Shown: piece by piece, positions 1-64,000 of the stretch
How the letters are laid out: every line of letters starts with the position of its first letter
Numbering within the stretch: position 1 is the first letter of the stretch
From: Sphingomonas ginkgonis
Lineage (GTDB): Bacteria; Pseudomonadota; Alphaproteobacteria; Sphingomonadales; Sphingomonadaceae
NCBI RefSeq assembly: GCF_003970925.1
Contig: NZ_RWJF01000001.1
Coordinates: forward strand, 3,071,455 to 3,135,454
DNA: 64,000 bases
Reading direction: 5' to 3'
Translations under genes and position numbers: made by a program
Notes under the pieces: generated by a model
What the model was told of the DNA's origin: nothing
What the model saw: the letters and a program-made list of their open reading frames with translations, nothing else
The model's database searches: none

Positions 1-55
1 CAATGTCGTCGGCATGAAGGCCGAGGACGCCCCCGACATCACGGTCGCGGGATGA
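1..55 (+). CDS. 3' end of an upstream gene, product not identified
   Basis: An open frame enters from the left edge, reads 17 codons from base 2 and ends in TGA at 53-55. The visible C-terminus is Asn-Val-Val-Gly-Met-Lys-Ala-Glu-Asp-Ala-Pro-Asp-Ile-Thr-Val-Ala-Gly. Its stop overlaps the ATG of the acylphosphatase gene by four bases (ATGA), which suggests co-translation with it. Too little is present to name a family. Confidence 0.55.
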   Translation, partial: NVVGMKAEDAPDITVAG

Positions 56-324
56 GCGGCGCGCGGCGGGTCCGCGTCCGCGGCACGGTGCAGGGCGTCT
101 TCTATCGCCAGTGGACCGCCGACCGCGCCCGCGCGCTGGGAGTCTCCGGCTGGGTCCGCAACGACCCCGACGGATCGGTCGAGGCGCTGCTCGAGGGTGA
201 ATCGAGCGCGCTCGACGTGATGATCAGCGAGATGCGGCGCGGCCCCGACGGCGCACGCGTCGACCGGCTCGACAGCGAGGACGCTGCGGCCGAGCGAACG
301 ACCGGCTTCGAGGTCCGCCACTGA
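52..324 (+). CDS. acyP: Acylphosphatase
   Basis: A 90-residue protein of the usual length for acylphosphatases, small cytosolic enzymes that hydrolyse carboxyl-phosphate bonds in acyl phosphates. The family signature G-x-V-Q-G-V-x-Y-R is at residues 11-19, so Arg19 would be the phosphate-binding arginine. The second signature, G-W-V-R-N-D, places the catalytic asparagine at residue 37. The start ATG overlaps the stop of the preceding partial gene by four bases. It converges with murA, leaving 17 bases between the stops. The call is firm from the motifs; the physiological substrate is unknown, as for most members. Confidence 0.93.
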   Translation: MSGARRVRVRGTVQGVFYRQWTADRARALGVSGWVRNDPDGSVEALLEGESSALDVMISEMRRGPDGARVDRLDSEDAAAERTTGFEVRH

Positions 325-341
325 TCTGTCCGGGCCGCGGC

Positions 342-1625
342 TCAGCCGCCGCCGCGCCGCTCGATCGTCGCGCCGACCGCGCTGAGCTTCTCTTCGAGCC
401 GCTCGTAACCGCGGTCGAGATGGTAGACACGAAGCACCTCGGTCTCCCCCTCCGCCGCTAGACCGGCGAGGATCAGGCTCATCGAGGCGCGCAGGTCGGT
501 CGCCATCACCTGTGCCCCGGTCAGCTTCTCCACTCCGTGGACCAAGGCCGAGCGTCCGTGAATGTCGACGCTCGCGCCCATCCGTCGCAGCTCGGGGACG
601 TGCATGTAGCGGTTCTCGAAAATCGTCTCCTCGAGGAAGCTCTCGCCCTTTGCCAGGCACAGCATCGCCATGAACTGTGCCTGCATGTCGGTCGGGAAGC
701 TGGGGAACGGCGCGGTCGACACCGCGAGCGGCTTCAGCGGCTTGTCGGCGGTGACCTTGATCCCCTTGTCGTGGAGCTCGACCATCAGTCCGGAATGACT
801 GAGCGCGTTGGTGATCGCCAGCATGTCCTCGGCCCGTGCGCCGACCAGGTCGAGCGAGCCGCCGGTGATCCCCGCGGCGCAGGCGTAGCTGCCTGCCTCG
901 ATCCGGTCGGGCATGACCGCGTAGGTGCAGCCGTGGAGCGCCTCGACTCCCTCGATGATGAGGTGCGAGCTGCCGATGCCCGCGATCGTCGCGCCCATGG
1001 CTACCAGCATGTTACAAAGATCGACGATCTCCGGCTCGCGCGCCGCGTTGAACAGCTGGGTTCGGCCCGCCGCCAGTACCGCGGCCATGACCGCATTCTC
1101 GGTCGCGCCGACCGACACCACCGGGAAACTATAGTCGCCGCCCGGGAGCCGACCCTGCGGCGCGCTCGCCTTCACATAGCCGGCGGCGAGCTCGATCTCG
1201 GCCCCCATTGCCTCGAGCGCGCGAAGGTGAAGCTCGATCGGCCGGTCGCCGATCGCGCAGCCGCCGGGCAGCGAGACGGTCGACTCGCCCATCCGCGCCA
1301 GCATCGGCCCCAAGACTAGGATCGAGGCGCGCATCTTGCGCACCATGTCGTAGGGCGCGACGGTCGACTGGATGTCCGACGCCTGCAGCGTCATCCGCCG
1401 CCCATATTCGCCCTTCCGAACGCCCTCGACCATCGTCGAGACGCCGAGCTGGTTGAGAAGATGGCCGAACGTGTCGACATCGGCGAGCCGCGGGAGGTTG
1501 GCGAGGGTCACCTTCTCGTCGGTGAGCAGCGCGCACGGAAGCAGGGCCAGGGCGGCGTTCTTCGCGCCGGAAATCGGGATTCTTCCTTCGAGGCGCTTGC
1601 CGCCGACGATATGTATCGAGTCCAT
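342..1625 (-). CDS. murA: UDP-N-acetylglucosamine 1-carboxyvinyltransferase
   Basis: This 427-residue protein transfers enolpyruvate from phosphoenolpyruvate to UDP-GlcNAc, the first committed cytosolic step of peptidoglycan synthesis and the target of fosfomycin. Length is typical. The N-terminal Lys22-Asn23 pair lies in the S-G-A-K-N motif. The catalytic cysteine is Cys123 in the [10 protein letters not shown] loop, so the enzyme has the Cys form that is normally fosfomycin-sensitive rather than the resistant Asp form. The C-terminal H-L-D-R-G-Y motif is present. The ATG at 1625 gives the canonical N-terminus beginning Met-Asp-Ser-Ile. It is followed downstream by the convergent acyP and lies downstream of clpS on the same strand. 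Confidence 0.97.
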
Positions 1626-1669
1626 TGCCGGGCCTTAATGAAAAGCTCGGCGGACGCCAATCGGACCGG

Positions 1670-2035
1670 TCAGGCCTTCTCCAGCGTGCACTGGAGCGGG
1701 TGCTGGTTCTCGCGGGCGAAGTCGATGACCTGGCTGACCTTGGTCTCAGCGACTTCGTAGGTGAACACGCCGCACACGGCCACACCCTGCTGGTGGACCT
1801 GAAGCATCACCCGAGTCGCATCCTCGACGCCCATGCTGAAGAAGCGCTGCAGGCACAGGACGACGAACTCCATCGGAGTATAGTCGTCGTTGAGCATCAA
1901 CACCTTGTAGTTGCTCGGCTTGCGGGTGCGCGGACGCGTGCGCGTGACGACGCCGCGCTCGATCTCCTCGACGCCGTCGCCATTGCCGCCGGTCCCGGGC
2001 TCGTCCTTGCCCGCCATGAGGATCGGTTCAATCAT
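1670..2035 (-). CDS. clpS: ATP-dependent Clp protease adaptor ClpS
   Basis: ClpS binds the N-domain of ClpA and delivers N-end-rule substrates to ClpAP. With the ATG at 2035 the protein is 121 residues. The N-degron pocket is intact: Asn49-Asp50 in L-N-D-D-Y-T-P and His81 in V-H-Q-Q-G. The first 40 residues are the usual variable, flexible arm. The reading frame stays open to 2212, but the extra 59 residues are Arg/Pro/Ser-rich and unlike ClpS, so I start at 2035. Met7 (base 2017) is an alternative. It lies between the phasin gene and murA on the same strand, separated from the phasin by a strong terminator. Confidence 0.93.
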
Positions 2036-2107
2036 AGAGGCCCGTAAATAGGGTCGTGGGCGAACAAACGGCAAGGGCGCGCTGTCCGGAACCCGTCCCT
2101 TTGGCGC

Positions 2108-2145
2108 ACAAAAGAAAGCGGCCGCCCCGGAGGAGGGGCGGCCGC
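2108..2145 (-). terminator. Rho-independent terminator of the phasin gene
   Basis: Bases 2118-2128 and 2135-2145 are perfect inverted repeats (11 bp, GC only) around a six-base loop. Read on the minus strand the hairpin is followed by a T-rich run at 2117-2108. It lies 32 bases past the phasin stop and before the clpS start, so it should end the phasin transcript. Confidence 0.85.
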
Positions 2146-2177
2146 GGTCACAACCTGACTGGAGGAGGAGAGAGAGG

Positions 2178-2960
2178 TCAGGCGGTGATCTTGTTGAGGC
2201 GCTCCGCAGCAACCGCCACGCGGCTGGAGATCGGCTGGACGGTCTCGCCGGCGAGCTTCACCATTTCCTCGGTCAGACGCGAGGTCTCGGCGACCATCTT
2301 GTCGAAGGAGGTGCGGGCGAGATCGCTCTGGAGCTGGAAGAACTCGGTCGGGCTCTTCGCCTCGGCCAGGCTCTTGACCACCTCGCCGGCCTCTTCGACC
2401 GACGCCTTGCCGCGCTCGAACATCGAGCGGCCGAGCGTCTGCGCACCGGTGGCGGCGATCTTCGCCGAGCTCATCATCGCCTCGACGTTGCCGCGGGTCA
2501 GCTCGGCCAGGTCCTCGGCGGCGGCGCGCGACCGCTGCAGGGCTTCCTCGCCCTTGGCGCGGGCCTCCCCGAAGAAGTTGGTCATCTGCTCGGCGCCCGG
2601 AAGGGCCGAAACGTCACCGAAGCTGTTCATCCAGTTCGTCGCATCATAGTTCATGGGCTTGTCCTTCTTGGTTTCGATGGGAGCCGCCGCCTCGGTGGCC
2701 GCCTTGCGGCCGCGGGGCTTCCGTTCGGTCTTCACCCGGCGGGCGTTGATTGCCTTCACTTCGGCCACGACCTCCTCGGTCGCGACCTTGGCCTGCTTGC
2801 GGCGCGGCTTGGGGGCGACCTGGACAGCCGCATCCGCGACCGGCGAAGTCACCGCTTCGAAAGCGTCGGTCGCGACGTCCGTCACGGCCGCGACCGCCTG
2901 CTCGGCCGCATCGACACCGGTCTCGACGTTTTGGTTTTCGACGTCCATTGCTACACCCAT
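2178..2960 (-). CDS. Phasin family protein with basic N-terminal extension
   Basis: Phasins coat polyhydroxyalkanoate granules. The C-terminal part, about residues 103-260, is an Ala/Glu-rich helical phasin domain beginning Met-Asn-Tyr-Asp. It is preceded by about 100 extra residues: an Ala/Val-rich acidic segment (10-49), then a Lys/Arg-rich segment (51-100) with P-R-R-K-Q and K-P-R-G-R-K patches that resemble DNA-binding tails. The ATG at 2960 has no clear ribosome site; Met5 (base 2948) is an alternative. Met103 (base 2654) is preceded by AAGAAGGA seven bases upstream and would give an ordinary short phasin. phaC lies 8 kb away. A terminator follows, and TGC-rich palindromes lie just upstream of the start. 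Confidence 0.85.
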
Positions 2961-2966
2961 CGTTTA

Positions 2967-3029
2967 TGTTGCACTGCACAATATAGGACGAGCCTAGCCG
3001 TTTCAAGTTCATTTTTTTGCAGTGCAGCA
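2967..3029. promoter_or_regulatory. Pair of TGC-rich palindromic boxes, phasin/gmk intergenic
   Basis: Two similar near-palindromes face each other between the divergent phasin and gmk genes: TTGCACTGCACAA at 2969-2981 and TTGCAGTGCAGCA at 3017-3029, with centres 48 bases apart. Repressors of the PhaR family are known to bind TGC-rich sites in front of phasin genes, so autoregulation of the phasin by a PhaR-type protein is a reasonable inference. No phaR gene is in the window. Confidence 0.55.
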
Positions 3030-3072
3030 TGGTCTGCTTGACGGAGCGTTCTCCGACCCGCCATGAGCGGCC

Positions 3073-3729
3073 ATGGACCGCAACGTCGCCTCAGCCGCCG
3101 ACCAGCGCAGCCGCCGCGGGCTGCTCATCGTCCTTTCCTCGCCATCCGGAGCGGGCAAGTCGACCATCAGCCGAATGCTGCTCGGCGCCGATCCCGAGGT
3201 CACCATGTCGATCTCGGCGACGACCCGGCCGCGCCGGCCGGGCGAGCGGGACGACCTCGACTATCATTTCGTCGACAACGAGCAGTTCGACGCCATGATC
3301 GAGCTGGGCGACTTCGTCGAATGGGCCCCGGTCTTTGACTATCGCTACGGCACGCCCAAGGCGCCGGTGAAGGCCGCGCTGAAGCTGGGGCGCGACATCC
3401 TGTTCGACATCGACTGGCAGGGCACCCAGCAGCTTTACGCCGAGATGGGCGAGGATCTGGTGCGGATCTTCATCCTGCCGCCCTCGATGGCGGAGCTGGA
3501 GCGGCGGCTGCGCTCGCGCGGGACGGATAGCGAGGAGGTGATCGCCTTCCGCATGCAGCGCGCGGCGAGCGAGATCAGCCACTGGGCCGAATATGACTAT
3601 GTGCTGGTCAACCGCGACATGACCACCTGCCTCGAGCAGGTGCAGGCGATCGTCACCGCCGAGCGGATGAAGCGGCAGCGCCAGGTCGGGCTGGTCGCCT
3701 TCACCCGCGACCTGGTTGCCGGCCGCTAA
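3073..3729 (+). CDS. gmk: Guanylate kinase
   Basis: Guanylate kinase converts GMP to GDP with ATP in the cytosol. The P-loop S-G-A-G-K-S-T is at residues 25-31. The GMP-binding region follows, with the T-T-R-x-x-R-x-G-E motif near residues 50-58 and the Y-G-T-P motif near 93-96. The 218-residue length is slightly above the usual 205 because of a 17-residue N-terminal leader. The ATG at 3073 is preferred; an ATG at 3063 is in another frame. It is transcribed divergently from the phasin gene and its stop overlaps the convergent ATP12 gene by four bases. Confidence 0.96.
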   Translation: MDRNVASAADQRSRRGLLIVLSSPSGAGKSTISRMLLGADPEVTMSISATTRPRRPGERDDLDYHFVDNEQFDAMIELGDFVEWAPVFDYRYGTPKAPVKAALKLGRDILFDIDWQGTQQLYAEMGEDLVRIFILPPSMAELERRLRSRGTDSEEVIAFRMQRAASEISHWAEYDYVLVNRDMTTCLEQVQAIVTAERMKRQRQVGLVAFTRDLVAGR

Positions 3730-4406
3730 AGCAGCGCGAGGAAGCGCGCGGCGGCGAGCCAGTCCCGCTCGCGGTTGCGCAGCGCCATCAGCGCCTCGGG
3801 GTCCTCGCCCCAGCGCTCCAGCTGCCAAGCCTCGTCGAGGCTCACCGCCGCCCAGCCCTGCTCGGGCGTGACCTTTCCCTCGATCACCGCGAGCGCGACG
3901 ACCAGCGAACCGCCGATCGTCACCAGCGGCGAGAGGCCGGCGAGTCGGAATGGATCGAAGGCCCGCACCGCCGCGCCGAGCCGCTCCACTGCGTCGGCGG
4001 ATTGGCGGACCGGCGAGATCCCCACGGTCACCATTAACTCCGCGCCGTGGCGGTCCCGCGCCCAGGCAAGCAACGGATCCCACAGCCCCGCCTGCCGCTC
4101 GACCAGCGCATCGGGGTGCTCGGCGCGGTAGGAGAGAAGGTCGCCCTCGGCATAGCGTGCGAGCCCGGCGGCGAAGGTCTCCGGATCGGGCGCCACCCGG
4201 TCGAGCGCGGCATTGGCGAGCCCGGTCAGCGGCATGACGCGCGGGTCGACCCGCTCCCCCACCCCGTCCCATTCGGCCGCGACCGCGTCCGCAAGCGTGG
4301 CGGTCGGCAGCACCAGCTCCGCCCGCGCCGGGGTCCGGACCGGGCGCCCGTCGAGCAGCACGCGCCCGCCCGCGTCGACCGCCGCCTCCTTCCAGAAGCG
4401 CTTCAC
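3726..4406 (-). CDS. ATP12 family chaperone for F1-ATPase assembly
   Basis: A 226-residue protein of the ATP12 family, which in mitochondria and alphaproteobacteria assists assembly of the F1 alpha subunit. Features seen are the N-terminal W/F-K-E-A segment, the D-G-R-P-V-R-T-P motif at residues 19-26 and the conserved T-G-L-A-N-x-A-x-D region. It is the last gene of a four-gene minus-strand run (RluA synthase, HAD phosphatase, small membrane protein, ATP12) in which each start overlaps the previous stop by four bases. The C-terminus overlaps the 3' end of gmk by four bases. Confidence 0.9.
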   Translation of the reverse strand: MKRFWKEAAVDAGGRVLLDGRPVRTPARAELVLPTATLADAVAAEWDGVGERVDPRVMPLTGLANAALDRVAPDPETFAAGLARYAEGDLLSYRAEHPDALVERQAGLWDPLLAWARDRHGAELMVTVGISPVRQSADAVERLGAAVRAFDPFRLAGLSPLVTIGGSLVVALAVIEGKVTPEQGWAAVSLDEAWQLERWGEDPEALMALRNRERDWLAAARFLALL

Positions 4407-4648
4407 CGCCGGCCGGCCTCCTCGTCCTGGCGACGGTAGGCGGCCTTCAGGATGCGCGGAACGAACAGCGCGTCGAGCGCACCGACCAGGACCAGCGGCA
4501 GCCCGAACGGCAGCGAGCCGCCGGGCCGGACCAAGTCACCCAGTGCGATAGCGATGCCGGCGAACACCATCCCCACCCCGAGCAGGCGGAAGATCGCGAA
4601 CACCATGAACCGCTTGCGCCACAGCGCATGTTCCTCTTCGGGCGTCAT
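4403..4648 (-). CDS. Small two-helix membrane protein
   Basis: An 81-residue protein with an acidic then basic N-terminus (about residues 1-14), a hydrophobic helix at about 16-39, a short Gly/Pro loop, a second helix at about 48-66, and a charged C-terminal tail. This predicts an inner-membrane hairpin. It overlaps its upstream neighbour (HAD phosphatase) and downstream neighbour (ATP12) by four bases each, so it is almost certainly translated within that operon. I do not recognise a named family. The position next to ATP12 would fit a role in F1Fo assembly, but nothing in the sequence proves that. Confidence 0.75.
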   Translation of the reverse strand: MTPEEEHALWRKRFMVFAIFRLLGVGMVFAGIAIALGDLVRPGGSLPFGLPLVLVGALDALFVPRILKAAYRRQDEEAGRR

Positions 4649-5316
4649 CGCTCCTCCCCCACCATCTGCTCGGCCATGGCGGCGACCTCCAGCGGCGCGC
4701 GCGCGATCGCCTCGGCCCCGGCGCGGAGCAGCTCGGCCTCGTCATGATAGCCCCACAGCGCGCCGATCGCCCGGGCGCCGGCGGCCCGCGCCATCCCCAT
4801 GTCCCAGGCGGTGTCGCCGATCACGACCGAGCGCCCCGCTTCGCAGCCGCTGTCGGCCAACGCCTGCAGCACCATCGAGGGGTGGGGCTTGGACGGGTGC
4901 GTGTCGGCGGTCTGGAGCGAGACGAAGCGGGCATGGATGCCGTGGCTCTCGAGGCAATGCTTCAGCCCGCGCATAGACTTGCCGGTGGCGACCGCGAGCA
5001 GCCAGTCCCGCTGCTCCATCCGGTCGAGCAGCTCGAGCACGCCGTCGTAGAGCGGCTCCTCGACCCGCCCGGCCCGGCGCATGGTCGAGAAGGCGTCCTT
5101 GTAGGTGGTCGACAGCGCCTCATGCTCGTCGCGGTCGGCGTCGGGCGCGAGGGTCGCCATCGCCTCGACGAGGCTGAGGCCGATGACCTTGCGCGCCTGC
5201 GCCGGGGGGAGCGGGTCGCGGCCGTGCGCGTAGAAGGTGGCGGTCAGCGCACGGTGGATGGTCGCGCCGCTGTCGACCAGGGTCCCGTCGCAGTCGAAGA
5301 TGGCGAGCCGGCTCAC
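4645..5316 (-). CDS. HAD-superfamily hydrolase, phosphoglycolate phosphatase-like
   Basis: A 223-residue HAD phosphatase. Motif I, F-D-C-D-G-T-L-V-D-S, puts the nucleophile at Asp8 and the acid/base at Asp10. Motif III is near K-P-H-P and motif IV is I-G-D-T-A-W-D. A helical cap is inserted after motif I, as in the Gph/PGMB subfamily. The substrate is not determined by sequence; phosphoglycolate or another small sugar phosphate is likely. It sits in a tightly overlapping operon downstream of an RluA-type pseudouridine synthase, a common alphaproteobacterial arrangement. Both ends overlap neighbours by four bases. Confidence 0.88.
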   Translation of the reverse strand: MSRLAIFDCDGTLVDSGATIHRALTATFYAHGRDPLPPAQARKVIGLSLVEAMATLAPDADRDEHEALSTTYKDAFSTMRRAGRVEEPLYDGVLELLDRMEQRDWLLAVATGKSMRGLKHCLESHGIHARFVSLQTADTHPSKPHPSMVLQALADSGCEAGRSVVIGDTAWDMGMARAAGARAIGALWGYHDEAELLRAGAEAIARAPLEVAAMAEQMVGEER

Positions 5317-6413
5317 CGGCCGCGGCCCCTGGCACCGGCCCGGCCGCGCCGCTCGCCCTTCCGCTCGCGCCGCTTGGTCTTAGCCGCCGCCGCCGCGCGC
5401 TTGGCCCTGGCCTCCGGGCTCTGCGCCGGATCGATCGTCTCCAGCGTCAGCGCGTCGCCATCGTCCTCGCTGAAGCCCAGGCTCGCCAGCGACTCCGTGA
5501 AGTGCTGCGGCAGCTCAGCCCGAGCGTCGATCAGCCCGTCGGGCGAGTCGATCCGAAGCCGCCGCGCGTGGAGGTGGAGCTTGCGGCTGATCCCCCCGGT
5601 CAGGAAGGCCTCCGCCCCGCCGTACTTGGCATCGCCGACAATCGGATGGCCGATCGCCGCGAGGTGCGCGCGGAGCTGGTGGGTACGGCCCGTGAGCGGC
5701 TGCAACTCGAGCCAGGCGGCGCGATTGCCGGCGCGGTCGATCATCCGCCAGCGGGTCTTCGCCGCCAGCCCGTTCGCCTCGTCGACGTGCATTTTCTCGC
5801 CACCCGTTCCCGGCTGCTTGGCGAGCGGCAGGTCGATCAGCCCGCCTTCCAGCGAGGGGACGCCGGTGACGATCGCCCAATAGACCTTGCGCGCGGTACG
5901 GCCCGAGAAGCTCTTGGAGAAGAAGCTGGCGGCGCGGGCGTTGCGCGCGACCAGCAGCACGCCGCTGGTGTCCTTGTCGAGACGGTGGACCAGCTTGGGC
6001 CGGTTGCCCCGCGCATCGGCAAGCCCGTCCAGCAGCCGGTCGAGATGCTGCTTGGTCTTGGTCCCGCCCTGCGTCGCGAGACCCGGCGGCTTGTTGAGGA
6101 CGAAGGCGTCGGCGGTCTGGTCGATCACCATCCCGCGCACGAAATCCTCCTCTTCCTCGGTCAGCGGGTCGCGCCGGGGCTCCGCCTTGGCCGGGCGGTC
6201 CGCCTCGTCGGGGAAGGGCATCGACAGGACCTGGCCGGCCTCGACCCGGTCGCCGGGCACCGCCTTCTTGCCGTCGAGCTTGAGCTGGCCCAGCCGCGCC
6301 CAGCGCGAGACCATGTTGAAGCTGGTGTCGGGGAGGTGCCGCTTGACCCAGCGGTCGAGGCGGATGCCGTCGTCCTCGTCGGCAACGGAGAAAGTGCGGG
6401 CGGTCTCGGCCAT
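5313..6413 (-). CDS. RluA-family 23S rRNA pseudouridine synthase (RluC/RluD type)
   Basis: A 366-residue enzyme that isomerises uridine to pseudouridine in rRNA. An S4-like RNA-binding domain occupies about residues 17-70 and the catalytic domain about 95-310. The motif H-R-L-D-K-D-T-S-G contains catalytic Asp146. A very basic C-terminal tail (residues 336-366, rich in Arg/Lys/Ala/Gly) is probably disordered and RNA-binding. The ATG at 6413 starts just before the S4 domain; the frame is open further upstream to 6482 but that extension lacks family features. It is the first gene of the run ending with ATP12 and is divergent from the J-domain gene. Confidence 0.92.
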   Translation of the reverse strand: MAETARTFSVADEDDGIRLDRWVKRHLPDTSFNMVSRWARLGQLKLDGKKAVPGDRVEAGQVLSMPFPDEADRPAKAEPRRDPLTEEEEDFVRGMVIDQTADAFVLNKPPGLATQGGTKTKQHLDRLLDGLADARGNRPKLVHRLDKDTSGVLLVARNARAASFFSKSFSGRTARKVYWAIVTGVPSLEGGLIDLPLAKQPGTGGEKMHVDEANGLAAKTRWRMIDRAGNRAAWLELQPLTGRTHQLRAHLAAIGHPIVGDAKYGGAEAFLTGGISRKLHLHARRLRIDSPDGLIDARAELPQHFTESLASLGFSEDDGDALTLETIDPAQSPEARAKRAAAAAKTKRRERKGERRGRAGARGRGR

Positions 6414-6502
6414 GCGCGCGCCTCTAGCGGAACGGCCGGGCCGGGGCAAAGCGGTCATCTCCCCGCTTCCCATCCGGGGCATCGCCTTGTAATTGCACGC
6501 CC

Positions 6503-7024
6503 ATGGTCGTCGCGAATGACTATTATGCGATCCTCGGCGTGGCGCCGGACGCCGACGGCGCCAAGATCCGCAACGCCTACCGGCTGCTGATGCGGCGCTA
6601 CCACCCCGACGTGAATGCCTCGGCCGAGGCGATGGCGCTCGCGACCGCCATCAACGAAGCCTATGCCTGCCTGCGCGACGCCTCGAAGCGTGCCCACTAC
6701 GACCGCTTGCGCCGGCGTCGCCCGGATCCGCGCCGGACCGCCCGCCCGGCGCCGCCGCCGACCGCGCCGTGGCAGCCGGGCCATGTCTCGACCGCCGGGG
6801 TCGAGCGGCAGCCGTTCCGGTTCGAGCCGAGCTGGAGCAAGGCCGCGATCGTCGCCATCGCCGCGCTGGTCACGATCGTCACCTTCGCCCTCACCTCCGC
6901 CACCCCGCCACGCGATCCGGTGGCGCCCTGGCCGGCACGCGCCGAGATGGTGGGACACGAAGCGCTGCCCGAAATGAGCGGCGGCACGGGCCCGGGCGAC
7001 CAGGCGACGCGAGCGCCGAAGTAG
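6503..7024 (+). CDS. J-domain protein with membrane anchor
   Basis: A 173-residue protein with an N-terminal J-domain at about residues 5-72, including an intact His34-Pro35-Asp36 motif, so it should stimulate an Hsp70 ATPase. A Pro/Arg-rich linker follows, then a single hydrophobic segment at about 113-135 and a short C-terminal tail. It has no Gly/Phe or zinc-finger region, so it is a class III (DnaJ-like) co-chaperone tethered to the membrane. It is divergent from the pseudouridine synthase gene. The client is unknown. Confidence 0.88.
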   Translation: MVVANDYYAILGVAPDADGAKIRNAYRLLMRRYHPDVNASAEAMALATAINEAYACLRDASKRAHYDRLRRRRPDPRRTARPAPPPTAPWQPGHVSTAGVERQPFRFEPSWSKAAIVAIAALVTIVTFALTSATPPRDPVAPWPARAEMVGHEALPEMSGGTGPGDQATRAPK

Positions 7025-7033
7025 TCGGCCCGA

Positions 7034-7402
7034 TCAGTCCGGCGGCCGCCGGCTCCAGTAGCGGAACGCGGCGGACTGCAGGCGCTTGACCAGCGTCTTT
7101 GCCGCCGCGCCTTCCCAGCTTCCGCGATGGCCATGTTTCTCGGCGCCGCCGGCGACCCACCAGCCCTGCCCCGGCAGCCCGTCGGACTGGCGGACGACGA
7201 GCACCGCCAGCTCGGGCTCGCCGCGCTCCGCCGCCTCCGCGTCGACCGCGCCGAGCGTCTGGCACAGCGCGCGCATCTTGGGGCGGGAAAAGGCATAGCC
7301 GAGATGGTTGAGCAGCTCGGAATAGGTGATCGCCGTCCCGGCCGCGGCTGCGGCGACCAGATGGGCGCGGACGATGTTCGGGTCGGCGAGCGGCTCGCTC
7401 AC
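7034..7402 (-). CDS. Conserved hypothetical protein, helix-turn-helix-like
   Basis: A 122-residue protein read from a GTG at 7402, 11 bases after the stop of the DUF4893 lipoprotein gene. The N-terminal half contains I-T-Y-S-E-L-L and S-R-P-K-M-R-A-L spaced like the helices of a small winged or HTH domain, followed by an acidic segment and L-P-G-Q-G-W-W-V. I cannot place it in a named family. The frame is open farther upstream through the lipoprotein gene, but that part is only the shadow of the lipoprotein. GTG initiation and close spacing suggest translational coupling. Confidence 0.6.
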   Translation of the reverse strand: MSEPLADPNIVRAHLVAAAAAGTAITYSELLNHLGYAFSRPKMRALCQTLGAVDAEAAERGEPELAVLVVRQSDGLPGQGWWVAGGAEKHGHRGSWEGAAAKTLVKRLQSAAFRYWSRRPPD

Positions 7403-7413
7403 GCCCGCGCCGC

Positions 7414-8109
7414 TCACTTGGGCTGTTCGGCCACCGGGGTCAGCTCGAACACGTCGAGCTTGGACTGGCTGCGCGGCCAGGGGATGACGAGGCGCCACTG
7501 GAACGCGCCGATGCGCTGGAACACGCCGGCCATGTTGCGTGCGCTGCTCTCGCCATAGGCGAGCGGCTGGTCCTCGCTGCCCAATGCCAGGCTGCCGAGA
7601 TAAACGAGGCGGTCGGCGCGGTCGTCGGCGTAGAGCCGGCCGGCCGGACGCTGGCTTCCGGTCTGCTTGACGATGGTCAGCTCGTCCCCGTCCACCTCGA
7701 CATAGCAGAAGAAGGGCTTGAACCGCTCGAACGCCTTGGTCTTGCGAGTATAGTTGCCGACCTTGACCAGCCGGCAGTTGTAGCTGCCCGGGGTCGGCGC
7801 CGGGCGCGGCAGCGCGGCGGCCGGCTTGAGCAGAAGTCCTTCCTTGGAGATGTCGTCGGCCGCACCGCCCGCGCGGGCGTCGGCGAGTGCGGCGGTCCAG
7901 GCGGCCTCGACCCGGGCGATGCGGTCGCGATCGTCGGGATTGGCAAGGCCGATCCACTTGTCCGACGGGCTTGGCGGCTCCACCGACACGGAGGGCTTGG
8001 GCTTGTACGGGTGCTTGCCCAGCGTCTCGCATCCGCCCAGCGCCAGTACGCCGCTCACCGCGATTGCCACCGCGATACCGCGCCCCACCATTCCTATTCC
8101 CCTAACCAT
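7414..8109 (-). CDS. DUF4893 family lipoprotein
   Basis: A 231-residue predicted lipoprotein. A signal peptide with lipobox L-A-L-G-G-C places the lipidated cysteine at residue 27. The mature part has the pattern I recognise as DUF4893, found mainly in Sphingomonadales: an N-terminal D-R-x-R-I-A-R-V-E-A-A-W motif and a C-terminal beta-rich domain containing N-C-R-L-V-K-V and F-x-C-Y-V, whose two cysteines could pair. Function is unknown; an envelope location is expected. Met7 (base 8091) is an equally plausible start and leaves the signal peptide intact. A short conserved gene follows on the same strand. Confidence 0.82.
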   Translation of the reverse strand: MVRGIGMVGRGIAVAIAVSGVLALGGCETLGKHPYKPKPSVSVEPPSPSDKWIGLANPDDRDRIARVEAAWTAALADARAGGAADDISKEGLLLKPAAALPRPAPTPGSYNCRLVKVGNYTRKTKAFERFKPFFCYVEVDGDELTIVKQTGSQRPAGRLYADDRADRLVYLGSLALGSEDQPLAYGESSARNMAGVFQRIGAFQWRLVIPWPRSQSKLDVFELTPVAEQPK

Positions 8110-8196
8110 CCGAGACTAGGCCCCCCACAGGCGCTGAATCAATTTAGACTTCGTTAACGTTGTTTGCCGGGGAGCGGCTCGCTAGCGACCGGCGCG

Positions 8197-9144
8197 ATGA
8201 ACAGCCCCGGACCCGCGCCCACCGCCCGATCAGACCAACGGACCGGAGTCCTGTTCGGGCTGATCGCCTATCTCCTATGGGGCCTGTTCCCGATCTACTT
8301 CAAGGCGCTCGGGGCAATTCCGCCGATCGACATCGTCGCCCACCGGATCTGCTGGTCGCTGCTCCTGGTTCTCGCGCTGGTGGCAGCCAGCCGGAGTGGC
8401 AACCGGCTGCGGGCGATCGGCCGCCAGCCGCGCCTGCTGTTCGCGCTGCTGCTCACCGCGCTGCTCGTCGCGGTCAACTGGCTGGTCTACGTCTATGCGG
8501 TGAACAGCGGCCATGTGCTCGCGGGAAGCCTCGGTTATTATCTCAACCCGATCGCCAACATCCTGCTCGGCCGCTTCGCGCTTGGCGAGCGGCTGAGTGG
8601 CCGGCAGTGGGCGGCGGTGGCGATCGCCGCGGCGGGGATCCTCGCGCTGGCGGTCGAGGCCGGCGCGACCCTGTGGATCAGCCTCGTCCTGTGCGTCAGC
8701 TTCTCGCTCTACGGCTTCCTGCGCAAGGTGCTCGACGTCGACGCGCTCGGCGGGCTGACGATCGAGACGCTGTGGCTGGCACCGGTGGCGCTCGGCTGGC
8801 TGCTGCTGTTCGGCGGCGCGCACGGCGGCGAGACCTTCGGCCGTCATGCGAGCACCAGCCTGATGCTGGTCGGCACCGGCATCGCCACGACGGTGCCGCT
8901 GCTGCTGTTCACCGGCGCGGCGCGGCGCATTCCCTATTCGACGCTGGGCATGCTCCAGTTCATCACCCCAACGCTGCAGTTCCTGCTTGCGGTGGTGCTG
9001 TTCGGCGAGCGGTTGACGACGCCACATGCGATCGCCTTCAGTGCAATCTGGGCGGCGGTACTTATCTATGTCGCGGAACTGCTCCGGACCCGGCAAAGCG
9101 CCGACCCGGAGCCGCCGGTGGAAAGGAAGGACCTGACTTGCTGA
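8197..9144 (+). CDS. rarD: EamA-family transporter RarD
   Basis: A 315-residue inner-membrane protein with about ten hydrophobic helices arranged as two EamA repeats. The N-terminus G-L-x-A-Y-x-L-W-G-L-F-P-I-Y-F-K and the following H-R-I-x-W-S are hallmarks of RarD proteins of the drug/metabolite transporter superfamily. The transported substrate is not established for the family. The ATG at 8197 is chosen; an in-frame TTG at 8164 would add only 11 residues. Its 3' end overlaps a small membrane gene translated from a TTG. Confidence 0.92.
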   Translation: MNSPGPAPTARSDQRTGVLFGLIAYLLWGLFPIYFKALGAIPPIDIVAHRICWSLLLVLALVAASRSGNRLRAIGRQPRLLFALLLTALLVAVNWLVYVYAVNSGHVLAGSLGYYLNPIANILLGRFALGERLSGRQWAAVAIAAAGILALAVEAGATLWISLVLCVSFSLYGFLRKVLDVDALGGLTIETLWLAPVALGWLLLFGGAHGGETFGRHASTSLMLVGTGIATTVPLLLFTGAARRIPYSTLGMLQFITPTLQFLLAVVLFGERLTTPHAIAFSAIWAAVLIYVAELLRTRQSADPEPPVERKDLTC

Positions 9145-9359
9145 ACCTCATCTCGATCCTGATAGGCCTGGTCTCGCTGGTAATGGCGGTGTTCGCCTTC
9201 ATCCCGCTGCTCGGCTGGGCCAACTGGTTCATCCTCCCGCTGGCCTTACTCGGCGCGGGGATCGGCGCACTGGCGATCGGTAAGACCGGGCGCAACCTCA
9301 ACCTGCTGGTAATCGTGATCGGGGTCGTCCGGCTGATCCTCGGTCACGGCATCCTGTGA
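9138..9359 (+). CDS. Small membrane protein started at TTG
   Basis: A 73-residue, extremely hydrophobic protein. It starts at TTG 9138, which overlaps the rarD stop. An AAGGAAGG ribosome site at 9123-9130 lies seven bases before it, which decides the start. Two or three helices are predicted (about 2-20, 27-45, 53-70), with only a short R-N-L-N polar turn between the second and third. Its own stop overlaps the GTG of the next gene by four bases. I do not recognise a family; it looks like a structural or accessory membrane peptide co-translated with rarD. Confidence 0.75.
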   Translation: MLNLISILIGLVSLVMAVFAFIPLLGWANWFILPLALLGAGIGALAIGKTGRNLNLLVIVIGVVRLILGHGIL

Positions 9360-9949
9360 GCCGAAGCGCCGCGGTCGACGACTATGTCGCCGCGGCACCA
9401 CCGTTTGCGCGGTCGATCCTCGAGCATGTCCGCGGCCGGGTGCACGCCCTCGTCCCCGACGCCGAGGAAGCGATCAAGTGGGCCAAGCCGGCCTATCTGG
9501 TCGGTGGGCGGATCCTGCTCGTCACCGCCGCCTTCAAGGCCCATGCAGCGCTCAGCTTCTGGCGTGCCGGGACAGCGCTGCCCAACGCGGAGACCAGCGC
9601 GATGGGACAGTTCGGACGGCTTACCGCACTCGCGGACCTGCCCGACGATACGCGCCTCGACGCACTGATCGTGGAGCTCGCCGAGGCAGCGCGGACACCA
9701 GCGACGGCTGCCCGCCGCAGTCCGGCGACGTCGCGCCCTGCGCTCGAGCCGCATCCCGCCTTCCTTGCCGCGCTTGATTCGGAGCCCGCCGCGCGGGCGC
9801 AGTTCGACCGCTTCAGCGACAGCTGCCGCCGCGAATATATCGAGTGGATCAGCGAGGCGAAACGCGACGACACCCGGGCACGGCGGATCGCCGAGGCGAC
9901 CGGCTGGATCGCGCAGGGCCGCAAGCGCAACTGGCGCTACGAGCGCTGA
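9356..9949 (+). CDS. YdeI/OmpD-associated family protein (DUF1801 plus OmdA-like)
   Basis: A 197-residue protein. The N-terminal part (about 5-105) has the DUF1801 pattern, with A-I-K-W-x-x-P-A-Y and a beta sheet ending in S-F-W. The C-terminal part (about 130-195) has the YdeI/OmdA pattern: F-x-x-F-S-x-S-x-R-R-E-Y-I-x-W-I-x-E-A-K-R, and then R-R-I-A-E-A-T-G-W-I-A-Q-G-R-K. Homologues are linked to envelope stress or bacteriocin protection, but the biochemical role is unclear. The GTG start overlaps the preceding stop (GTGA). Its end overlaps the convergent GT87 gene by 13 bases. Confidence 0.85.
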   Translation: MSRSAAVDDYVAAAPPFARSILEHVRGRVHALVPDAEEAIKWAKPAYLVGGRILLVTAAFKAHAALSFWRAGTALPNAETSAMGQFGRLTALADLPDDTRLDALIVELAEAARTPATAARRSPATSRPALEPHPAFLAALDSEPAARAQFDRFSDSCRREYIEWISEAKRDDTRARRIAEATGWIAQGRKRNWRYER

Positions 9950-11025
9950 TCCCCGGCGCGCCCGCGGTGCCAGGCTTCGCGGGCCAGCTGCAGCGCCATC
10001 AGCAGGATTCCGAACGCCGCCAGCGCGTTGCTGATGACCAGCGCGGCGGCGAGCCACAGCAGGGGTGAGCGCCGCTCGTCGAGCAGCATCGCCGCCGCGG
10101 CCAGCGAGACCCCGGCCAGGTCGTAGTTGAGCGTGTAGGGCGACAACAGGATGGTCGAGCAGGCGAAGGCGGCGTAGCGGTCCACGACCGGGGCCTCGCC
10201 GCGGAACACTAGCGCGGTCGTCGCCAGCCCGACCGGAATCCCCAACGCATAGCTCCAGCCCGGCAACCCGAGCCGGAGCGCGAGCCCGTAGAGGCCGACG
10301 TCGAGCCGGTCGACGTGAAGCTCGGCCAGCACCGCGGGAAAGCGCCGCACGCAGTCCTGCCAGCGCGGCCACAGCTCGGCGCCGAACAGCGCGACCGATA
10401 CGAGAAAGATCAGCAGGCTGGCGAGCATCGCCCAGGCGATCCCGCGCCAGTCGCGCCGGACCAGCATCGCGACCGGCGCGGCGAGCAGGGTCTGCGGCTT
10501 GATCATCGCCGCGGCGGCGAGGAACGCGCCGCGCCAGCGCGGGTCGGTCGCGGACAGGCCGGCGATCACCAGCGCGCCCATGAACAGCCCGGTCTGCCCG
10601 GCAATGAGGACGCAGACCCCGGCATTGGTGACGAACCCTAGCGCGATCGCCGGGACCGGGATCATCCGACGCGCCGCAAGCAGCATCGCCACTGATCCGG
10701 CGATGCACCAGGCGATTAGCGAGGGCCAGAAGGGCAGCAGCCCGAATGGCCGGACCAGGATCAGCGACGGAGGCGGATAGGGGAACTGGGGATAGCGATA
10801 GATGAAGTCGAGCGGCGCCGCAGCGATGGTCCAGAAGATGGTGTAGTCGCCGAGATAACGATGGAAATAGATCATCGACCCAATCGGCGAGATCAGCGTC
10901 CACCAGCTCATCGCCAGCCCGAAGGCGAGCATTGCCCGGCGCAGCAGCCGGCGGCTCTCGGCCGAGGCAAACGGCCCCGACTCTCCGTTCCCGTCAGCGA
11001 GCCGTAGCGCGCCGGCGTTCAGCAC
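9937..11025 (-). CDS. Polytopic glycosyltransferase family 87-like membrane protein
   Basis: A 362-residue protein with about eight to ten hydrophobic helices. Large periplasmic-type loops include Y-R-Y-P-Q-F-P-Y-P-P-P, typical of the GT87 (DUF2029) family of polyprenyl-phosphate-mannose-dependent transferases. The first helix follows a polar N-terminus of about 30 residues. The conserved K-P-Q-T motif after a central helix is also characteristic. The likely role is transfer of a sugar from a lipid-linked donor on the periplasmic face; donor and acceptor are unknown. It starts 10 bases after the phaC stop on the same strand, so it may share the phaC transcript. Confidence 0.8.
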   Translation of the reverse strand: MLNAGALRLADGNGESGPFASAESRRLLRRAMLAFGLAMSWWTLISPIGSMIYFHRYLGDYTIFWTIAAAPLDFIYRYPQFPYPPPSLILVRPFGLLPFWPSLIAWCIAGSVAMLLAARRMIPVPAIALGFVTNAGVCVLIAGQTGLFMGALVIAGLSATDPRWRGAFLAAAAMIKPQTLLAAPVAMLVRRDWRGIAWAMLASLLIFLVSVALFGAELWPRWQDCVRRFPAVLAELHVDRLDVGLYGLALRLGLPGWSYALGIPVGLATTALVFRGEAPVVDRYAAFACSTILLSPYTLNYDLAGVSLAAAAMLLDERRSPLLWLAAALVISNALAAFGILLMALQLAREAWHRGRAGDQRS

Positions 11026-11034
11026 GAAGCGCCC

Positions 11035-12768
11035 TCAGCGCGTCCTGACGTAGCGGCCCGGTGCCTCCTCGAGCGCGGGGAGCTTGCCCTCGCCAGGCTG
11101 GCGCGCACCGGTCGCGGGCACCTCGTCGGCGCCAAGCGAGCGGATCCACTCCACCCAGTCGGGCCACCAGCTGCCCTTGTGCTCGGTGGCGTGGGCGATG
11201 AATTCGTCGAGGCTGGGCTGGTCCTGGTCACAGGTCCAATATTGATACTTCTGTGCTGAAGGAGGGTTAACGACCCCCGCGATGTGCCCCGAGCCGGCGA
11301 GCACGAAGCGCTTCGGCCCGGCGAAATGATCCATCACCTTCCACACGCTCTCGGGCGGCGCGATATGGTCCTCGCGCCCGGCCTGAATGTAGCTCGGAGT
11401 CCGCACGGTCTTGAGGTCGACTGGCGTCCTGTCGATGCTCACCCCGCCGCACTCGACCAGCTTGTTCTGCTTGTAGAGCGTCTCGAGATAGTCGCGGTGC
11501 CACTTGGCGGGCAGGTTGGTGGTGTCGCTGTTCCAGTGGAGCAGGTCAAACGGCGCCGGCTCCTCGCCGAGCAGGTAATTGTTGACGACATAGTTCCAGA
11601 CGAGGTCGCGGCCGCGCAGCGCATTGAAGGTCGCGGCCATGTAGCGCCCGTCGAGGAACCCCTTCTCGGCAGTGAGCTGGGAGTGGAGTCCCATCACCTC
11701 GTCGCCGAGAAACAGCTTCAAGTCGCCCGCCTGGGTGAAGTCGATCTGCGCGGTGAAGAAGGTCGCCGAACGGACCTTGGCCGCCTCGCCCTTCGCCTGA
11801 AGATAGGCGAGCGTCGCCGCGAGCGTCGTGCCCGCCACGCAATAGCCGATCGTATGGACGCTCTCGACCCCGAGGAGGTCACGGATCGTGTCGACCGCGT
11901 CGACCTGTCCGCGCAGGACGTAATCGTCGAGCACGACGTCCTTCATGCTCTCGTCGGCCGACTTCCAGCTGACCATGAACAGGCTGATGCCCTGTTCGAC
12001 GCACCAGCGGACGAAGCTCTTCTCCGGCGTCAGGTCGAGGATGTAGAAGCGGTTGATCCACGGCGGGAAGATGACGACCGGCGTGGTCAGCACCTTGTCG
12101 GTGGTCGGCGTGTACTGGATCAGCTGGTAGAGCGGCGTCTCCTTGACCACCTTGCCCGGGGTGGTCGCCAGGTTGCGGCCGACCTCATACTCGCCTTTGC
12201 GGGTCTGGGTCAGCTGCCCCGCCCGGATGTCGTCGAGCATGTGGCGGAGCCCGTTGAGCAGGTTCTCGCCGCGACTGTCGATCGTCTTCTTGAGCACCTG
12301 CGGGTTGGTCAGCGCGAAGTTGGACGGGCTCATCGCGTCGATGAAGCTCTTGGTCGCGAAGCGCAGCTTCTGCCGCGCCCCTTCGTCGATGCCCTCGACT
12401 TCCTCGACGCCACGCATCAGCTGGTCGGAGACCGCGAGATAGGACTGGCAAATGGTGTCAAACAGCGGGTTATCGCGCCACTCGGGCGCGGCGAAGCGGC
12501 GGTCCTTGGCCTCGGCCGCCTTCTCGGTTGCGCCGAGCATCTGCCCCCAAGCCTGCAGCCCCTTGCTCCACGCCTCCGCCCCCGCGCGCATCAGGTCGAA
12601 GGCCTCGGGCGGCTGGCTCGGCGACTTCAGCCCGGGAAAGGGTTCGCCCGCCTTCCAGCTCTCCGCCCAGGTCTCCATCATCATCTGCTGGGCCCGGCCC
12701 ATCACCAGGGTCCAGTGCTGCCAGTCTTCGAGGGTCGGGAAATTCGGAGCGGTGGTGGTTTCGTCCAT
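11035..12768 (-). CDS. phaC: Class I poly(3-hydroxyalkanoate) synthase
   Basis: A 577-residue PHA synthase that polymerises (R)-3-hydroxyacyl-CoA at the granule surface. The N-terminal PhaC_N region is followed by an alpha/beta-hydrolase catalytic domain with the lipase-like box G-Y-C-V-A-G. The catalytic triad is Cys310, Asp467 (G-R-E-D-H-I) and His495 (G-S-G-H-I-A-G). Length and single-subunit layout fit class I. The organism should therefore store short-chain polyester such as PHB; the phasin at 2-3 kb is the likely coat protein. No phaA, phaB, phaR or depolymerase gene is adjacent. The promoter region carries a dispersed palindrome (12783-12854). Confidence 0.96.
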   Translation of the reverse strand: MDETTTAPNFPTLEDWQHWTLVMGRAQQMMMETWAESWKAGEPFPGLKSPSQPPEAFDLMRAGAEAWSKGLQAWGQMLGATEKAAEAKDRRFAAPEWRDNPLFDTICQSYLAVSDQLMRGVEEVEGIDEGARQKLRFATKSFIDAMSPSNFALTNPQVLKKTIDSRGENLLNGLRHMLDDIRAGQLTQTRKGEYEVGRNLATTPGKVVKETPLYQLIQYTPTTDKVLTTPVVIFPPWINRFYILDLTPEKSFVRWCVEQGISLFMVSWKSADESMKDVVLDDYVLRGQVDAVDTIRDLLGVESVHTIGYCVAGTTLAATLAYLQAKGEAAKVRSATFFTAQIDFTQAGDLKLFLGDEVMGLHSQLTAEKGFLDGRYMAATFNALRGRDLVWNYVVNNYLLGEEPAPFDLLHWNSDTTNLPAKWHRDYLETLYKQNKLVECGGVSIDRTPVDLKTVRTPSYIQAGREDHIAPPESVWKVMDHFAGPKRFVLAGSGHIAGVVNPPSAQKYQYWTCDQDQPSLDEFIAHATEHKGSWWPDWVEWIRSLGADEVPATGARQPGEGKLPALEEAPGRYVRTR

Positions 12769-12782
12769 CTGCCTTCCTTAGC

Positions 12783-12854
12783 CGTCATTGCGAGCGGAGC
12801 GAAGCAATCCAGGCTCCAGTGGATTGCGTCGGCACTTTGTTCCTCGCAAGGACC
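12783..12854. repeat. Dispersed palindromic repeat, ATTGCGAG...GCAATCC type
   Basis: Between the divergent phaC and TRIC genes lies an imperfect palindrome. Its left arm runs through CATTGCGAG and GAAGCAATCC, and its right arm carries GGATTGCG and TTCCTCGCAAGG. The right arm has an eight-base insertion relative to the left. Elements with these ends are a common intergenic repeat type in alphaproteobacterial genomes. This is a different family from the pair around 38 kb. Confidence 0.7.
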
Positions 12855-12861
12855 GGGAACG

Positions 12862-13476
12862 ATGGTCCTTCCCCACCTCCCTCCCGCGCTGGTGCTGCTC
12901 GATTATTTCGGGATCGCGGTGTTCGCCGTGTCGGGCGCGATCCTCGCCGCGGAGAAGCGGCAGACGCTGGTCACCTTCATCTTCTTCGCGACCGTCACCG
13001 GGGTCGGCGGGGGCACGCTCCGCGACCTGCTGATCGGGGCGCCGGTGTTCTGGGTGCATACCAACGCCACGCTGCTGATCTGCATCGCCGCCGCGCTGCT
13101 GGTCTGGGTGCTGAGCCACCGCCGCTTCACCCACCGCTCCTTGCTGTGGTTCGACGCCGCCGGGCTCGCCGCCTACTCGACCTACGGCGCGGCCAAAGCG
13201 CTGGCGTTCGGAGTCGCGCCGGTCCCGGCCGCCGCAATGGGCGTGCTCACCGCCTGCTTCGGCGGGATCGTCCGCGATCTGCTCGCCGGCGAGCCGTCGA
13301 TCCTGATGAGGCCGGAGCTCTACGTCACCGCCGCGGCCCTCTCCTCCGGCCTCTTCGTGCTGCTCGCGCTGGCGGGGGTCGGGCCGGTCGCCGCGCTGGT
13401 CGCCGCGCTCGCCGCCTTCATCGTCCGCGGGCTCGCCATCGCGCGCGGCTGGAAGCTCCCCGCCTACCGCAACTGA
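12862..13476 (+). CDS. TRIC / UPF0126 family cation channel-like membrane protein
   Basis: A 204-residue protein of about six to seven helices. Two internal repeats carry the hallmark glycine motifs G-V-G-G-G-T-L-R-D-L-L and C-F-G-G-I-V-R-D-L-L, as in bacterial trimeric intracellular cation channels (YicG/UPF0126). Those proteins form homotrimeric K+-permeable pores in the inner membrane. The ATG at 12862 follows GGACCGGGAACG; the frame is open much farther upstream only as the antisense shadow of phaC. It is divergent from phaC and followed 39 bases later by alaC. Confidence 0.9.
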   Translation: MVLPHLPPALVLLDYFGIAVFAVSGAILAAEKRQTLVTFIFFATVTGVGGGTLRDLLIGAPVFWVHTNATLLICIAAALLVWVLSHRRFTHRSLLWFDAAGLAAYSTYGAAKALAFGVAPVPAAAMGVLTACFGGIVRDLLAGEPSILMRPELYVTAAALSSGLFVLLALAGVGPVAALVAALAAFIVRGLAIARGWKLPAYRN

Positions 13477-13515
13477 CCCCTTTCGCCCCGTGGCGAAACT
13501 CGTCATTGGGATCCC

Positions 13516-14694
13516 ATGAACGAGGATTTCTACCGCATCCAGCGGCTCCCGCCCTACGTCTTCGCCGAGGTGAACGCGATGAAGGCGGCGGCGCGCGCGC
13601 GCGGCGAGGACATCATCGATCTTGGCATGGGCAACCCCGACGGCGCGCCGCCCAAGCATGTTCTCGACAAGCTGTGCGAAGTGGCCTCCAAGCCGACGGC
13701 GCACGGCTACAGCGCGTCCAAAGGCATCCCCGGGCTCCGCAAGGCGCAGGCGGCCTATTACCAGCGCCGGTTCGGGGTGGAGCTCGATCCCGACAGCGAG
13801 GTGATCGTCACGCTCGGGTCCAAGGAGGGGCTCGCCAACCTCGCCCAGGCGATCACCGCGCCGGGCGACGTGGTGCTGGCGCCCAACCCCAGCTACCCGA
13901 TCCACACCTTCGGCTTCATCATCGCCGGAGCCGCGATCCGCTCGATCCCCGCCGCGCCGGGCGAGGACTTCTTCGAGCGGCTGCGCCTCGCCATGCGCTA
14001 CACCGTGCCGCGCCCCAAGGTGCTGGTGGTGGGCTATCCGTCCAACCCGACCGCCTATGTCGCGGACATTCCCTTCTACACCCGCCTCGTCGAGTTCGCC
14101 CGCGAGCACGACCTCATCGTCATCTCCGACCTGGCCTACTCGGAGATCTACTTCGGCGACGAGCCGACGCCGTCGATCCTCCAGGTGCCGGGGGCCAAGG
14201 AAGTGGCGGTCGAGTTTACGTCGATGTCCAAGACCTACTCGATGGCCGGCTGGCGGATCGGCTTCGCGGTCGGCAATCGGACGCTGATCGGCGCCCTGAC
14301 TCGGGTGAAGTCCTACCTCGACTATGGCGCCTTCACGCCCGTTCAGGCCGCTGCTGTCGCTGCGATCAACGGGCCGCAGGACATCGTCGAGCAGAACCGC
14401 CTGCTCTACCGCAAGCGCCGCGACGTGTTGGTCGACAGCTTCAAGCGCGCCGGCTGGGACATCCCCGTTCCGCAGGCCAGCATGTTCGCCTGGGCGCCCA
14501 TCCCGCCCGCCTTCGCCCACCTTGGAAGCCTGGAGTTCTCCAAACGCCTGATGACCGAGGCCAAGGTGGCGGTCGCGCCCGGTGTCGGCTTCGGCGAGGA
14601 GGGCGAGGGCTTCGTCCGGATCGCGCTGGTCGAGAATGAGCAGCGCCTCCGCCAGGCGGCGCGCGGCGTCAAGAAGCTGCTGGCCAGCGGCTGA
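13516..14694 (+). CDS. alaC: PLP-dependent aminotransferase, AlaC type
   Basis: A 392-residue fold-type I aminotransferase. The PLP lysine is Lys239 in S-M-S-K-T-Y-S-M-A-G-W-R-I-G-F, with the substrate-binding Asn in Y-P-S-N-P-T and the Asp in D-L-A-Y-S-E. The closest family I recognise is the glutamate-pyruvate aminotransferase AlaC group, which makes alanine; LL-diaminopimelate aminotransferase-like activity is the main alternative. Its stop overlaps the start of the DUF2721 gene by one base (TGATG). Confidence 0.87.
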   Translation: MNEDFYRIQRLPPYVFAEVNAMKAAARARGEDIIDLGMGNPDGAPPKHVLDKLCEVASKPTAHGYSASKGIPGLRKAQAAYYQRRFGVELDPDSEVIVTLGSKEGLANLAQAITAPGDVVLAPNPSYPIHTFGFIIAGAAIRSIPAAPGEDFFERLRLAMRYTVPRPKVLVVGYPSNPTAYVADIPFYTRLVEFAREHDLIVISDLAYSEIYFGDEPTPSILQVPGAKEVAVEFTSMSKTYSMAGWRIGFAVGNRTLIGALTRVKSYLDYGAFTPVQAAAVAAINGPQDIVEQNRLLYRKRRDVLVDSFKRAGWDIPVPQASMFAWAPIPPAFAHLGSLEFSKRLMTEAKVAVAPGVGFGEEGEGFVRIALVENEQRLRQAARGVKKLLASG

Positions 14695-15155
14695 TGCTGC
14701 CCTCCGCGCCCGAAGTTGCCCACGTCATCTCGCAGGCGGTCGCGCCGGTCTTCCTCCTCGCCGGCCTCGGCTCCTTCCTTAACGTCTGCACCAGCCGGCT
14801 GGCGCGGATCATCGATCGCTCGCGCAGCCTCGAGCCCGACATCCTCGCCAGCCGCGGCGCCAAGCACGACCGGCTGATCGTGGAGCTGCGGGTGCTCGAC
14901 CGGCGGATGGCACTGGTCAGCCGGGCGATCTTCGCGACCGTCCTGTCGGCGGTCCTGACCTGCGCGGTCGTGGTCCTGCTGTTCGCCTCGGGGCTGACCG
15001 GTCTCAATTTCGGCACCGGGATCGCCCTCCTGTTCATCGGCGCGATGATCAGCCTGGCGACTGGGTTTGCGGTGTTCCTCGTCGAGACGCGCATCGGCGC
15101 CGCGGCGGTGCGGATCCGCTCCGACCTCCTCGACCATGAGGTCGAGGGCAGCTAG
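14694..15155 (+). CDS. DUF2721 family membrane protein
   Basis: A 153-residue protein with a hydrophobic helix at about 14-30, a charged cytosolic middle region with S-R-L-A-R-I-I-D-R-S-R and L-R-V-L-D-R-R, and two further helices at about 78-101 and 105-128. This matches the DUF2721 family, small inner-membrane proteins of unknown function. The start shares a base with the alaC stop, so translation is probably coupled. The 3' end overlaps the convergent lipoprotein gene by four bases. Confidence 0.82.
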   Translation: MLPSAPEVAHVISQAVAPVFLLAGLGSFLNVCTSRLARIIDRSRSLEPDILASRGAKHDRLIVELRVLDRRMALVSRAIFATVLSAVLTCAVVVLLFASGLTGLNFGTGIALLFIGAMISLATGFAVFLVETRIGAAAVRIRSDLLDHEVEGS

Positions 15156-15595
15156 GCGGCGGTCAGCGCCTGCACGTCGGGCGGCGGCGCGAAGTCGCTC
15201 GCCGGGGTCTGCCAGCTGCGCCAGCGCCCGTTCTGCCGCATCCCCGCCTTCATTGCATGCTGGTGGTCGTCGATCAGCAGGTAGGCCCCGCTCGCCGGGC
15301 TCAGGGCGACCAGCAGCGGCCCTTCGCGCCGGAGCGGCTCGGCGCGCGCCATCGCCTTGCGATAGTCCCCTGCGCTCGGCCCGAGCATGGCGTTCAGGTC
15401 GGTGACGATCGGGCTGTTGACCATTAGGCCGCTTTCCGCCGGTTCGCGGCCGGCCATCAGCTGCAGCCCCGACCAGTCGCCCGGCGTCGCGCTCATCACG
15501 TTGAGCGGCGGCGCGGCCTTGGCGTCTTGCGCAACCGCGTCCTGGTTGTTGCAGCCGGGGAGCAGGAGGACGGACAGGAGGATCAAACGCTTCAT
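15152..15595 (-). CDS. Predicted lipoprotein of unknown function
   Basis: A 147-residue protein with a short signal peptide and lipobox L-L-P-G-C, placing the lipidated cysteine at residue 15. The mature part is alpha/beta with no motif I recognise; it includes M-N-S/V-N-S-P-I-V-T-D-L-N-A-M-L-G and a tail ending in Leu-Thr-Ala-Ala. It is a single-gene unit between the convergent DUF2721 gene and the divergent DUF2059 gene. Envelope location is expected; no function can be assigned. Confidence 0.72.
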   Translation of the reverse strand: MKRLILLSVLLLPGCNNQDAVAQDAKAAPPLNVMSATPGDWSGLQLMAGREPAESGLMVNSPIVTDLNAMLGPSAGDYRKAMARAEPLRREGPLLVALSPASGAYLLIDDHQHAMKAGMRQNGRWRSWQTPASDFAPPPDVQALTAA

Positions 15596-15710
15596 CGCCG
15601 CAGCAACGCGCCTCGTCGCGCTTCGGGTGCAAGCGGGCCGGTCGCTTCCCGGTTGGCCTTTGCGAGTCCGGCGCTAGGATCGGCGGCACCATCAGACTTC
15701 GGGGGAATTC

Positions 15711-16421
15711 ATGACCATCCTGCTTGCGGCCGCCGCGCTCGCCGCCACCTCGCCTGCCTTGCCGACATTGGTGATGCCCGCGCCGCCCGCGCTCCATGTC
15801 GCTCCAGGTCCGGCGGCGCCGGTCGACCCGGCGCGGCTAGCCCTTGCCCGCCAGACCGCGGCTGCCCTCTACCGCGACGGCAGCACCGCCCGCCTGCTGG
15901 ACCATCTGCTGACCCCTCGCCCCGACGGGACCGCCTCGGCGCTGCTCGACATGACGCTGGGCGAGCTGATGGCGCCGCTGATGCCCAAGCTGCCGGCGAG
16001 CGACGCGGCCGCCGGCCAGACCAGCCTGCGCAGCATGATTGCGCAGAAAGATCCCTATTTCGAGCAGCGCCTCGGCGCGATCCATGACGCCGCGGTGGCG
16101 GAGGCGGTGCGGCTCGCCCCGCGCTTCGAGCCGCAGGTGCGGGAGGGGCTCGCCCAGTCGCTCGCGCACCGCTTCACTGCGCCCCAGCTGGCCGAGCTCG
16201 GCCGGTTTCTCGGCAGCGACACGGGCCAGGCGTTCAGCGACCAGCTCTACCTCATGTGGATGGACCCGGCGGTCATCAAGGCGATGCTCAGCACCTTCCC
16301 CGCGCTGTCGGCGGAGCTTCCCGCGGCGATGCAGCGGGTCAAGGCGGCGAGCGACCGCTTCCCCTATCCCGAGAAGCCGAAGCCGGGGCCGCCGAAGCCC
16401 GCCCCCAAGGGGAAGAAGTAG
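15711..16421 (+). CDS. DUF2059 family secreted protein
   Basis: A 236-residue protein with a short hydrophobic signal-like N-terminus (residues 1-15) and a Pro/Ala-rich spacer. An alpha-helical domain follows, whose second half (about 135-215) has the DUF2059 pattern, including F-T-A-P-Q-L-A-E-L-G-R-F-L-G-S-D-T-G-Q-A-F. The tail is Lys/Pro-rich. Members are periplasmic or secreted and of unknown function. It is followed 65 bases later by glpX on the same strand; GAGGA before the glpX start argues for independent initiation. Confidence 0.72.
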   Translation: MTILLAAAALAATSPALPTLVMPAPPALHVAPGPAAPVDPARLALARQTAAALYRDGSTARLLDHLLTPRPDGTASALLDMTLGELMAPLMPKLPASDAAAGQTSLRSMIAQKDPYFEQRLGAIHDAAVAEAVRLAPRFEPQVREGLAQSLAHRFTAPQLAELGRFLGSDTGQAFSDQLYLMWMDPAVIKAMLSTFPALSAELPAAMQRVKAASDRFPYPEKPKPGPPKPAPKGKK

Positions 16422-16486
16422 CCGCCTCGACAAGCCGGGCACCGCCCCCTATCGACCGCCATGCCGCGGGGAACAGAGGAGATTGC

Positions 16487-17473
16487 ATGCCGTACGCCAG
16501 CCCGGAAACCAGCCACGTCCTTGACCGCGTGCTCGTGCTCGAGATGGTCCGGGTCACCGAGGCGGCGGCGGTCGCGGCGGCCAAGCTGATCGGGCGCGGT
16601 GACGAGAAGGCGGCCGACGCCGCCGCGGTCGAGGCAATGCGCGCCGCGCTCAACGAACTGCCGATGGACGGCACGGTGGTGATCGGCGAGGGCGAGCGCG
16701 ACGAGGCGCCGATGCTCTACATTGGCGAAAAGGTCGGCTCGGCGCAGGACGGCGGCCCGGCCATCGACATCGCGCTCGACCCGCTGGAAGGCACCACCAT
16801 CACCGCCAAGGCCGGCCCCAACGCGCTCGCCGTGCTGGCGATCGCCGAGGGCGGCTGCCTGCTGAACGCGCCCGACGTCTACATGGACAAGCTGGCGATC
16901 GGCCCGGGCTACCCCGAGGGCACGGTCAGCCTCGAGAAGAGCCCGGCGGACAATGTCCGCTCGATCGCTGCCGCCAAGGGCGTCGAGCCGCACGACATCA
17001 TCGCCTGCGTCCTCGACCGGCCGCGCCATGCCAAGATCATCGAGGAGCTGCGCGCGATCGGCTGCGGGGTGCGGCTGATCCCCGACGGCGACGTCGCCGG
17101 CGTGATCGCCACCAGCGATCCGGAGACGGGTATCGACATCTACATGGGGTCGGGCGGCGCGCCCGAAGGCGTGCTCGCCGCGGCGGCGCTGCGCTGCGTC
17201 GGTGGCCAGATCCAGGGTCGGCTGCTGTTCCGCAACGACGACGAGCGCGGCCGCGCCCGCCGCTGGGGCATCGACGACCTCGACCGCATCTACACGCTCC
17301 AGGACATGGCCAAGGGCGACTGCATCTTCGCCGCGACGGGCGTGACCGACGGCTCGCTGCTCAAGGGCGTGCGCAAGCGCAAGGACGGCACCGTCACCAC
17401 CGAGAGCATCGTCATGCGCGCAAGCTCGGGCACGGTGCGGCGCGTCTACACCGAAAGCCGCAATCGCGGCTGA
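16487..17473 (+). CDS. glpX: Class II fructose-1,6-bisphosphatase
   Basis: A 328-residue GlpX-type enzyme that hydrolyses fructose 1,6-bisphosphate to fructose 6-phosphate in gluconeogenesis. Metal-binding features are visible: I-G-E-G-E-R-D-E-A-P-M-L-Y near residues 68-80, and D-P-L-E-G-T-T near 96-102, the LiCl-sensitive phosphatase signature. G-S-G-G-A-P-E-G-V-L is a further family motif. The ATG at 16487 has an AGAGGA ribosome site seven bases upstream, which decides it over the longer open frame. In an organism that uses the Entner-Doudoroff route (operon at 29-34.7 kb), this is the gluconeogenic counterpart. recJ follows 42 bases later. Confidence 0.95.
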   Translation: MPYASPETSHVLDRVLVLEMVRVTEAAAVAAAKLIGRGDEKAADAAAVEAMRAALNELPMDGTVVIGEGERDEAPMLYIGEKVGSAQDGGPAIDIALDPLEGTTITAKAGPNALAVLAIAEGGCLLNAPDVYMDKLAIGPGYPEGTVSLEKSPADNVRSIAAAKGVEPHDIIACVLDRPRHAKIIEELRAIGCGVRLIPDGDVAGVIATSDPETGIDIYMGSGGAPEGVLAAAALRCVGGQIQGRLLFRNDDERGRARRWGIDDLDRIYTLQDMAKGDCIFAATGVTDGSLLKGVRKRKDGTVTTESIVMRASSGTVRRVYTESRNRG

Positions 17474-17515
17474 GGACTCTTGCGGCCCGGTTCCGCGCCG
17501 GGCAAAGCGAAGTCC

Positions 17516-19273
17516 ATGAGCCGGGAGGATTACGCCTGCAGCGTCGCGCGCTCAGTCACGGGCAAGCCGTGGCGCTGGCGCCGGCAGGGCGGCGACAGCC
17601 TGACTGAGAGCCTGCTCGACCAGCTGCTGCTGGCCCGGGGAATCGCCGCGGGTGACCTCGCCCGCCACCGCCAGCCGACCATTCGCGACTTCCTCCCGGA
17701 TCCGTCCGCTTTCCGCGACATGGACAAGGCCGCCGCGCGGCTAGCCGACGCCGTCCAGACGCGCGAGACGATCGCCATCTTCGGCGACTATGACGTCGAC
17801 GGGGCGACCAGCTCGGCGCTGCTGACCCTCCTGCTGCGCCAGCTCGGGGTCGAGCCGATCGTCTACATTCCCGACCGGCTGATGGAAGGCTACGGCCCGA
17901 GCGGCCCGGCGCTGGTCGGGCTCAAGGAACGCGGGGCGAGCCTCGTCGTCACCGTCGACTGCGGCGCCCAGGCGTTCGACGCGCTCGCCGCGGCGCGCGA
18001 GGCGGGGCTCGAGGTGATCGTCGTCGACCACCACCAGTGCGCCGCCGCGCTCCCGCTCGCCCATGCGGTGGTCAATCCCAACCGGCTCGACGAGGACGAG
18101 CTCGGCCGCGCCCATGGCCATGTCGCCGCGGTCGGCATGGCCTTCCTGCTCGGCGTCGCCCTGCTCCGCGAGCTGCGCCGCCGCGGCGCCTTCGCCGCAG
18201 CCGCCGAGCCCCGGATCATCGACCTCCTCGATCTCGTCGCGCTCGGCACCGTCGCCGACGTCGCCAAGCTTCAGAGCCTCAACCGGGCGTTCGTCACGCA
18301 AGGCCTCAAGATCATGGCGAGCGGCCGCAACATCGGTCTTGCCGCCCTCGCGGAGGCGGCCCGGCTGACCAAGGCGCCGAGCTGCCGCGACCTCGGTTTC
18401 GCGCTCGGCCCACGGATCAATGCCGGCGGCCGGGTCGGCAAGTCGGATCTCGGCGTCCGCCTTCTCACCACCGCCGACATGGGCGAGGCACGCGCGCTGG
18501 CCGCCGAACTCGACCGCTTGAACGAGGAACGCCGAGCGATCGAGCTGACCGTCTGCGAGGCGGCCGAGGCGCAGGCGGCCGAGCAGGCCGACGCGCCGCT
18601 GATCCTCGTCTCCGGCCGCGGCTGGCACCCGGGCGTGGTGGGCATCGTCGCCAGCCGCCTCAAAGAGAAGTTCGACCGTCCCGCGCTTGTCGTCGGCGAG
18701 GAGGAGGACGGCACCGGCAAGGGCAGCGGCCGGTCGATCAGCGGGGTCGACCTCGGCGCCGCGGTGCTCGCCGCCAAGGACAGCGGGCTGCTCCGCGCCG
18801 GCGGCGGCCACGCCATGGCCGCCGGTCTGACCGTTGCTCCGGGCGGGATCGAGCCGCTCCGCGCCTTCCTCCACGAGCGCATGGCCGCCGGTGTCGAGCG
18901 CGCGCGCCAGGGCCGTTCGCTGCTGGTCGATGCGACGCTCGCCCCCGGCGGCGTGGCCGGCGCGCTGTGCGACGAGCTGGAGGCGGGCGGTCCATATGGC
19001 GCCGGTTGGCCCAGCCCGCGCCTCGCCGCCGGCCCGGCGCGGCTGCTCCGGCCCGGGATCGTCGGCAACGGCCATGTCCGCGGCATCGCCTGCGGCGAGG
19101 ACGGGCGCAGCTTCAAGTGGATCGCCTTCCGCGCCGCCGAGAACGCGCTCGGCCAGGCCCTGCTCGCCTCCCCTTCCGATGCCCGCTGGTGGCTCGCCGG
19201 CTCGATCAAGCGTGACGAGTGGAACGGCGGCAACGCGGCGGAAATGCACCTCGACGACGCCGCCCGGCTCTGA
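17516..19273 (+). CDS. recJ: Single-stranded-DNA-specific exonuclease RecJ
   Basis: A 585-residue 5'-3' ssDNA exonuclease of recombination and mismatch repair. The DHH-family motifs are intact: D-Y-D-V-D-G at Asp91-Asp95, the eponymous Asp171-His172-His173 in V-V-D-H-H-Q, and the DHHA1 motif G-G-G-H-A-M-A-A-G-L. A C-terminal OB-fold follows. The ATG at 17516 is chosen over an upstream in-frame TTG at 17480 because the extra residues have no family features. It is the last protein gene before tRNA-Glu. Confidence 0.96.
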   Translation: MSREDYACSVARSVTGKPWRWRRQGGDSLTESLLDQLLLARGIAAGDLARHRQPTIRDFLPDPSAFRDMDKAAARLADAVQTRETIAIFGDYDVDGATSSALLTLLLRQLGVEPIVYIPDRLMEGYGPSGPALVGLKERGASLVVTVDCGAQAFDALAAAREAGLEVIVVDHHQCAAALPLAHAVVNPNRLDEDELGRAHGHVAAVGMAFLLGVALLRELRRRGAFAAAAEPRIIDLLDLVALGTVADVAKLQSLNRAFVTQGLKIMASGRNIGLAALAEAARLTKAPSCRDLGFALGPRINAGGRVGKSDLGVRLLTTADMGEARALAAELDRLNEERRAIELTVCEAAEAQAAEQADAPLILVSGRGWHPGVVGIVASRLKEKFDRPALVVGEEEDGTGKGSGRSISGVDLGAAVLAAKDSGLLRAGGGHAMAAGLTVAPGGIEPLRAFLHERMAAGVERARQGRSLLVDATLAPGGVAGALCDELEAGGPYGAGWPSPRLAAGPARLLRPGIVGNGHVRGIACGEDGRSFKWIAFRAAENALGQALLASPSDARWWLAGSIKRDEWNGGNAAEMHLDDAARL

Positions 19274-19323
19274 CCGCCTTGACCGCGCAGCGCCCCTCGC
19301 CTAGGCGCCTCCCGTCTCCGCGC

Positions 19324-19399
19324 GGCCCCATCGTCTAGCGGTCTAGGACGTCGCCCTTTCACGGCGAAAACACGGGTTCGAGTCCCGTTGGGGTCACCA
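19324..19399 (+). tRNA. tRNA-Glu (anticodon UUC)
   Basis: The 76 bases fold as a complete cloverleaf. The acceptor stem pairs GGCCCCA with TGGGGTC (one G-U pair) and the anticodon stem is TCGCC/GGCGA. The loop CTTTCAC carries anticodon TTC at 19358-19360, and the T arm contains GGTTCGAGTCC. The CCA end is encoded at 19397-19399. Glutamate codons GAA and GAG are served. No integrase or duplicated 3' end is seen nearby. Confidence 0.97.
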
Positions 19400-19557
19400 T
19401 CGCGCGCGTTGAGCCTGCATCCAGCCGCGCCCCAACCTTTCGCCCGGCTTACAGCAGCCTGACTTCGTTCGGGTCCGGATCTCCTCGAGGACGTTGGGCT
19501 GCCCGACTCACAACCGCCGCGCGGCCTTTCGCGTGGCCGGACCGGGACGAGGCGATC

Positions 19558-20331
19558 ATGGATGTGCTGACGGTGGAACGGGTCGCGGACCATGTCGCGC
19601 TGGTGACCATGCGCCGTCCGGAGACGCGCAACGCGGTCGATGTTGCCATGGCCGAGGCGATGGACCGTACGGTCAAGCGGATCGAGGCCGACCCCGACAT
19701 CTGGATCGTGGTGCTGACCGGCGAGGGTACCCAGGCCTTCTCCGCCGGCGCCGACCTCAAGGAAGTCGCCGCGGGCCGCCTCGACGACCTCTACACCGTC
19801 GACGGCCAATTTGCCGGCTTCGTCAAGCATCCGCGCCAGAAGCTGTGGATCGCCGCGGTCGAGGGCTATGCACTGGCCGGCGGCTGCGAGATCGCGCTCG
19901 CCTGCGACATGATCGTTGCATCCGACAGCGCGATCTTCTCACTGCCGGAGGTGAAGCGGGGGCTGGTCGCCGGCGCGGGCGGCATCTATCGCCTCGCCCG
20001 CACCCTCCCGCGCAACATCGCCATCGAGATGGTCGCAACCGGCGGCCGCCTCCCCGCCGAGCGCGCCTGCCATCTCGGGATGGTGAATCGGTTGGTTCGG
20101 GATGGAGAGGCGGTTGCCGAGGCGGTCCTCCTGGCCGGGGAGATCACCGCCAACGCCCCGCTGGCGGTGCGCGAGAGCGTTGCCGTCACCCGCCAGGCGC
20201 TCGATCTCGACGACGACACGTTGTTCGAGCTCGGCCTGGAAGCGCAGCGACGGATGATGCGGACCGACGATTTCCAGGAAGGCCCGCGCGCCTTTCTCGA
20301 GAAGCGGCCGCCGAACTGGCAGGGCCGCTAG
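19558..20331 (+). CDS. Enoyl-CoA hydratase / crotonase family protein
   Basis: A 257-residue crotonase-fold enzyme. The oxyanion-hole motif F-S-A-G-A-D-L-K-E is at about residues 60-68. Both hydratase glutamates are present, in G-G-C-E-I-A and S-L-P-E-V, so hydration of a trans-2-enoyl-CoA is the best guess. The exact substrate cannot be told. It follows tRNA-Glu and is convergent with the tandem hydrolase gene, with a GC hairpin between the stops. Confidence 0.88.
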   Translation: MDVLTVERVADHVALVTMRRPETRNAVDVAMAEAMDRTVKRIEADPDIWIVVLTGEGTQAFSAGADLKEVAAGRLDDLYTVDGQFAGFVKHPRQKLWIAAVEGYALAGGCEIALACDMIVASDSAIFSLPEVKRGLVAGAGGIYRLARTLPRNIAIEMVATGGRLPAERACHLGMVNRLVRDGEAVAEAVLLAGEITANAPLAVRESVAVTRQALDLDDDTLFELGLEAQRRMMRTDDFQEGPRAFLEKRPPNWQGR

Positions 20332-20335
20332 CCCG

Positions 20336-20365
20336 GCGGGGCGGAGAGCGCCCGGCCCGCCCCGC
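20336..20365. terminator. GC-rich hairpin between convergent genes
   Basis: GCGGGGCGG at 20336-20344 pairs perfectly with CCGCCCCGC at 20357-20365 around a 12-base loop. It fills the gap between the crotonase stop and the stop of the convergent hydrolase. There is no T-run, so intrinsic termination is uncertain. Confidence 0.35.
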
Positions 20366-22132
20366 TTACGAGCCCGCGACCTTCCGCTGCGCCGAACGCT
20401 TGCGCTGCCAGCCCGGCTCGAGCCCCGGGAGAGCCTGCTTCCCGGTCGCCGGTCGGGCCGGCGGGTCGAGCTCAAGCGAGTCGCTGTCGGGCAGCCCGAG
20501 GAATGCCCCGATCTCGCGCAGCGCGATCCGCTGGCTGGTCAGCGACACCACCGGGTGGTCGAGCCCATGGACCGGGCGGACGATGACGCCCGAGATGTTG
20601 CGCACCCGGCGGCCGCCCGGCCCGAACTTGCTGAGGCTCTGCCACGACCGGTCGCCCTCGCCGGCGACGAGCCGAAAGTCGGTTCCCTGCCCCGCCGCGC
20701 GCTGCAGCTGGCGGAGCACGCCGCGCACCTCGGGCTCGGGCCAGAACTGCGCGCGCATCCGCGCGAACGCGACCTTGGCCTCGGAGATGAGGCGGTGGCG
20801 GATGGTCAGCGCGCGGCGGATCTTGACCGGGGTGCGCAGGTAGATGGAGCGCATCGATTCGGCATGCGCCGAGCGGTCGAGCGGGGTGCCGGGCTTCCAG
20901 GTGATCCAGGAATTGAAGGCGAGCACCCGCTTGATCGCGCCGTCGCCCTCGCAGGCGGCCTGGATCGCGTGATAGCCGCCGGTGCAGACGCCGACCGCCG
21001 AGATGTCCCCGAACCCCAGCTTCGCGAGCGCCGACGCCGCCTGGTTCACCTCCGCGGTGCGGACCGTGTTGTAGACATGGACCGTGCCCTCGCCGTGCGC
21101 GTCGCTCTCCCCCACCCCGAGGAAATCGACGCGGAGCGTGGCGACGCCGCGCCGGGCCAGCGCCCGCGCCGCCTTGACCGGGAAGTTGCCGTCTCCGGTC
21201 CGCGGGTTGGCGGAGGTGTTGACGATGATCACCGCTTGGCGGGCCCGGTCCTTGCCCGGTGGCTGGGTCAGCACGCCGCGCAGCCCGCCACCGACGTCGA
21301 TCCGCTCCTCCATCCAGCCGTCACCCGCGAGAGAAGACGGCAGCCGCTGACCGGCCGCCACAGTCGCGGTCACCGGGAATTGCCGTTTTAGCCATCCCCG
21401 CGTCGCTTCGAACGTCTCGAGCGGCGGAGCGCTCAGGTGCGAATCCTTGAACAGCTGGTTGTAGCCGGCGAACGGGATGATCTCGGCCTTTTCGCCGAGG
21501 CTGTCGCGCAGCGGCTTGGGAATGGACGGACTGACCACCAGCGTCGGCGGCCACGGCCCGGCGCGCTTGCCGAGGTCGACCATGCGCACCGAGGCGATCG
21601 CCGCGGCGGAGAGCCACACGCCGTTGACCTCGAGCGTGCCCGCGACGTCGTTCGACTGGTCGCTCATCGCCAGCGCCCGCTCCAGCTCGCGGAGCCAGCC
21701 GGCCCCGGTCGCGATCGGGTCGAGCAGAATCAGTCCGTCCGGGTCGAGCGTCGTCGCCGCCTCGGCCGCCAGCGTGGCGCCGATCCGCAGGCCCGCCAGC
21801 ACCAGCTTCGAAGCGCCGAACGAGCGGCGGGCGAAGCGACCGGCCGCGGCGACGCCGTCCAGCCAGTGCTGCCACTGGTCCTCGCCCGGGTGGACGTCGA
21901 GGGAGTCGCCATGGCCACGATGGTCGAAGCGCAGGACCCGGTAGCCCGCGCGGGCGAGCGCGTCCGCCCACTCGAACATGGCGCGATAGGTCCAGATGAA
22001 GTCGCGGCCGACCGGCGGGCAGATCACCACCGTCACGTCAGGGCTGCCACCGGTAGGCACGTGCAGCATGCCGGCGAGCCCGTCGAACGCTACCGGCTGA
22101 AGTTCCCGCTGTTGTGCCCCATGGTCATGCAT
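20366..22132 (-). CDS. Tandem alpha/beta-hydrolase resembling fused exosortase-A-associated hydrolases
   Basis: A 588-residue protein made of two alpha/beta-hydrolase units, about residues 10-255 and 275-560. The first has R-F-D-H-R-G-H-G-D-S and an elbow G114-L-R116-I-G118, with Arg where the nucleophilic Ser normally sits. The second has R-V-D-F-L-G-V-G-E-S and an elbow G381-V-C383-T-G385, with Cys in that place. The G-L-R-x-G elbow is familiar from hydrolases beside exosortase A genes. The neighbour across the shared upstream region is an operon of the other accessory genes of such loci, so I infer a common pathway. The ATG at 22132 is preferred; a TTG at 22195 would extend it by 21 residues. 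Confidence 0.78.
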   Translation of the reverse strand: MHDHGAQQRELQPVAFDGLAGMLHVPTGGSPDVTVVICPPVGRDFIWTYRAMFEWADALARAGYRVLRFDHRGHGDSLDVHPGEDQWQHWLDGVAAAGRFARRSFGASKLVLAGLRIGATLAAEAATTLDPDGLILLDPIATGAGWLRELERALAMSDQSNDVAGTLEVNGVWLSAAAIASVRMVDLGKRAGPWPPTLVVSPSIPKPLRDSLGEKAEIIPFAGYNQLFKDSHLSAPPLETFEATRGWLKRQFPVTATVAAGQRLPSSLAGDGWMEERIDVGGGLRGVLTQPPGKDRARQAVIIVNTSANPRTGDGNFPVKAARALARRGVATLRVDFLGVGESDAHGEGTVHVYNTVRTAEVNQAASALAKLGFGDISAVGVCTGGYHAIQAACEGDGAIKRVLAFNSWITWKPGTPLDRSAHAESMRSIYLRTPVKIRRALTIRHRLISEAKVAFARMRAQFWPEPEVRGVLRQLQRAAGQGTDFRLVAGEGDRSWQSLSKFGPGGRRVRNISGVIVRPVHGLDHPVVSLTSQRIALREIGAFLGLPDSDSLELDPPARPATGKQALPGLEPGWQRKRSAQRKVAGS

Positions 22133-22248
22133 AGCCGAGTTCAACACTCTCCCGGTCGCAACAATCGACCCGCCAACGCAACATTGCGGCAGCAAGAGCG
22201 GCCCCTGAGCGAAATTTTATAACTCTTTGATGAGAATTATACAACGAG

Positions 22249-22277
22249 TTAACGAAACCCGCCTAAGCCGCTATACT
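22249..22277 (+). promoter_or_regulatory. Probable housekeeping promoter of the GNAT-ACP operon
   Basis: TTAACG at 22249-22254 and TATACT at 22272-22277 are separated by exactly 17 bases, in the AT-rich part of the 280-base gap between the divergent hydrolase and GNAT genes. Transcription would start about 130 bases before the GNAT start. An imperfect GC hairpin lies in that leader (about 22284-22312). This is pattern matching only. Confidence 0.45.
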
Positions 22278-22412
22278 CCGCCAAGCCCGGCCTTCAGCAA
22301 GGGCCGGCTGCAAAATATAGGGGCGGTGTCCTCAAAGTAACAGTTCGCAGGGCAACCGGCCTGTCATGCCGATCGCCCCTCGCCCAACAGCGTATCCGAT
22401 GGAAGGAACAAG

Positions 22413-23072
22413 GTGCAGCAGCAGGTCCGGGTCGCCCGCCAGGAGGACGTGCCGTTCCTCGCCTGGGTGATGTATGAATCGATGGTGCCGAGCACCGGCA
22501 AAGGCATCTTCGACGAGGCGCTTGAAGGCACCGGCACGACTCCGCTCGAGTTTCACCAAGCGCTGCTGCGCTCGGGCAGCAACAACTGGAGCTCGCTCGA
22601 CAGCTTTCTCGTCCTTGACGACGACGAGGGCCGGCCGGCCGGGGCGATGGGAGCGTTCGACGGCACGATCGAAGACCTCCGGCCGCTGACCGCGGCAGGG
22701 CTCGAGAGGGTGGCGGCGGAACTGGGCTGGTCGAGCGACGTTACCCGCGCGTTTTGGCGGCGCTACATTTCCTTCTTCGGGCTGTTCGGGAAAAGCCCGC
22801 AGCTGCTCCACGCGGCGAGCTATGTGCTCGAATTCTCGGCGATCCGCTCGGACCTGCGCGGGAAGGGCATCTACGGGCGCTTCCTCGAAGGTCATCGCGA
22901 GCGCGCCCGGGCGCTCGGGCATGACGCGATGAGCGCGTCCGCCGTTTTCGGCAACGAGGCGGTGATCCGCGCGATCACCCGCTTCGGGTTCAAGGAAGCG
23001 CGGCGGATCGGCCCGGAAGCCTATCGTAACCGTTTTCCCGGTATGATCCGCTACCGCTACGAAATCGACTGA
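22413..23072 (+). CDS. GNAT-family N-acetyltransferase
   Basis: A 219-residue protein of the GNAT fold. The acyl-CoA-binding region lies at about 145-185, with L-E-F-S-A-I-R-S-D-L-R-G-K-G-I-Y-G-R, where R-G-K-G-I is the canonical pyrophosphate loop. The C-terminal G-N-E-A-V-I-R-A-I-T-R-F-G-F-K-E matches the usual last helix and strand. The GTG start at 22413 has GGAAGGA six bases upstream. First gene of a five-gene operon with an acyl carrier protein, PLP decarboxylase, AMP ligase and dehydrogenase, so it may transfer an acyl group to an amine made by the decarboxylase. The substrate is inferred only. Confidence 0.82.
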   Translation: MQQQVRVARQEDVPFLAWVMYESMVPSTGKGIFDEALEGTGTTPLEFHQALLRSGSNNWSSLDSFLVLDDDEGRPAGAMGAFDGTIEDLRPLTAAGLERVAAELGWSSDVTRAFWRRYISFFGLFGKSPQLLHAASYVLEFSAIRSDLRGKGIYGRFLEGHRERARALGHDAMSASAVFGNEAVIRAITRFGFKEARRIGPEAYRNRFPGMIRYRYEID

Positions 23073-23119
23073 CGTTCCGCCTTTCACCCCTGCCCAATTT
23101 CGAAACATGGAGACTGCCC

Positions 23120-23368
23120 GTGTCGTTGGACGCGAATTCCCTGAAGGACTTTCTGGCGAGCGAGCTCGGCATTTCCGAGTCCGAGGTCGACAATGACACG
23201 CTGCTGTTCAGCACCGGCGTGGTCGACAGCTTCGCGCTGGTCGCGATGATGACCTTCATCGAGAATGAGACCGGCTACCTCATCCCGCCAACCGACATCA
23301 CGCTCGACAATTTCGACAGCATCGACCGGATCCTGGCCTATCTTCGCAACGCGTCCGCGATCGCCTGA
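23120..23368 (+). CDS. Acyl carrier protein
   Basis: An 82-residue carrier protein. Ser37 in G-V-V-D-S-F-A-L is the expected 4'-phosphopantetheine attachment site. The sequence is acidic with a typical four-helix pattern. It starts at a GTG (23120). It is not the housekeeping AcpP, which has D-S-L-D, so it is probably dedicated to this operon: loaded by the AMP ligase and acted on by the acyl-CoA dehydrogenase-like protein. It starts 47 bases after the GNAT stop and ends 28 bases before the decarboxylase. Confidence 0.88.
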   Translation: MSLDANSLKDFLASELGISESEVDNDTLLFSTGVVDSFALVAMMTFIENETGYLIPPTDITLDNFDSIDRILAYLRNASAIA

Positions 23369-23396
23369 CGCCCCGGCACTTCAAGGACCCGCCTCC

Positions 23397-24665
23397 ATGG
23401 CCATCAGCAACAGCAAGCTCGTCGAGATCGCGGCCGCGAACGGCACGCCCTTCTACATCTTCGACGCGGCGGCGATCCGCGACCGCTTCGCGCAGCTCGA
23501 GCAGACCTTCGGGGCGCTGTTCGGGGTCAGCTACGCGGTAAAGGCGAACCCCAATCTCGAGCTGCTGCGGCTGGTCGACCCGTTCGTCGCGACCTTCGAC
23601 GTCTCCTCCTACAAGGAGATCGAGCGGGTGCTGGCGATCGGCTGCCCGCCCGAGCGCATCACCTTCTCCGGCCCGGCCAAGCGCGAGGCGGAGGTCCGCG
23701 GCGCGGTCGAGCAGCGGATCGGCGAGCTGGTGGTCGAATCGCTTCACGAGGCGGAGGTCGCCAGCGCCCATGCGGTCGAGCTGGGCGTCCGCCAGCCGAT
23801 CCTACTGCGGATCAATCCGGCCTCGGGCCCGAAGCATTTCGGAGTGAGCTTCTCCGGGCGGGCCAGCCAGTTCGGGATCGACGAGGAAGAGGTCGGGCAG
23901 GCGCTGTCGCGGATCGCCCAGCTGCCCGGGCTCGAGCTGGTCGGCTTCCACATCTACTCGGGGACCAACAGCCTCAACCCGGAAGCCATCGCGGACAATA
24001 TGACGGGCTTCGTCCGCATCTTCCGCGCGGCTTCGGAGCAGGCCGACATCCGCCCGCGCAAGCTGGTGTTCGGGGCCGGGTTCGGCCTGCCCTATGGCGC
24101 CGCCGACGAGCCGCTCGACATCCAGGCGGTCGCCGCCGGGGTCGAGGCGACCATCCGCGAGCTCAAGGCCGAGCCGCGCTTCCAGTCGGCCGAGTGCGTG
24201 CTCGAGATGGGCCGCTGGCTGGTCGGGCCGCCGGGGCTGCTGGTCACCGCCGTGGTCGGCGAGAAGGAGAGCCGCGGGGCGCACATGCGGCTGTGCGACG
24301 CGGGCTTCAACAACCATCTCGCCGCGTTCGGGATGATGGGGACGGTGATCAAGCGCAACTGGCGGATCCGCAACGTTTCCAACCCGAACGCCGCGACCGA
24401 CAAATACACGCTGGTCGGGCCGCTCTGCACCAGCATCGACGTGCTCGCCACCAACATCGAGCTGCCCGCGGTGCGGCGCGGCGACCTGCTGGCAGTCGAG
24501 AATTCGGGCGCCTACGGCCTCACCGCCAGCCCGACTCGCTTCATCAGCCACCCCGAGCCGCGCGAATATCTGCTCGACGGCGAGACGCTGGTCGACGCGA
24601 CCGAGAGCGAGCTCAACTACTGGGCCGAGATCGACCGCACCGGCCGGCTGAAGCGGAGCGCATGA
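23397..24665 (+). CDS. PLP-dependent decarboxylase, alanine-racemase fold
   Basis: A 422-residue fold-type III decarboxylase of the ornithine/diaminopimelate group. The PLP lysine is Lys49 in S-Y-A-V-K-A-N-P-N. Other family motifs are H-F-G-V-S-F near residue 143, G-F-H-I-Y-S-G-T near 184, and the C-terminal N-S-G-A-Y-G, which contributes to the active site across the dimer. It resembles the decarboxylase type found beside exosortase A genes more than LysA. The likely reaction is decarboxylation of a basic or meso amino acid to an amine. Its stop overlaps the ligase start by four bases (ATGA). Confidence 0.86.
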   Translation: MAISNSKLVEIAAANGTPFYIFDAAAIRDRFAQLEQTFGALFGVSYAVKANPNLELLRLVDPFVATFDVSSYKEIERVLAIGCPPERITFSGPAKREAEVRGAVEQRIGELVVESLHEAEVASAHAVELGVRQPILLRINPASGPKHFGVSFSGRASQFGIDEEEVGQALSRIAQLPGLELVGFHIYSGTNSLNPEAIADNMTGFVRIFRAASEQADIRPRKLVFGAGFGLPYGAADEPLDIQAVAAGVEATIRELKAEPRFQSAECVLEMGRWLVGPPGLLVTAVVGEKESRGAHMRLCDAGFNNHLAAFGMMGTVIKRNWRIRNVSNPNAATDKYTLVGPLCTSIDVLATNIELPAVRRGDLLAVENSGAYGLTASPTRFISHPEPREYLLDGETLVDATESELNYWAEIDRTGRLKRSA

Positions 24666-26218
24666 TCCTGACGGCGGCCTCGGGCGAGACGCTGTGGGCG
24701 CGGTTCGAGCGCGTCGCCGCCGCCCGTGCCGACCATCCCGCGCTGATCCAGGGCGACACGCGGACCAGCTTCGCCGAGCTCGCCGCCGCGGCGCTCCGCT
24801 ACGGCCGCGCCTTTCGCGACGCCGGGGTCAGGCCGGGCGACCGCTGCCTCTTCTTCAGCACCAACCGGCCCGAGCTCGCCGCGGCGATGCTCGGGGCGTG
24901 GCGGGCGGGCGCGGTGGTCGCGCTGCTCAACGACGAGGCGCCGCTCGCCCACCTCGAGCATGCGATCCGGGTCGTCGCCCCGGCCGCGCTGGTGACCGCG
25001 GACAGCGATGCCGGGCGGGTCGCGGGGCTGTTCGACGGCCCGCTCGTGGCGCTCGGCGGCGGCGGTCTGCCCCCGGCCGACAACCGGCCCGCCGCGATCG
25101 TCGACCCGGCCGAGCCCGCCTCCATCTTCTTCACCTCGGGCTCGACCGGCATGCCAAAGGGCGTGACCCAGTCGCACCGGACCCTGGTCGAGGCCTGTAT
25201 CAGCGTCGGCGGCCATCTCGGGCTCGGCGAGGCGGACCGGATCCTCTGCCCGATCCCCTGGTCGTTCGACTATGGCTACGGGCAGCTGCTCTCCACCCTG
25301 CTGCTCGGGGTCACCCAGCTGCTCCCGACCGAGCGCAATGCGCTGGCGATCTGCGCCGCGCTCGAGGCGCAGCGGCCGACCGTGTTCGCCGGCCTGCCCT
25401 CGATCTTCGCCCTGCTGCTGCGCGGCGTGTCGACGCTGCGGACCACCGACACCGGCTCGGTCCGGCTGGTCACCAATACCGGCGGGCCGATCCCCGACGC
25501 CATCTTCGCCGAGCTCCAGACCGCCTTCCCCGCAAGCGCCTTTTCGCTCAACTACGGGATGACCGAGACCTATCGCAGCGCGGGGCTGCCGCCGGCGCTC
25601 GCCGCCAGCCACCCCCACTCGGTCGGCCTTGCCTACCCGGGGGTCGACCTTCGCATCCTGCGCGAGGACGGCAGCGAGGCCGGGCCGGACGAGGTCGGCG
25701 AGCTGGTCCATCGCGGCACCGGCGTGTTCATGGGCTACTGGGGCGACCCGGAGGCCACCGCGCGCGTGCTCCGGCCCGATCCCTTTGCGCCGGCCGACGG
25801 GCAGACGCCGAAGGTCGTCTTCACCGGCGACCTCGCCGTCCGCGACCGCGAGGGGCTGCTCACCATCCGCGGCCGCCGCGACCGGCTGATCAAGTCGATG
25901 GGAGTGCGGGTTAGCCCCGACGAGATCGAGGCGCTGCTCCACGGCAGCGGGCTCGTCGCCGGCGCGGTCGTCGCCGGGCTGCCGCACGACATCTACGGGC
26001 AGATGGTGGTCGCCGCCGTCGTCGCCCGCCCCGGCATCGACGGGCTCGACCGCCAACTCAAGGCATTCGCCCGGACGGTCATGTCCCGTCACATGCAGCC
26101 GCGCCACTATCTGGTGGTCGAGCAGTTCCCCCTCACCCCCAACGGCAAGCCCGACCATGCGGCCATCCGGCGGCTGCTGGACGAGGCGACCGCCAACCCC
26201 CGTGCAAGGAGCGCCTGA
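24662..26218 (+). CDS. AMP-forming acyl-CoA/acyl-ACP ligase
   Basis: A 518-residue member of the ANL adenylate-forming superfamily. The phosphate-binding motif T-S-G-S-T-G-M-P-K-G is at residues 158-167, the A5-type N-Y-G-M-T-E-T is in the middle, the hinge aspartate region T-G-D-L-A-V-R-D follows, and a C-terminal lysine sits in P-N-G-K-P-D. It should adenylate a carboxylic or amino acid and pass it to CoA or, given the neighbour, to the acyl carrier protein. It overlaps the decarboxylase by four bases and the dehydrogenase by one. Similar ligases occur in exosortase A accessory clusters. Confidence 0.87.
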   Translation: MILTAASGETLWARFERVAAARADHPALIQGDTRTSFAELAAAALRYGRAFRDAGVRPGDRCLFFSTNRPELAAAMLGAWRAGAVVALLNDEAPLAHLEHAIRVVAPAALVTADSDAGRVAGLFDGPLVALGGGGLPPADNRPAAIVDPAEPASIFFTSGSTGMPKGVTQSHRTLVEACISVGGHLGLGEADRILCPIPWSFDYGYGQLLSTLLLGVTQLLPTERNALAICAALEAQRPTVFAGLPSIFALLLRGVSTLRTTDTGSVRLVTNTGGPIPDAIFAELQTAFPASAFSLNYGMTETYRSAGLPPALAASHPHSVGLAYPGVDLRILREDGSEAGPDEVGELVHRGTGVFMGYWGDPEATARVLRPDPFAPADGQTPKVVFTGDLAVRDREGLLTIRGRRDRLIKSMGVRVSPDEIEALLHGSGLVAGAVVAGLPHDIYGQMVVAAVVARPGIDGLDRQLKAFARTVMSRHMQPRHYLVVEQFPLTPNGKPDHAAIRRLLDEATANPRARSA

Positions 26219-27354
26219 TGGACGACGTCGCGGACCCGGTGACCACCTGCGAATCGCTGCTGGCCAGCATCCGCGAGACCGCCCCGACTCTGTCCGACCG
26301 CGAGCTGTCCGACACCATCCTCGCCCGGCTGGCCGAGGCGCGGCTGCTGTGGCCGGCGGCGCCCGTCGCCGGCCAGCCGCTCGCCCCGACGCTGCGCAGC
26401 GCGGCTCGGATGACATACCGCATCGCCGAGCTCTCGGGGTCTGCCGCGCTCAGTTATGCCATGCACCTGTCGCAGGCGCTGACGCTCGAACGCCACGCGA
26501 CCGACACGCCCTATCTCGCCGCCCAGCTCGAGCGGTTCCGCGCCGAGCAGAGCCTGATCGCCAGCGGCACCTCGGAAAAGGGGGTCGGCGGCGACATCTT
26601 CGGGACCCGCTGCACCATCGATCGCGGCGATCCTGACCGCTACACGCTGGTCAAGGAAAGCCCCAACATCTCCTACCTCGCGCAGGCGGCGGCGGCGGTG
26701 CTGGTCGATGCCGAGGAGCGGCGCTCGCAGGTGCTCATCCTCGCCCGGCAGGACGACGTCGAGGCGACCTCGGGCCGCGTCGCCGAGTTCATGGGCATGA
26801 AGGGCATCGACAACCGCCCCTTCGCGCTCCAGCTCCGGTTCCGCCCCGAGGCGATCCTCACCGAGAAATTCCCGGCGATCGCCCGCGCGACCATGACCCC
26901 GGTCATCCACATCCTGTGGGCGGCCCTCTGGAGCGGCTTGGCATCGCACGCGCTGTCGCTCTGCAAGCGGGTGGTCGGCGGCATGTCTGCCGACGAGAAG
27001 GCGATCCGCGCGGTGGTCAGCTTCCAGCTGAGCGCGCTGATCGACCGGCACTACACGCTCAATGCGCTGATCCGCGACGCCATCCGCGACGTGGACGAGC
27101 CGCACGACGCAATGGTCGCGGGGATGAACTGGTCGGCCAACGTCAAGCGGCTGAAGACCGTCGGCTCGGACACCGCCACCGACATCTGCCTCGGTGCGCT
27201 CGAGATCGTCGGCATGCCGGGCTATGCAGAGGCCGGGCCGCTGAGCCTGTCGACGGTGATCCGCGACGTGCTCAGCTCCAAGGTGATGATCTCCAACTAT
27301 CGCCTGATCGACAGCAACGCGGCGACCGAGCGCTACCTCACCCAGGACATCTAG
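26218..27354 (+). CDS. Acyl-CoA dehydrogenase-like flavoprotein
   Basis: A 378-residue protein with the three-part acyl-CoA dehydrogenase layout: N-terminal helical domain (about 1-115), central beta domain (about 120-225) with S-G-T-S-E-K-G-V-G-G and D-N-R-P-F, and C-terminal helical domain ending G-M-P-G-Y. The N-terminal and active-site regions diverge from canonical fatty acyl-CoA dehydrogenases, so I cannot place the catalytic base. As last gene after an acyl carrier protein and adenylating enzyme, it may oxidise a carrier-bound acyl or aminoacyl group, as known for prolyl-carrier dehydrogenases in pyrrole biosynthesis. It overlaps the ligase by one base and the convergent DUF4142 gene by four. 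Confidence 0.8.
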   Translation: MDDVADPVTTCESLLASIRETAPTLSDRELSDTILARLAEARLLWPAAPVAGQPLAPTLRSAARMTYRIAELSGSAALSYAMHLSQALTLERHATDTPYLAAQLERFRAEQSLIASGTSEKGVGGDIFGTRCTIDRGDPDRYTLVKESPNISYLAQAAAAVLVDAEERRSQVLILARQDDVEATSGRVAEFMGMKGIDNRPFALQLRFRPEAILTEKFPAIARATMTPVIHILWAALWSGLASHALSLCKRVVGGMSADEKAIRAVVSFQLSALIDRHYTLNALIRDAIRDVDEPHDAMVAGMNWSANVKRLKTVGSDTATDICLGALEIVGMPGYAEAGPLSLSTVIRDVLSSKVMISNYRLIDSNAATERYLTQDI

Positions 27355-27872
27355 TTGCCCGCCCGGGCGCTCATCTGCTCGGCCATCGCCAGGTGCGACT
27401 GGATGAGCGGGACCGCCGATTGCGCCGCCTGCCGCACCGCCGGGGTGTCGCCGCTCGCCGCATATTGCTGCTGGGCAAGCAGCGCGGAGCGGTGGGCGAA
27501 CGCCTGCTGGCGCCAGTAAGTCTTGTCGAAGTCGGGGCCGCGCGCGCTCTGCAGCGCGGCGAGGAACTGCGACTGCTGGCCGTCGACCTGCATGACCGGC
27601 TGCTTCAGCCCGGAGCTGGTCGCCGCCTGCTGCAGCCGCTGGCTGGTCTGGCCATGGTCGCGCAGCATCTGCTCGGCAAAGGACCGCACCTGCGGGTCGC
27701 GGCTTTCCGCCAGCGCGGAGTAGGACTCCACCATCTCGAACGTGTCGGACGCCGCCGCGGCCTGGACGAAGTCGCGGGTCTTCTGCGAACCCTTCTCGGG
27801 CGCGGCAAGGGCCGCCGAGGCACTCCCGAGCGCCGCCGCGAGCATGGTCGTTCTGGCGATTGCGATGATCAT
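27351..27872 (-). CDS. DUF4142 family exported protein
   Basis: A 173-residue protein with a signal peptide (about residues 1-22, ending A-A-L-A-A) and a four-helix DUF4142 domain. The domain has the typical F-V-x-A-A-A-x-S-D near the start and a W-R-Q-Q-A-F-A-H motif in the third helix. The family is ferritin-like in predicted fold and its function is unknown; periplasmic location is expected. The ATG at 27872 is set by a GGAGG ribosome site on the minus strand. It lies downstream of the SDR gene on the same strand, with only 16 bases between them. Confidence 0.82.
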   Translation of the reverse strand: MIIAIARTTMLAAALGSASAALAAPEKGSQKTRDFVQAAAASDTFEMVESYSALAESRDPQVRSFAEQMLRDHGQTSQRLQQAATSSGLKQPVMQVDGQQSQFLAALQSARGPDFDKTYWRQQAFAHRSALLAQQQYAASGDTPAVRQAAQSAVPLIQSHLAMAEQMSARAGN

Positions 27873-27888
27873 CCTGCTACCTCCAACC

Positions 27889-28881
27889 TTACGGCTGCCC
27901 CTGTCCACCGCCGGCGCCATAGATGTTGCCGGTGGTGTAGCTGCCGTCGTCCTCGGCGAGGCGGACGAAGATGCCCGCCAGCTCGCCCGGCTGCCCAGGC
28001 CGGCCGAGCGGCGAAGTCGCGCCGAAGGTCACGAGCTTGCCCTGGCTGGCCCCGCCCGAGACCTGGAGCGGGGTCCAGATCGGTCCCGGCGCGACCCCGT
28101 TGACGCGAATCCCGCGCGGCGCGAGCTGCTTCGCCAGCGACTTCACATAGTTCATCGTCGCCGCCTTGGTCTGGGCATAGGCGTAGAGGTCCGGGTCGGG
28201 GTTGTAGGCCTGCTCCGAAGTCGTCCCGATGATCGCCGAGCCCGGCTGGAGGTGCGGCACCGCCGCCCGGATGATCCAGAAGGGCGCGTAGATGTTGGTC
28301 TTCATCGTCCGGTCGAACTCGTCGTCGGTGAGATCGAGGATCGAGGGGATCGACTGCTGCCGGGCGGCATTGCAGACCAGGATGTCGAGCCCGCCGAGCC
28401 CGCTCACCGCGCGATCGACTAGCTGCCGGCAGAAGGCGGCAGAGCGGATGTCACCGGGGAACGCCACCGCGTTGCGGCCGGCCTGGCGGATCAGCGCGAC
28501 CACCTCGCGGGCGTCGGGCTCCTCCTCGGGAAGATAGTTGATCGCGACGTCGGCGCCCTCGCGGGCGAAGGCGATCGCGGCGCCGCGGCCCATTCCGCTG
28601 TCGCCACCGGTGATCAGCGCCTTGCGTCCGGACAGCCGGCCCGATCCGACATAGCTCTGCTCGCCATGGTCGGGGCGCGGGTTCATCCGGCTCGCCAGCC
28701 CCGGCCAGGGCTGCGACTGGGAGGGGAAGGGCGGCTTGGGATATTTGTCGCGCGGGTTCTGCTTGCCGCCACGGGCGGTCGGCGCGGCGGCCTGCCCCTG
28801 CGCCACGCCCGGCGCCGCCACTGCTGCCACTGCGCCGATGGTGGCCATCGCCATCGCTTCACGTCGCGTCGTGTCACTCAT
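27889..28881 (-). CDS. SDR-family oxidoreductase with Tat-like leader
   Basis: A 330-residue short-chain dehydrogenase of the YghA type. The NAD(P)-binding motif T-G-G-D-S-G-M-G-R-G is at about residues 91-100, the N-A-A motif is near 172 and the catalytic Y-A-Q-T-K is near 238-242. The first 28 residues carry R-R-E-A-M followed by an Ala-rich stretch, like a twin-arginine signal, then a Pro-rich spacer, so the enzyme may be exported folded with its cofactor. The start at 28881 is chosen because it gives this leader; the open frame upstream has none. Its substrate is unknown. DUF4142 follows. Confidence 0.87.
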   Translation of the reverse strand: MSDTTRREAMAMATIGAVAAVAAPGVAQGQAAAPTARGGKQNPRDKYPKPPFPSQSQPWPGLASRMNPRPDHGEQSYVGSGRLSGRKALITGGDSGMGRGAAIAFAREGADVAINYLPEEEPDAREVVALIRQAGRNAVAFPGDIRSAAFCRQLVDRAVSGLGGLDILVCNAARQQSIPSILDLTDDEFDRTMKTNIYAPFWIIRAAVPHLQPGSAIIGTTSEQAYNPDPDLYAYAQTKAATMNYVKSLAKQLAPRGIRVNGVAPGPIWTPLQVSGGASQGKLVTFGATSPLGRPGQPGELAGIFVRLAEDDGSYTTGNIYGAGGGQGQP

Positions 28882-29126
28882 GTCGGTTTCACCCTTGTAC
28901 TGACCGGAACTCCGGTGTCGGCTCAACCGGCTGCCGCAAGGGAAGTTGCCGCGTCGCGCGGGATAATTTCCAACCCGTCCGCAGCGGCGCGGCGGGGCTC
29001 CTGCCCGATCGAACGGCGGCCATTCGGTCGGGGCGGCGGTCCGTAACGGCTCAAATACGCATGCGCGTCGACCGCGGGCATGCATTCGCCGCTGCCCTTT
29101 TGCCAACTCCCCGCTATGAGGCTCGC

Positions 29127-30584
29127 ATGGCAGACAAGGCTTCGACCCTGATCCTGTTCGGCGCGACCGGCGATCTCGCCGCTCGAATGCTGCTTCCTTC
29201 GCTCTACGGGCTCGACCTCGACAGCCTGCTTCCCGACCGGTTGCGGATCATCGCCACCGCCCGGACCGAGCAGGACGACGCGGCGTTCCGCGAGCATGTG
29301 CTGAAGGCGCTCGGCGACCATGTCCCGGCCGACTATCTCGATCAGGACAAGGCGGCCGCCTTCGCCCAGCGGGTCCATTATGTCCCGCTCGACGCCACCC
29401 ACCCTCAGGGGTTCAAGGCCCTTGCCGACGCGGTCGGGCCGGACGCGGGCGAGATCGCCATCTTCCTTTCGACCGCGCCTTCGCTGTTCAAGCCGACGAT
29501 CGACGGGCTGGCCTCGGTCGGGCTTGCCGGCGACCATGTCCGGCTCGCGCTGGAGAAGCCGCTCGGCACCGACCTCGCCTCCTCGACCGAGATCAACGAC
29601 GCGGTCGCCTCCGCCTTCCCGGAGAGCGCGACCTTCCGGATCGATCATTATCTCGGCAAGGAGACGGTCCAGAACCTGCTCGCGCTGCGCTTCGCCAACG
29701 TCATCTTCGAGCCGCTGTGGAACGCCCGCGCGATCGACCATGTCCAGATCACCGTTGCCGAGACGATCGGGCTGGAAGGGCGCGGCGGCTACTACGACCC
29801 GTCGGGCGCGATCCGCGACATGGTCCAGAACCACATGCTCCAGCTCCTCGCGCTGGTGGCGATGGAGCCGCCGGCGAGCTTCGACGCGACCGCCATCCGC
29901 GACGAGAAGGTGAAGGTCCTCCGCTCGCTCCGTCCGATCACCCGCGACAGCGTCGAGCAGAGCCTGGTGCTGGGCCAGTTCGGCTCGGGCGCGGTGGATG
30001 GCCAGCCGGTCCCCGCCTACGCCGAGGAGCTCGGCAAGCCGTCCGAGACCGAAACCTTCGTCGCGCTGAAGGCGCATCTCGAGAACTGGCGCTGGGCCGG
30101 CGTCCCGTTCTACCTGCGCACGGGCAAGCGGATGCCCGAGCGGCGGACCGAGATCGTCATCCAGTTCAAGGGCGTCCCCCATTCGATGTTCAGCGGCAAG
30201 GGCGCGCAGGCGCGGCCCAACCGGCTGCTCATCTCCATCCAGCCGGAGGAGAATATCGAATTGAAGCTGATGGCCAAGGTCCCCGGGCTCGACCGCCACG
30301 GCATCCGCCTGCGCGAAGTGGACATGGAGATCGGCCAGAAGGACGTGTTCAGCGACGTCCGCCGCCGGATCGCCTACGAGCGGCTGCTGCTCGATCTGAT
30401 CGAGGGCGACCCGACCTTGTTCGTCCGCCGCGACGAGGTGGAAGCCCAGTGGGCGTGGGTCGATGGCGTCCGCCAGGCGTGGAAAGAGGCCGGCATGACC
30501 CCCAAATCCTATACCGCCGGAACCTGGGGCCCCTCGGCGGCGATTGCGTTGGCGGAGCGCAATGGAGTGAGCTGGAATGATTGA
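29127..30584 (+). CDS. zwf: Glucose-6-phosphate 1-dehydrogenase
   Basis: A 485-residue enzyme that oxidises glucose 6-phosphate to 6-phosphogluconolactone with NAD(P)+. It has the N-terminal G-A-T-G-D-L-A Rossmann motif (residues 10-16) and the active-site R-I-D-H-Y-L-G-K-E signature (about 173-181). First gene of the operon zwf-pgl-edd-glk-eda, so its product feeds directly into the Entner-Doudoroff pathway. The ATG at 29127 gives the usual N-terminus; an in-frame ATG at 29061 would add 22 residues without family features. Its 3' end overlaps pgl by eight bases. Confidence 0.97.
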   Translation: MADKASTLILFGATGDLAARMLLPSLYGLDLDSLLPDRLRIIATARTEQDDAAFREHVLKALGDHVPADYLDQDKAAAFAQRVHYVPLDATHPQGFKALADAVGPDAGEIAIFLSTAPSLFKPTIDGLASVGLAGDHVRLALEKPLGTDLASSTEINDAVASAFPESATFRIDHYLGKETVQNLLALRFANVIFEPLWNARAIDHVQITVAETIGLEGRGGYYDPSGAIRDMVQNHMLQLLALVAMEPPASFDATAIRDEKVKVLRSLRPITRDSVEQSLVLGQFGSGAVDGQPVPAYAEELGKPSETETFVALKAHLENWRWAGVPFYLRTGKRMPERRTEIVIQFKGVPHSMFSGKGAQARPNRLLISIQPEENIELKLMAKVPGLDRHGIRLREVDMEIGQKDVFSDVRRRIAYERLLLDLIEGDPTLFVRRDEVEAQWAWVDGVRQAWKEAGMTPKSYTAGTWGPSAAIALAERNGVSWND

Positions 30585-31278
30585 AGCGGAATGGTGGGAG
30601 TATGACAGCCCGGCCGAAATGGCCGAGGCGGTCGCCGGCGACGTCGGGTTCATTATCGAGAGCGCCCTCGATGCGCGCGGCGCGGCGCTGCTCGCGCTGC
30701 CCGGCGGCGGCACGCCGCGGCCGATCTACGCCAAGCTTTCGAAGGCGAAATTCAACTGGAAGAAGATCGTGGTCGTCCCCACCGACGACCGGCTGGTGCC
30801 GATCACCGACGACCTCAGCAACGCCAAGCTGCTCGCCCAGACCTTCCTGCCGCTGGGCGCGCGGGTGGTTCCGATCACCGGCGAGATCCAGGACGCCAAG
30901 CTTGCCGGCAACTCGGCTGACGCCCGGCTGCAGGACCTGCCCTGGCCGCCCGACCTCTGCTGGCTCGGCATGGGCGGTGACGGCCATACCGCCTCGATCT
31001 TCGCCGGGCCGGACCTCAAGGAAGCGCTCGACGCGCCCAAGGCCCGCCGCGCGATCGGGGTCACCCCCGACCCGCTGCCGCCCGAGGCGCCGGTCGCGCG
31101 CGTGACGCTGACCCGCGCCGCCATCCTCTCGGCGCGGACCATCCTCATCACCATCACCGGCCAGGCCAAGCGCGACCTTCTCGAGCAGGCGATCGCCGAC
31201 GGCCAGTCCTCCAGGCTGCCGATCGGCCGCGTGCTGGCCGAGGCCGAGCAGCCGATCGACATTCACTGGTGCCCCTGA
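30577..31278 (+). CDS. pgl: 6-phosphogluconolactonase
   Basis: A 233-residue DevB-type lactonase that opens 6-phosphogluconolactone. Family motifs are L-P-G-G-G-T-P-R near residue 45, T-D-D-R-L-V-P near 68, and [12 protein letters not shown] near 130. The start lies eight bases inside the zwf 3' end, and the stop shares a base with the edd start, so the three are translationally coupled. Cytosolic, second step of the operon's pathway. Confidence 0.95.
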
Positions 31279-33089
31279 TGACCCTCGACCCGCGCGTCGC
31301 CTCGATCACCGACCGCATCATCGAGCGGTCCCGTCCGGGCCGGCAGAAATATCTCGCGCTGATGGCCGATGAGGCCGAGCGCGGGATCAGCCGGCCGCGC
31401 CTGTCCTGCGGCAATTTCGCGCACGGCTTCGCCGCCTCGGGCGAGGACAAGGACGCGATCCGCACCATCCGCGGTCCCAACATCGGGATCGTCACCAGCT
31501 ACAACGACATGCTCTCGGCGCATCAGCCTTACGGCCGCTACCCCGAGCAGATGAAGATCTTCGCCCGCGAGGTCGGCGCGACCGCGCAGGTCGCGGGCGG
31601 CGTGCCGGCGATGTGCGACGGGGTGACGCAGGGGCAGCCCGGGATGGACCTGTCGCTGTTCAGCCGCGACACAATCGCGCTGTCGACTGCGGTGGGCTTG
31701 AGCCACGGCATGTTCGAGGCGACCGCGCTGCTCGGCATTTGCGACAAGATCGTGCCGGGCATGCTGATCGGGGCGCTCCGCTTCGGTCACCTGCCGACCC
31801 TGTTCGTGCCCGGCGGACCCATGCCGTCCGGCCTCGCCAACAAGGAAAAGCAGCGGATCCGCCAGCTTTACGCCGAGGGCAAGGCCGGCCGCGACGAGCT
31901 GCTCGCCTCCGAATCGCAGAGCTATCACGCTGCCGGGACGTGCACCTTCTACGGCACCGCCAACTCCAACCAGATGATGATGGAGCTGATGGGGCTGCAC
32001 GTCCCCGGCGCCGCCTTCGTCAACCCGGGCACCCCGCTGCGCCAGGCGCTGACCCGCGCCGCGATCCGCCGCCTCGCCGAGCTGGGCGCCGCGCGAACCC
32101 GCCCGCTCGCCCACTGCGTCGACGAGCGCGCGATTGTCAACGCGATGGTCGGCCTGCTCGCCACCGGCGGCTCGACCAACCATGTCATCCACCTCCCCGC
32201 GATCGCCCGCGCGGCCGGGATCCTGATCGACTGGCACGACTTCGACGAATTGTCGGCGATCGTCCCGCTGATCGCCCGCGTCTACCCCAACGGCTCGGGC
32301 GACGTGAACGACTTCCACTTCGCCGGCGGTATCGGCTACGTCACCAAGGAGTTGCTCGGCGCCGGGCTGATCCACGGCGACATCCTGACCGCCGGGGCAG
32401 ACTCCTTCGACGACTATGCGCGCACCCCGACGCTCGCCGGCGACGAGCTCGCCTGGACCGAGATCGGCGCGAGCAACAACCCCGACATGCTCCGCCCGGT
32501 CGGCGAGGCCTTCCTTCCCGACGGCGGTATGCGGCTCGTCCAGGGCAATCTCGGCCGCGCCACCTTCAAGACCAGCGCGGTCGATCCGGCCCGCTGGACG
32601 GTGGAGGCGCCGGCGCGGGTCTTCGCGACGCAGGAAGCCGTGCTCGCCGCCTTCCAGGCCAAGGAACTCGACCGCGACGTCGTCGTCGTCGTCCGCTTCC
32701 AGGGTCCGCGTGCCAACGGCATGCCCGAGCTTCACAAGCTGACCCCCGCGCTCGGCGTGCTGCAGGACCGCGGGCACCGGGTCGCGCTGGTCACCGACGG
32801 GCGGATGTCGGGCGCCAGCGGCAAGGTTCCTGCCGCGATCCACTGCTCGCCCGAGGCGCTCGGCGGCGGCCCGCTCAGCCGGGTCCAGGACGGCGACCTG
32901 GTCCGGATCTGCGCCGAGCGCGGAACGCTCGACGTGATCGGGGTCGACCTCGCGACCCGCGAGCCCGCGCCGCCCACCCCGCCCCCGGTCGGTACCGGGC
33001 GCGAGCTGTTCGCCATGTTCCGCCATCGCGCCGACGAGGCGGAGCGTGGCGCCTCGGCGATGCTCGCCGCGATGGAGACCGAACTTTGA
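31278..33089 (+). CDS. edd: Phosphogluconate dehydratase
   Basis: A 603-residue enzyme of the IlvD/Edd family that converts 6-phosphogluconate to 2-keto-3-deoxy-6-phosphogluconate. Iron-sulfur-ligand contexts are visible: M-C-D-G-V-T-Q-G near residue 114, G-T-C-T-F-Y-G-T near 221, and S-Y-N-D-M-L near the N-terminus. Length matches Edd rather than the shorter IlvD. The ATG at 31278 shares its first base with the pgl stop; a GTG nine bases upstream is the alternative. It overlaps glk by four bases. Confidence 0.96.
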
Positions 33090-34054
33090 GGACGATTGCG
33101 ACCGCCGACGTCGGGGGCACCCATGCCCGCTACGCGCTGGCCGGGCTCGACGGCGACCGGGTCGTGTCGCTGTCGGAGCCGGTCACGCTCAAGACCAACG
33201 AGCATGCCAGCTTCCAGCTCGCCTGGGAGGAGTTCGGCCGCCGCATCGACCAGCCGCTGCCCAAGGAAATGGCAATCGCCTTCGCCGGGCCGATCGGCGG
33301 CGAGGTGCTCAAGCTTACCAACAATCCGTGGGTGATCCGGCCCGCGCTGATGCAGGAAAAGCTCGGCGTCGACCGCTTCACCATCGTCAACGACTTCGGT
33401 GCGATCGGCCATGCCGTCGCCGCGCTCGACGGCAGCGCCTATCGCCACCTGTGCGGACCCGACCGTCCGCTCCCCGACCATGGCTCGGTCACCATCCTCG
33501 GCCCCGGCACCGGGCTCGGCGTCGCCAGCCTGCTCAAACTTGGGCGCGGCTACGAGGTCATCTCGACCGAGGGCGGGCACATCGACTGGGCGCCACTCGA
33601 CAGCCTCGAGGACCGCATCCTCGGCGAGCTCCGGCGCAGCTTCCGCCGGGTCTCGATCGAGCGGCTGATCTCGGGCCGCGGCCTTATGAACATCTACGAG
33701 GCGCTCGCCACCATCGAGAAGCGCCCAACCGCGATCCACGACGAGAAGGAGCTGTGGGCCGCGGCGATGAACGGCAGCGACAGTCTCGCCGCCGCCGCGC
33801 TCGACCGCTTCTTCCTGACGCTCGGCGCTATCTCCGGCGACCTCGCGCTGGCGCAGGGCGCCTCGGCGGTGGTCATCGCCGGCGGGCTCGGGCTGCGGCT
33901 GGTCGACCATATCGGCCGCTCGGGGTTCCGCGACCGCTTCATCGCCAAGGGCCGGTTCGAGCGGCTGATGGACGACATGCCGGTCAAGCTCATCACTTAT
34001 CCCCAGCCCGGCCTGTTCGGCGCCGCGGCCGCCTTCGCCAAGGAGCATGCATGA
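33086..34054 (+). CDS. glk: Glucokinase, TTG start
   Basis: A 322-residue glucokinase that makes glucose 6-phosphate for the operon's first enzyme. The ATP-binding motif [10 protein letters not shown] is at residues 7-16, the family N-N-P-W and N-D-F-G-A motifs follow, and the sugar-binding E-G-G-H-I-D-W is near 164. The frame has no ATG before the P-loop, so the TTG at 33086 (overlapping the edd stop as TTGA) is the only reasonable start. Placing glk inside the Entner-Doudoroff operon lets the whole route from glucose be co-regulated. It overlaps eda by four bases. Confidence 0.95.
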
Positions 34055-34656
34055 CCGCCGACGAGCTGATGCGGGTGTCGCCCGTCATCCCGGTGCTGGT
34101 GATCGGCCCCGACGCCGACCCGGTGATGATCGCCGAGGCGCTGGTGGAAGGCGGGATCCGGGTCCTCGAGGTCACGCTCCGAACGCCTCAGGCGCTCGCC
34201 GCAATCAGCACGATGCGGCGGGTCAGCGGCGCGATCGTCGGCGCCGGCACGGTGCTCGATCCCAACCAGCTCCAGGCGTCGCGGGACGAGGGCGCCGAGT
34301 TCATCGTCTCGCCCGGACTGACCGAGCGGCTTGGCCGCGCCGCGATCGACAGCGGGCTGCCGTTCCTGCCGGGAGTCGCCAGCGCGGGCGACATCATGCG
34401 CGGGCTCGACATGGGGCTCGACCGGTTCAAGTTCTTCCCCGCCGAGAGCTCGGGCGGGCGATCGGCGGTCAAGGCGCTCGCCGCGCCCTTCGGTCAGGTG
34501 CGCTTCTGTCCGACGGGCGGGATCCGCCCGGACACGGCGGCCGAGTGGCTGGCGCTCGACGCGGTCAGCTGCATCGGCGGCAGCTGGCTGGTCCAGCCGG
34601 GCGACGACCATGCGACGATCCTCGGCCGGGCCAGGGCCGCCGCCGCGCTCCGCTAA
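34051..34656 (+). CDS. eda: KDPG aldolase (2-keto-3-deoxy-6-phosphogluconate aldolase)
   Basis: A 201-residue class I aldolase that splits KDPG into pyruvate and glyceraldehyde 3-phosphate. Catalytic features are the glutamate in V-L-E-V-T-L-R-T-P (about residue 36) and the Schiff-base lysine in R-F-K-F-F-P-A-E (about 130). G-T-V-L and P-T-G-G-I are other family motifs. Last gene of the operon; ATG 34051 overlaps the glk stop by four bases. Standard length. Confidence 0.96.
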   Translation: MTADELMRVSPVIPVLVIGPDADPVMIAEALVEGGIRVLEVTLRTPQALAAISTMRRVSGAIVGAGTVLDPNQLQASRDEGAEFIVSPGLTERLGRAAIDSGLPFLPGVASAGDIMRGLDMGLDRFKFFPAESSGGRSAVKALAAPFGQVRFCPTGGIRPDTAAEWLALDAVSCIGGSWLVQPGDDHATILGRARAAAALR

Positions 34657-34662
34657 GCGACC

Positions 34663-34833
34663 TCAGCCGCGCCGACGTCGGCGGGCCGGCGGAGCGGAAC
34701 TCCGGACATCGAACTGGATGATGTGTGGCCGCATGTCGACGACGCGCGGCTTCCAGATCTGCCACCAGCGCCGTTCCACGGGAACTAGCAGCTGCATGGC
34801 CACGGGCGACGGACCCGTACGCAAATCCTGCAT
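34663..34833 (-). CDS. Possible small Trp/Arg-rich protein
   Basis: A 56-codon frame on the minus strand fills most of the gap between eda and fghA. It reads Met-Gln-Asp-Leu-Arg, then a central R-R-W-W-Q-I-W-K-P-R patch, H-I-I-Q-F-D-V-R, and ends in a run of five arginines and Gly. Upstream (about 34880-34925) is an AT-rich stretch with TATAAC-like hexamers on the minus strand, suggesting a promoter. No strong ribosome site is visible and I do not recognise a family, so it remains a candidate. Its stop lies six bases from the eda stop. Confidence 0.4.
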   Translation of the reverse strand: MQDLRTGPSPVAMQLLVPVERRWWQIWKPRVVDMRPHIIQFDVRSSAPPARRRRRG

Positions 34834-34922
34834 CAAAGCACCCCAACGCTACAGCCTCGCAACAGGCAAGTATGTTCACAGCGGGGATAGTTATATCCGA
34901 AATGGGTTAATTATTCCACCGG

Positions 34923-35774
34923 TTAATTGCTTGTTCCGACGAGCCGTTCGGCGTGCCAGCGCAGATGGTCGGCCATGAAGGTCGAAATGAAGTAGTAGCT
35001 GTGATCATATCCGGGCTGCCGCCGCAGCTCGAGCCTGATCCCCGCTTCCGCACAGGCGCGCTCCAGCAGCTCGGGCCGCAGCTCCCGCTCGAGGAACGGG
35101 TCCGCCTCGCCGACGTCGACCAGCAGTTCGGGCACCCGCGCGCCGTCCTCGATCAGCGCCACCGCGTCGTGCCGCCGCCAGGCCGAGCGCTCCGGCCCGA
35201 GATAGCGGCCGAGCGCCTTCTCGCCCCATGGCACCTGCGAGGGGGCGACGATCGGGGCGAAGGCCGAGACCGAGCGGAACCACTCCGGATGGTTGAGCGC
35301 GATCGTCAGCGCGCCGTGCCCGCCCATCGAGTGGCCGGTGATCCCCTGCCGCGCCGGATCGACCGGGAACTCGGCCTCGACCAGCGCCGCCAGCTCCGCG
35401 GTGACATAGCTCCACATCCGGTAATTGGCCGCCCACGGCACTTCGGTCGCGTCGACGTAGAAGCCGGCGCCCAGCCCGAAGTCCCACGCGCCCTCCGGAT
35501 CGTCGGGGACGCCCTCCCCGCGCGGGCTGGTGTCCGGCGCGACGAGGACCAGCCCGTGCTCGGCGCAGGCGGCGCGATACTCGCCCTTCTCGGTGACGTT
35601 GGCGTGGGTGCAGGTCAGCCCTGACAGATACCACATCATCGGCAGCCGGCCGCCCTGCTCCGCCTGCGGGGGCAGGAAGACGGAGAAGACCATCTCCGTC
35701 TCCGTTGCCGTCGAGCGATGCTTGCAGACGAGCTGCCGCCCGCCGTGCGAGCGCACCTCGCTGACGATGTCCAT
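34923..35774 (-). CDS. fghA: S-formylglutathione hydrolase
   Basis: A 283-residue esterase-D family serine hydrolase that releases formate and glutathione from S-formylglutathione. The nucleophile is in G-H-S-M-G-G (about residue 149). D-T-S-P-R-G and the Y-L-S-G-L-T-C-T motif are typical. The C-terminal G-Y-D-H-S-Y-Y-F contains the catalytic histidine. It is the last gene of the minus-strand run adhC-VOC-fghA, two bases after the VOC stop, giving a complete glutathione-dependent formaldehyde oxidation route. Confidence 0.96.
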   Translation of the reverse strand: MDIVSEVRSHGGRQLVCKHRSTATETEMVFSVFLPPQAEQGGRLPMMWYLSGLTCTHANVTEKGEYRAACAEHGLVLVAPDTSPRGEGVPDDPEGAWDFGLGAGFYVDATEVPWAANYRMWSYVTAELAALVEAEFPVDPARQGITGHSMGGHGALTIALNHPEWFRSVSAFAPIVAPSQVPWGEKALGRYLGPERSAWRRHDAVALIEDGARVPELLVDVGEADPFLERELRPELLERACAEAGIRLELRRQPGYDHSYYFISTFMADHLRWHAERLVGTSN

Positions 35775-35776
35775 GC

Positions 35777-36160
35777 CTATTGCGCCGGCCGGTGCAGCGC
35801 GCAGAGCTTGTTGCCGTCGGGGTCGCGCAGATAGGCGAGGTAGAGCTTGCCGAACGCGTTCTCGCGATAGCCGGGCGGATCCTCGATCGCCGTGCCCCCG
35901 GCTTCAACGCCTGCCTGGTGCCAGGCGTCGACCTGCTCCGGGCTGTCGCAGGTGAAGCCGATCGTCATCCCGTTGCCGTTGGTGGCCGGCTGGCCGTCGA
36001 TCGGCGGCGAGACCATGAACACGCTGCCGTTGTGGCGCCACGCGCCGCGCCCCTTGTCGTCGACCCGGCCCGGCTTGCCGCCGATCGAGCCGAGCAGCCG
36101 GTCGTAGAACTGCCTCGACCGCTCGACGTCATTGCTGCCCACCATCACATGACTGAACAT
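35777..36160 (-). CDS. VOC-family (glyoxalase/bleomycin-resistance-like) protein
   Basis: A 127-residue protein of two beta-alpha-beta-beta-beta units, typical of the vicinal oxygen chelate fold. The N-terminus M-F-S-H-V-M-V-G-S-N-D, the central H-N-G-S-V-F-M-V and the C-terminal Y-L-R-D-P-D-G-N-K support it. The ATG at 36160 is set by AAGGAGGG seven bases upstream. It is wedged between the formaldehyde dehydrogenase and S-formylglutathione hydrolase genes, so it may handle a glutathione adduct, but the substrate is not shown by the sequence. Confidence 0.85.
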   Translation of the reverse strand: MFSHVMVGSNDVERSRQFYDRLLGSIGGKPGRVDDKGRGAWRHNGSVFMVSPPIDGQPATNGNGMTIGFTCDSPEQVDAWHQAGVEAGGTAIEDPPGYRENAFGKLYLAYLRDPDGNKLCALHRPAQ

Positions 36161-36173
36161 GCTTGCCCTCCTT

Positions 36174-37286
<1,113 letters not shown>

Positions 37287-37354
37287 CTCTCTCTCTCCCG
37301 GGTCAGCGGCTTGGCCCCGAGCGCATAGCCTCGGCGGGGCGGATGGCAAGCGCC

Positions 37355-37813
37355 TCAGCGCGGCTCGACCCGAACCTCGGTGCGGACGCTGCTGGCGATG
37401 AAGCAGGCTTCGTGCGCGCGATGGTGCAGGTCGGTGATCTGATCGACCGAGGGCTCGTCGCCGCTCCATTCAAGGCGCGGGCGGAGCGTGACGAGGGTCA
37501 TCGCCATCCGACCCTGATCGTCCTCTGCCAGCGTGCCCTCCGCCTCGTCGACATAGCTTTCGACGACAAATCCGGCGCGGCGGGCGAAGTCGAGGAAGAA
37601 CAGCATGTGGCAGGAGGAAAGGGCGGCGACGAACGCCTCTTCCGGATCGACGGCGGCCGGGTCGGCAGTGCCCGGCGGGACATTGTCGGCGCTGGCGGAC
37701 GCGGGCACGACCGCCCCGCCATCGAAGGCCCAGGAATGGCCGCGGGAATAGCGGCCATCGGTGAAAGCGGTGCCGGAGCGGGACCAGCGGATCGTTGCGG
37801 TGTAGTGGCCCAT
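37355..37813 (-). CDS. OsmC family protein
   Basis: A 152-residue protein of the OsmC/Ohr superfamily, thiol peroxidases acting on organic hydroperoxides. The two reactive cysteines are in S-S-C-H-M-L-F (about residue 67) and H-E-A-C-F-I-A-S-S (about 136). The N-terminus [10 protein letters not shown] is typical of the OsmC-like rather than the Ohr subgroup. A GGAGGGG ribosome site precedes the ATG at 37813. It is 68 bases upstream of adhC on the same strand and just downstream (on its own strand) of a palindromic repeat. Confidence 0.9.
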
Positions 37814-37827
37814 CTCTATCCCCTCCG

Positions 37828-37912
37828 CGTCATGCTGAACTTGTTTCAGCACCCATCTTCCAACATGATCCGCCTGCTCGGCCATGGGTCCCGAAACAAG
37901 TTCGGGATGACG
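37828..37912. repeat. 85-bp palindromic element, copy 1
   Basis: Two 29-base arms (37828-37856 and 37884-37912) flank a 27-base spacer. The left arm reads CGTCATGCTGAACTTGTT and continues to CACCCAT; the right arm is its reverse complement at 25 of 29 positions. Each arm also contains its own six-base-pair mini-hairpin (GCTGAA/TTCAGC in the left, CCCGAA/TTCGGG in the right), and the four mismatches between arms are those that keep these mini-hairpins paired. It ends nine bases before the GIY-YIG start codon. Confidence 0.9.
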
Positions 37913-37921
37913 TGAGGTTCT

Positions 37922-38221
37922 ATGATCGAGCCCTGCACCTACATCCTTGCCAGCAAGCCCTACGGGACGATCTACATCGGCGTGACCGCCAACCTCGTCG
38001 CCCGGGTCTATCAGCACCGCATCAATCAGGTCCGCGGCTTCACGGCGAGGTACCGCGTCCATCATCTCGTCCGTTACGAGCAGTTCGAAACCATGCCCGA
38101 GGCGATTGCCCGAGAGAAGCAGCTGAAAAACTGGCACCGGCAATGGAAGATCAACCTGGTCGAGAGCGACAATCCGCAATGGTTGGACCTGGCGACGGGG
38201 CTCGGCCTGCCGCCGCTGTGA
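37922..38221 (+). CDS. Single-domain GIY-YIG nuclease family protein
   Basis: A 99-residue protein of the YhbQ/UPF0213-like GIY-YIG class. Signature elements are Tyr7 (C-T-Y-I-L), Tyr18-Ile19-Gly20 (G-T-I-Y-I-G-V-T), the catalytic arginine Arg28 and the metal-binding glutamate Glu65 in A-I-A-R-E-K-Q-L-K-N-W. All key residues are present, so it is probably catalytically competent. GAGG lies four bases before the ATG, immediately after the upstream palindrome. The gene fills the space between two copies of the same palindromic element (9 and 25 bases from them). It is oriented opposite to both neighbouring genes, as expected of an inserted cassette. Confidence 0.9.
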   Translation: MIEPCTYILASKPYGTIYIGVTANLVARVYQHRINQVRGFTARYRVHHLVRYEQFETMPEAIAREKQLKNWHRQWKINLVESDNPQWLDLATGLGLPPL

Positions 38222-38246
38222 CGGGCAGCGCCGATTCGCCACATCC

Positions 38247-38331
38247 CGTCATGCTGAACTTGTTTCAGCACCCATTCGGCAACCGCTGCGACCTTTTCGC
38301 AAATGGGTCCTTAAACAAGTTCAGGATGACG
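38247..38331. repeat. 85-bp palindromic element, copy 2
   Basis: Same architecture and orientation as copy 1: left arm 38247-38275 is identical to the left arm of copy 1 over 29 of 29 bases, right arm 38303-38331 is nearly so, and the spacer is again exactly 27 bases but with unrelated sequence. The right-arm mini-hairpin CCTTAA/TTCAGG carries one mismatch. It lies 27 bases beyond the pccB stop. Confidence 0.9.
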
Positions 38332-38358
38332 GCCGTCAGGGTGTCGACGCTCAAGCCG

Positions 38359-39885
<1,527 letters not shown>

Positions 39886-39949
39886 GCGCTTTGTCTCCGT
39901 TTTTGAACTGAGCAGCGCTGTTCCATGCACGCAAAGGCGCGTCAACCGC

Positions 39950-40083
39950 GCTGCATTGCAACGCTCCTCTTGAAAGATGAACCTTGCACAACCACCTAAG
40001 ACTCTCAGAAGTTTGAATGATTTAGCAGCGCCAGCTTGTTGTGCGCTGCAGCGAAATTCTCACTTATCTAAGTTGCTGCACGG
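39950..40083. promoter_or_regulatory. TGC-rich intergenic control region, pccB / GT-mutase
   Basis: The 257 bases between the divergent pccB and GT-mutase genes hold several TGC-type boxes: GCTGCATTGCAAC at 39950-39962, CTTGCACAAC at 39983-39992, TTGTGCGCTGCAGCG from 40039, and GTTGCTGCACGG at 40072-40083. They resemble the paired boxes by the phasin gene and suggest binding of a regulator of acyl-CoA or PHA metabolism. No further gene is seen in the gap. Confidence 0.35.
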
Positions 40084-40142
40084 AACCCGAATCGGACATC
40101 TGCCGTTCAGCTTCCGACATCGTTTCAGGAGGGTATCGAGCA

Positions 40143-42521
40143 ATGTATAATGGCGTCCCGGTTCCTGCCGGCAGCCTTGGCGGGGATCGAGCCCCGCCGC
40201 CCGGCAATCGTCCGTCCCTCATCTGCTTCTCGCATCTGCGCTGGGATTTCGTCTTCCAGCGGCCGCAGCACCTGATGAGCCGCTTCGCCAAGACCCAGCC
40301 CGTCTTCTTCTGGGAAGAGCCGCTCCCCGCTTCCGCCGGTGAATCGCCCACGCTGGAGATCCGCCAGGCCAACAACGCGCCCGGTCTCACCATCGTCACC
40401 CCGCGCCTTCCCGACGGTCTCGACGAGACCGCGCGCAACACGGTGCTGAAGGGTCTGCTCGACGAGTTCGTCGCCTCGACCGTCAAGAACGAGATCATCC
40501 GCTGGTACTACACCCCGATGATGCTGCCCTTCTCGCGGCATCTCGACGCGGTCGCCACCGTCTATGACGCGATGGACGAGCTCAGCGCGTTCCGCTTCGC
40601 GCCGAAGGAACTGCTCGACCTCGAGAAGGAGCTGCTGGCCAGCTCCGACGTCGTCTTCACCGGCGGCTACTCGCTCTACGAGAGCAAGAAGCAGCGCCAC
40701 GGCAATGTCCACCCCTTCCCCTCGTCGGTCGACCGCGCGCATTTCGCGCAGGCTCGCGGCTCGATCGCGGAGCCGGCCGACCAGCAGGCCTTCAAGGGCC
40801 CCAAGGCGGGCTTCTACGGCGTGCTTGACGAGCGGTTCGACACCGAGCTGCTCGGCCAGATCGCCGCGATGCGACCGGACCTCCAGTTCATCATGATCGG
40901 TCCGGTCGTGAAGATCAGCGACGAAGACCTGCCCAAGGCCGACAACATCCACTATCTCGGCGGCAAGAGCTACGACGAGCTTCCGGCCTATCTGTCGGGC
41001 TGGGACGTCGCCCTGATGCCGTTCGCGATCAACGAGGCGACCCGCTTCATCTCGCCGACCAAGACTCCGGAATATCTGGCCGCCGGCCGCCCGGTCGTCT
41101 CGACCCCGATCCGCGACGTCAAGCGCCACTATGAGCGCGTCAACGGCGTCCGCATCGCGGGGACTGCCGAGCAGTTCGTCGACGGCATCGACAAGGCGCT
41201 CGAGCTGTCGCGCTCGGGCCCCGACTGGCTCGCCGAGGTCGACCTCCACCTCGCCGACATGAGCTGGGACACGACCCAGGCCCGCATGGCGGCGCTGGTC
41301 AGCCAGGCCATCGAAAAGGAACCGGCCCCGGAGCGTCCGGCGCTGGTCTCGGTCGCCACTCACATGCCGACCGCGCGCAAGTACGACTATCTGGTCGTCG
41401 GCTGCGGCTTCGCCGGCTCGGTCCTCGCCGAGCGGCTGGCCTCGCAGCATGGCGCCCGCGTGCTGATGCTCGACAAGCGCGATCACATCGCCGGCAACGC
41501 CTATGACGAGAAGGATGCGGCGGGCATCCTCTACCACAAGTACGGCCCGCACATCTTCCACGCCAACAGCGACGAGATCGTCTCCTACCTGTCGCAGTTC
41601 ACCGAGTGGCGGCCCTACGAGCACAAGGTGCTCGCCAGCGTCCGCGACCAGTTGGTGCCAATTCCGATCAACCGCACCACGCTCAACATGCTGTTCAACG
41701 CCGGGCTCAAGAACGACGAGGAGGCCGCGGCCTTTCTCGCCTCGCGCGCCGAACCGGTGAAGGACATTCGCACCTCGGAGGACGTGGTCATCAACGCCGT
41801 CGGGCGCGAGCTCTACGAGCTGTTCTTCCGCGGCTACACCCGCAAGCAGTGGGGCCTTGATCCGTCGGAGCTCGACAAGCAGGTGACCAGCCGGATCCCA
41901 ACCCGGACCAACACCGACGACCGCTACTTCAACGACGTGCACCAGATCATGCCGCTGGAGGGCTACACCCGGATGTTCGAGCGGATGCTCGACCACCCGC
42001 TGATCGACAAGTCGCTCGGCACCGACTTCCGCGACGTGCGGGACGAGGTGAACGCCGCGCACATCATCTACACCGGCCCGATCGACGAATATTTCGACTG
42101 GAAGTTCGGCAAGCTGCCCTACCGGTCGCTGCGGTTCGTCCATTCGACGATCGACAAGGAGGAGTTCCAGCCGGTCGCGGTGGTCAACTACCCGAGCCCG
42201 GACATCCCCTACACCCGGATCAGCGAGTACAAGCATCTGACCGGTCAGGTGCACCCGCAGACCAGCATCACGCTGGAATATCCGGCGGCCGAGGGCGATC
42301 CCTACTACCCCATCCCGCGCGAGGAGAACCAGCGTCTCTTCAAGCAGTATGAGGCACTGGCGGATGCGACCCCGGGGGTGACCTTCGTCGGCCGCCTGGC
42401 GACCTACCGCTACTACAACATGGACCAGATCGTCGGGCAGGCGCTCAGCACCTTCCGCAAGATGGATGCGGCCCGCGCCTCGACCAAGGGCAGCAGCCGC
42501 GAACTTCGAATGGCGATGTAA
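40143..42521 (+). CDS. Fusion of glycosyltransferase and UDP-galactopyranose mutase
   Basis: A single 792-residue reading frame with two enzymes. Residues about 25-405 are a GT-B glycosyltransferase with S-H-L-R-W-D-F-V-F-Q-R-P-Q-H-L at the start and a C-terminal P-T-K-T-P-E-Y-L-A-A-G-R-P-V nucleotide-sugar site. Residues 413-792 are a full-length UDP-galactopyranose mutase: the FAD motif G-C-G-F-A-G, K-Y-G-P-H-I-F-H, and the C-terminal Y-Y-N-M-D-Q-I family motif. The mutase makes UDP-galactofuranose, so the attached transferase may use it. AGGAGGG lies nine bases before the ATG. Met408, just before the mutase, could allow internal initiation. A strong terminator follows, so it is its own unit. 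Confidence 0.9.
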   Translation: MYNGVPVPAGSLGGDRAPPPGNRPSLICFSHLRWDFVFQRPQHLMSRFAKTQPVFFWEEPLPASAGESPTLEIRQANNAPGLTIVTPRLPDGLDETARNTVLKGLLDEFVASTVKNEIIRWYYTPMMLPFSRHLDAVATVYDAMDELSAFRFAPKELLDLEKELLASSDVVFTGGYSLYESKKQRHGNVHPFPSSVDRAHFAQARGSIAEPADQQAFKGPKAGFYGVLDERFDTELLGQIAAMRPDLQFIMIGPVVKISDEDLPKADNIHYLGGKSYDELPAYLSGWDVALMPFAINEATRFISPTKTPEYLAAGRPVVSTPIRDVKRHYERVNGVRIAGTAEQFVDGIDKALELSRSGPDWLAEVDLHLADMSWDTTQARMAALVSQAIEKEPAPERPALVSVATHMPTARKYDYLVVGCGFAGSVLAERLASQHGARVLMLDKRDHIAGNAYDEKDAAGILYHKYGPHIFHANSDEIVSYLSQFTEWRPYEHKVLASVRDQLVPIPINRTTLNMLFNAGLKNDEEAAAFLASRAEPVKDIRTSEDVVINAVGRELYELFFRGYTRKQWGLDPSELDKQVTSRIPTRTNTDDRYFNDVHQIMPLEGYTRMFERMLDHPLIDKSLGTDFRDVRDEVNAAHIIYTGPIDEYFDWKFGKLPYRSLRFVHSTIDKEEFQPVAVVNYPSPDIPYTRISEYKHLTGQVHPQTSITLEYPAAEGDPYYPIPREENQRLFKQYEALADATPGVTFVGRLATYRYYNMDQIVGQALSTFRKMDAARASTKGSSRELRMAM

Positions 42522-42589
42522 CGGGGATCGATCCCCCGCGGCCGTCCTCCGGGCCGCCAGTCAAAGGACCGTTCCGGTCCACCGTACCC

Positions 42590-42626
42590 GAAGCCCCGCC
42601 GGTTGCCCCCGGCGGGGCTTCTTCTT
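42590..42626 (+). terminator. Rho-independent terminator after the GT-mutase gene
   Basis: A perfect 13-bp stem (42590-42602 with 42609-42621, GAAGCCCCGCCGG and its complement) with a six-base loop is followed by TTCTT. It lies 69 bases after the stop and before the ribosome site of the next gene. Confidence 0.85.
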
Positions 42627-42673
42627 GGGACCCCTTCGCTTGCCCGTGCGTCTGTTGGTCGGAAGGAGGGCGG

Positions 42674-43447
42674 ATGAACGCCGAGCAACAAATCTTCTGG
42701 CCGGAGCGGCTGTGGCTGGTCCGGCATGGGCAGAGCCAGGGCAACGTCGCGCGCGACCTCGCCACCGAGCAGGGGCTGGCGACGATCGGGATCGAGATCC
42801 GCGACGTCGACGTGCCGCTGTCCGACCTCGGGCACGAGCAGGCCGCCGCCGCCGGCCGCTGGTTCGCCGCGCTGCCCGACGAGCAGAAGCCGCAGGTCAT
42901 CCTATCCTCGCCCTACCTCCGCGCGCGCCAGACCGCGCAGGCGATCTGCGAGGCGGGCGGGCGGAGCGGCGGCAAGGCGCGCACCGTCATCGACGAGCGA
43001 CTGCGCGAGCGCGAGTTCGGCGTGTTCGACGGGCTGACCACGCTTGGGATTCGCCAGCAATATCCGGAGGAGGCGGCGCACCGCACCCGGCTCGGCAAGT
43101 TCTATCATCGCCCCCCGGGCGGCGAGAGCTGGGCCGACGTCATTCTCCGCTTGCGCAGCGCGCTCAACAGCATCAACCTCCAATACAGCGGCAAGCGGGT
43201 GCTGATCGTCTGCCACCAGGTGGTGGTGCTGTGCATGCGCTACATCCTCGAGGAACTGAGCGAGCAGGACATCCTCTCGATCGACAAGCAGGCCGAGATC
43301 CTCAACTGCGGCATCTGCGCCTTCGACTTCGAGACGGAGGAACTGGCCTGCGCGCCCAAGCTGGCGTTGTGGAACCACGCCGCGCCGCTCGAGCAGGAGA
43401 ATGCGCCGGTCACCTCCGAGCCCGACAAGATGGTCGCCAGCCGGTGA
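42674..43447 (+). CDS. Histidine phosphatase family protein
   Basis: A 257-residue member of the phosphoglycerate-mutase-like histidine phosphatases. The catalytic R-H-G is at residues 17-19 (L-V-R-H-G-Q-S-Q-G-N), with the second conserved arginine in S-S-P-Y-L-R-A-R, and the C-terminal V-C-H-Q-V-V containing the second catalytic histidine. A GGAAGGAGG ribosome site precedes the ATG. The gene overlaps nnrD by four bases. The substrate is unknown; general small-molecule phosphatase activity is the safe reading. Confidence 0.88.
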   Translation: MNAEQQIFWPERLWLVRHGQSQGNVARDLATEQGLATIGIEIRDVDVPLSDLGHEQAAAAGRWFAALPDEQKPQVILSSPYLRARQTAQAICEAGGRSGGKARTVIDERLREREFGVFDGLTTLGIRQQYPEEAAHRTRLGKFYHRPPGGESWADVILRLRSALNSINLQYSGKRVLIVCHQVVVLCMRYILEELSEQDILSIDKQAEILNCGICAFDFETEELACAPKLALWNHAAPLEQENAPVTSEPDKMVASR

Positions 43448-44325
43448 GCGGCCAGCCGCGGTTGCTCGACCGCGACGCGCTCCGCGCCCATCCCCTTCCG
43501 GTCCACCAAGCCGGCGACAAGTCGGCTCACGGCAATCTCCTGATCATCGCCGGCGACCGCTCGCTCGGCGGCGCCGCGCTGCTCGCCGCGCGGGGCGCGA
43601 TGCGAGCCGGCGCGGGCAAGCTGCAGGTCGCGACCGCCGCCAGCCATGCCCCCGCGCTCGGCATCGCCATGCCCGAATCGATGTGCGTCGCGATCGAGGA
43701 GTCGGCCGACGGCGGGTTCGCGCCCGGCGAGCTCGACCGCCTCGCCGAGCTCGCCGGCAAGGCCGACGCGGTGGTCGCCGGTCCCGGCATGCTGGCCAGC
43801 GACGCCTGCGAGAAGCTCGCCGCCGCGCTGCTGACCTGCGGCGCCGAGGTGGCGCTCGATGCCGGCCTGCTGCGCTCGCTCCCCGCCCGGGCAGCGGATT
43901 CACGGCGGTCCGACAAGCAGCCGATCCTCCTGCCCCATGCCGGCGAGATGGCGGCGCTGCTCGGCTGCGACGCCAGCGATGTCGAGGCCGACCCGCTCGG
44001 CTGCGGCCGCCGCTGCGCCGGGCGCTACGACGCGGTGACCCTGGTCAAGGGCGCCAGCAGCCATGTCGTCGCCCCCGACGGTGGCGCCTGGCTCTACGAG
44101 GGCGGCGCACCCGGCCTCGGGGTCTCCGGCAGCGGCGACACGCTGGCGGGTATCGTCGCCGGGCTGCTCGCGCGCGGCGCCGAGCCGCTCACCGCGCTGC
44201 TCTGGTCGGTCTGGCTGCACGGCAAGGCGGGCCGCCGGCTCAGCGACCGCGTCGGCCCAGTCGGCTTTCTCGCCCGCGAGATCGTCGACGAGGTCCCGTC
44301 GCTGCTGCGCGAGGCCGCCGTCTAG
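43444..44325 (+). CDS. nnrD: ADP/ATP-dependent NAD(P)H-hydrate dehydratase
   Basis: A 293-residue protein corresponding to the NnrD (carbohydrate-kinase fold) half of the metabolite-repair enzyme that dehydrates the damaged cofactor NAD(P)HX. The signatures are G-N-L-L-I-I-A-G-D near residue 31, H-A-G-E-M near 165, and G-S-G-D-T-L-A-G near 226 with the catalytic Asp. The usual N-terminal epimerase (NnrE) domain is absent, and no nnrE gene is adjacent. The start is the GTG at 43444 overlapping the phosphatase stop. The 3' end overlaps the convergent pyk by four bases. Confidence 0.9.
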   Translation: MSGQPRLLDRDALRAHPLPVHQAGDKSAHGNLLIIAGDRSLGGAALLAARGAMRAGAGKLQVATAASHAPALGIAMPESMCVAIEESADGGFAPGELDRLAELAGKADAVVAGPGMLASDACEKLAAALLTCGAEVALDAGLLRSLPARAADSRRSDKQPILLPHAGEMAALLGCDASDVEADPLGCGRRCAGRYDAVTLVKGASSHVVAPDGGAWLYEGGAPGLGVSGSGDTLAGIVAGLLARGAEPLTALLWSVWLHGKAGRRLSDRVGPVGFLAREIVDEVPSLLREAAV

Positions 44326-45779
44326 TTCTGGTAGTCGTCCAGCTCCTCGCCGGTCAGCCGAACGATGTGGAGCACGTTGGTCGAGCCCGAGCGCCCGAAC
44401 GGCACGCCGGCGGTAATCAGGATCCGCTCGCTTGCGCCGGCCAGCTTGTGGCGCAGCGCCATCCGCTTGGCCTTGGCGACCATCTCCTCGAAGCTCGCCA
44501 CGTCGCGGGTGTGGACCGCGTGGCTACCCCACAGCAGCCCCAACCGCCGTGCTACCTTCATGCTGGCGGTCATCACCAGCAGCGGCACCGTCGCCCGCTC
44601 GCGTGCCATCCGCCGCGCGGTCGACCCGGATGAGGTGAAGCAGGCCATCGCCGCGATCTTGATCGTGTCGACGATTCGCGCCGCCGAGTCCGAGAGCGCG
44701 TCCGCCGCGGTCGCCTCGGCCGGCGTTTCGGTGAAATGGATCCGGCCCTTGTAGATCGGGTCCTGCTCGACCGAGCGGGCGATGCGGTCCATCATCTCGA
44801 CCGACTGCAGCGGGAAGCTCCCCGCCGCGCTTTCCGCCGACAGCATGATCGCGTCGGCGCCGTCGTAGATGGCGTTGGCGACGTCGCTCACCTCGGCCCG
44901 GGTCGGGGTCGGCGAGCTGATCATCGATTCGAGCATCTGGGTCGCGACCACCACCGGCTTGCCGAGCCGGCGCGCGCTGCCGATGATTCGGTTCTGCTGC
45001 GGCGGCACGCCCTCGGGCGGAAGCTCGACCCCGAGGTCGCCGCGGGCGACCATCACCGCGTCGGTCAGCTCGAGGATCTCGTCGAGCCGGTCGAGCGCCG
45101 CGGGCTTCTCGATCTTGGCCATCAGCCCGGCCTTGTCGCCGATCAGCTCGCGCGCCTCGGCGACGTCCTCGGGGCGCTGGACGAACGACAGCGCGATCCA
45201 GTCCGCACCTTGCTCGAGCGCGAACTGAAGGTCCGACCGGTCCTTCTCGGTGAGCGCCGGGATCGGCACCAGAACGTCGGGGACGTTGACGCCCTTGGAG
45301 TTGCTGACCTGCCCGCCGACCTCGACGATCGTCTCGATATAGTCGGGTTCGGCGGTGGCAACCCGGAGGCGGATCTTGCCGTCGTCGATCAGCAGCCGGT
45401 CGCCCTCGTGGACCGCGGCGAACAGCTCGGGATGCGGCAGCTGGACGCGCTGCTCGTTGCCCGGCTCGGCCGAGGTGTCGAAGCAGAAGCGCTGTCCCGG
45501 CTCGAGCATCACCGATCCGTCGGCGAAGCGGCCGACCCGAAGCTTGGGTCCCTGCAGATCGAACAGGATGGTGGTCGGCCGGCTGAACTTCTTCTCCAGC
45601 GCTCGGATCGCCTCCACCAGCTTGGCCTTGGCCGACTGGTCGCCATGGCTCATGTTGATTCGGAACGCATCCGCGCCGGCCCGGAACAACGCCTCGATCA
45701 TCTCGGGCGTGTCGCTGGCCGGGCCGAGAGTCGCGAGAACCCTCACCTTGCGCCCGCGCGGGCCCATCGAAGCCGCCAC
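44322..45779 (-). CDS. pyk: Pyruvate kinase
   Basis: A 485-residue glycolytic enzyme converting PEP and ADP to pyruvate and ATP. Visible motifs are R-I-N-M-S-H-G (residues 39-45), the active-site M-A-K-I-E-K-P loop, M-V-A-R-G-D-L-G-V-E, and A-T-Q-M-L-E-S-M. The C-terminal domain is complete. It lies opposite nnrD and diverges from gapR. It complements the Entner-Doudoroff operon by consuming PEP from the lower half of the pathway. Confidence 0.97.
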   Translation of the reverse strand: MAASMGPRGRKVRVLATLGPASDTPEMIEALFRAGADAFRINMSHGDQSAKAKLVEAIRALEKKFSRPTTILFDLQGPKLRVGRFADGSVMLEPGQRFCFDTSAEPGNEQRVQLPHPELFAAVHEGDRLLIDDGKIRLRVATAEPDYIETIVEVGGQVSNSKGVNVPDVLVPIPALTEKDRSDLQFALEQGADWIALSFVQRPEDVAEARELIGDKAGLMAKIEKPAALDRLDEILELTDAVMVARGDLGVELPPEGVPPQQNRIIGSARRLGKPVVVATQMLESMISSPTPTRAEVSDVANAIYDGADAIMLSAESAAGSFPLQSVEMMDRIARSVEQDPIYKGRIHFTETPAEATAADALSDSAARIVDTIKIAAMACFTSSGSTARRMARERATVPLLVMTASMKVARRLGLLWGSHAVHTRDVASFEEMVAKAKRMALRHKLAGASERILITAGVPFGRSGSTNVLHIVRLTGEELDDYQN

Positions 45780-45903
45780 CTGTCACTCCTGTGTTGCGAG
45801 ACTGCCCCATAGCCGCTTGTGCCCGTGGTTCAACCGGCTTGAGCGTGGCGAAACGCTCGCCTAAGTCGCCGCCTCGCATTTTGGAACGAGCGAAGGGGAC
45901 AAC

Positions 45904-46146
45904 ATGGCGGAAGACAATGTCGCGGCCGAACAGCTGCGGCTGTTCATCGAGCGGATCGAGCGGCTCGAGGAAGAGAAGAAGGGCATCGCGGATGACGTGA
46001 AGGACGTTTACGCCGAGGCCAAGTCGAACGGATACGATGTCAAGACGATGCGCAAGATCGTCGCGCTCCGCAAGCTGGAGGCGCACGCCCGCCAGGAGGC
46101 CGACGCGCTGATGGAAACCTACCGCACCGCGCTGGGCCTCCACTAG
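45904..46146 (+). CDS. gapR: Nucleoid-associated protein GapR (DUF2312)
   Basis: An 80-residue basic/acidic coiled protein matching GapR almost motif for motif. There is an N-terminal acidic coiled helix, [14 protein letters not shown], then [15 protein letters not shown] and [11 protein letters not shown]. GapR clamps overtwisted AT-rich DNA and is needed for chromosome replication in Caulobacter. AAGGGG lies before the ATG. Followed ten bases later by a GST gene and divergent from pyk. Confidence 0.95.
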
Positions 46147-46156
46147 GCTCCGCTCC

Positions 46157-46852
46157 GTGCACGTCTACGGCAGCCTCGCTTCGCCTTTCGTCCAGCGGGT
46201 CATGATGACCGCCCGGCTGAAGGGCGTCGAGCTGGACGTGCAGCCCGCGCCGGGGGGAACCGGGAGCGAGTCGTTCAAGGCGATCAGCCCGGCCGGGCGG
46301 ATCCCGCTGCTGGTCACCGACGAGGGCGAGCACATCTGCGAATCGGCGGCGATCGCGGCCTATCTCGACGAGATCCTGCCCGGGCCGTCGCTGATGCCGG
46401 CGACGCCGCTAGCACGGGCCCGGGTCCAGGAGCTCGCCGCCATCGCCTATGGCGAGATCGCCGCGGGCGTCCGGCCGATGCTGGTGCATCTCATCTTCGT
46501 GCCGGGAGGCCCGGAGGCGGTCGTGGCCGCTGGCCGGGCCCAGGCGGCGCTCGGGTTCGCCGCGCTCGACCGGCTGCTCGCCGCACACCAGCGCTACGCC
46601 GTCGGCGACCGGATCGGCGCGGCGGACTGCGCGCTGGTTCCCGTCCTCCACCTCGCCCGGCTGGTCGGCCCGGCAGTCGGCACCGCCGACCTGCTCGATC
46701 AGGCCGGGAACGTCTCGCGCTATCTCGCGACTATCGGCGACGAGCCTCAAGCGGCGCGGGTGATGCGCGAGATGGACGAGCATTTCGCCGCGGTGATCGA
46801 ACGGGTCCGCGCGATCGCGGCGGCGAGCCCCGCGGCCGAACGCCCGGCCTGA
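46157..46852 (+). CDS. Glutathione S-transferase family protein
   Basis: A 231-residue two-domain GST. The N-terminal thioredoxin-like half (residues 1-80) contains Y-G-S-L-A-S-P-F-V-Q-R-V, a G-R-I-P-L-L glutathione-binding cis-Pro loop and E-S-A-A-I-A-A-Y-L-D. The C-terminal half is all-helical. Ser5 or Ser8 is the likely thiol-activating residue. The GTG start at 46157 lies ten bases after the gapR stop. Class and substrate cannot be decided. Confidence 0.87.
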   Translation: MHVYGSLASPFVQRVMMTARLKGVELDVQPAPGGTGSESFKAISPAGRIPLLVTDEGEHICESAAIAAYLDEILPGPSLMPATPLARARVQELAAIAYGEIAAGVRPMLVHLIFVPGGPEAVVAAGRAQAALGFAALDRLLAAHQRYAVGDRIGAADCALVPVLHLARLVGPAVGTADLLDQAGNVSRYLATIGDEPQAARVMREMDEHFAAVIERVRAIAAASPAAERPA

Positions 46853-46853
46853 G

Positions 46854-48119
46854 CTAGCGCCGGCGCGGCCGGCGACCCCAGGTATAGCTGGTCCCGACCT
46901 GGCTGCTGACCGGCTCGCCGTCGGCATTCAGCGCCGGGTTGAACCGCAGCCGGTCCTCGACCAACTGGCAGGTCAGCGAGTCGAGCCCGCGATCCCCGCT
47001 GCCCTCGGTCGGGCGGCAATTGCTCACCCGCCCGTTGGGCTGCACCGTGAACAACACCCGCACCGTGCCGGCGTAGCGCCCGCGCGGATTGTCGCTGTCG
47101 ACGAGGCCGCCGCCGGCGTAGCGAGCGGCGCGGCTGCGATCGACCCGCGCCGGGGGCGGAGGCGGCGGCTCGGCGGCGGGCGCGGGTGCAGGCGAAGGCG
47201 ACTCGGCGGCGGGAGCGTTGTCCGACGCCACCTGCTGATCCCGCCCGCGATCCGGCGCGGCTTGGCTGGTCGGCGGCGGCGGCCGAAGCGCGGGGATGCT
47301 CGCCTCGGCGGTCCGCTGCGGTTCGCGCGCGCGACCTTCCGCGGTGCGGTTTGCGGCGTCGGTCGTCGTGTCGCGCGGTGGGGTAACCTCGCTGGGCGGA
47401 GCGGCGACGATGCTGCCCTCGCCGCCGCCCTGCTGCGACGCGATCTCCGGCGCACTTGCGTTGGCTGCCGGCGCACTGCCCGGCGGGGCGCTCGCGACCG
47501 GCCCGGGCAGCGCCGGCTGTCCGGTGGCCGGGGCGGAACGGGCGCGGTCGTTGGCGGCGACCTGCCGGCCCCGCTGGTCCGACCGCGGCAACAGGATATA
47601 GGCGGCGAGCAGCGAGGCGAGCAGCACCAGCACCGCCGCGATCGCGACCGGCACCCACGGCCGCCGTCCGTCCGTTTCGACCGGCTCCTCCACGACGGGA
47701 GCGGTCGCAGCCGTTGCCGGGGTCGCAGCAGCCGCCGCCGCGGCCTCGCGCCGCTCGGCCCGCAATGGCCGCTCGGCCGGCGCTTCCCGGGCGAGCGGTT
47801 GGGCGGTCGGAGTCGCCATCATGTCCTGCCGCTCGCCCGGCATCACGTCGGCGGGGATGGCGGCCCCCGGCGCCGCCGCGGCGAGCGCGCCGAGGCCGAT
47901 CGACTCGTCGTAGGCGCGGCGCCGCACCGGATCGCCGAGCGTCGCATAGGCGATGTTGATCCGGCGCGCGCGGCCGACCCGTTCGGGATCGCTGAACCCC
48001 GGGCGGTCGCGGTGACGCTGGAAGAGGTGGAGGAAAGCGCTCCGAATCTCCTCCGTCGTCGCGCCCGGACTCACGCCTAGCGTCTGGTAATGATTCTCGC
48101 TGTCGTTCGGTCCGGTCAC
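46854..48119 (-). CDS. Membrane-anchored J-domain/TonB-like hybrid protein
   Basis: A 421-residue protein with an unusual domain order. Residues 9-75 form a J-like domain (Y-Q-T-L-G-V at 11-16, A-Y-A-T-L-G-D-P near 57), but the HPD tripeptide is replaced: H-R-D-R-P at 36-40. A single transmembrane helix lies at about 155-178, followed by a long Pro/Ala/Ser-rich periplasmic spacer (about 180-335). A TonB C-terminal domain follows at about 340-421, with G-T-V-R-V-L-F-T-V-Q-P-N-G-R-V and R-F-N-P-A-L. The cytosolic side may bind a partner and the periplasmic end an envelope protein. Convergent with the GST gene. Confidence 0.8.
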   Translation of the reverse strand: MTGPNDSENHYQTLGVSPGATTEEIRSAFLHLFQRHRDRPGFSDPERVGRARRINIAYATLGDPVRRRAYDESIGLGALAAAAPGAAIPADVMPGERQDMMATPTAQPLAREAPAERPLRAERREAAAAAAATPATAATAPVVEEPVETDGRRPWVPVAIAAVLVLLASLLAAYILLPRSDQRGRQVAANDRARSAPATGQPALPGPVASAPPGSAPAANASAPEIASQQGGGEGSIVAAPPSEVTPPRDTTTDAANRTAEGRAREPQRTAEASIPALRPPPPTSQAAPDRGRDQQVASDNAPAAESPSPAPAPAAEPPPPPPARVDRSRAARYAGGGLVDSDNPRGRYAGTVRVLFTVQPNGRVSNCRPTEGSGDRGLDSLTCQLVEDRLRFNPALNADGEPVSSQVGTSYTWGRRPRRR

Positions 48120-48202
48120 GGTCGGGCGCTCCGAAACAATCCCATGTCTGCCGGCTTCAACGCGTCATCGGCCAACAGGTTGTCGCCGCTCGCTGGCGGC
48201 GC

Positions 48203-49633
48203 TCAGCTTCGGCCGTAAACGTCGCTGACCCGCACGATGTCGTCCTCGCCGAGATAGGCCCCGCACTGCACCTCGACCAGTTCGAGCGGGATCTTGCCCG
48301 GATTGGCGAGCCGGTGGGTGCAGCCGACCGGGATGTAGGTCGACTGGTTCTCGTGGAGCAGCCGGACCTCGTCGCCGATCGTCACCTCCGCCGTCCCGCG
48401 CACCACGATCCAGTGCTCCGAGCGATGATGATGCATCTGCAGCGACAGCCGGCCGCCCGGGTCGACGACGATCCGCTTGACCTGGAAGCGCGGGCCCCGC
48501 TCGACCGTCTCGTAGCTGCCCCACGGACGCACCATCCGCGACGGCTCGACGGCGATCGAGTTGCGTTCGCGCTCCAACCGCTCGACCACCTGCTTGACCT
48601 CCACCGCCCGCTCCAGCGGAGCGACGAACACCGCGTCGCGGACCGCGATCACGGCGAGGTTCTCGACCCCGACGGTGGCGATCGCCGGCGCGCCGGGATG
48701 GCTCTCGAGCAGCGAGGAGGACGTATCGATCGCGACGACCTCGCCCTTGATCGCATTGTCCGCGCCGTCCTTGGCGGAGATCCGCCACAGCGCCTCCCAC
48801 GAGCCGACGTCGGACCAGCCGATGTCGATCGGGACGACGAAGCCATGGTCGGTCCGCTCCATGATCCCATAGTCGAGCGAGATCTTCTCGGTGCCGGCGA
48901 AGGCGGTCGCCTCGGGGCGGACAAAACTTCCGTCCTGCTGGCTCGCCTCGAGCGCGCGCCGAATTGCCTCCAGCGTCTCCGGCATCCACCGCTCGACCTC
49001 GGCGAGGAAGCTGTCGGCGCGGAACAGGAAGATACCCGCATTCCACAGGTAGTTGCCCTGCTCGAGATAGGCGGCGGCGGTGTCCCGGTCGGGCTTCTCG
49101 ACGAAGCGGCGGATCGGCTTGGCCGCGGCGCCATCGCCGTTGCCGGCCTCATACTCGATATAGCCATATTGCGTGTTGGCGTCGCTCGGCCGTGCCCCGA
49201 AGGTGACGATCCCGCCGTCGCGGGCATAGGGGATCGCCGCCTCGACCGCCGCTCGGAAGCCGTCGGCGTCCTCGATCACATGGTCGGACGGAAGCAGCAG
49301 GAGCAGCTCGGCCGGGTCGTCGCGCCCGGCAAAGGCGGCGGCAAGGGTCGCCGCCGGCGCGGTGTTGCGGCCCTCGGGCTCGAGCAGGATGGCGGCGACC
49401 GCGACGCCCGCCTTCTCGAGCTGCTTGCGGACGAAGAAACGATGCTCCTCGCTCGCCACCACGATCGGGTCGGCGAAGCCGCTGCCGCGCACCCGCTCGG
49501 CGGTCGCGCACAGCATCGACGTCTCCGACCCGATCGGCAGCAGCTGCTTGGGGAAGCTGGCGCGCGATACCGGCCAGAGCCGTGTGCCCGATCCCCCCGA
49601 GAGGATGACCGGGCGCACCTGGTTGCTGGTCAT
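48203..49633 (-). CDS. manC: Mannose-1-phosphate guanylyltransferase / mannose-6-phosphate isomerase
   Basis: A 476-residue bifunctional type II enzyme making GDP-mannose. The N-terminal nucleotidyltransferase has the signature L-S-G-G-S-G-T-R-L-W-P-V-S-R at residues 13-26 and F-V-E-K-P-D near 163. The C-terminal cupin carries the isomerase motif R-P-W-G-S-Y, Q-M-H-H-H-R-S-E-H-W and P-V-G-C-T-H. It supplies the mannose donor for the GumH-like transferase in this EPS locus. It starts 14 bases after the export lipoprotein stop on the same strand, so the flippase-to-manC run is one unit. Confidence 0.96.
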   Translation of the reverse strand: MTSNQVRPVILSGGSGTRLWPVSRASFPKQLLPIGSETSMLCATAERVRGSGFADPIVVASEEHRFFVRKQLEKAGVAVAAILLEPEGRNTAPAATLAAAFAGRDDPAELLLLLPSDHVIEDADGFRAAVEAAIPYARDGGIVTFGARPSDANTQYGYIEYEAGNGDGAAAKPIRRFVEKPDRDTAAAYLEQGNYLWNAGIFLFRADSFLAEVERWMPETLEAIRRALEASQQDGSFVRPEATAFAGTEKISLDYGIMERTDHGFVVPIDIGWSDVGSWEALWRISAKDGADNAIKGEVVAIDTSSSLLESHPGAPAIATVGVENLAVIAVRDAVFVAPLERAVEVKQVVERLERERNSIAVEPSRMVRPWGSYETVERGPRFQVKRIVVDPGGRLSLQMHHHRSEHWIVVRGTAEVTIGDEVRLLHENQSTYIPVGCTHRLANPGKIPLELVEVQCGAYLGEDDIVRVSDVYGRS

Positions 49634-49647
49634 GTCGGGTCCCGACG

Positions 49648-50355
49648 CTAGATCGGGAAACGGACGAAATTGCCGAGCAGCGGGACCGACCCAAGGTCGC
49701 GCAGGAAGCGCCGGGTGGCGTTCTCGCCGACCACGACGATGTCGTTGCCGTAGACCAGCGGGTCCGGCATCTGCCCGGCGCGGATCCGCTTGAGGCTGAA
49801 CAGCGCCGCCATCTTCTGGTTGTTGACGTTGCGGAACACGACCACATTGTCGAGGTTGGCGAGGTCGGACGAGCCCTTGGCCGCCGCGATCGCCTGCTGC
49901 AGCGTCATCCGCCCGAGCACCGGATAGGTGCCGGGCTCGCGCACCGCGCCGTCGACGGTGATGCTCTGCCCCACCGCCTTGGTGATGTTGACCGTGACCT
50001 GCGGGTCCTTGATGTAGCGGCCGCGCAGCTGGGTGGTGACGATGTCGCGCACCTCGCCGGGGGTCTTGCCGCCGACCGCGACGGTGCCGACCAGCGGCAG
50101 CGACAGGTTGCCGGCCGCGTCGACCTCGCCCTCGCGCTTGAGCTCGGGCGCGCCGAACACCTCGACGCTGAGCTGGTCGCGCGGGCCGATCCGGTAATTG
50201 GAGAAATCGACCGTGCTGATGGTCGCGTCCGGCGCGGGGAGCGCCTGGGAAACGGTCACGGCACTGCTGCCGCTCCCGAGCGTGGGGCTCCCGGCGCAGC
50301 CCGACAGGAGGACAGCTGCGGCGACAAGCGGCAGCGCTGCGGAATGATGTTTCAT
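49648..50355 (-). CDS. Polysaccharide export lipoprotein, Wza/GumB type
   Basis: A 235-residue outer-membrane polysaccharide export protein. Signal peptide with lipobox L-L-S-G-C (Cys20). The poly_export domain (about 55-130) begins Y-R-I-G-P-R-D-Q-L-S-V-E-V-F and is followed by one SLBB domain (about 135-210) with V-D-G-A-V-R-E-P-G-T-Y-P. It is shorter than Wza (about 380) and near GumB length, lacking the C-terminal membrane helix. It would form the periplasmic/outer-membrane channel together with the GumC-like protein at 56.8 kb. Confidence 0.93.
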   Translation of the reverse strand: MKHHSAALPLVAAAVLLSGCAGSPTLGSGSSAVTVSQALPAPDATISTVDFSNYRIGPRDQLSVEVFGAPELKREGEVDAAGNLSLPLVGTVAVGGKTPGEVRDIVTTQLRGRYIKDPQVTVNITKAVGQSITVDGAVREPGTYPVLGRMTLQQAIAAAKGSSDLANLDNVVVFRNVNNQKMAALFSLKRIRAGQMPDPLVYGNDIVVVGENATRRFLRDLGSVPLLGNFVRFPI

Positions 50356-50461
50356 GGCGACCCGCCCTATTGATCTGGAGGCCTTGAAGGCCGGTTTAAC
50401 GAACGTCCCTCGCCTGACAGCGTTCCATGTCCGCAACGGTGTCCGCCCCGTCACGGGACAG

Positions 50462-51979
50462 TCAGGCGGAGGGCGGAGTCGACAGACCCGGCTTGCGGAA
50501 CCGTCGCAACATGTTGCCCACGGCCGTGAAGATCTCCCGTAGAAATTCACGTCCGGCATGATTGATCATCAGGATAGGAATGGTGACCAGATAAAGTAGA
50601 ATGCCTGTCGTCACCGTGAACAACAGCGGGCTTGTTTCGTCCAGTTGCGTCAGCAGCAGCCCGCGCGTCAGGACGAAACAGACGATCGCCGCCAGGACGA
50701 AGGGCAGCGTCGTTGCCGTGGCGTCCTTGAACCGGATCGGACCTTCGCTGGTCGCGTACCAGACCATCAGCGGCGTGCGGATGCCCTCGCTGATCGCGTA
50801 GGCCATCGCTACCCCGACCGCGCCCCAGCGGATCCCGATCAGGAAGGCGACCACCGTGTAGATGCTCGACACCACGCTCGAGACCAGCGCCGCGCGCGGG
50901 CGGTTCTGGCTGACGAACATCATCGCGATCGGCCCGGTGACGAGCTGGAACAGCCCGGTCAGCGCCAGCCAGGCGAAGATCGGCGCGCCGGTGATCCACT
51001 TGGGTCCCATCACCAGCCCGACGACGATGGTGGTCGCCGACGCGAGCAGGGTCAGCCCGGGAACGGTCAGCAGCAGCGACAGCTGATAGGAGAGCAAATA
51101 CTGGCGGCGGTAGCGCTCCGGCTCGTCGCGGGTGCGGCTGAGAATCGGCACCATCAGCCGGAACAGCGGCATGTGGACGAACAGCACCGGCATCAGCACG
51201 ACCTTGTAGGCCCGCTCGTAGAAGCCGAGCGCGGTCGCGCCCCACACCCGCCCGATCAGGATATTGTCGAGGTTGCGCGAGAAGTAGCCGGCGATGTTCG
51301 ACAGGGTCATGTGGCCGCCGAAGCGGACCAGGTCCATCACCTTGTGGAGCGGCGCGCGGACGGTCGGCCGCCATCCGGCGAGCGCCCAGGCGAAGACGCA
51401 CTCGGTCGCCGAGGCGCCGAAGCTCAGCAGGAAGATCGACCAGTAGGAACCGGTCAGCCATGCCACCCCGCACGCCAGCAGCGTCCCGACCAGCAGCGAC
51501 AGCGCGTCGCTGATCGCCAGCGTGGTGAAGCGGAGATTGCGGTTGAGGATGGTGCGCGGCTGGACCGCCAGCGCGGCGAGCAGCAGCAGCGTGCCGGAAG
51601 CCGCGGTCAGCGCCTGGACCCGAGGCTCGTGGTAGAAGTCGGCGACGAACGGCGACACCGCCAGGAACAGGAGCGCGAGCACGATCCCGACCGCGGCGTT
51701 GAGCCAGAACATGGTCGCCAGCTCGGGCTCGCTGATCTCGCTGCGCTGCAGCACCGCCGAACCCAGCCCGGCATCCTGCAGCACCTGCGCGAAGGCGATG
51801 ATCGGGAAGACCATCGCCATGATCCCGAAGTCCGCCGGCGTCAGCAGCCGGGCGAGGACGATGATCGCGGCGACTTGGAGCGACGCCTTGGTCAGCGTCC
51901 CAAGTCCCGTCACCGCGGCGCCGCCGAGCGCGGCCCGGCGATAGTTGACCGGCGCCGCCGGTGTCCCTCCGTCGCTCAC
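50462..51979 (-). CDS. Polysaccharide flippase, Wzx/GumJ type (MOP superfamily)
   Basis: A 505-residue protein with about twelve to fourteen hydrophobic helices. The N-terminal half has L-T-P-A-D-F-G-I-M-A-M and G-L-G-S-A-V-L-Q-R, typical of lipopolysaccharide-biosynthesis flippases of the polysaccharide-transport family. It should flip the polyprenyl-linked repeat across the inner membrane. The start is a GTG at 51979, four bases after the stop of the GumK-like gene; the frame is open farther upstream but is only antisense-like sequence. A 106-base gap separates it from the export lipoprotein gene. Confidence 0.9.
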   Translation of the reverse strand: MSDGGTPAAPVNYRRAALGGAAVTGLGTLTKASLQVAAIIVLARLLTPADFGIMAMVFPIIAFAQVLQDAGLGSAVLQRSEISEPELATMFWLNAAVGIVLALLFLAVSPFVADFYHEPRVQALTAASGTLLLLAALAVQPRTILNRNLRFTTLAISDALSLLVGTLLACGVAWLTGSYWSIFLLSFGASATECVFAWALAGWRPTVRAPLHKVMDLVRFGGHMTLSNIAGYFSRNLDNILIGRVWGATALGFYERAYKVVLMPVLFVHMPLFRLMVPILSRTRDEPERYRRQYLLSYQLSLLLTVPGLTLLASATTIVVGLVMGPKWITGAPIFAWLALTGLFQLVTGPIAMMFVSQNRPRAALVSSVVSSIYTVVAFLIGIRWGAVGVAMAYAISEGIRTPLMVWYATSEGPIRFKDATATTLPFVLAAIVCFVLTRGLLLTQLDETSPLLFTVTTGILLYLVTIPILMINHAGREFLREIFTAVGNMLRRFRKPGLSTPPSA

Positions 51980-51983
51980 CGGC

Positions 51984-53198
51984 TCAGCGCCCGGCTGCGG
52001 GGAAGAGCCGGGCGACCTTCTCGTCCCAGCTGAGGATCCCGTCCTGGTCGATCCGCGCGCGGTCGAAGCGAGTCGCCCGCTCGAAGGCGGCGACGATGCT
52101 CTCCGGGTTGCCCGGCGTATAGGCGCAGACATGGTCGCGCCCGGCGGCGGCGAAGGCGGGCGCCACGATCGGCAATTGCATATAGCTGTACTGGATCATC
52201 TTCATGCTGGACTGGCTGATGTAGTCGGCGTCGCGCTCGTCGAGATAGGGCGCGAGCCCGATGTCGGCGTGGCGGATGTAGCCGGCGATCTCGTCGAACG
52301 GCCGCTCGCCATGGGCGACGACGTTGGGCAGCGCCGACCCGGTCCTCGCCTTGCGCCCGAAGAGGTGGAAGGTCCAGTCGGGGAAGGCGCGGGCCATCGT
52401 CTCGACCGCGTCCGCGTCGAACAGCATGTCGCCGACGCAGACGGCGTTGCGGGAGCCGGCGAACGGCGACGGCGCGTCCACCGCGGCGAAGGCCTCCTTG
52501 GACAGGCCGTGGGGAAGGTAGACGACCTGCTGGTGCGGCACCTCGCTGCGCAGCGCCTCGGCGACGACATGGACGAGGTCGATGTCGCCGGCATGGTCGC
52601 GCAAAATCCCGCCGAGCCGCGGGTGCGCGCCGATCGTCTCCAGCCGGTCGGCAGCGTGGTAGATGATCCGTGCCTGCGGGGCGAGCCGGCGCAGCCTGGG
52701 CAGCAGGAACAGCGCCGCCCCGCTCTCGACCAGGATGTCGCTGTAGCCGGTCAGCCGGGCACGCACCGCCGGCGGGATCGCGGCGCCCTGCTCGATCCCC
52801 GCCGACCAGCGGTTGAGCATCGGCGAGCGGGTCCGCGCGGCATGGACCAGCCGGAACCAGATATATTCCTCCTGAAGCGGCCCGATCCGGTTCCAGCGAT
52901 TCCACCGGCGCGTCCGCGCGAACCCCCACCGATCGTCCCTTGCCAGCTTGCTGAGGAGGCTGAGCCGAACCGAGAGGAAGTCGACAGGAACGCCGCGGCG
53001 GACCAGCGCGTCGGCCATGAAGTGGAGGTCGACTCGCCGCGGCTGGGTCGCGAAATGCTGCCCAGTGACAATCAGCAAGCGCGGCGGCGGAGTCGAGCGG
53101 AGGCTGGTGGCCGCCGCTCCGGCGTTCGTCTCCCTCACCCGCGGACGCCCGTCGGGGCAGCCGGAAACCCCGGCTCGCGCGCGTTCAAAACGTCCCAC
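51984..53198 (-). CDS. gumK: GumK-like glucuronosyltransferase (GT70 family)
   Basis: A protein of up to 404 residues that closely follows the GumK pattern. It has L-I-V-T-G-Q-H-F near residue 42, D-L-H-F-M-A-D-A-L, V-E-S-G-A-A-L-F-L-L in the first GT-B domain, V-G-D-M-L-F-D-A-D at the domain junction, and S-S-M-K-M-I-Q-Y and Y-T-P-G-N-P-E-S in the second. GumK adds glucuronic acid to a lipid-linked mannose in xanthan synthesis. The N-terminus is uncertain: GTG 53198 gives the full frame, while GTG 53138 removes 20 residues that lack family features. It is divergent from the GT4-GT26 gene. Confidence 0.87.
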   Translation of the reverse strand: MGRFERARAGVSGCPDGRPRVRETNAGAAATSLRSTPPPRLLIVTGQHFATQPRRVDLHFMADALVRRGVPVDFLSVRLSLLSKLARDDRWGFARTRRWNRWNRIGPLQEEYIWFRLVHAARTRSPMLNRWSAGIEQGAAIPPAVRARLTGYSDILVESGAALFLLPRLRRLAPQARIIYHAADRLETIGAHPRLGGILRDHAGDIDLVHVVAEALRSEVPHQQVVYLPHGLSKEAFAAVDAPSPFAGSRNAVCVGDMLFDADAVETMARAFPDWTFHLFGRKARTGSALPNVVAHGERPFDEIAGYIRHADIGLAPYLDERDADYISQSSMKMIQYSYMQLPIVAPAFAAAGRDHVCAYTPGNPESIVAAFERATRFDRARIDQDGILSWDEKVARLFPAAGR

Positions 53199-53365
53199 CG
53201 ATCATGCGCCGGCAACTGCCTTCTCCCCGCGAGAGCGCAACCGCTCCGAACGCACTGTCCCGAAATTGTGCACTGCAGAATAAATCGATCAACGTCCCGA
53301 AACCGTTTCGGTTTCGAAGCGTATTGTTCAGGTTAGGGGCATCAAGCACAACTTATCTGGCCGCG

Positions 53366-55231
53366 ATGACGCAGGAACCCGCGCTCACAATCGTTCACGT
53401 CGTTCGCCAGTTCCACCCGGGTGTCGGGGGACTGGAGAACTTCGTCGAGCAGCTCGCCACTCGGCAGGTCGTCCGCGGCCACCGGGTGCGCGTGGTCACG
53501 CTCGATCGCATCTTCGATTCGGGCGAGAATGGCCCGCTTCCGCCGCGCGGCATGCTGCGTGGGGTAGAGATCGTGCGTGTCCCCTTTCGCGGGTCGCGCC
53601 GCTATCCGCTCGCACCGGGCGTGCTCCCGCATGTCCGCGACGCCGACGTGATCCATGTCCATGCGGTGGACTTCCTTTCCGACTATCTCGCCGCCACGGC
53701 GCCGATCCATCGCCGACCGATGGTGCTTACCACCCATGGCGGCTTCTTCCACACCCGCTTCGCGCAGAAGCTCAAGCGCGCCTGGTTCCACACCATCACC
53801 CGCGCTTCGCTGTGCCAATATGGCGCGGTGACCGCGTGCAGCGCCGAGGATGAACAAACGTTCAGGGGCATCACCGACGAGCGCCTGAAGCTGATCCCCA
53901 ATGCGGTCGACGTCGACAAGTTCGCCGGCGCGGCGAAGCGCGGCAGCCGCACCTTCATCTATTTCGGCCGGCTCGCTCCCAACAAGGAGCTGGAACGGGT
54001 GGTCGACTGGTTCGCCGGCTATGCCGGCGACCGCGCCGAGGCGCGCCTGCTGATCGCCGGCAAGCCCATGGGGGTCGACCCTGACGCGCTGCGCGAGCGG
54101 GCCCGTGCCGCCGGGATCGGCGAGCGGGTCGAGCTTCACCCCAGCCCGAGCGACGAGGAGCTTCGCGCGCTGATCGGCTGCAGCGGCCTCTATGTCTGCG
54201 CCTCCTCCTACGAGGGGTTCGGGCTGGCCGCGGTCGAGGGCGCCAGCGCGGGCCTGTTCCCGCTGCTCAGCGACATTCCGCCCTTCGCCGACACCATCGA
54301 CCGGCTCGGCTACGGCCTGCTGGTCGACTTCGCCGACCCGACGAGCTGGGCGGCCAGCCATTCGGCGCTCGATTCCGCCTATGCGCGCTTCACCGCCGAC
54401 CATGACGCCGCGGCGGTCGAGGCGGCGGTGGCGCCCTTCGCCTGGCCCGACGTGGTCGACCAGTTCGACGACGTCTATGACCGGGTGATCGGGCGGACCC
54501 GGCGCCGCATCGGCGCGGTGACGGTCGACGTCACCGACCGCCACTCGGCGGCGGCGCAGATCCTCTCCGCCGCGGCGCGCCGCCAGCCGCTGCTGGTCGG
54601 CTTCTGCAACGCGCACACCGCCAACCTCGCGCAGCGCGACCCCGCCCTCCGCGATGCGCTCGACGGCGCGCTGGTGCTCAACGACGGCTTTGGCGTCGAC
54701 ATCGCCAGCCGAGCGCTGTTCCGCCAGCCGTTCAAGGAGAACCTGAACGGCACCGACTTCACCCCCTTTCTGCTCGGCGAGACCGACCAGCCGCTCCGGC
54801 TGTTCCTGGTCGGCAGCAAGCCGGGGATTGCCGAGGAGGCCGCCGCGGTGCTCGAGAAGGGCTTCCGCAACGTCCGCGTGGTCGGTGTCCAGCACGGCTT
54901 CTTCCGCGACCAGGACAGCGCCGACTTGGTTCGCCGGATCCGCGCCTCGGGCGCCAACCTCGTTCTTCTCGGGATGGGCCAGCCGCGCCAGGAGATCTGG
55001 GGCAAGCGCCATGTCGCCGAGATCGGGGTCCCGGTCCTGTGCATCGGCGCGCTGCTGGACTTTTGCTCGGGACGGATTCCGCGCGCGCCGATGTCGGTCC
55101 GCAAGCTTCGCCTCGAATGGGCCTATCGCCTCGCGCACGAGCCGCGCCGGCTGTTCGGCCGCTACGTGGTCGGCAACCTCACCTTCCTGGCTCGGGCGAT
55201 GCGCCAGAAGGTCGCGGGGAGCCGCATATGA
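53366..55231 (+). CDS. Fused GT4 mannosyltransferase-like and GT26 (WecG/TagA/GumM) glycosyltransferase
   Basis: A 621-residue frame with two transferases. Residues 1 to about 375 are a GT4 enzyme with H-P-G-V-G-G-L-E-N near the start, P-N-A-V-D-V-D-K-F, and the nucleotide-sugar site S-S-Y-E-G-F-G-L-A-A-V-E, resembling GumH. Residues about 382-621 are a GT26 enzyme with L-N-D-G-F-G-V-D-I-A, N-G-T-D-F and L-G-M-G-Q-P-R-Q-E, resembling GumM. In xanthan assembly GumM adds the second glucose and GumH the following mannose, so the fusion would carry two consecutive steps in one polypeptide. The ATG at 53366 is the first in frame near the GT4 start. Confidence 0.9.
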   Translation: MTQEPALTIVHVVRQFHPGVGGLENFVEQLATRQVVRGHRVRVVTLDRIFDSGENGPLPPRGMLRGVEIVRVPFRGSRRYPLAPGVLPHVRDADVIHVHAVDFLSDYLAATAPIHRRPMVLTTHGGFFHTRFAQKLKRAWFHTITRASLCQYGAVTACSAEDEQTFRGITDERLKLIPNAVDVDKFAGAAKRGSRTFIYFGRLAPNKELERVVDWFAGYAGDRAEARLLIAGKPMGVDPDALRERARAAGIGERVELHPSPSDEELRALIGCSGLYVCASSYEGFGLAAVEGASAGLFPLLSDIPPFADTIDRLGYGLLVDFADPTSWAASHSALDSAYARFTADHDAAAVEAAVAPFAWPDVVDQFDDVYDRVIGRTRRRIGAVTVDVTDRHSAAAQILSAAARRQPLLVGFCNAHTANLAQRDPALRDALDGALVLNDGFGVDIASRALFRQPFKENLNGTDFTPFLLGETDQPLRLFLVGSKPGIAEEAAAVLEKGFRNVRVVGVQHGFFRDQDSADLVRRIRASGANLVLLGMGQPRQEIWGKRHVAEIGVPVLCIGALLDFCSGRIPRAPMSVRKLRLEWAYRLAHEPRRLFGRYVVGNLTFLARAMRQKVAGSRI

Positions 55232-55457
55232 TCATTTTGGGACAGGTCGGCGGACGATCCGCTCGCCTCGTCGCCGGAACTGCGCAAAAGCTGCATCGTT
55301 TCGGGAACTCGGATCGTCGAAGGGCAAGGTATGCCCGCCGCCGCGTTGGTCGCTTCTCTTCCGCGGTGCGTTGGCGCCGCCCGGTCGGGGGCACCGGGGC
55401 GTCGGCGTGGAACCAGGCACCGGCTGACGGACAACGGCGGCGGGGGGCAACGAACTT

Positions 55458-56777
55458 ATGAAATGGTATTCAACGGTGACCCAGTTCGCAGCCGAACGTT
55501 TCAACAATGCCGGTGATCCGGACAGCAACGTGGAGACTCCACCCTTGGCCGCCGCTCCTGTCGCAGAAGACATCCTGCCGATGGCGCGACCCGCAGAGCC
55601 GGGCACCGCGCTGGCGTCGCTCGCACGGATGGGCGAAAGCCGTCTCGACCGCATCTACACCGCGTTCGACGTCTCGCAGCCGGTCGGCGAGCCGGGCGAC
55701 CTGCGCGGCCGCGAGGACGAGGTCGAAGCCCTGCTCAGCGGCGTTCTCTACCGCCGCAACCACGGCATCGTCTCGGGCCCGCGCGGCTCGGGCAAGACCT
55801 CACTGGTCCGGGTGTTCGGCATGTACGCCGACCAGCAGGGCATCGTCGTCCTCTACTCGGCATGCGACGACGGGACGACTTTCGGCCAGCTGATGCGCTC
55901 CTACCTCGAGCAGATCCCCTTCTCGTCGGTCGACGCCGACGCGGTGAAGGCGTTCGAGCAGCGCGTGCTCGAGTTCGACACCGACAGCACGCCGCATCAG
56001 GCGGTGACGATCATGTCGATGGTCCGCTACAGCCAGGTCATCGTCGTTCTCGACGAGTTCGACCGGATCAGCGACCCCGACCTCCACTGGAAGCTGAGTT
56101 CGCTGTTCAAGCTGATCTCCGACGCGCGCCTGCCGGTACGCTTCGTGCTCGTCGGCGGCCGCTCGGTGTTCGCCGACGTCGTTCAGGGCCACCCTTCGCT
56201 GATCCGCCACGTCACCCGCGTCTCGACCTCGCCGCTCACCGCGGAGTCGATCGACGCGCTGCTCGACCAGTGCTCGAGCCGGTGCGGGATGAGCTTCGAC
56301 CAGGACGCCCGGACCATGCTCGAGCGCGTCTCGTGCGGCTCGCCCTATCACGCCCGCCTGTTCGGGATGCACAGCGCGATCTGTGCCGACCAGCAGGGCG
56401 ACACGGTGATCACCGAGGTGCACGTCATCTCCGGCCTTCGCCAGGCGTTCGTCGAGTGGGCCTCGTTCAACGAGGAAGACGCCGCGATCTTCCGAGCGCT
56501 CGCTGCCGGTCGCTCCGGCAACCCCGGCCCGTACGTCAAGGTCGCCCGCCGACTGGCGTTCGGCGGCGAGGCGGACCATGTCGACGGCCGCGACCACACC
56601 CTCCCGACCATCGAGCCGGGCCTCGTCGAAGGGTTCGGCAAGGCACTGGTGATCGACGGCGAAAGCGTCTCCTTCCGCGATTCCACCGCCCCCGAATTCT
56701 TCATCGCGCTGGTCGAACTCGTCCACCGCGACACGCTCAAGGAGCGGCCCGCCCGCAAGGACCGTCAGAATGTATAG
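55458..56777 (+). CDS. AAA ATPase (Orc1/Cdc6- or ExeA-like) in the EPS operon
   Basis: A 439-residue ATPase. After a variable N-terminus of about 60 residues it has R-G-R-E-D-E-V-E, a Walker A motif G-P-R-G-S-G-K-T at 107-114, and Walker B V-I-V-V-L-D-E-F-D at 194-202. A sensor region F-V-L-V-G-G-R-S follows, then a helical lid and a C-terminal winged-helix-like part. The fold resembles the AAA_16/Orc1 class. No transmembrane helix is visible. Its 3' end overlaps the Wzz-like gene by eight bases, so it is co-translated with the export machinery, where such an ATPase is not a usual component. Role unknown. Confidence 0.85.
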   Translation: MKWYSTVTQFAAERFNNAGDPDSNVETPPLAAAPVAEDILPMARPAEPGTALASLARMGESRLDRIYTAFDVSQPVGEPGDLRGREDEVEALLSGVLYRRNHGIVSGPRGSGKTSLVRVFGMYADQQGIVVLYSACDDGTTFGQLMRSYLEQIPFSSVDADAVKAFEQRVLEFDTDSTPHQAVTIMSMVRYSQVIVVLDEFDRISDPDLHWKLSSLFKLISDARLPVRFVLVGGRSVFADVVQGHPSLIRHVTRVSTSPLTAESIDALLDQCSSRCGMSFDQDARTMLERVSCGSPYHARLFGMHSAICADQQGDTVITEVHVISGLRQAFVEWASFNEEDAAIFRALAAGRSGNPGPYVKVARRLAFGGEADHVDGRDHTLPTIEPGLVEGFGKALVIDGESVSFRDSTAPEFFIALVELVHRDTLKERPARKDRQNV

Positions 56778-58197
56778 CTTTCTCGATTGGATCGACGCGG
56801 TCCGCTACCGTTGGAAGCTCGTGGCGCTGGTAACCGGCGTTATCGGCCTGCTGGCGATCCTCTACATCGGCACCGCGCCGCGCAAATATACCGCGTCGGC
56901 CAGCCTGCTGCTCGACAGCCGCGCGCCCGACCCGATCAAGGCCGAGGACAACCCGCTGTCGCCGGACCAGACGCGCAACGCGATGGCAACCCAGGCCGAC
57001 CTCATCCGCTCGCCCAACGTCGCCACCCAGGCGGCGGTGATTGCCGGCTATGACAAGAACCCGGGCTATGTGCAGGCCTGGCAGAAGCAGACCTCCGGCC
57101 GCCAGCCCTACGGCGACTGGCTGGCGCAGGTCATGCTCGGCCAGCTCTCGGTCACGCCGGGCAAGGACACCGACATCCTCGAGATCCGCGGCACCGCCAA
57201 GAACGCCAAGGACGCGGCGCAGATCGCCAACGCCTTCGCGCAGGCGTCAGTCGACTCGCAGTACAGGCTCCGCACCCAGCCCGCGCGCGCCTATTCCAAC
57301 TGGCTCGCCGGGCAGCTGACTCAGGCCAAGGGCCGGGTCATCGAGGCGCAGAACACGCTCAGCGACTTCGTCAAGCAGACCGGGATCACCAACGACAACG
57401 CGATGTCGACCGAGGGCACGCAGATGGCCGAGATGGTCACTCAGCTCGCCTCAGCCGAAGCCAAGTCGGCAGCCGCCCGCCAGTCCAACTTCTCCGGCGC
57501 CCAGGCGCGCGGCGACGCCGAGCGCAGCCAGGTCGTGCAGGGCATCCGCCAGCAGATCTCGGAGACGAGCGGCAAGCTGGCCGATCTACAGGCGATGTTC
57601 GGTCCCGACTATCCGGACGTGAAGCGGACCCAGGCCCAGCTCTCGACGCTTCAGTCCAAGCTCAACTCGGAACTGTCCAACGCGTCGGGCACCTTCAGCG
57701 GTTCGCGCAACGCCGAGGCAGCGGCCGAGCGCGCGGCGGCGGCGGCGAGCGAGAACCGGCTCCGCTCGCTGACCTCGCAGCAGAATGCGCGGATGATGAA
57801 GATGGGCACCAACTTCGCCCAGTATAACCGGCTTAAGAACGAGTTCGACACCGCGCAGCGCAACTACAACGACCTCGACCAGCGGCTCACCCGCATGCGG
57901 CTGCAGGGCAATGTCCCGCTGACCGACGTGCAGGTGCTCGACCATGCCTCGCCGCCGCTGTTCCCGAGCTCGCCCAAGGTCGGCATGACGATGCTGCTCG
58001 CGCTGCTGCTCGGCGCCATCCTCGGCACCATCGCAGCGATCGTGCTCGAGTTTATCAACCCGCGGGTCCGCAGCTGGGGCGGCATCGAGCGCCGCCTCGG
58101 GGTTCAGGTCGTCGGCCGCATCGCGCTGCCGCGGCCCGGCCCGGTGGCGATCTCCGGCCCGGCCGGCCCGCGCCTCCTCGAAGGAGCATCCAGCTGA
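56770..58197 (+). CDS. Polysaccharide chain-length/copolymerase protein, Wzz/GumC type
   Basis: A 475-residue inner-membrane protein: helix one at about 15-36, a large periplasmic region (about 40-400) with a long coiled coil and the R-x-Y-x-A-S-A-S-L motif near 40-47, and helix two at about 401-428, followed by a short cytosolic tail. There is no kinase domain; the next gene supplies a separate kinase-like partner. A P-x-x-P-x-x-P-S-S-P-K-V motif precedes helix two as in PCP-2 proteins. The start overlaps the AAA ATPase and the stop shares a base with the kinase-like gene. Confidence 0.92.
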   Translation: MYSFLDWIDAVRYRWKLVALVTGVIGLLAILYIGTAPRKYTASASLLLDSRAPDPIKAEDNPLSPDQTRNAMATQADLIRSPNVATQAAVIAGYDKNPGYVQAWQKQTSGRQPYGDWLAQVMLGQLSVTPGKDTDILEIRGTAKNAKDAAQIANAFAQASVDSQYRLRTQPARAYSNWLAGQLTQAKGRVIEAQNTLSDFVKQTGITNDNAMSTEGTQMAEMVTQLASAEAKSAAARQSNFSGAQARGDAERSQVVQGIRQQISETSGKLADLQAMFGPDYPDVKRTQAQLSTLQSKLNSELSNASGTFSGSRNAEAAAERAAAAASENRLRSLTSQQNARMMKMGTNFAQYNRLKNEFDTAQRNYNDLDQRLTRMRLQGNVPLTDVQVLDHASPPLFPSSPKVGMTMLLALLLGAILGTIAAIVLEFINPRVRSWGGIERRLGVQVVGRIALPRPGPVAISGPAGPRLLEGASS

Positions 58198-58919
58198 TGC
58201 GTCTCCAGACCAGCAAGCTGGTTCCGGCACAGCGGGGCAGCGATCGCGCCCTCTTCCCCGAACGCTCGCTCGACGCCCGCGGCGTGGCCGCGCAGGCCAA
58301 CGAGGAAGCCGAGGGTCTCGCCCGGCCGCTCACCCCCGAGTTCGTCGGCGAGCTCCGCAACCTCCTGACCACGCTCGCCAAGGGCCATGCGGTCCAGCGC
58401 ACCCCGCACCGGATCGCGGTCAGCGGCGCCCAGGCGGAAGCCGACGCGCCGTTCATCACCGCGAGCCTCGCCATCACCTGCGCCGGCAGCGGCTATCGCG
58501 TGCTGCTGGTCGACGCCGGGCTCGACCGCCCGCGGCTTCACGACAGTTTCGCGCTGTCGCCCAGCCCCGGCGTTACCGAGCTGTTATCGAGCCTCGAGCC
58601 GCCGCACCTGTTCGTCCAGCCGACCTCGGTTCCCAACCTGTCGCTGATCGGCGCCGGTGCGCCCGTCGCCAACTATTCGAGCCTGCTCTCGCGCGAGCGG
58701 CTGTTCCACCGGATCGAACCGCTGGCCAACCGCTTCGAATATATCATCGTCGCCTGCGGCAGCCTGCCGCCCTCGCTGGTCGGCCGCGTTGCCGGCGGCG
58801 CGGACAGCGTCATCCTCGCGGTGAAGGAGAATGTCTCCTCGCTGCGCGACCTGTCGAGCGTGGTCGAGGTGCTCGACCGCGAGGGGATCGCAAACCCCGC
58901 GGTGCTGATGGTCAGCTGA
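58197..58919 (+). CDS. CpsD/BY-kinase-like protein with degenerate Walker A
   Basis: A 240-residue protein with the fold order of the cytosolic domain of bacterial tyrosine kinases. The Walker A' motif is recognisable, V-L-L-V-D-A-G-L-D-R-P at residues 102-112. But the expected Walker A (G-x-G-K-S/T) is replaced by V-S-G-A-Q-A-E-A-D-A-P at 75-85, with no lysine. The Walker B region reads Y-I-I-V-A-C-G-S-L-P, lacking the usual aspartate. The C-terminus has no tyrosine cluster. It is probably an inactive regulatory partner of the Wzz-like protein, whose stop overlaps its start by one base. Confidence 0.85.
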   Translation: MRLQTSKLVPAQRGSDRALFPERSLDARGVAAQANEEAEGLARPLTPEFVGELRNLLTTLAKGHAVQRTPHRIAVSGAQAEADAPFITASLAITCAGSGYRVLLVDAGLDRPRLHDSFALSPSPGVTELLSSLEPPHLFVQPTSVPNLSLIGAGAPVANYSSLLSRERLFHRIEPLANRFEYIIVACGSLPPSLVGRVAGGADSVILAVKENVSSLRDLSSVVEVLDREGIANPAVLMVS

Positions 58920-59188
58920 CCGGTCGGGGTCCGGCCGAGCGCCGGGTTCCGCCCAGTCTTTTCCCCTGCCGCCCCGCCGCTGCTCGGCGAGCGCTCCAAC
59001 CTTCCCGCCGTGCTCTCGCCGTCGAACAGGGCCGAACTCCCGCAGAACTTCCTGCCAACCGCCCCCCCCCCCACCTTCGCTGTCGCTCGACGGCTGCCAG
59101 CATGCCCTCGGCACGCAGCCGCAGGAACCGCGTTCCGCTCGCCGCGCCTGCTAAGGGATGCCGGCGCCCTCCCGCCCGCGCGACGCAC
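58920..59188. other. Non-coding gap with an 11-C tract
   Basis: Together with the following terminator this forms the 326-base gap between the convergent BY-kinase-like and sugar-phosphate transferase genes. I see no supportable gene in it. It contains a homopolymer of eleven C at 59062-59072, unusual for the window. Confidence 0.6.
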
Positions 59189-59214
59189 AAAAAAAGGGGC
59201 CGTCGGACGGCCCC
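59189..59214 (-). terminator. Rho-independent terminator of the initiating transferase gene
   Basis: GGGGCCGTC at 59196-59204 pairs with GACGGCCCC at 59206-59214. Read on the minus strand it is followed by seven T (59195-59189). It lies 32 bases after the stop of the polyprenyl-phosphate transferase gene. Confidence 0.85.
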
Positions 59215-59245
59215 TTCCAGTTCGTCCCGGACGTCCCGCCCGGCC

Positions 59246-60643
59246 TCAATAGGCCTCGGAGTGAACGACCACGCGCAGGGTGCGCACCAGGATCGAGATG
59301 TCCCGCCAGATCGACCAGCCGGACAGATATTCGAGATCGGCCTGCAGCCGCGAGGTCAGGTGCTCGCGGGTGTGGGTAGCGCCGCGGAAGCCGCGGACCT
59401 GGGCCAGCCCGGTGATCCCCGGCTTGATCGCGTGGCGCTGCCAATAGCGCTCGTCGACGTGCCAGAAGAGGCGGTCGCCGGCGAGCGAGCCCAACGCGTG
59501 CGGGCGCGGCCCGACGATGCTCATCGAGCCGAGCACCACGTTGAGCAGCTGCGGCAGCTCGTCGAGGCTGGTGCGGCGCAGGATCCGCCCGACGCGGGTG
59601 ACCCGGTCGTCGTCGCGGCTGGCCGACCGGTTGCCGTGGATGTCGGTCCGCTCGTTCCGCATGCTGCGGAACTTGAGGATGTTGAACATGGTGTTGCCCT
59701 GGCCGACGCGCGGCTGCTTGAACAACACCGGGCCGCGGCTCTCGAGTTTGATCGCCAGCGCGATGCCGAGCAGCACCGGGGCGATGAACAGCAGCAGCGG
59801 CAGGCTGATCGCAAGATCGAGCGCGCGCTTGGCCAGCCGCTGGCGGGCGTTGAGCGGGCCCGACGAGACCACCAGGGTGGTGTGACCGTCTACCTTGGAC
59901 ACGCCCAGCGGCGCGAGATGGTCGAAGTCGCTCGACAGGACCTCGCCCTGGATGCCGGTGCACTTGAGCATCTGCGACCACTGCGGGGCGGTGTCCGCCG
60001 GGCAGGCGACGACCACGCGGTCGGCGCCCTGAAGCATTTCGGCGAAATGGATCTGCGCCGCGGCGTCGCTCGGAGTCGGGGTCAGCCGCTCGGTCGCCGC
60101 ATCGACGACCAGAAAGCCGTCGCGCTCGCGAATTCCGCTACGATCGCTGAGCAGGATCTCGGTGGTGAACTGGCCATGGTGGCGGCGGCGGAGCGCATCG
60201 CCGACCAGCTGGCGGACGATGGTCACCGCGCCGGTCGCGAGCAGCAGCGAAGTGCCGGTCATGATGCGCGACAGGCGCTGGTCGACCTTTAGGAAGAAGA
60301 ACAGCAGGAACAGCATCGCGAAGGCGAGCAGCACCGAGCCGACCGCGCGGGCGACGCCGCGGCTCGGGTGGCGGAGCACGTCCAGCGAATAGGCACCAGT
60401 GGAAACGGCGGACAGAAGGAACAATGCGGTGACCGATGCGGTCACCCCCGCCCAGCCGTCGACGAACACCGATCCGAAGCGAACCCCGCCGGCGATGGCG
60501 AAGGAAGCCAGGATGCACGCGCAGTCGAGCGCCATCAGCAGCGCGTAGAGCCGCAATCGTAGCGGCCGCTTCGCGACACGAGCGAAGGGAGCCGCCCGCT
60601 GAGGGGCACTCCAACGATTCATTTGCACTTCCACGCCGTACAT
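59246..60643 (-). CDS. Undecaprenyl-phosphate glucose phosphotransferase, WcaJ/GumD type
   Basis: A 465-residue polyisoprenyl-phosphate hexose-1-phosphate transferase that starts EPS repeat assembly on the inner membrane. Four N-terminal helices (about 25-130) are followed by a CoA-binding-like domain (about 150-270), a fifth helix near 280-300 and the C-terminal catalytic domain. That domain has K-R-A-L-D-L-A, L-F-K-Q-P-R-V-G, the R-T-S-L-D-E-L-P-Q motif and S-I-V-G-P-R-P. Glucose is the likeliest sugar given the gum-like neighbours; galactose is possible. The ATG at 60643 is used; Met8 (base 60622) is an alternative. Upstream is an AT-rich promoter region with direct repeats; a strong terminator follows. 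Confidence 0.9.
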   Translation of the reverse strand: MYGVEVQMNRWSAPQRAAPFARVAKRPLRLRLYALLMALDCACILASFAIAGGVRFGSVFVDGWAGVTASVTALFLLSAVSTGAYSLDVLRHPSRGVARAVGSVLLAFAMLFLLFFFLKVDQRLSRIMTGTSLLLATGAVTIVRQLVGDALRRRHHGQFTTEILLSDRSGIRERDGFLVVDAATERLTPTPSDAAAQIHFAEMLQGADRVVVACPADTAPQWSQMLKCTGIQGEVLSSDFDHLAPLGVSKVDGHTTLVVSSGPLNARQRLAKRALDLAISLPLLLFIAPVLLGIALAIKLESRGPVLFKQPRVGQGNTMFNILKFRSMRNERTDIHGNRSASRDDDRVTRVGRILRRTSLDELPQLLNVVLGSMSIVGPRPHALGSLAGDRLFWHVDERYWQRHAIKPGITGLAQVRGFRGATHTREHLTSRLQADLEYLSGWSIWRDISILVRTLRVVVHSEAY

Positions 60644-60700
60644 AACGCCTGACCCCTAGATGGGTCCCACTTGGTAAAAAAATTATTAACCCGTTATATA

Positions 60701-60720
60701 TTCACGAATCGTTCACGAAT
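60701..60720. promoter_or_regulatory. Two 9-bp direct repeats upstream of the initiating transferase
   Basis: TTCACGAAT occurs at 60701-60709 and again at 60712-60720, so with an 11-base period, about one helical turn. They adjoin an AT-rich stretch (60676-60700, with TATAAC-like hexamers on the minus strand) about 60 bases before the GumD-like start. This is the geometry of an operator for a protein binding one face of the DNA. Confidence 0.45.
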
Positions 60721-60875
60721 GGGACAACAAGGTTTTGGCGGAAAGGCGGCCTGTCGCACGGCCGGGCAGCCGGTCAGCAACAACCGCTTGCGGTTTGATT
60801 CAACGAACGGGAACACCGGCCCGCGCAGGGCGCGCCGGTTCGAACGGCTGCCTGGGCCGCCCCTTCGCGGGGAGC

Positions 60876-60998
60876 CTAGCGGATCGTGAGAAGAAGCGCT
60901 GCCCAGATCACCAGGCTGGCCAGCATGCAGGCGCCCAGCCCGCGGACATAGCTCGCCGAAACGAGATCGGGAACGACTTCGATTTTCTCGTGCTTCAT
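60876..60998 (-). CDS. Small single-helix membrane protein (40 aa)
   Basis: A 40-codon gene. A GGGAGGG ribosome site lies five bases before the ATG at 60998 on the minus strand, which strongly supports translation. The protein starts Met-Lys-His-Glu-Lys-Ile-Glu-Val-Val, has a short linker and one hydrophobic helix (about 21-38) ending Thr-Ile-Arg. It lies within the EPS locus between the divergent polymerase gene and the initiating transferase. I recognise no family; a small regulator of a membrane EPS enzyme is possible but is inference only. Confidence 0.62.
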   Translation of the reverse strand: MKHEKIEVVPDLVSASYVRGLGACMLASLVIWAALLLTIR

Positions 60999-61211
60999 GG
61001 CACCCTCCCGTGGTCTCGTCTGGTCTCTTTGTGGACCGGTACGAACCACCTCCCAAAGGAGATGACTATTCCCGCAGACGAGCAGTTACAAGGGGCAATG
61101 AAGAGATATGGTTGACGAAGGGTTAAGCTCGTCGACGCACCGGAACGGCACAGCGGATTTCCGGCGCGCCGGCGCCGCAACCTTTCCGCCCCGCGGGACT
61201 TACGTCGGCAG

Positions 61212-62663
61212 ATGATCGGGCTTCACGACAAGCATATCCGTCGCCGCGCGGCGGCTCCCGCCGGAGGATCGGTCGCGTTCCCGACGGGGCGCCTCTCCAC
61301 CTTCCGGCGCAACGCGCCGCTGGCGCCGAGCGAGCTCGCGGCCGACACCGCCGCGCCCCCGGCGCTGAGGGAGCTTGGCTGGCCCGCGCTGGTCCTGGTC
61401 TTCCTCGGCTCCTGCTACAATGCGCTGCTGGCAATCGTGAACGCGCACGCGGTCAGCGTCAGCACGCCGATGGTCGTCGCCTCCGAGATGCTGATCCTGG
61501 CCGCCGCCATGTTCTTCATCGTCTCGGCCCGGCCGCGCCCCGGCGACACCGCGCCGATCGCCTTCCTCGCCTTCTTCGTGCTGAACGCAGTCGCCCTCTC
61601 GCTGATCAACGGCGGCTTCTACGTCGACATGGCGCGCAACGTCGCGATCATGGCAGTGTTCATGCTGCTGGGCGTTCGAACCAGCCGCAAGACGCTCGAC
61701 CGGGTGTTTCTGCTGGTAGCCGTGCTCGTCTTTGCGGCGCTAGCGCTGGAAATCATCTCCACCCCCGCCTACGCCGCCTTCTTCAAACCCGCGCTCTATT
61801 ATGCGAACACGCGCGGGATCGAGCAGTTCGAGCTCGACGAGATCGGCCTGTTCCGCAACACGCTGAGCTTCGAGGGCCGCTTCGCGCTCGCCAACCTCGT
61901 CGACCACCGCACCGCCTCGCTGTTCCTCGAGCAGGTTTCGCTGGCCAACTTCTCGACCGTGATCTGCATGTTCCTGCTGATCGAGTGGCACCGCCTCAAC
62001 AAGCGCTGGCGCGGCTTCCTGATCCTGCTGGTCGGGCTGATCCTGATCACCAACAATACCCGGACCGGGCTCTTCCTCGCGCTCGCCACGCCGGTGGTCT
62101 ACTTCCTCGCGCCCAAGCTCAGCCGGCCGGTCAACCTGCTCTTTATCCCGGTCGGCTTCGTCGCCGCGGCGATCATGGCGCACATCGCGCCCGACGAGCA
62201 GGGCGACAATCTGGTCGGCCGCCTCTCGCTCACCTACCGGACGCTCACCTCGATGGACATGAGCGGGCTGCTCGGCGGCGAGGTGTTCGACGCGAACGGC
62301 TTTCACGACAGCGGATACACCTATGTCATCTACGCCTGCTCGATCTTCGGCATGCTGGTGCTGTGGCTGTTCCTCGCCTTCGCCACCGCCGCCGAGCGCC
62401 CCGAGCAGAAGCGGCTGCTGCTCATCACCAATCTCTACTTCGCGCTCAACCTGCTGACAGGCAGTTCGGCCATCTTCTCGATGAAGGTGGCGAGCCTCCT
62501 GTGGCTGCTGGTCGGAGTGGTCGCCCGCGGCGCCGAGCCGGTCGTGGCCGAGCCCGCCGCCGGCGACGAGCAGGCGGATGCCGACGCCGCGCCGCCGCCG
62601 GCGCGCTACAATGTGCTGGGCGCCAACGTCTCGCGCTACCGCGCCGCCGCGCCCTTCAAGTAG
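61212..62663 (+). CDS. Polysaccharide polymerase, Wzy/GumE-like
   Basis: A 483-residue polytopic inner-membrane protein with about ten to eleven helices, an N-terminal cytosolic stretch of about 50 residues and a Pro/Ala-rich C-terminal tail of about 40 residues. The layout, a large periplasmic loop around residues 185-235 and the L-I-T-N-N-T-R-T-G motif typical of O-antigen-ligase/polymerase proteins, suggests the enzyme that polymerises lipid-linked repeats. Polymerases have low sequence conservation, so the call rests on topology and context. It overlaps the convergent GH5 gene by 28 bases. Confidence 0.8.
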   Translation: MIGLHDKHIRRRAAAPAGGSVAFPTGRLSTFRRNAPLAPSELAADTAAPPALRELGWPALVLVFLGSCYNALLAIVNAHAVSVSTPMVVASEMLILAAAMFFIVSARPRPGDTAPIAFLAFFVLNAVALSLINGGFYVDMARNVAIMAVFMLLGVRTSRKTLDRVFLLVAVLVFAALALEIISTPAYAAFFKPALYYANTRGIEQFELDEIGLFRNTLSFEGRFALANLVDHRTASLFLEQVSLANFSTVICMFLLIEWHRLNKRWRGFLILLVGLILITNNTRTGLFLALATPVVYFLAPKLSRPVNLLFIPVGFVAAAIMAHIAPDEQGDNLVGRLSLTYRTLTSMDMSGLLGGEVFDANGFHDSGYTYVIYACSIFGMLVLWLFLAFATAAERPEQKRLLLITNLYFALNLLTGSSAIFSMKVASLLWLLVGVVARGAEPVVAEPAAGDEQADADAAPPPARYNVLGANVSRYRAAAPFK

Positions 62664-63679
62664 CGCTTGAGCACGCCCATCTGCGGCTTGTCGCGGCCGC
62701 CCTCGGGCTGGATGCTGAGCGGGTAGGAACCCCACCAGTCGCCGCCCGCCCAGTAGGTCCAGCCGAGCCAGGCGTCGCCGTTCGACTGCATATACTGGAG
62801 CATGTCGCCCAGCGCGGCGAGGCAGGTCGGCTCGCTCGAGGCGCCGAACTCGCCGAGCCAGCCGACCGCATGTTCGCGCCGCATCCAGGCGGTCACCGCG
62901 GCCAGCCGCTCGCGCCCGACCTTCGCCCCGGCGCACTCCTTCTTGGTCCCGGAGGAATCCGCGTCGAGATACTGGTGGATGTCGAAGGCGAAGCGGTTGC
63001 CCGGATCGCGGAAGCCGGCGAAGGCGGCGGCGTTGCTGCCCTCGTTGCCGATTGTCCAGCTGTGCCCGCCGCTCCAGCTGGTGCCGGGGACCAGCACAAG
63101 GTTGCGCGCGCCGGCCGAGCGGATCGCCGCGACGCTCCGCTCCGCGATCGCCCGCCAGTCCAGCGCGGAAATGTCGTGCGGCTCGTTCATCAGCCCGAAG
63201 GCGACCCGGTCGTTGCCGCGGTAATGCTCGGCAAGCCGATGCCACAGGTCGGTAAGCGAGCGGTCGTCTGCCGCGAGCAGCTTGCCGCGGTAGCGTGCGT
63301 AATTGTGGATATCGATGACGAACAGCTGGAAGGCGCCGAGCTCGCGCACCGCCGTGTCGAGCCGGCCCAGCTCGGCGGGATCGAGCGGTCCCATCGGCTG
63401 CGGCTGCAGCCGCTCCCACAGCACCGGGACCCGCACCGCGTTCATTCCCGCCGCGAGAAAGGGTGCGGCGGTGCCGGTGCCCGGGTAGACATAGTCCTTG
63501 CCCGCCTCGCCCGGCAGCTTGTCGGCATTATATTCGGCCGAGGAGAGGTTGACCCCGGTGTAGCGCAGCGGCGCCCCGGCCGCGCCCTGCGCCCCGGCAC
63601 TCCCGCCGACCGCGCCGAGCGCAAGCGCCGCGGTCATTGCCAGCAGCGACCGGGCCAGCGTTCGAGCGAGCATCGTCAT
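62636..63679 (-). CDS. Secreted glycoside hydrolase family 5 (endoglucanase-like)
   Basis: A 347-residue protein with a signal peptide (residues 1-30) and a GH5 TIM barrel. The acid/base is Glu166 in G-L-M-N-E-P-H-D, and the nucleophile is Glu277 in W-L-G-E-F-G-A. Conserved R-V-P-V-L-W-E-R and I-D-I-H-N-Y motifs are present. Endo-beta-1,4-glucanases of this family cut cellulose-like backbones, which is what a gum-type EPS would have, so it may trim or release the polymer. AAGGAAGGA abuts the ATG at 63679; the next ATG (63673) has better spacing and may be the true start. Convergent with the polymerase gene. Confidence 0.88.
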   Translation of the reverse strand: MTMLARTLARSLLAMTAALALGAVGGSAGAQGAAGAPLRYTGVNLSSAEYNADKLPGEAGKDYVYPGTGTAAPFLAAGMNAVRVPVLWERLQPQPMGPLDPAELGRLDTAVRELGAFQLFVIDIHNYARYRGKLLAADDRSLTDLWHRLAEHYRGNDRVAFGLMNEPHDISALDWRAIAERSVAAIRSAGARNLVLVPGTSWSGGHSWTIGNEGSNAAAFAGFRDPGNRFAFDIHQYLDADSSGTKKECAGAKVGRERLAAVTAWMRREHAVGWLGEFGASSEPTCLAALGDMLQYMQSNGDAWLGWTYWAGGDWWGSYPLSIQPEGGRDKPQMGVLKRYLKGAAAR

Positions 63680-63727
63680 TCCTTCCTTCTTTCTAGGCGA
63701 ATCGCGCCAGCATAGATCGGCCGACAT

Positions 63728-64000
63728 TACGTTCGCGCAACAAGCCGTTCATCGCCGCATCGTAGTAATACTGGCGAGTTAACTCAGAAATTAACAGCAG
63801 TGTTGCCCACGATCAGTAAAGCAGCCAGTTTCGTTAAATCCGCGCACACAGGTTCCGCAGTTTGTCGCCGCATTTCATCGATCTGGCGAGAACGAAGCAT
63901 TGGAGCGTTATTCTAGGACTTGCTTAACCAATTGCCCGCATGGTCGATCCTGCACCGGGAAAAACGAACCGGTTTCAAGGTTCTAAGGGTGGGGAAATAC
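63728..64000. other. Non-coding right-hand edge
   Basis: No supportable gene in these bases. The stretch is less GC-rich than the rest and contains several GTTAA words (for example 63780-63796), so it may be the promoter region of a gene beyond the edge or of the GH5 gene. Confidence 0.4.

Follow-up and report, generated by a model that had tools for sequence, protein, structure and literature searches.

The comparisons described here suggest that the window, by which we mean the whole stretch of 64,000 nucleotides from Sphingomonas ginkgonis that was analysed, probably contains a REP-nuclease unit, in which a small GIY-YIG protein is encoded between copies of the CGTC-tagged REP that it would recognise. 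In this model, the 99-aa nuclease would use residues 67-78, at a helix-turn-helix junction, to read the CGTC-type REP hairpin cognate to it, probably in single-stranded form, it would nick at or near the hairpin, and the REP-bounded DNA, either the gene unit or bare dimers, would then be copied or moved. Binding and cutting of the hairpin, the action on a single strand, and cutting as the cause of movement are steps that we infer.

An earlier note on this DNA had described paired palindromes with identical 29-base left arms, 27-base spacers (given 29-nt arms) and a gap of 334 bases, and each of these features was confirmed by direct repeat analysis, in which the two 85-nt copies formed a direct repeat pair with 78% identity overall. 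The arms are complementary at 86% of positions in the first palindrome and at 90% over 31 nt in the second, the folding z-scores (calculated for DNA) are -5.1 and -9.3, respectively, and the window contains four arm sites (up to 3 mismatches) compared with none in 100 shuffles. Each palindrome consists of two 28-nt REP hairpins placed head to head, in the order CGTC-ATGCTGAA-CTTGT-TTCAGCAC-CCA, then the spacer, then the mirror copy. The note was also correct in that a single intact GIY-YIG gene, the only ORF between the palindromes, fills the interval and is opposite in orientation to both neighbouring genes (Table 1). The encoded protein matches the Pfam GIY-YIG family (PF01541) with an E-value of 3.9e-14, the domain spans residues 4-78, and no other Pfam family was matched at E ≤ 0.001. 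The gene is under purifying selection, with a dN/dS of 0.12-0.32 in comparisons to five relatives of the genus, for which synonymous sites are close to saturation. The relatives nearest to the window copy, where named, are from Sphingobium, Sphingomicrobium, and other Sphingomonadales. A gene for a class III alcohol/formaldehyde dehydrogenase (TIGR02818) is located close to the unit at 36174-37286 on the minus strand, and an ORF at 34923-35774, also on the minus strand, looks like an S-formylglutathione hydrolase gene, so that a putative formaldehyde-detoxification cluster adjoins the unit.

Table 1. Features of the putative REP-nuclease unit and its neighbours (positions in the window)
Feature	Positions	Strand	Remarks
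First palindrome	37828..37912	+	Head-to-head dimer of CGTC-tagged REPs; class GAA5 (stem ..GAA, 5-nt loop, CCA tail); 27-nt spacer
REP hairpin of first dimer	37828..37855	+	CGTC tag; 8-bp stem with one mismatch; 5-nt loop; CCA tail
Mirror REP hairpin of first dimer	37885..37912	-	9 b before the ATG
Single-domain GIY-YIG nuclease gene	37922..38221	+	99 aa; intact
Codons of residues 67-78 (Q67, N70, H72, Q74, N78)	38120..38155	+	Predicted end of helix 58-69, turn 70-72, start of helix 73-83; covary with REP class
Second palindrome	38247..38331	+	Head-to-head dimer; class GAA5; 27-nt spacer; right-hand arm slightly degenerate
OsmC-like neighbour gene	37355..37813	-	Syntenic marker for empty sites
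Acyl-CoA carboxyltransferase subunit gene, neighbour	38359..39885	-	Adjoins OsmC without the unit in relatives

The association between the nuclease and the REPs was found far beyond the window. A scan of genome contigs with the three paralogs found first gave at least 565 confirmed loci, of which the best-scoring 80 were used, so that these represent the nearest relatives and not a random draw; according to record labels, they are mostly from Sphingomonadales, and also from Gamma- and Betaproteobacteria, Chlorobi, Chloroflexi, Bacteroidetes, and others. A strict motif (GTC, an 8-base stem starting with A with at most one mismatch, a loop of 3-6, and CC) was present within approximately 400 b of 70 of these 80 genes, on both sides in 46, and occurred 48 times in the 676,642 bases located more than 1 kb from the gene. 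The family sample comprises 149 genomes, 106 of which have a match, and the loci taken from them were the best-scoring ones plus further copies in multi-copy genomes. When duplicates were removed and only genes of at least 90 bits were counted (n=172, motif within 350 b), the strict motif was found on both sides of 102 genes and of none of 390 other ORFs in the same 12-kb loci, and on either side of 134 genes and 20 control ORFs. The case that the earlier note had set against its own reading, repeats placed at random relative to such nuclease genes, is thus not what these counts describe. A motif-free test, in which the two 200-b flanks of a gene were aligned locally with each other, gave a score of at least 16 for 149 of 171 genes and 5 of 390 controls, and this test was also passed by 34 of the 38 genes in which the strict motif was missing. 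Chance bracketing was rejected on the window shuffles (0/100), the control ORFs (0/390) and the motif-free test (5/390). By comparison across these loci, the gene and its REPs form a unit.

It could be argued that REPs gather around any short orphan intergenic gene and that the bracketing is coincidental, given that REPs are described as intergenic and often dimeric in passages of PMC3733652. We regard this as extremely improbable, because among control ORFs of 300-600 b, only 9 of 136 had a REP on either side and none of the 390 controls had one on both, and because coincidence leaves no place for the cognate classes, the preferred polarity and the residue covariation that are described below.

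GIY-YIG proteins scoring below 60 bits behaved differently in the strict count, with the motif in 2 of 14, and 10 of 14 passed the motif-free test. Three of the 14 (L209, L210, and L237) are fragments of the main type with CGTC repeats flanking them. Of the other 11, seven lie between copies of another palindrome, either of the GTTCGTCCTGAGCCTGTCGAAGGAC or of the GTTCGTGTCGAGCGTAGTCGAGACAC type (L228, L229, L230, L231, L232, L233, and L236, the four without it being L211, L227, L234, and L235). These low-scoring genes, which belong to another subfamily, may hint at a second nuclease-repeat system.

After addition of the genus loci (n=221 genes, hairpins counted within 200 b), a hairpin was located upstream of 180 genes, downstream of 175 and on both sides of 161, and 27 of the 221 had no hairpin on either side within this distance. 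The innermost pair of hairpins is head to head in 123 of the 161 genes flanked on two sides, the gene thus replacing the spacer of a dimer, and such head-to-head units have a median length of 398 b (5th-95th percentile, 369-434). A gene between two complete dimers, as in the window, was matched by motif in four loci (L097, L113, L128, and L243), and the window locus itself does not appear in this count because its last arm is degenerate. Of the 504-bp cassette that the earlier note had proposed, comparable to REP/RAYT units and with a GIY-YIG enzyme, the unit as such is therefore supported, but its two-dimer layout is rare, and most relatives are units of approximately 400 bp with the gene inside one dimer.

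In the window's own genome (3.21 Mb), 28 arm sites with up to 3 mismatches were found, the window's four included, compared with none for the reversed pattern, and 20 of the 28 form 10 opposite pairs 61-68 b apart, which is a modest copy number. The genome contains four window-type GIY-YIG genes according to a profile search (C1:3109376, 2752134, 69960, and 2620181), the fourth of which (L322, C1:2620181-2620453) was missed by the Pfam search, and all four have REP hairpins on both sides. The REP classes differ among these paralogs: GAA5 for the window gene, CGC4 for L001, GGG5 on both sides of L322, and, for L004, GGG5 on one side with the other side called GGC4. A 654-codon frame of UvrC size in the same genome has no REPs.

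The hairpins could also be terminators or regulators of the nuclease gene and not targets of recombination. They fold strongly and are close to the gene: in head-to-head units, they precede the matched domain by 30-54 b and follow it by 15-51 b (10th-90th percentile). We nevertheless consider this reading very improbable, since no terminator or promoter match was found in 37700-38460, since, in the window's genome, 24 of 28 arm sites are away from the gene, as is the majority of the 200 dRS3 copies that an N. gonorrhoeae record contains, and since a class-specific match to the protein is not expected of terminators. An assignment of the locus to an Rfam family was likewise rejected: the one match in 37000-39300, to mir-767, had an E-value of 0.71 and was below the gathering score.

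In relatives, the unit is missing from the corresponding slot. OsmC is present in 36 of the 71 genus genomes searched, and the carboxyltransferase end is kept upstream of OsmC in 27 of the 29 loci returned from relatives. No nuclease match (tblastn, E ≤ 1e-5) was found in the window's slot in any of these 27; orthologous loci in which the gene is always present without the repeats, which the earlier note had named as speaking against it, were thus not found. The spacing between OsmC and the carboxyltransferase gene is -4 to 22 bp in 10 of the 27 relatives versus 545 bp in the window's genome, and because the neighbours nearly touch in these 10, the repeats are absent there too. The remaining 17 have different sequence (100-1124 bp) in the slot, which includes a REP-like hairpin in L268 and a weak hairpin of this kind in L285. 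Two genomes, G201 and G166, have a close homolog (73% and 69%, respectively) with the same REPs in another slot, just after OsmC, and in G166 the window's slot measures 7 bp; in a third, G150 (L282), this second slot is occupied by a bare REP dimer, which is of a different class. This shows presence and absence of the unit at the window's site within the genus, through gain or loss. For two units of another genome, G071, no empty sites could be matched in its genus, which is represented by only two genomes with broken synteny.

Across the genus, 40 of 71 genomes gave a match, which reached at least 90 bits in 31. Arms and gene co-occur only moderately if all nuclease classes are pooled: in the 53 good genomes, the Fisher p is 0.012-0.016, and in all 71 genomes the p value is 0.014 at a threshold of two arms and 0.11 at six. 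When class is considered, the median number of GAA5 arms is 14.5 in the 6 genomes with a GAA5-class nuclease versus 1 in 25 others (p 0.0013), with class taken from the fetched loci only and 8 of the 25 having no class call. One genome (G158) has 21 arms and no GAA5 nuclease among the fetched loci, and arms are also found without the gene in G205 (9) and in the incomplete genomes G194 (16) and G213 (13).

Units were also found duplicated within genomes. Among 25 pairs of loci that are at least 85% identical over the gene, 21 are within one genome, and 17 same-genome pairs are 93.8-99.8% identical over 381-493 b, which covers the gene and the flanking REPs. When the loci were aligned, five loci of G071 (L164, L183, L191, L200, and L206) shared the unit and the sequence further out was unrelated, and the same was found for three loci of G021 (L167, L225, and L226) and for L209/L210; L207/L208 and the G135 loci were judged from BLAST limits only. 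The pair L185/L193 has some further repeat sequence in common downstream. The shared piece runs slightly past the REPs, which blurs the exact ends of the unit, and no target-site duplication could be made out at the aligned duplicated units. Some near-identical pairs carry common damage, a frame break in L225/L226 and an internal deletion in L209/L210. Since damaged copies were also duplicated, movement need not rely on a copy's own gene, and the broken copies were perhaps duplicated in trans. From these alignments, units occur at new sites as discrete pieces. Short outer sequences are common to the sphingomonad units L164, L183, L191, L206, L225, and L226 (GCGGACAT... before CGTC and ...TGTCCGC or similar after GACG), and these may represent a preferred target or an older repeat.

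Alternatively, the nuclease may recognise REPs without moving them, with a role in DNA uptake or in recombination control, and the spread of the units would then be due to homologous recombination, gene conversion, or an unrelated transposase. The duplication of broken units, the persistence of REPs without the gene and the established knowledge that a GIY-YIG nuclease alone has no strand-transfer chemistry are consistent with this alternative. However, the unrelated flanks of the aligned duplicated units are not readily explained by homologous recombination, although the short shared outer sequences leave some room for it, and the gene is located inside or between REPs in several bacterial phyla, according to record labels. 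We therefore consider this alternative unlikely, though much less so than coincidence or termination, and favour a unit that is mobilised through its nuclease.

In 13 genomes with at least 3 REP-flanked paralogs (100 pairs), protein identity and REP similarity were correlated within genomes (r=0.731; 0 of 5000 permutations), and the correlation was weaker (r=0.291 over 81 pairs; 67 of 5000 permutations) when pairs of 80% identity or more were excluded. The two REPs of one gene had a similarity of 0.89 (n=51), versus 0.59 (n=174) when compared with REPs of a different paralog within that genome. In a tree comprising 219 proteins, 163 of which had one clear REP class (the other 56 were left unlabelled because the sides disagreed or a hairpin was not found), REP class required 40 changes, versus at least 85 in each of 200 shuffles, on a tree built from 96 columns in which 114 of 216 forks are open. 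By these comparisons, nuclease type and REP type are inherited together.

The residues that may read the REP appear to be localised. Columns 70, 72, 78, and 67 of the alignment were most informative on REP class, and the same four remained on top after pairs were matched for identity elsewhere. Pair matching makes the outside columns equal by construction, a point that is answered by a sliding-segment control, in which the held-out segment 64-84 had an excess of 0.124 and segments without residues 67-72 had 0.008-0.053, while 200 label shuffles for segment 62-82 reached at most 0.015. For example, 26 of the 28 proteins listed for CGC4 have K at position 70, 15 of 16 AGC4 proteins have A there, and 51 of 62 GAA5 proteins have H at position 72. 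In the AlphaFold2 model of the window protein (mean pLDDT 94.6), residues 67-78 form the end of one helix, a turn and the start of the next (Table 1), and the residues that covary with REP class are thus predicted to sit at a helix-turn-helix junction.

When REP class was predicted by a vote among proteins of other genomes, residues 67, 70, 72, 74, and 78 were compared with all residues outside 64-84. With no identity limit, the class was correct for 124 of 155 proteins with the five residues and 110 with the outside residues, and as closer relatives were barred these numbers became 111 versus 79 (below 70% identity), 98 versus 9 (below 60%) and 55 versus 2 (below 55%), followed by 28 versus 0 of 136 below 50%; one reason why the outside residues drop below chance is that close kin sharing the class are excluded from the vote. 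Five random outside residues gave approximately 15 of 155 below 60% identity. Since the five residues were chosen on the data that were scored, the independent cases are the later records L370, L373, and L374 only, and the class lead is weak for L374 (3 of 7 neighbours). Recognition of its own REP by the nuclease, which the earlier note had proposed for the palindromes, is thus supported by cognate pairing and residue covariation, and these residues constitute a candidate protein-DNA recognition code that may be readable from sequence.

Homologs in plasmid records provided further cases. A tblastn search returned 33 such records, including two of N. gonorrhoeae of chromosome size, and 5 of the 33 were examined; NZ_CP119140.1, NZ_CP119142.1, and NZ_AP026896.1 are N. 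gonorrhoeae or Aeromonas entries of chromosome size that are probably mislabelled as plasmids. The homolog in the two N. gonorrhoeae records, which we take to be the Ssn nuclease whose target is the NTS, is 55-57% identical to the window protein (55% over 90% of the length). Within 400 b of one copy, on both sides, are eight CGTC hairpins of the dRS3 type, and the self-complementary dRS3 pattern ATTCCC-N8-GGGAAT occurs 200 times in the record, with none for the control. This homolog has K70 and N72, the residues commonest in CGC4 proteins, and the five-residue vote was 6 of 7 for CGC4. In PMC3733652, the Neisseria repeat CGTC-1 is equated with dRS3. A copy on a Sphingobium plasmid has GGG5 on both sides and a vote of 4 of 7 for GGG5, and in Aeromonas, a copy is flanked on one side by a CGC4 dimer and has a weak CGC4 vote (3 of 7). 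No CGTC hairpin was found within 400 b of the homologs of S. meliloti pSymB and R. tumorigenes, which are possibly a branch freed from its repeat; both of these rhizobial homologs (L371 and L372) carry a P as residue 72. The idea that the unit resides in viruses was rejected, as none of 38 viral contigs with the exact 21-base arm (L033-L070) holds the gene in the DNA fetched.

The features of the window locus overlap with those of several known systems. CGTC REPs, as defined in the passages available from Di Nocera et al. (2013, PMC3733652), have a CGTC tag, an 8-9-bp stem starting with AT, a loop of 4-5 nt and a CCA-like tail; they occur in several bacterial phyla, in many copies per genome and mostly as head-to-head dimers. 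The window repeats agree with this description in the tag, the 8-bp stem beginning with AT, the 5-nt loop and the CCA tail, in their alphaproteobacterial host, and in forming two head-to-head dimers with dispersed copies elsewhere in the genome. In the same passages, CGTC REPs are reported without a dedicated transposase (Table 1 of PMC3733652 lists them as not associated with transposase genes), whereas here they systematically bracket a gene, which encodes a nuclease and not a transposase; the term GIY-YIG does not occur in the text of PMC3733652 that was available.

Units of RAYTs and their REPs (REPINs, TnpA-REP) are alike in having a small enzyme gene bracketed by matching palindromes, dispersed copies without the gene, and several enzyme-repeat pairs per genome. 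However, RAYTs are HUH/Y1 transposases with GTAG-tagged REPs, while the window has a GIY-YIG nuclease with CGTC-tagged REPs, and membership of the RAYT group was rejected on the tag and on the lack of an HUH Y1 transposase in the Pfam and fold searches; the RAYT side of this comparison rests on passages of PMC3733652 and on general knowledge.

The top fold matches of the protein were domains of UPF0213, Slx1, and UvrC, all weaker than E 0.001, and the closest solved relatives by sequence profile were of the UPF0213/YhbQ type (PDB 1zg2, E 2.1e-6; 1ywl, E 1.7e-4). Proteins of this type are 21-23% identical to the window protein and no linked repeats were seen with them. GIY-YIG homing endonucleases are commonly encoded in introns, inteins or phages, and their DNA-binding domain is a separate, C-terminal one. 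They resemble the unit in that a nuclease gene spreads itself, but the window gene is intergenic, hairpin-bounded and only 99 aa long; membership was not supported, in view also of the extent of the domain over the protein and the result for the viral contigs.

The nearest published kind is probably the Ssn family. Reportedly described in Nat Commun in 2025, it is said to consist of GIY-YIG nucleases that cut single strands at specific sites, with NTS/dRS3-like targets in Neisseria, where the role is said to be in DNA uptake or recombination control, and to include many homologs with specificities for sequences of their own. Measured against this description, the window protein is a single-domain GIY-YIG protein homologous to the Neisseria protein, and it has, as far as comparison goes, a cognate repeat beside the gene and across the genome. 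The likeness therefore extends from the small protein to the CGTC-type dRS3 repeats amid which the Neisseria homolog is found, but the REP class of the window is GAA5 and not the dRS3-like CGC4 of Neisseria, and the host is different. The locus thus joins a kind that has reportedly been published, and possible novelty lies in the link with the CGTC REP superfamily, in the mobile unit of approximately 400 bp, and in the localised residue code. Among titles and the beginnings of abstracts, we found no paper that ties GIY-YIG proteins to CGTC REPs and no report of such a mobile unit or residue code; in the portions of the texts available, "palindrom" does not occur in PMC1564403, on the GIY-YIG superfamily, and "GIY" does not occur in PMC6006769.

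Whether these observations extend to CGTC REPs in general is, in our judgement, an evenly balanced question: such REPs may have dedicated enzymes, GIY-YIG proteins of approximately 95 aa, so that a REP pair and its gene (approximately 400 bp) would be a self-spreading element among the smallest known, with its target written in four or five residues of the helix-turn-helix junction, and the dimers without a gene would be miniature derivatives moved in trans. The nuclease might then be what drives a large group of repeats in bacteria for which the lack of a driver has been reported. Owing to the pairing, the question of an enzyme for CGTC REPs can be tested with a single small protein and a short hairpin, and the pairing further suggests a family of sequence-specific nucleases whose targets would be predictable from their flanks.
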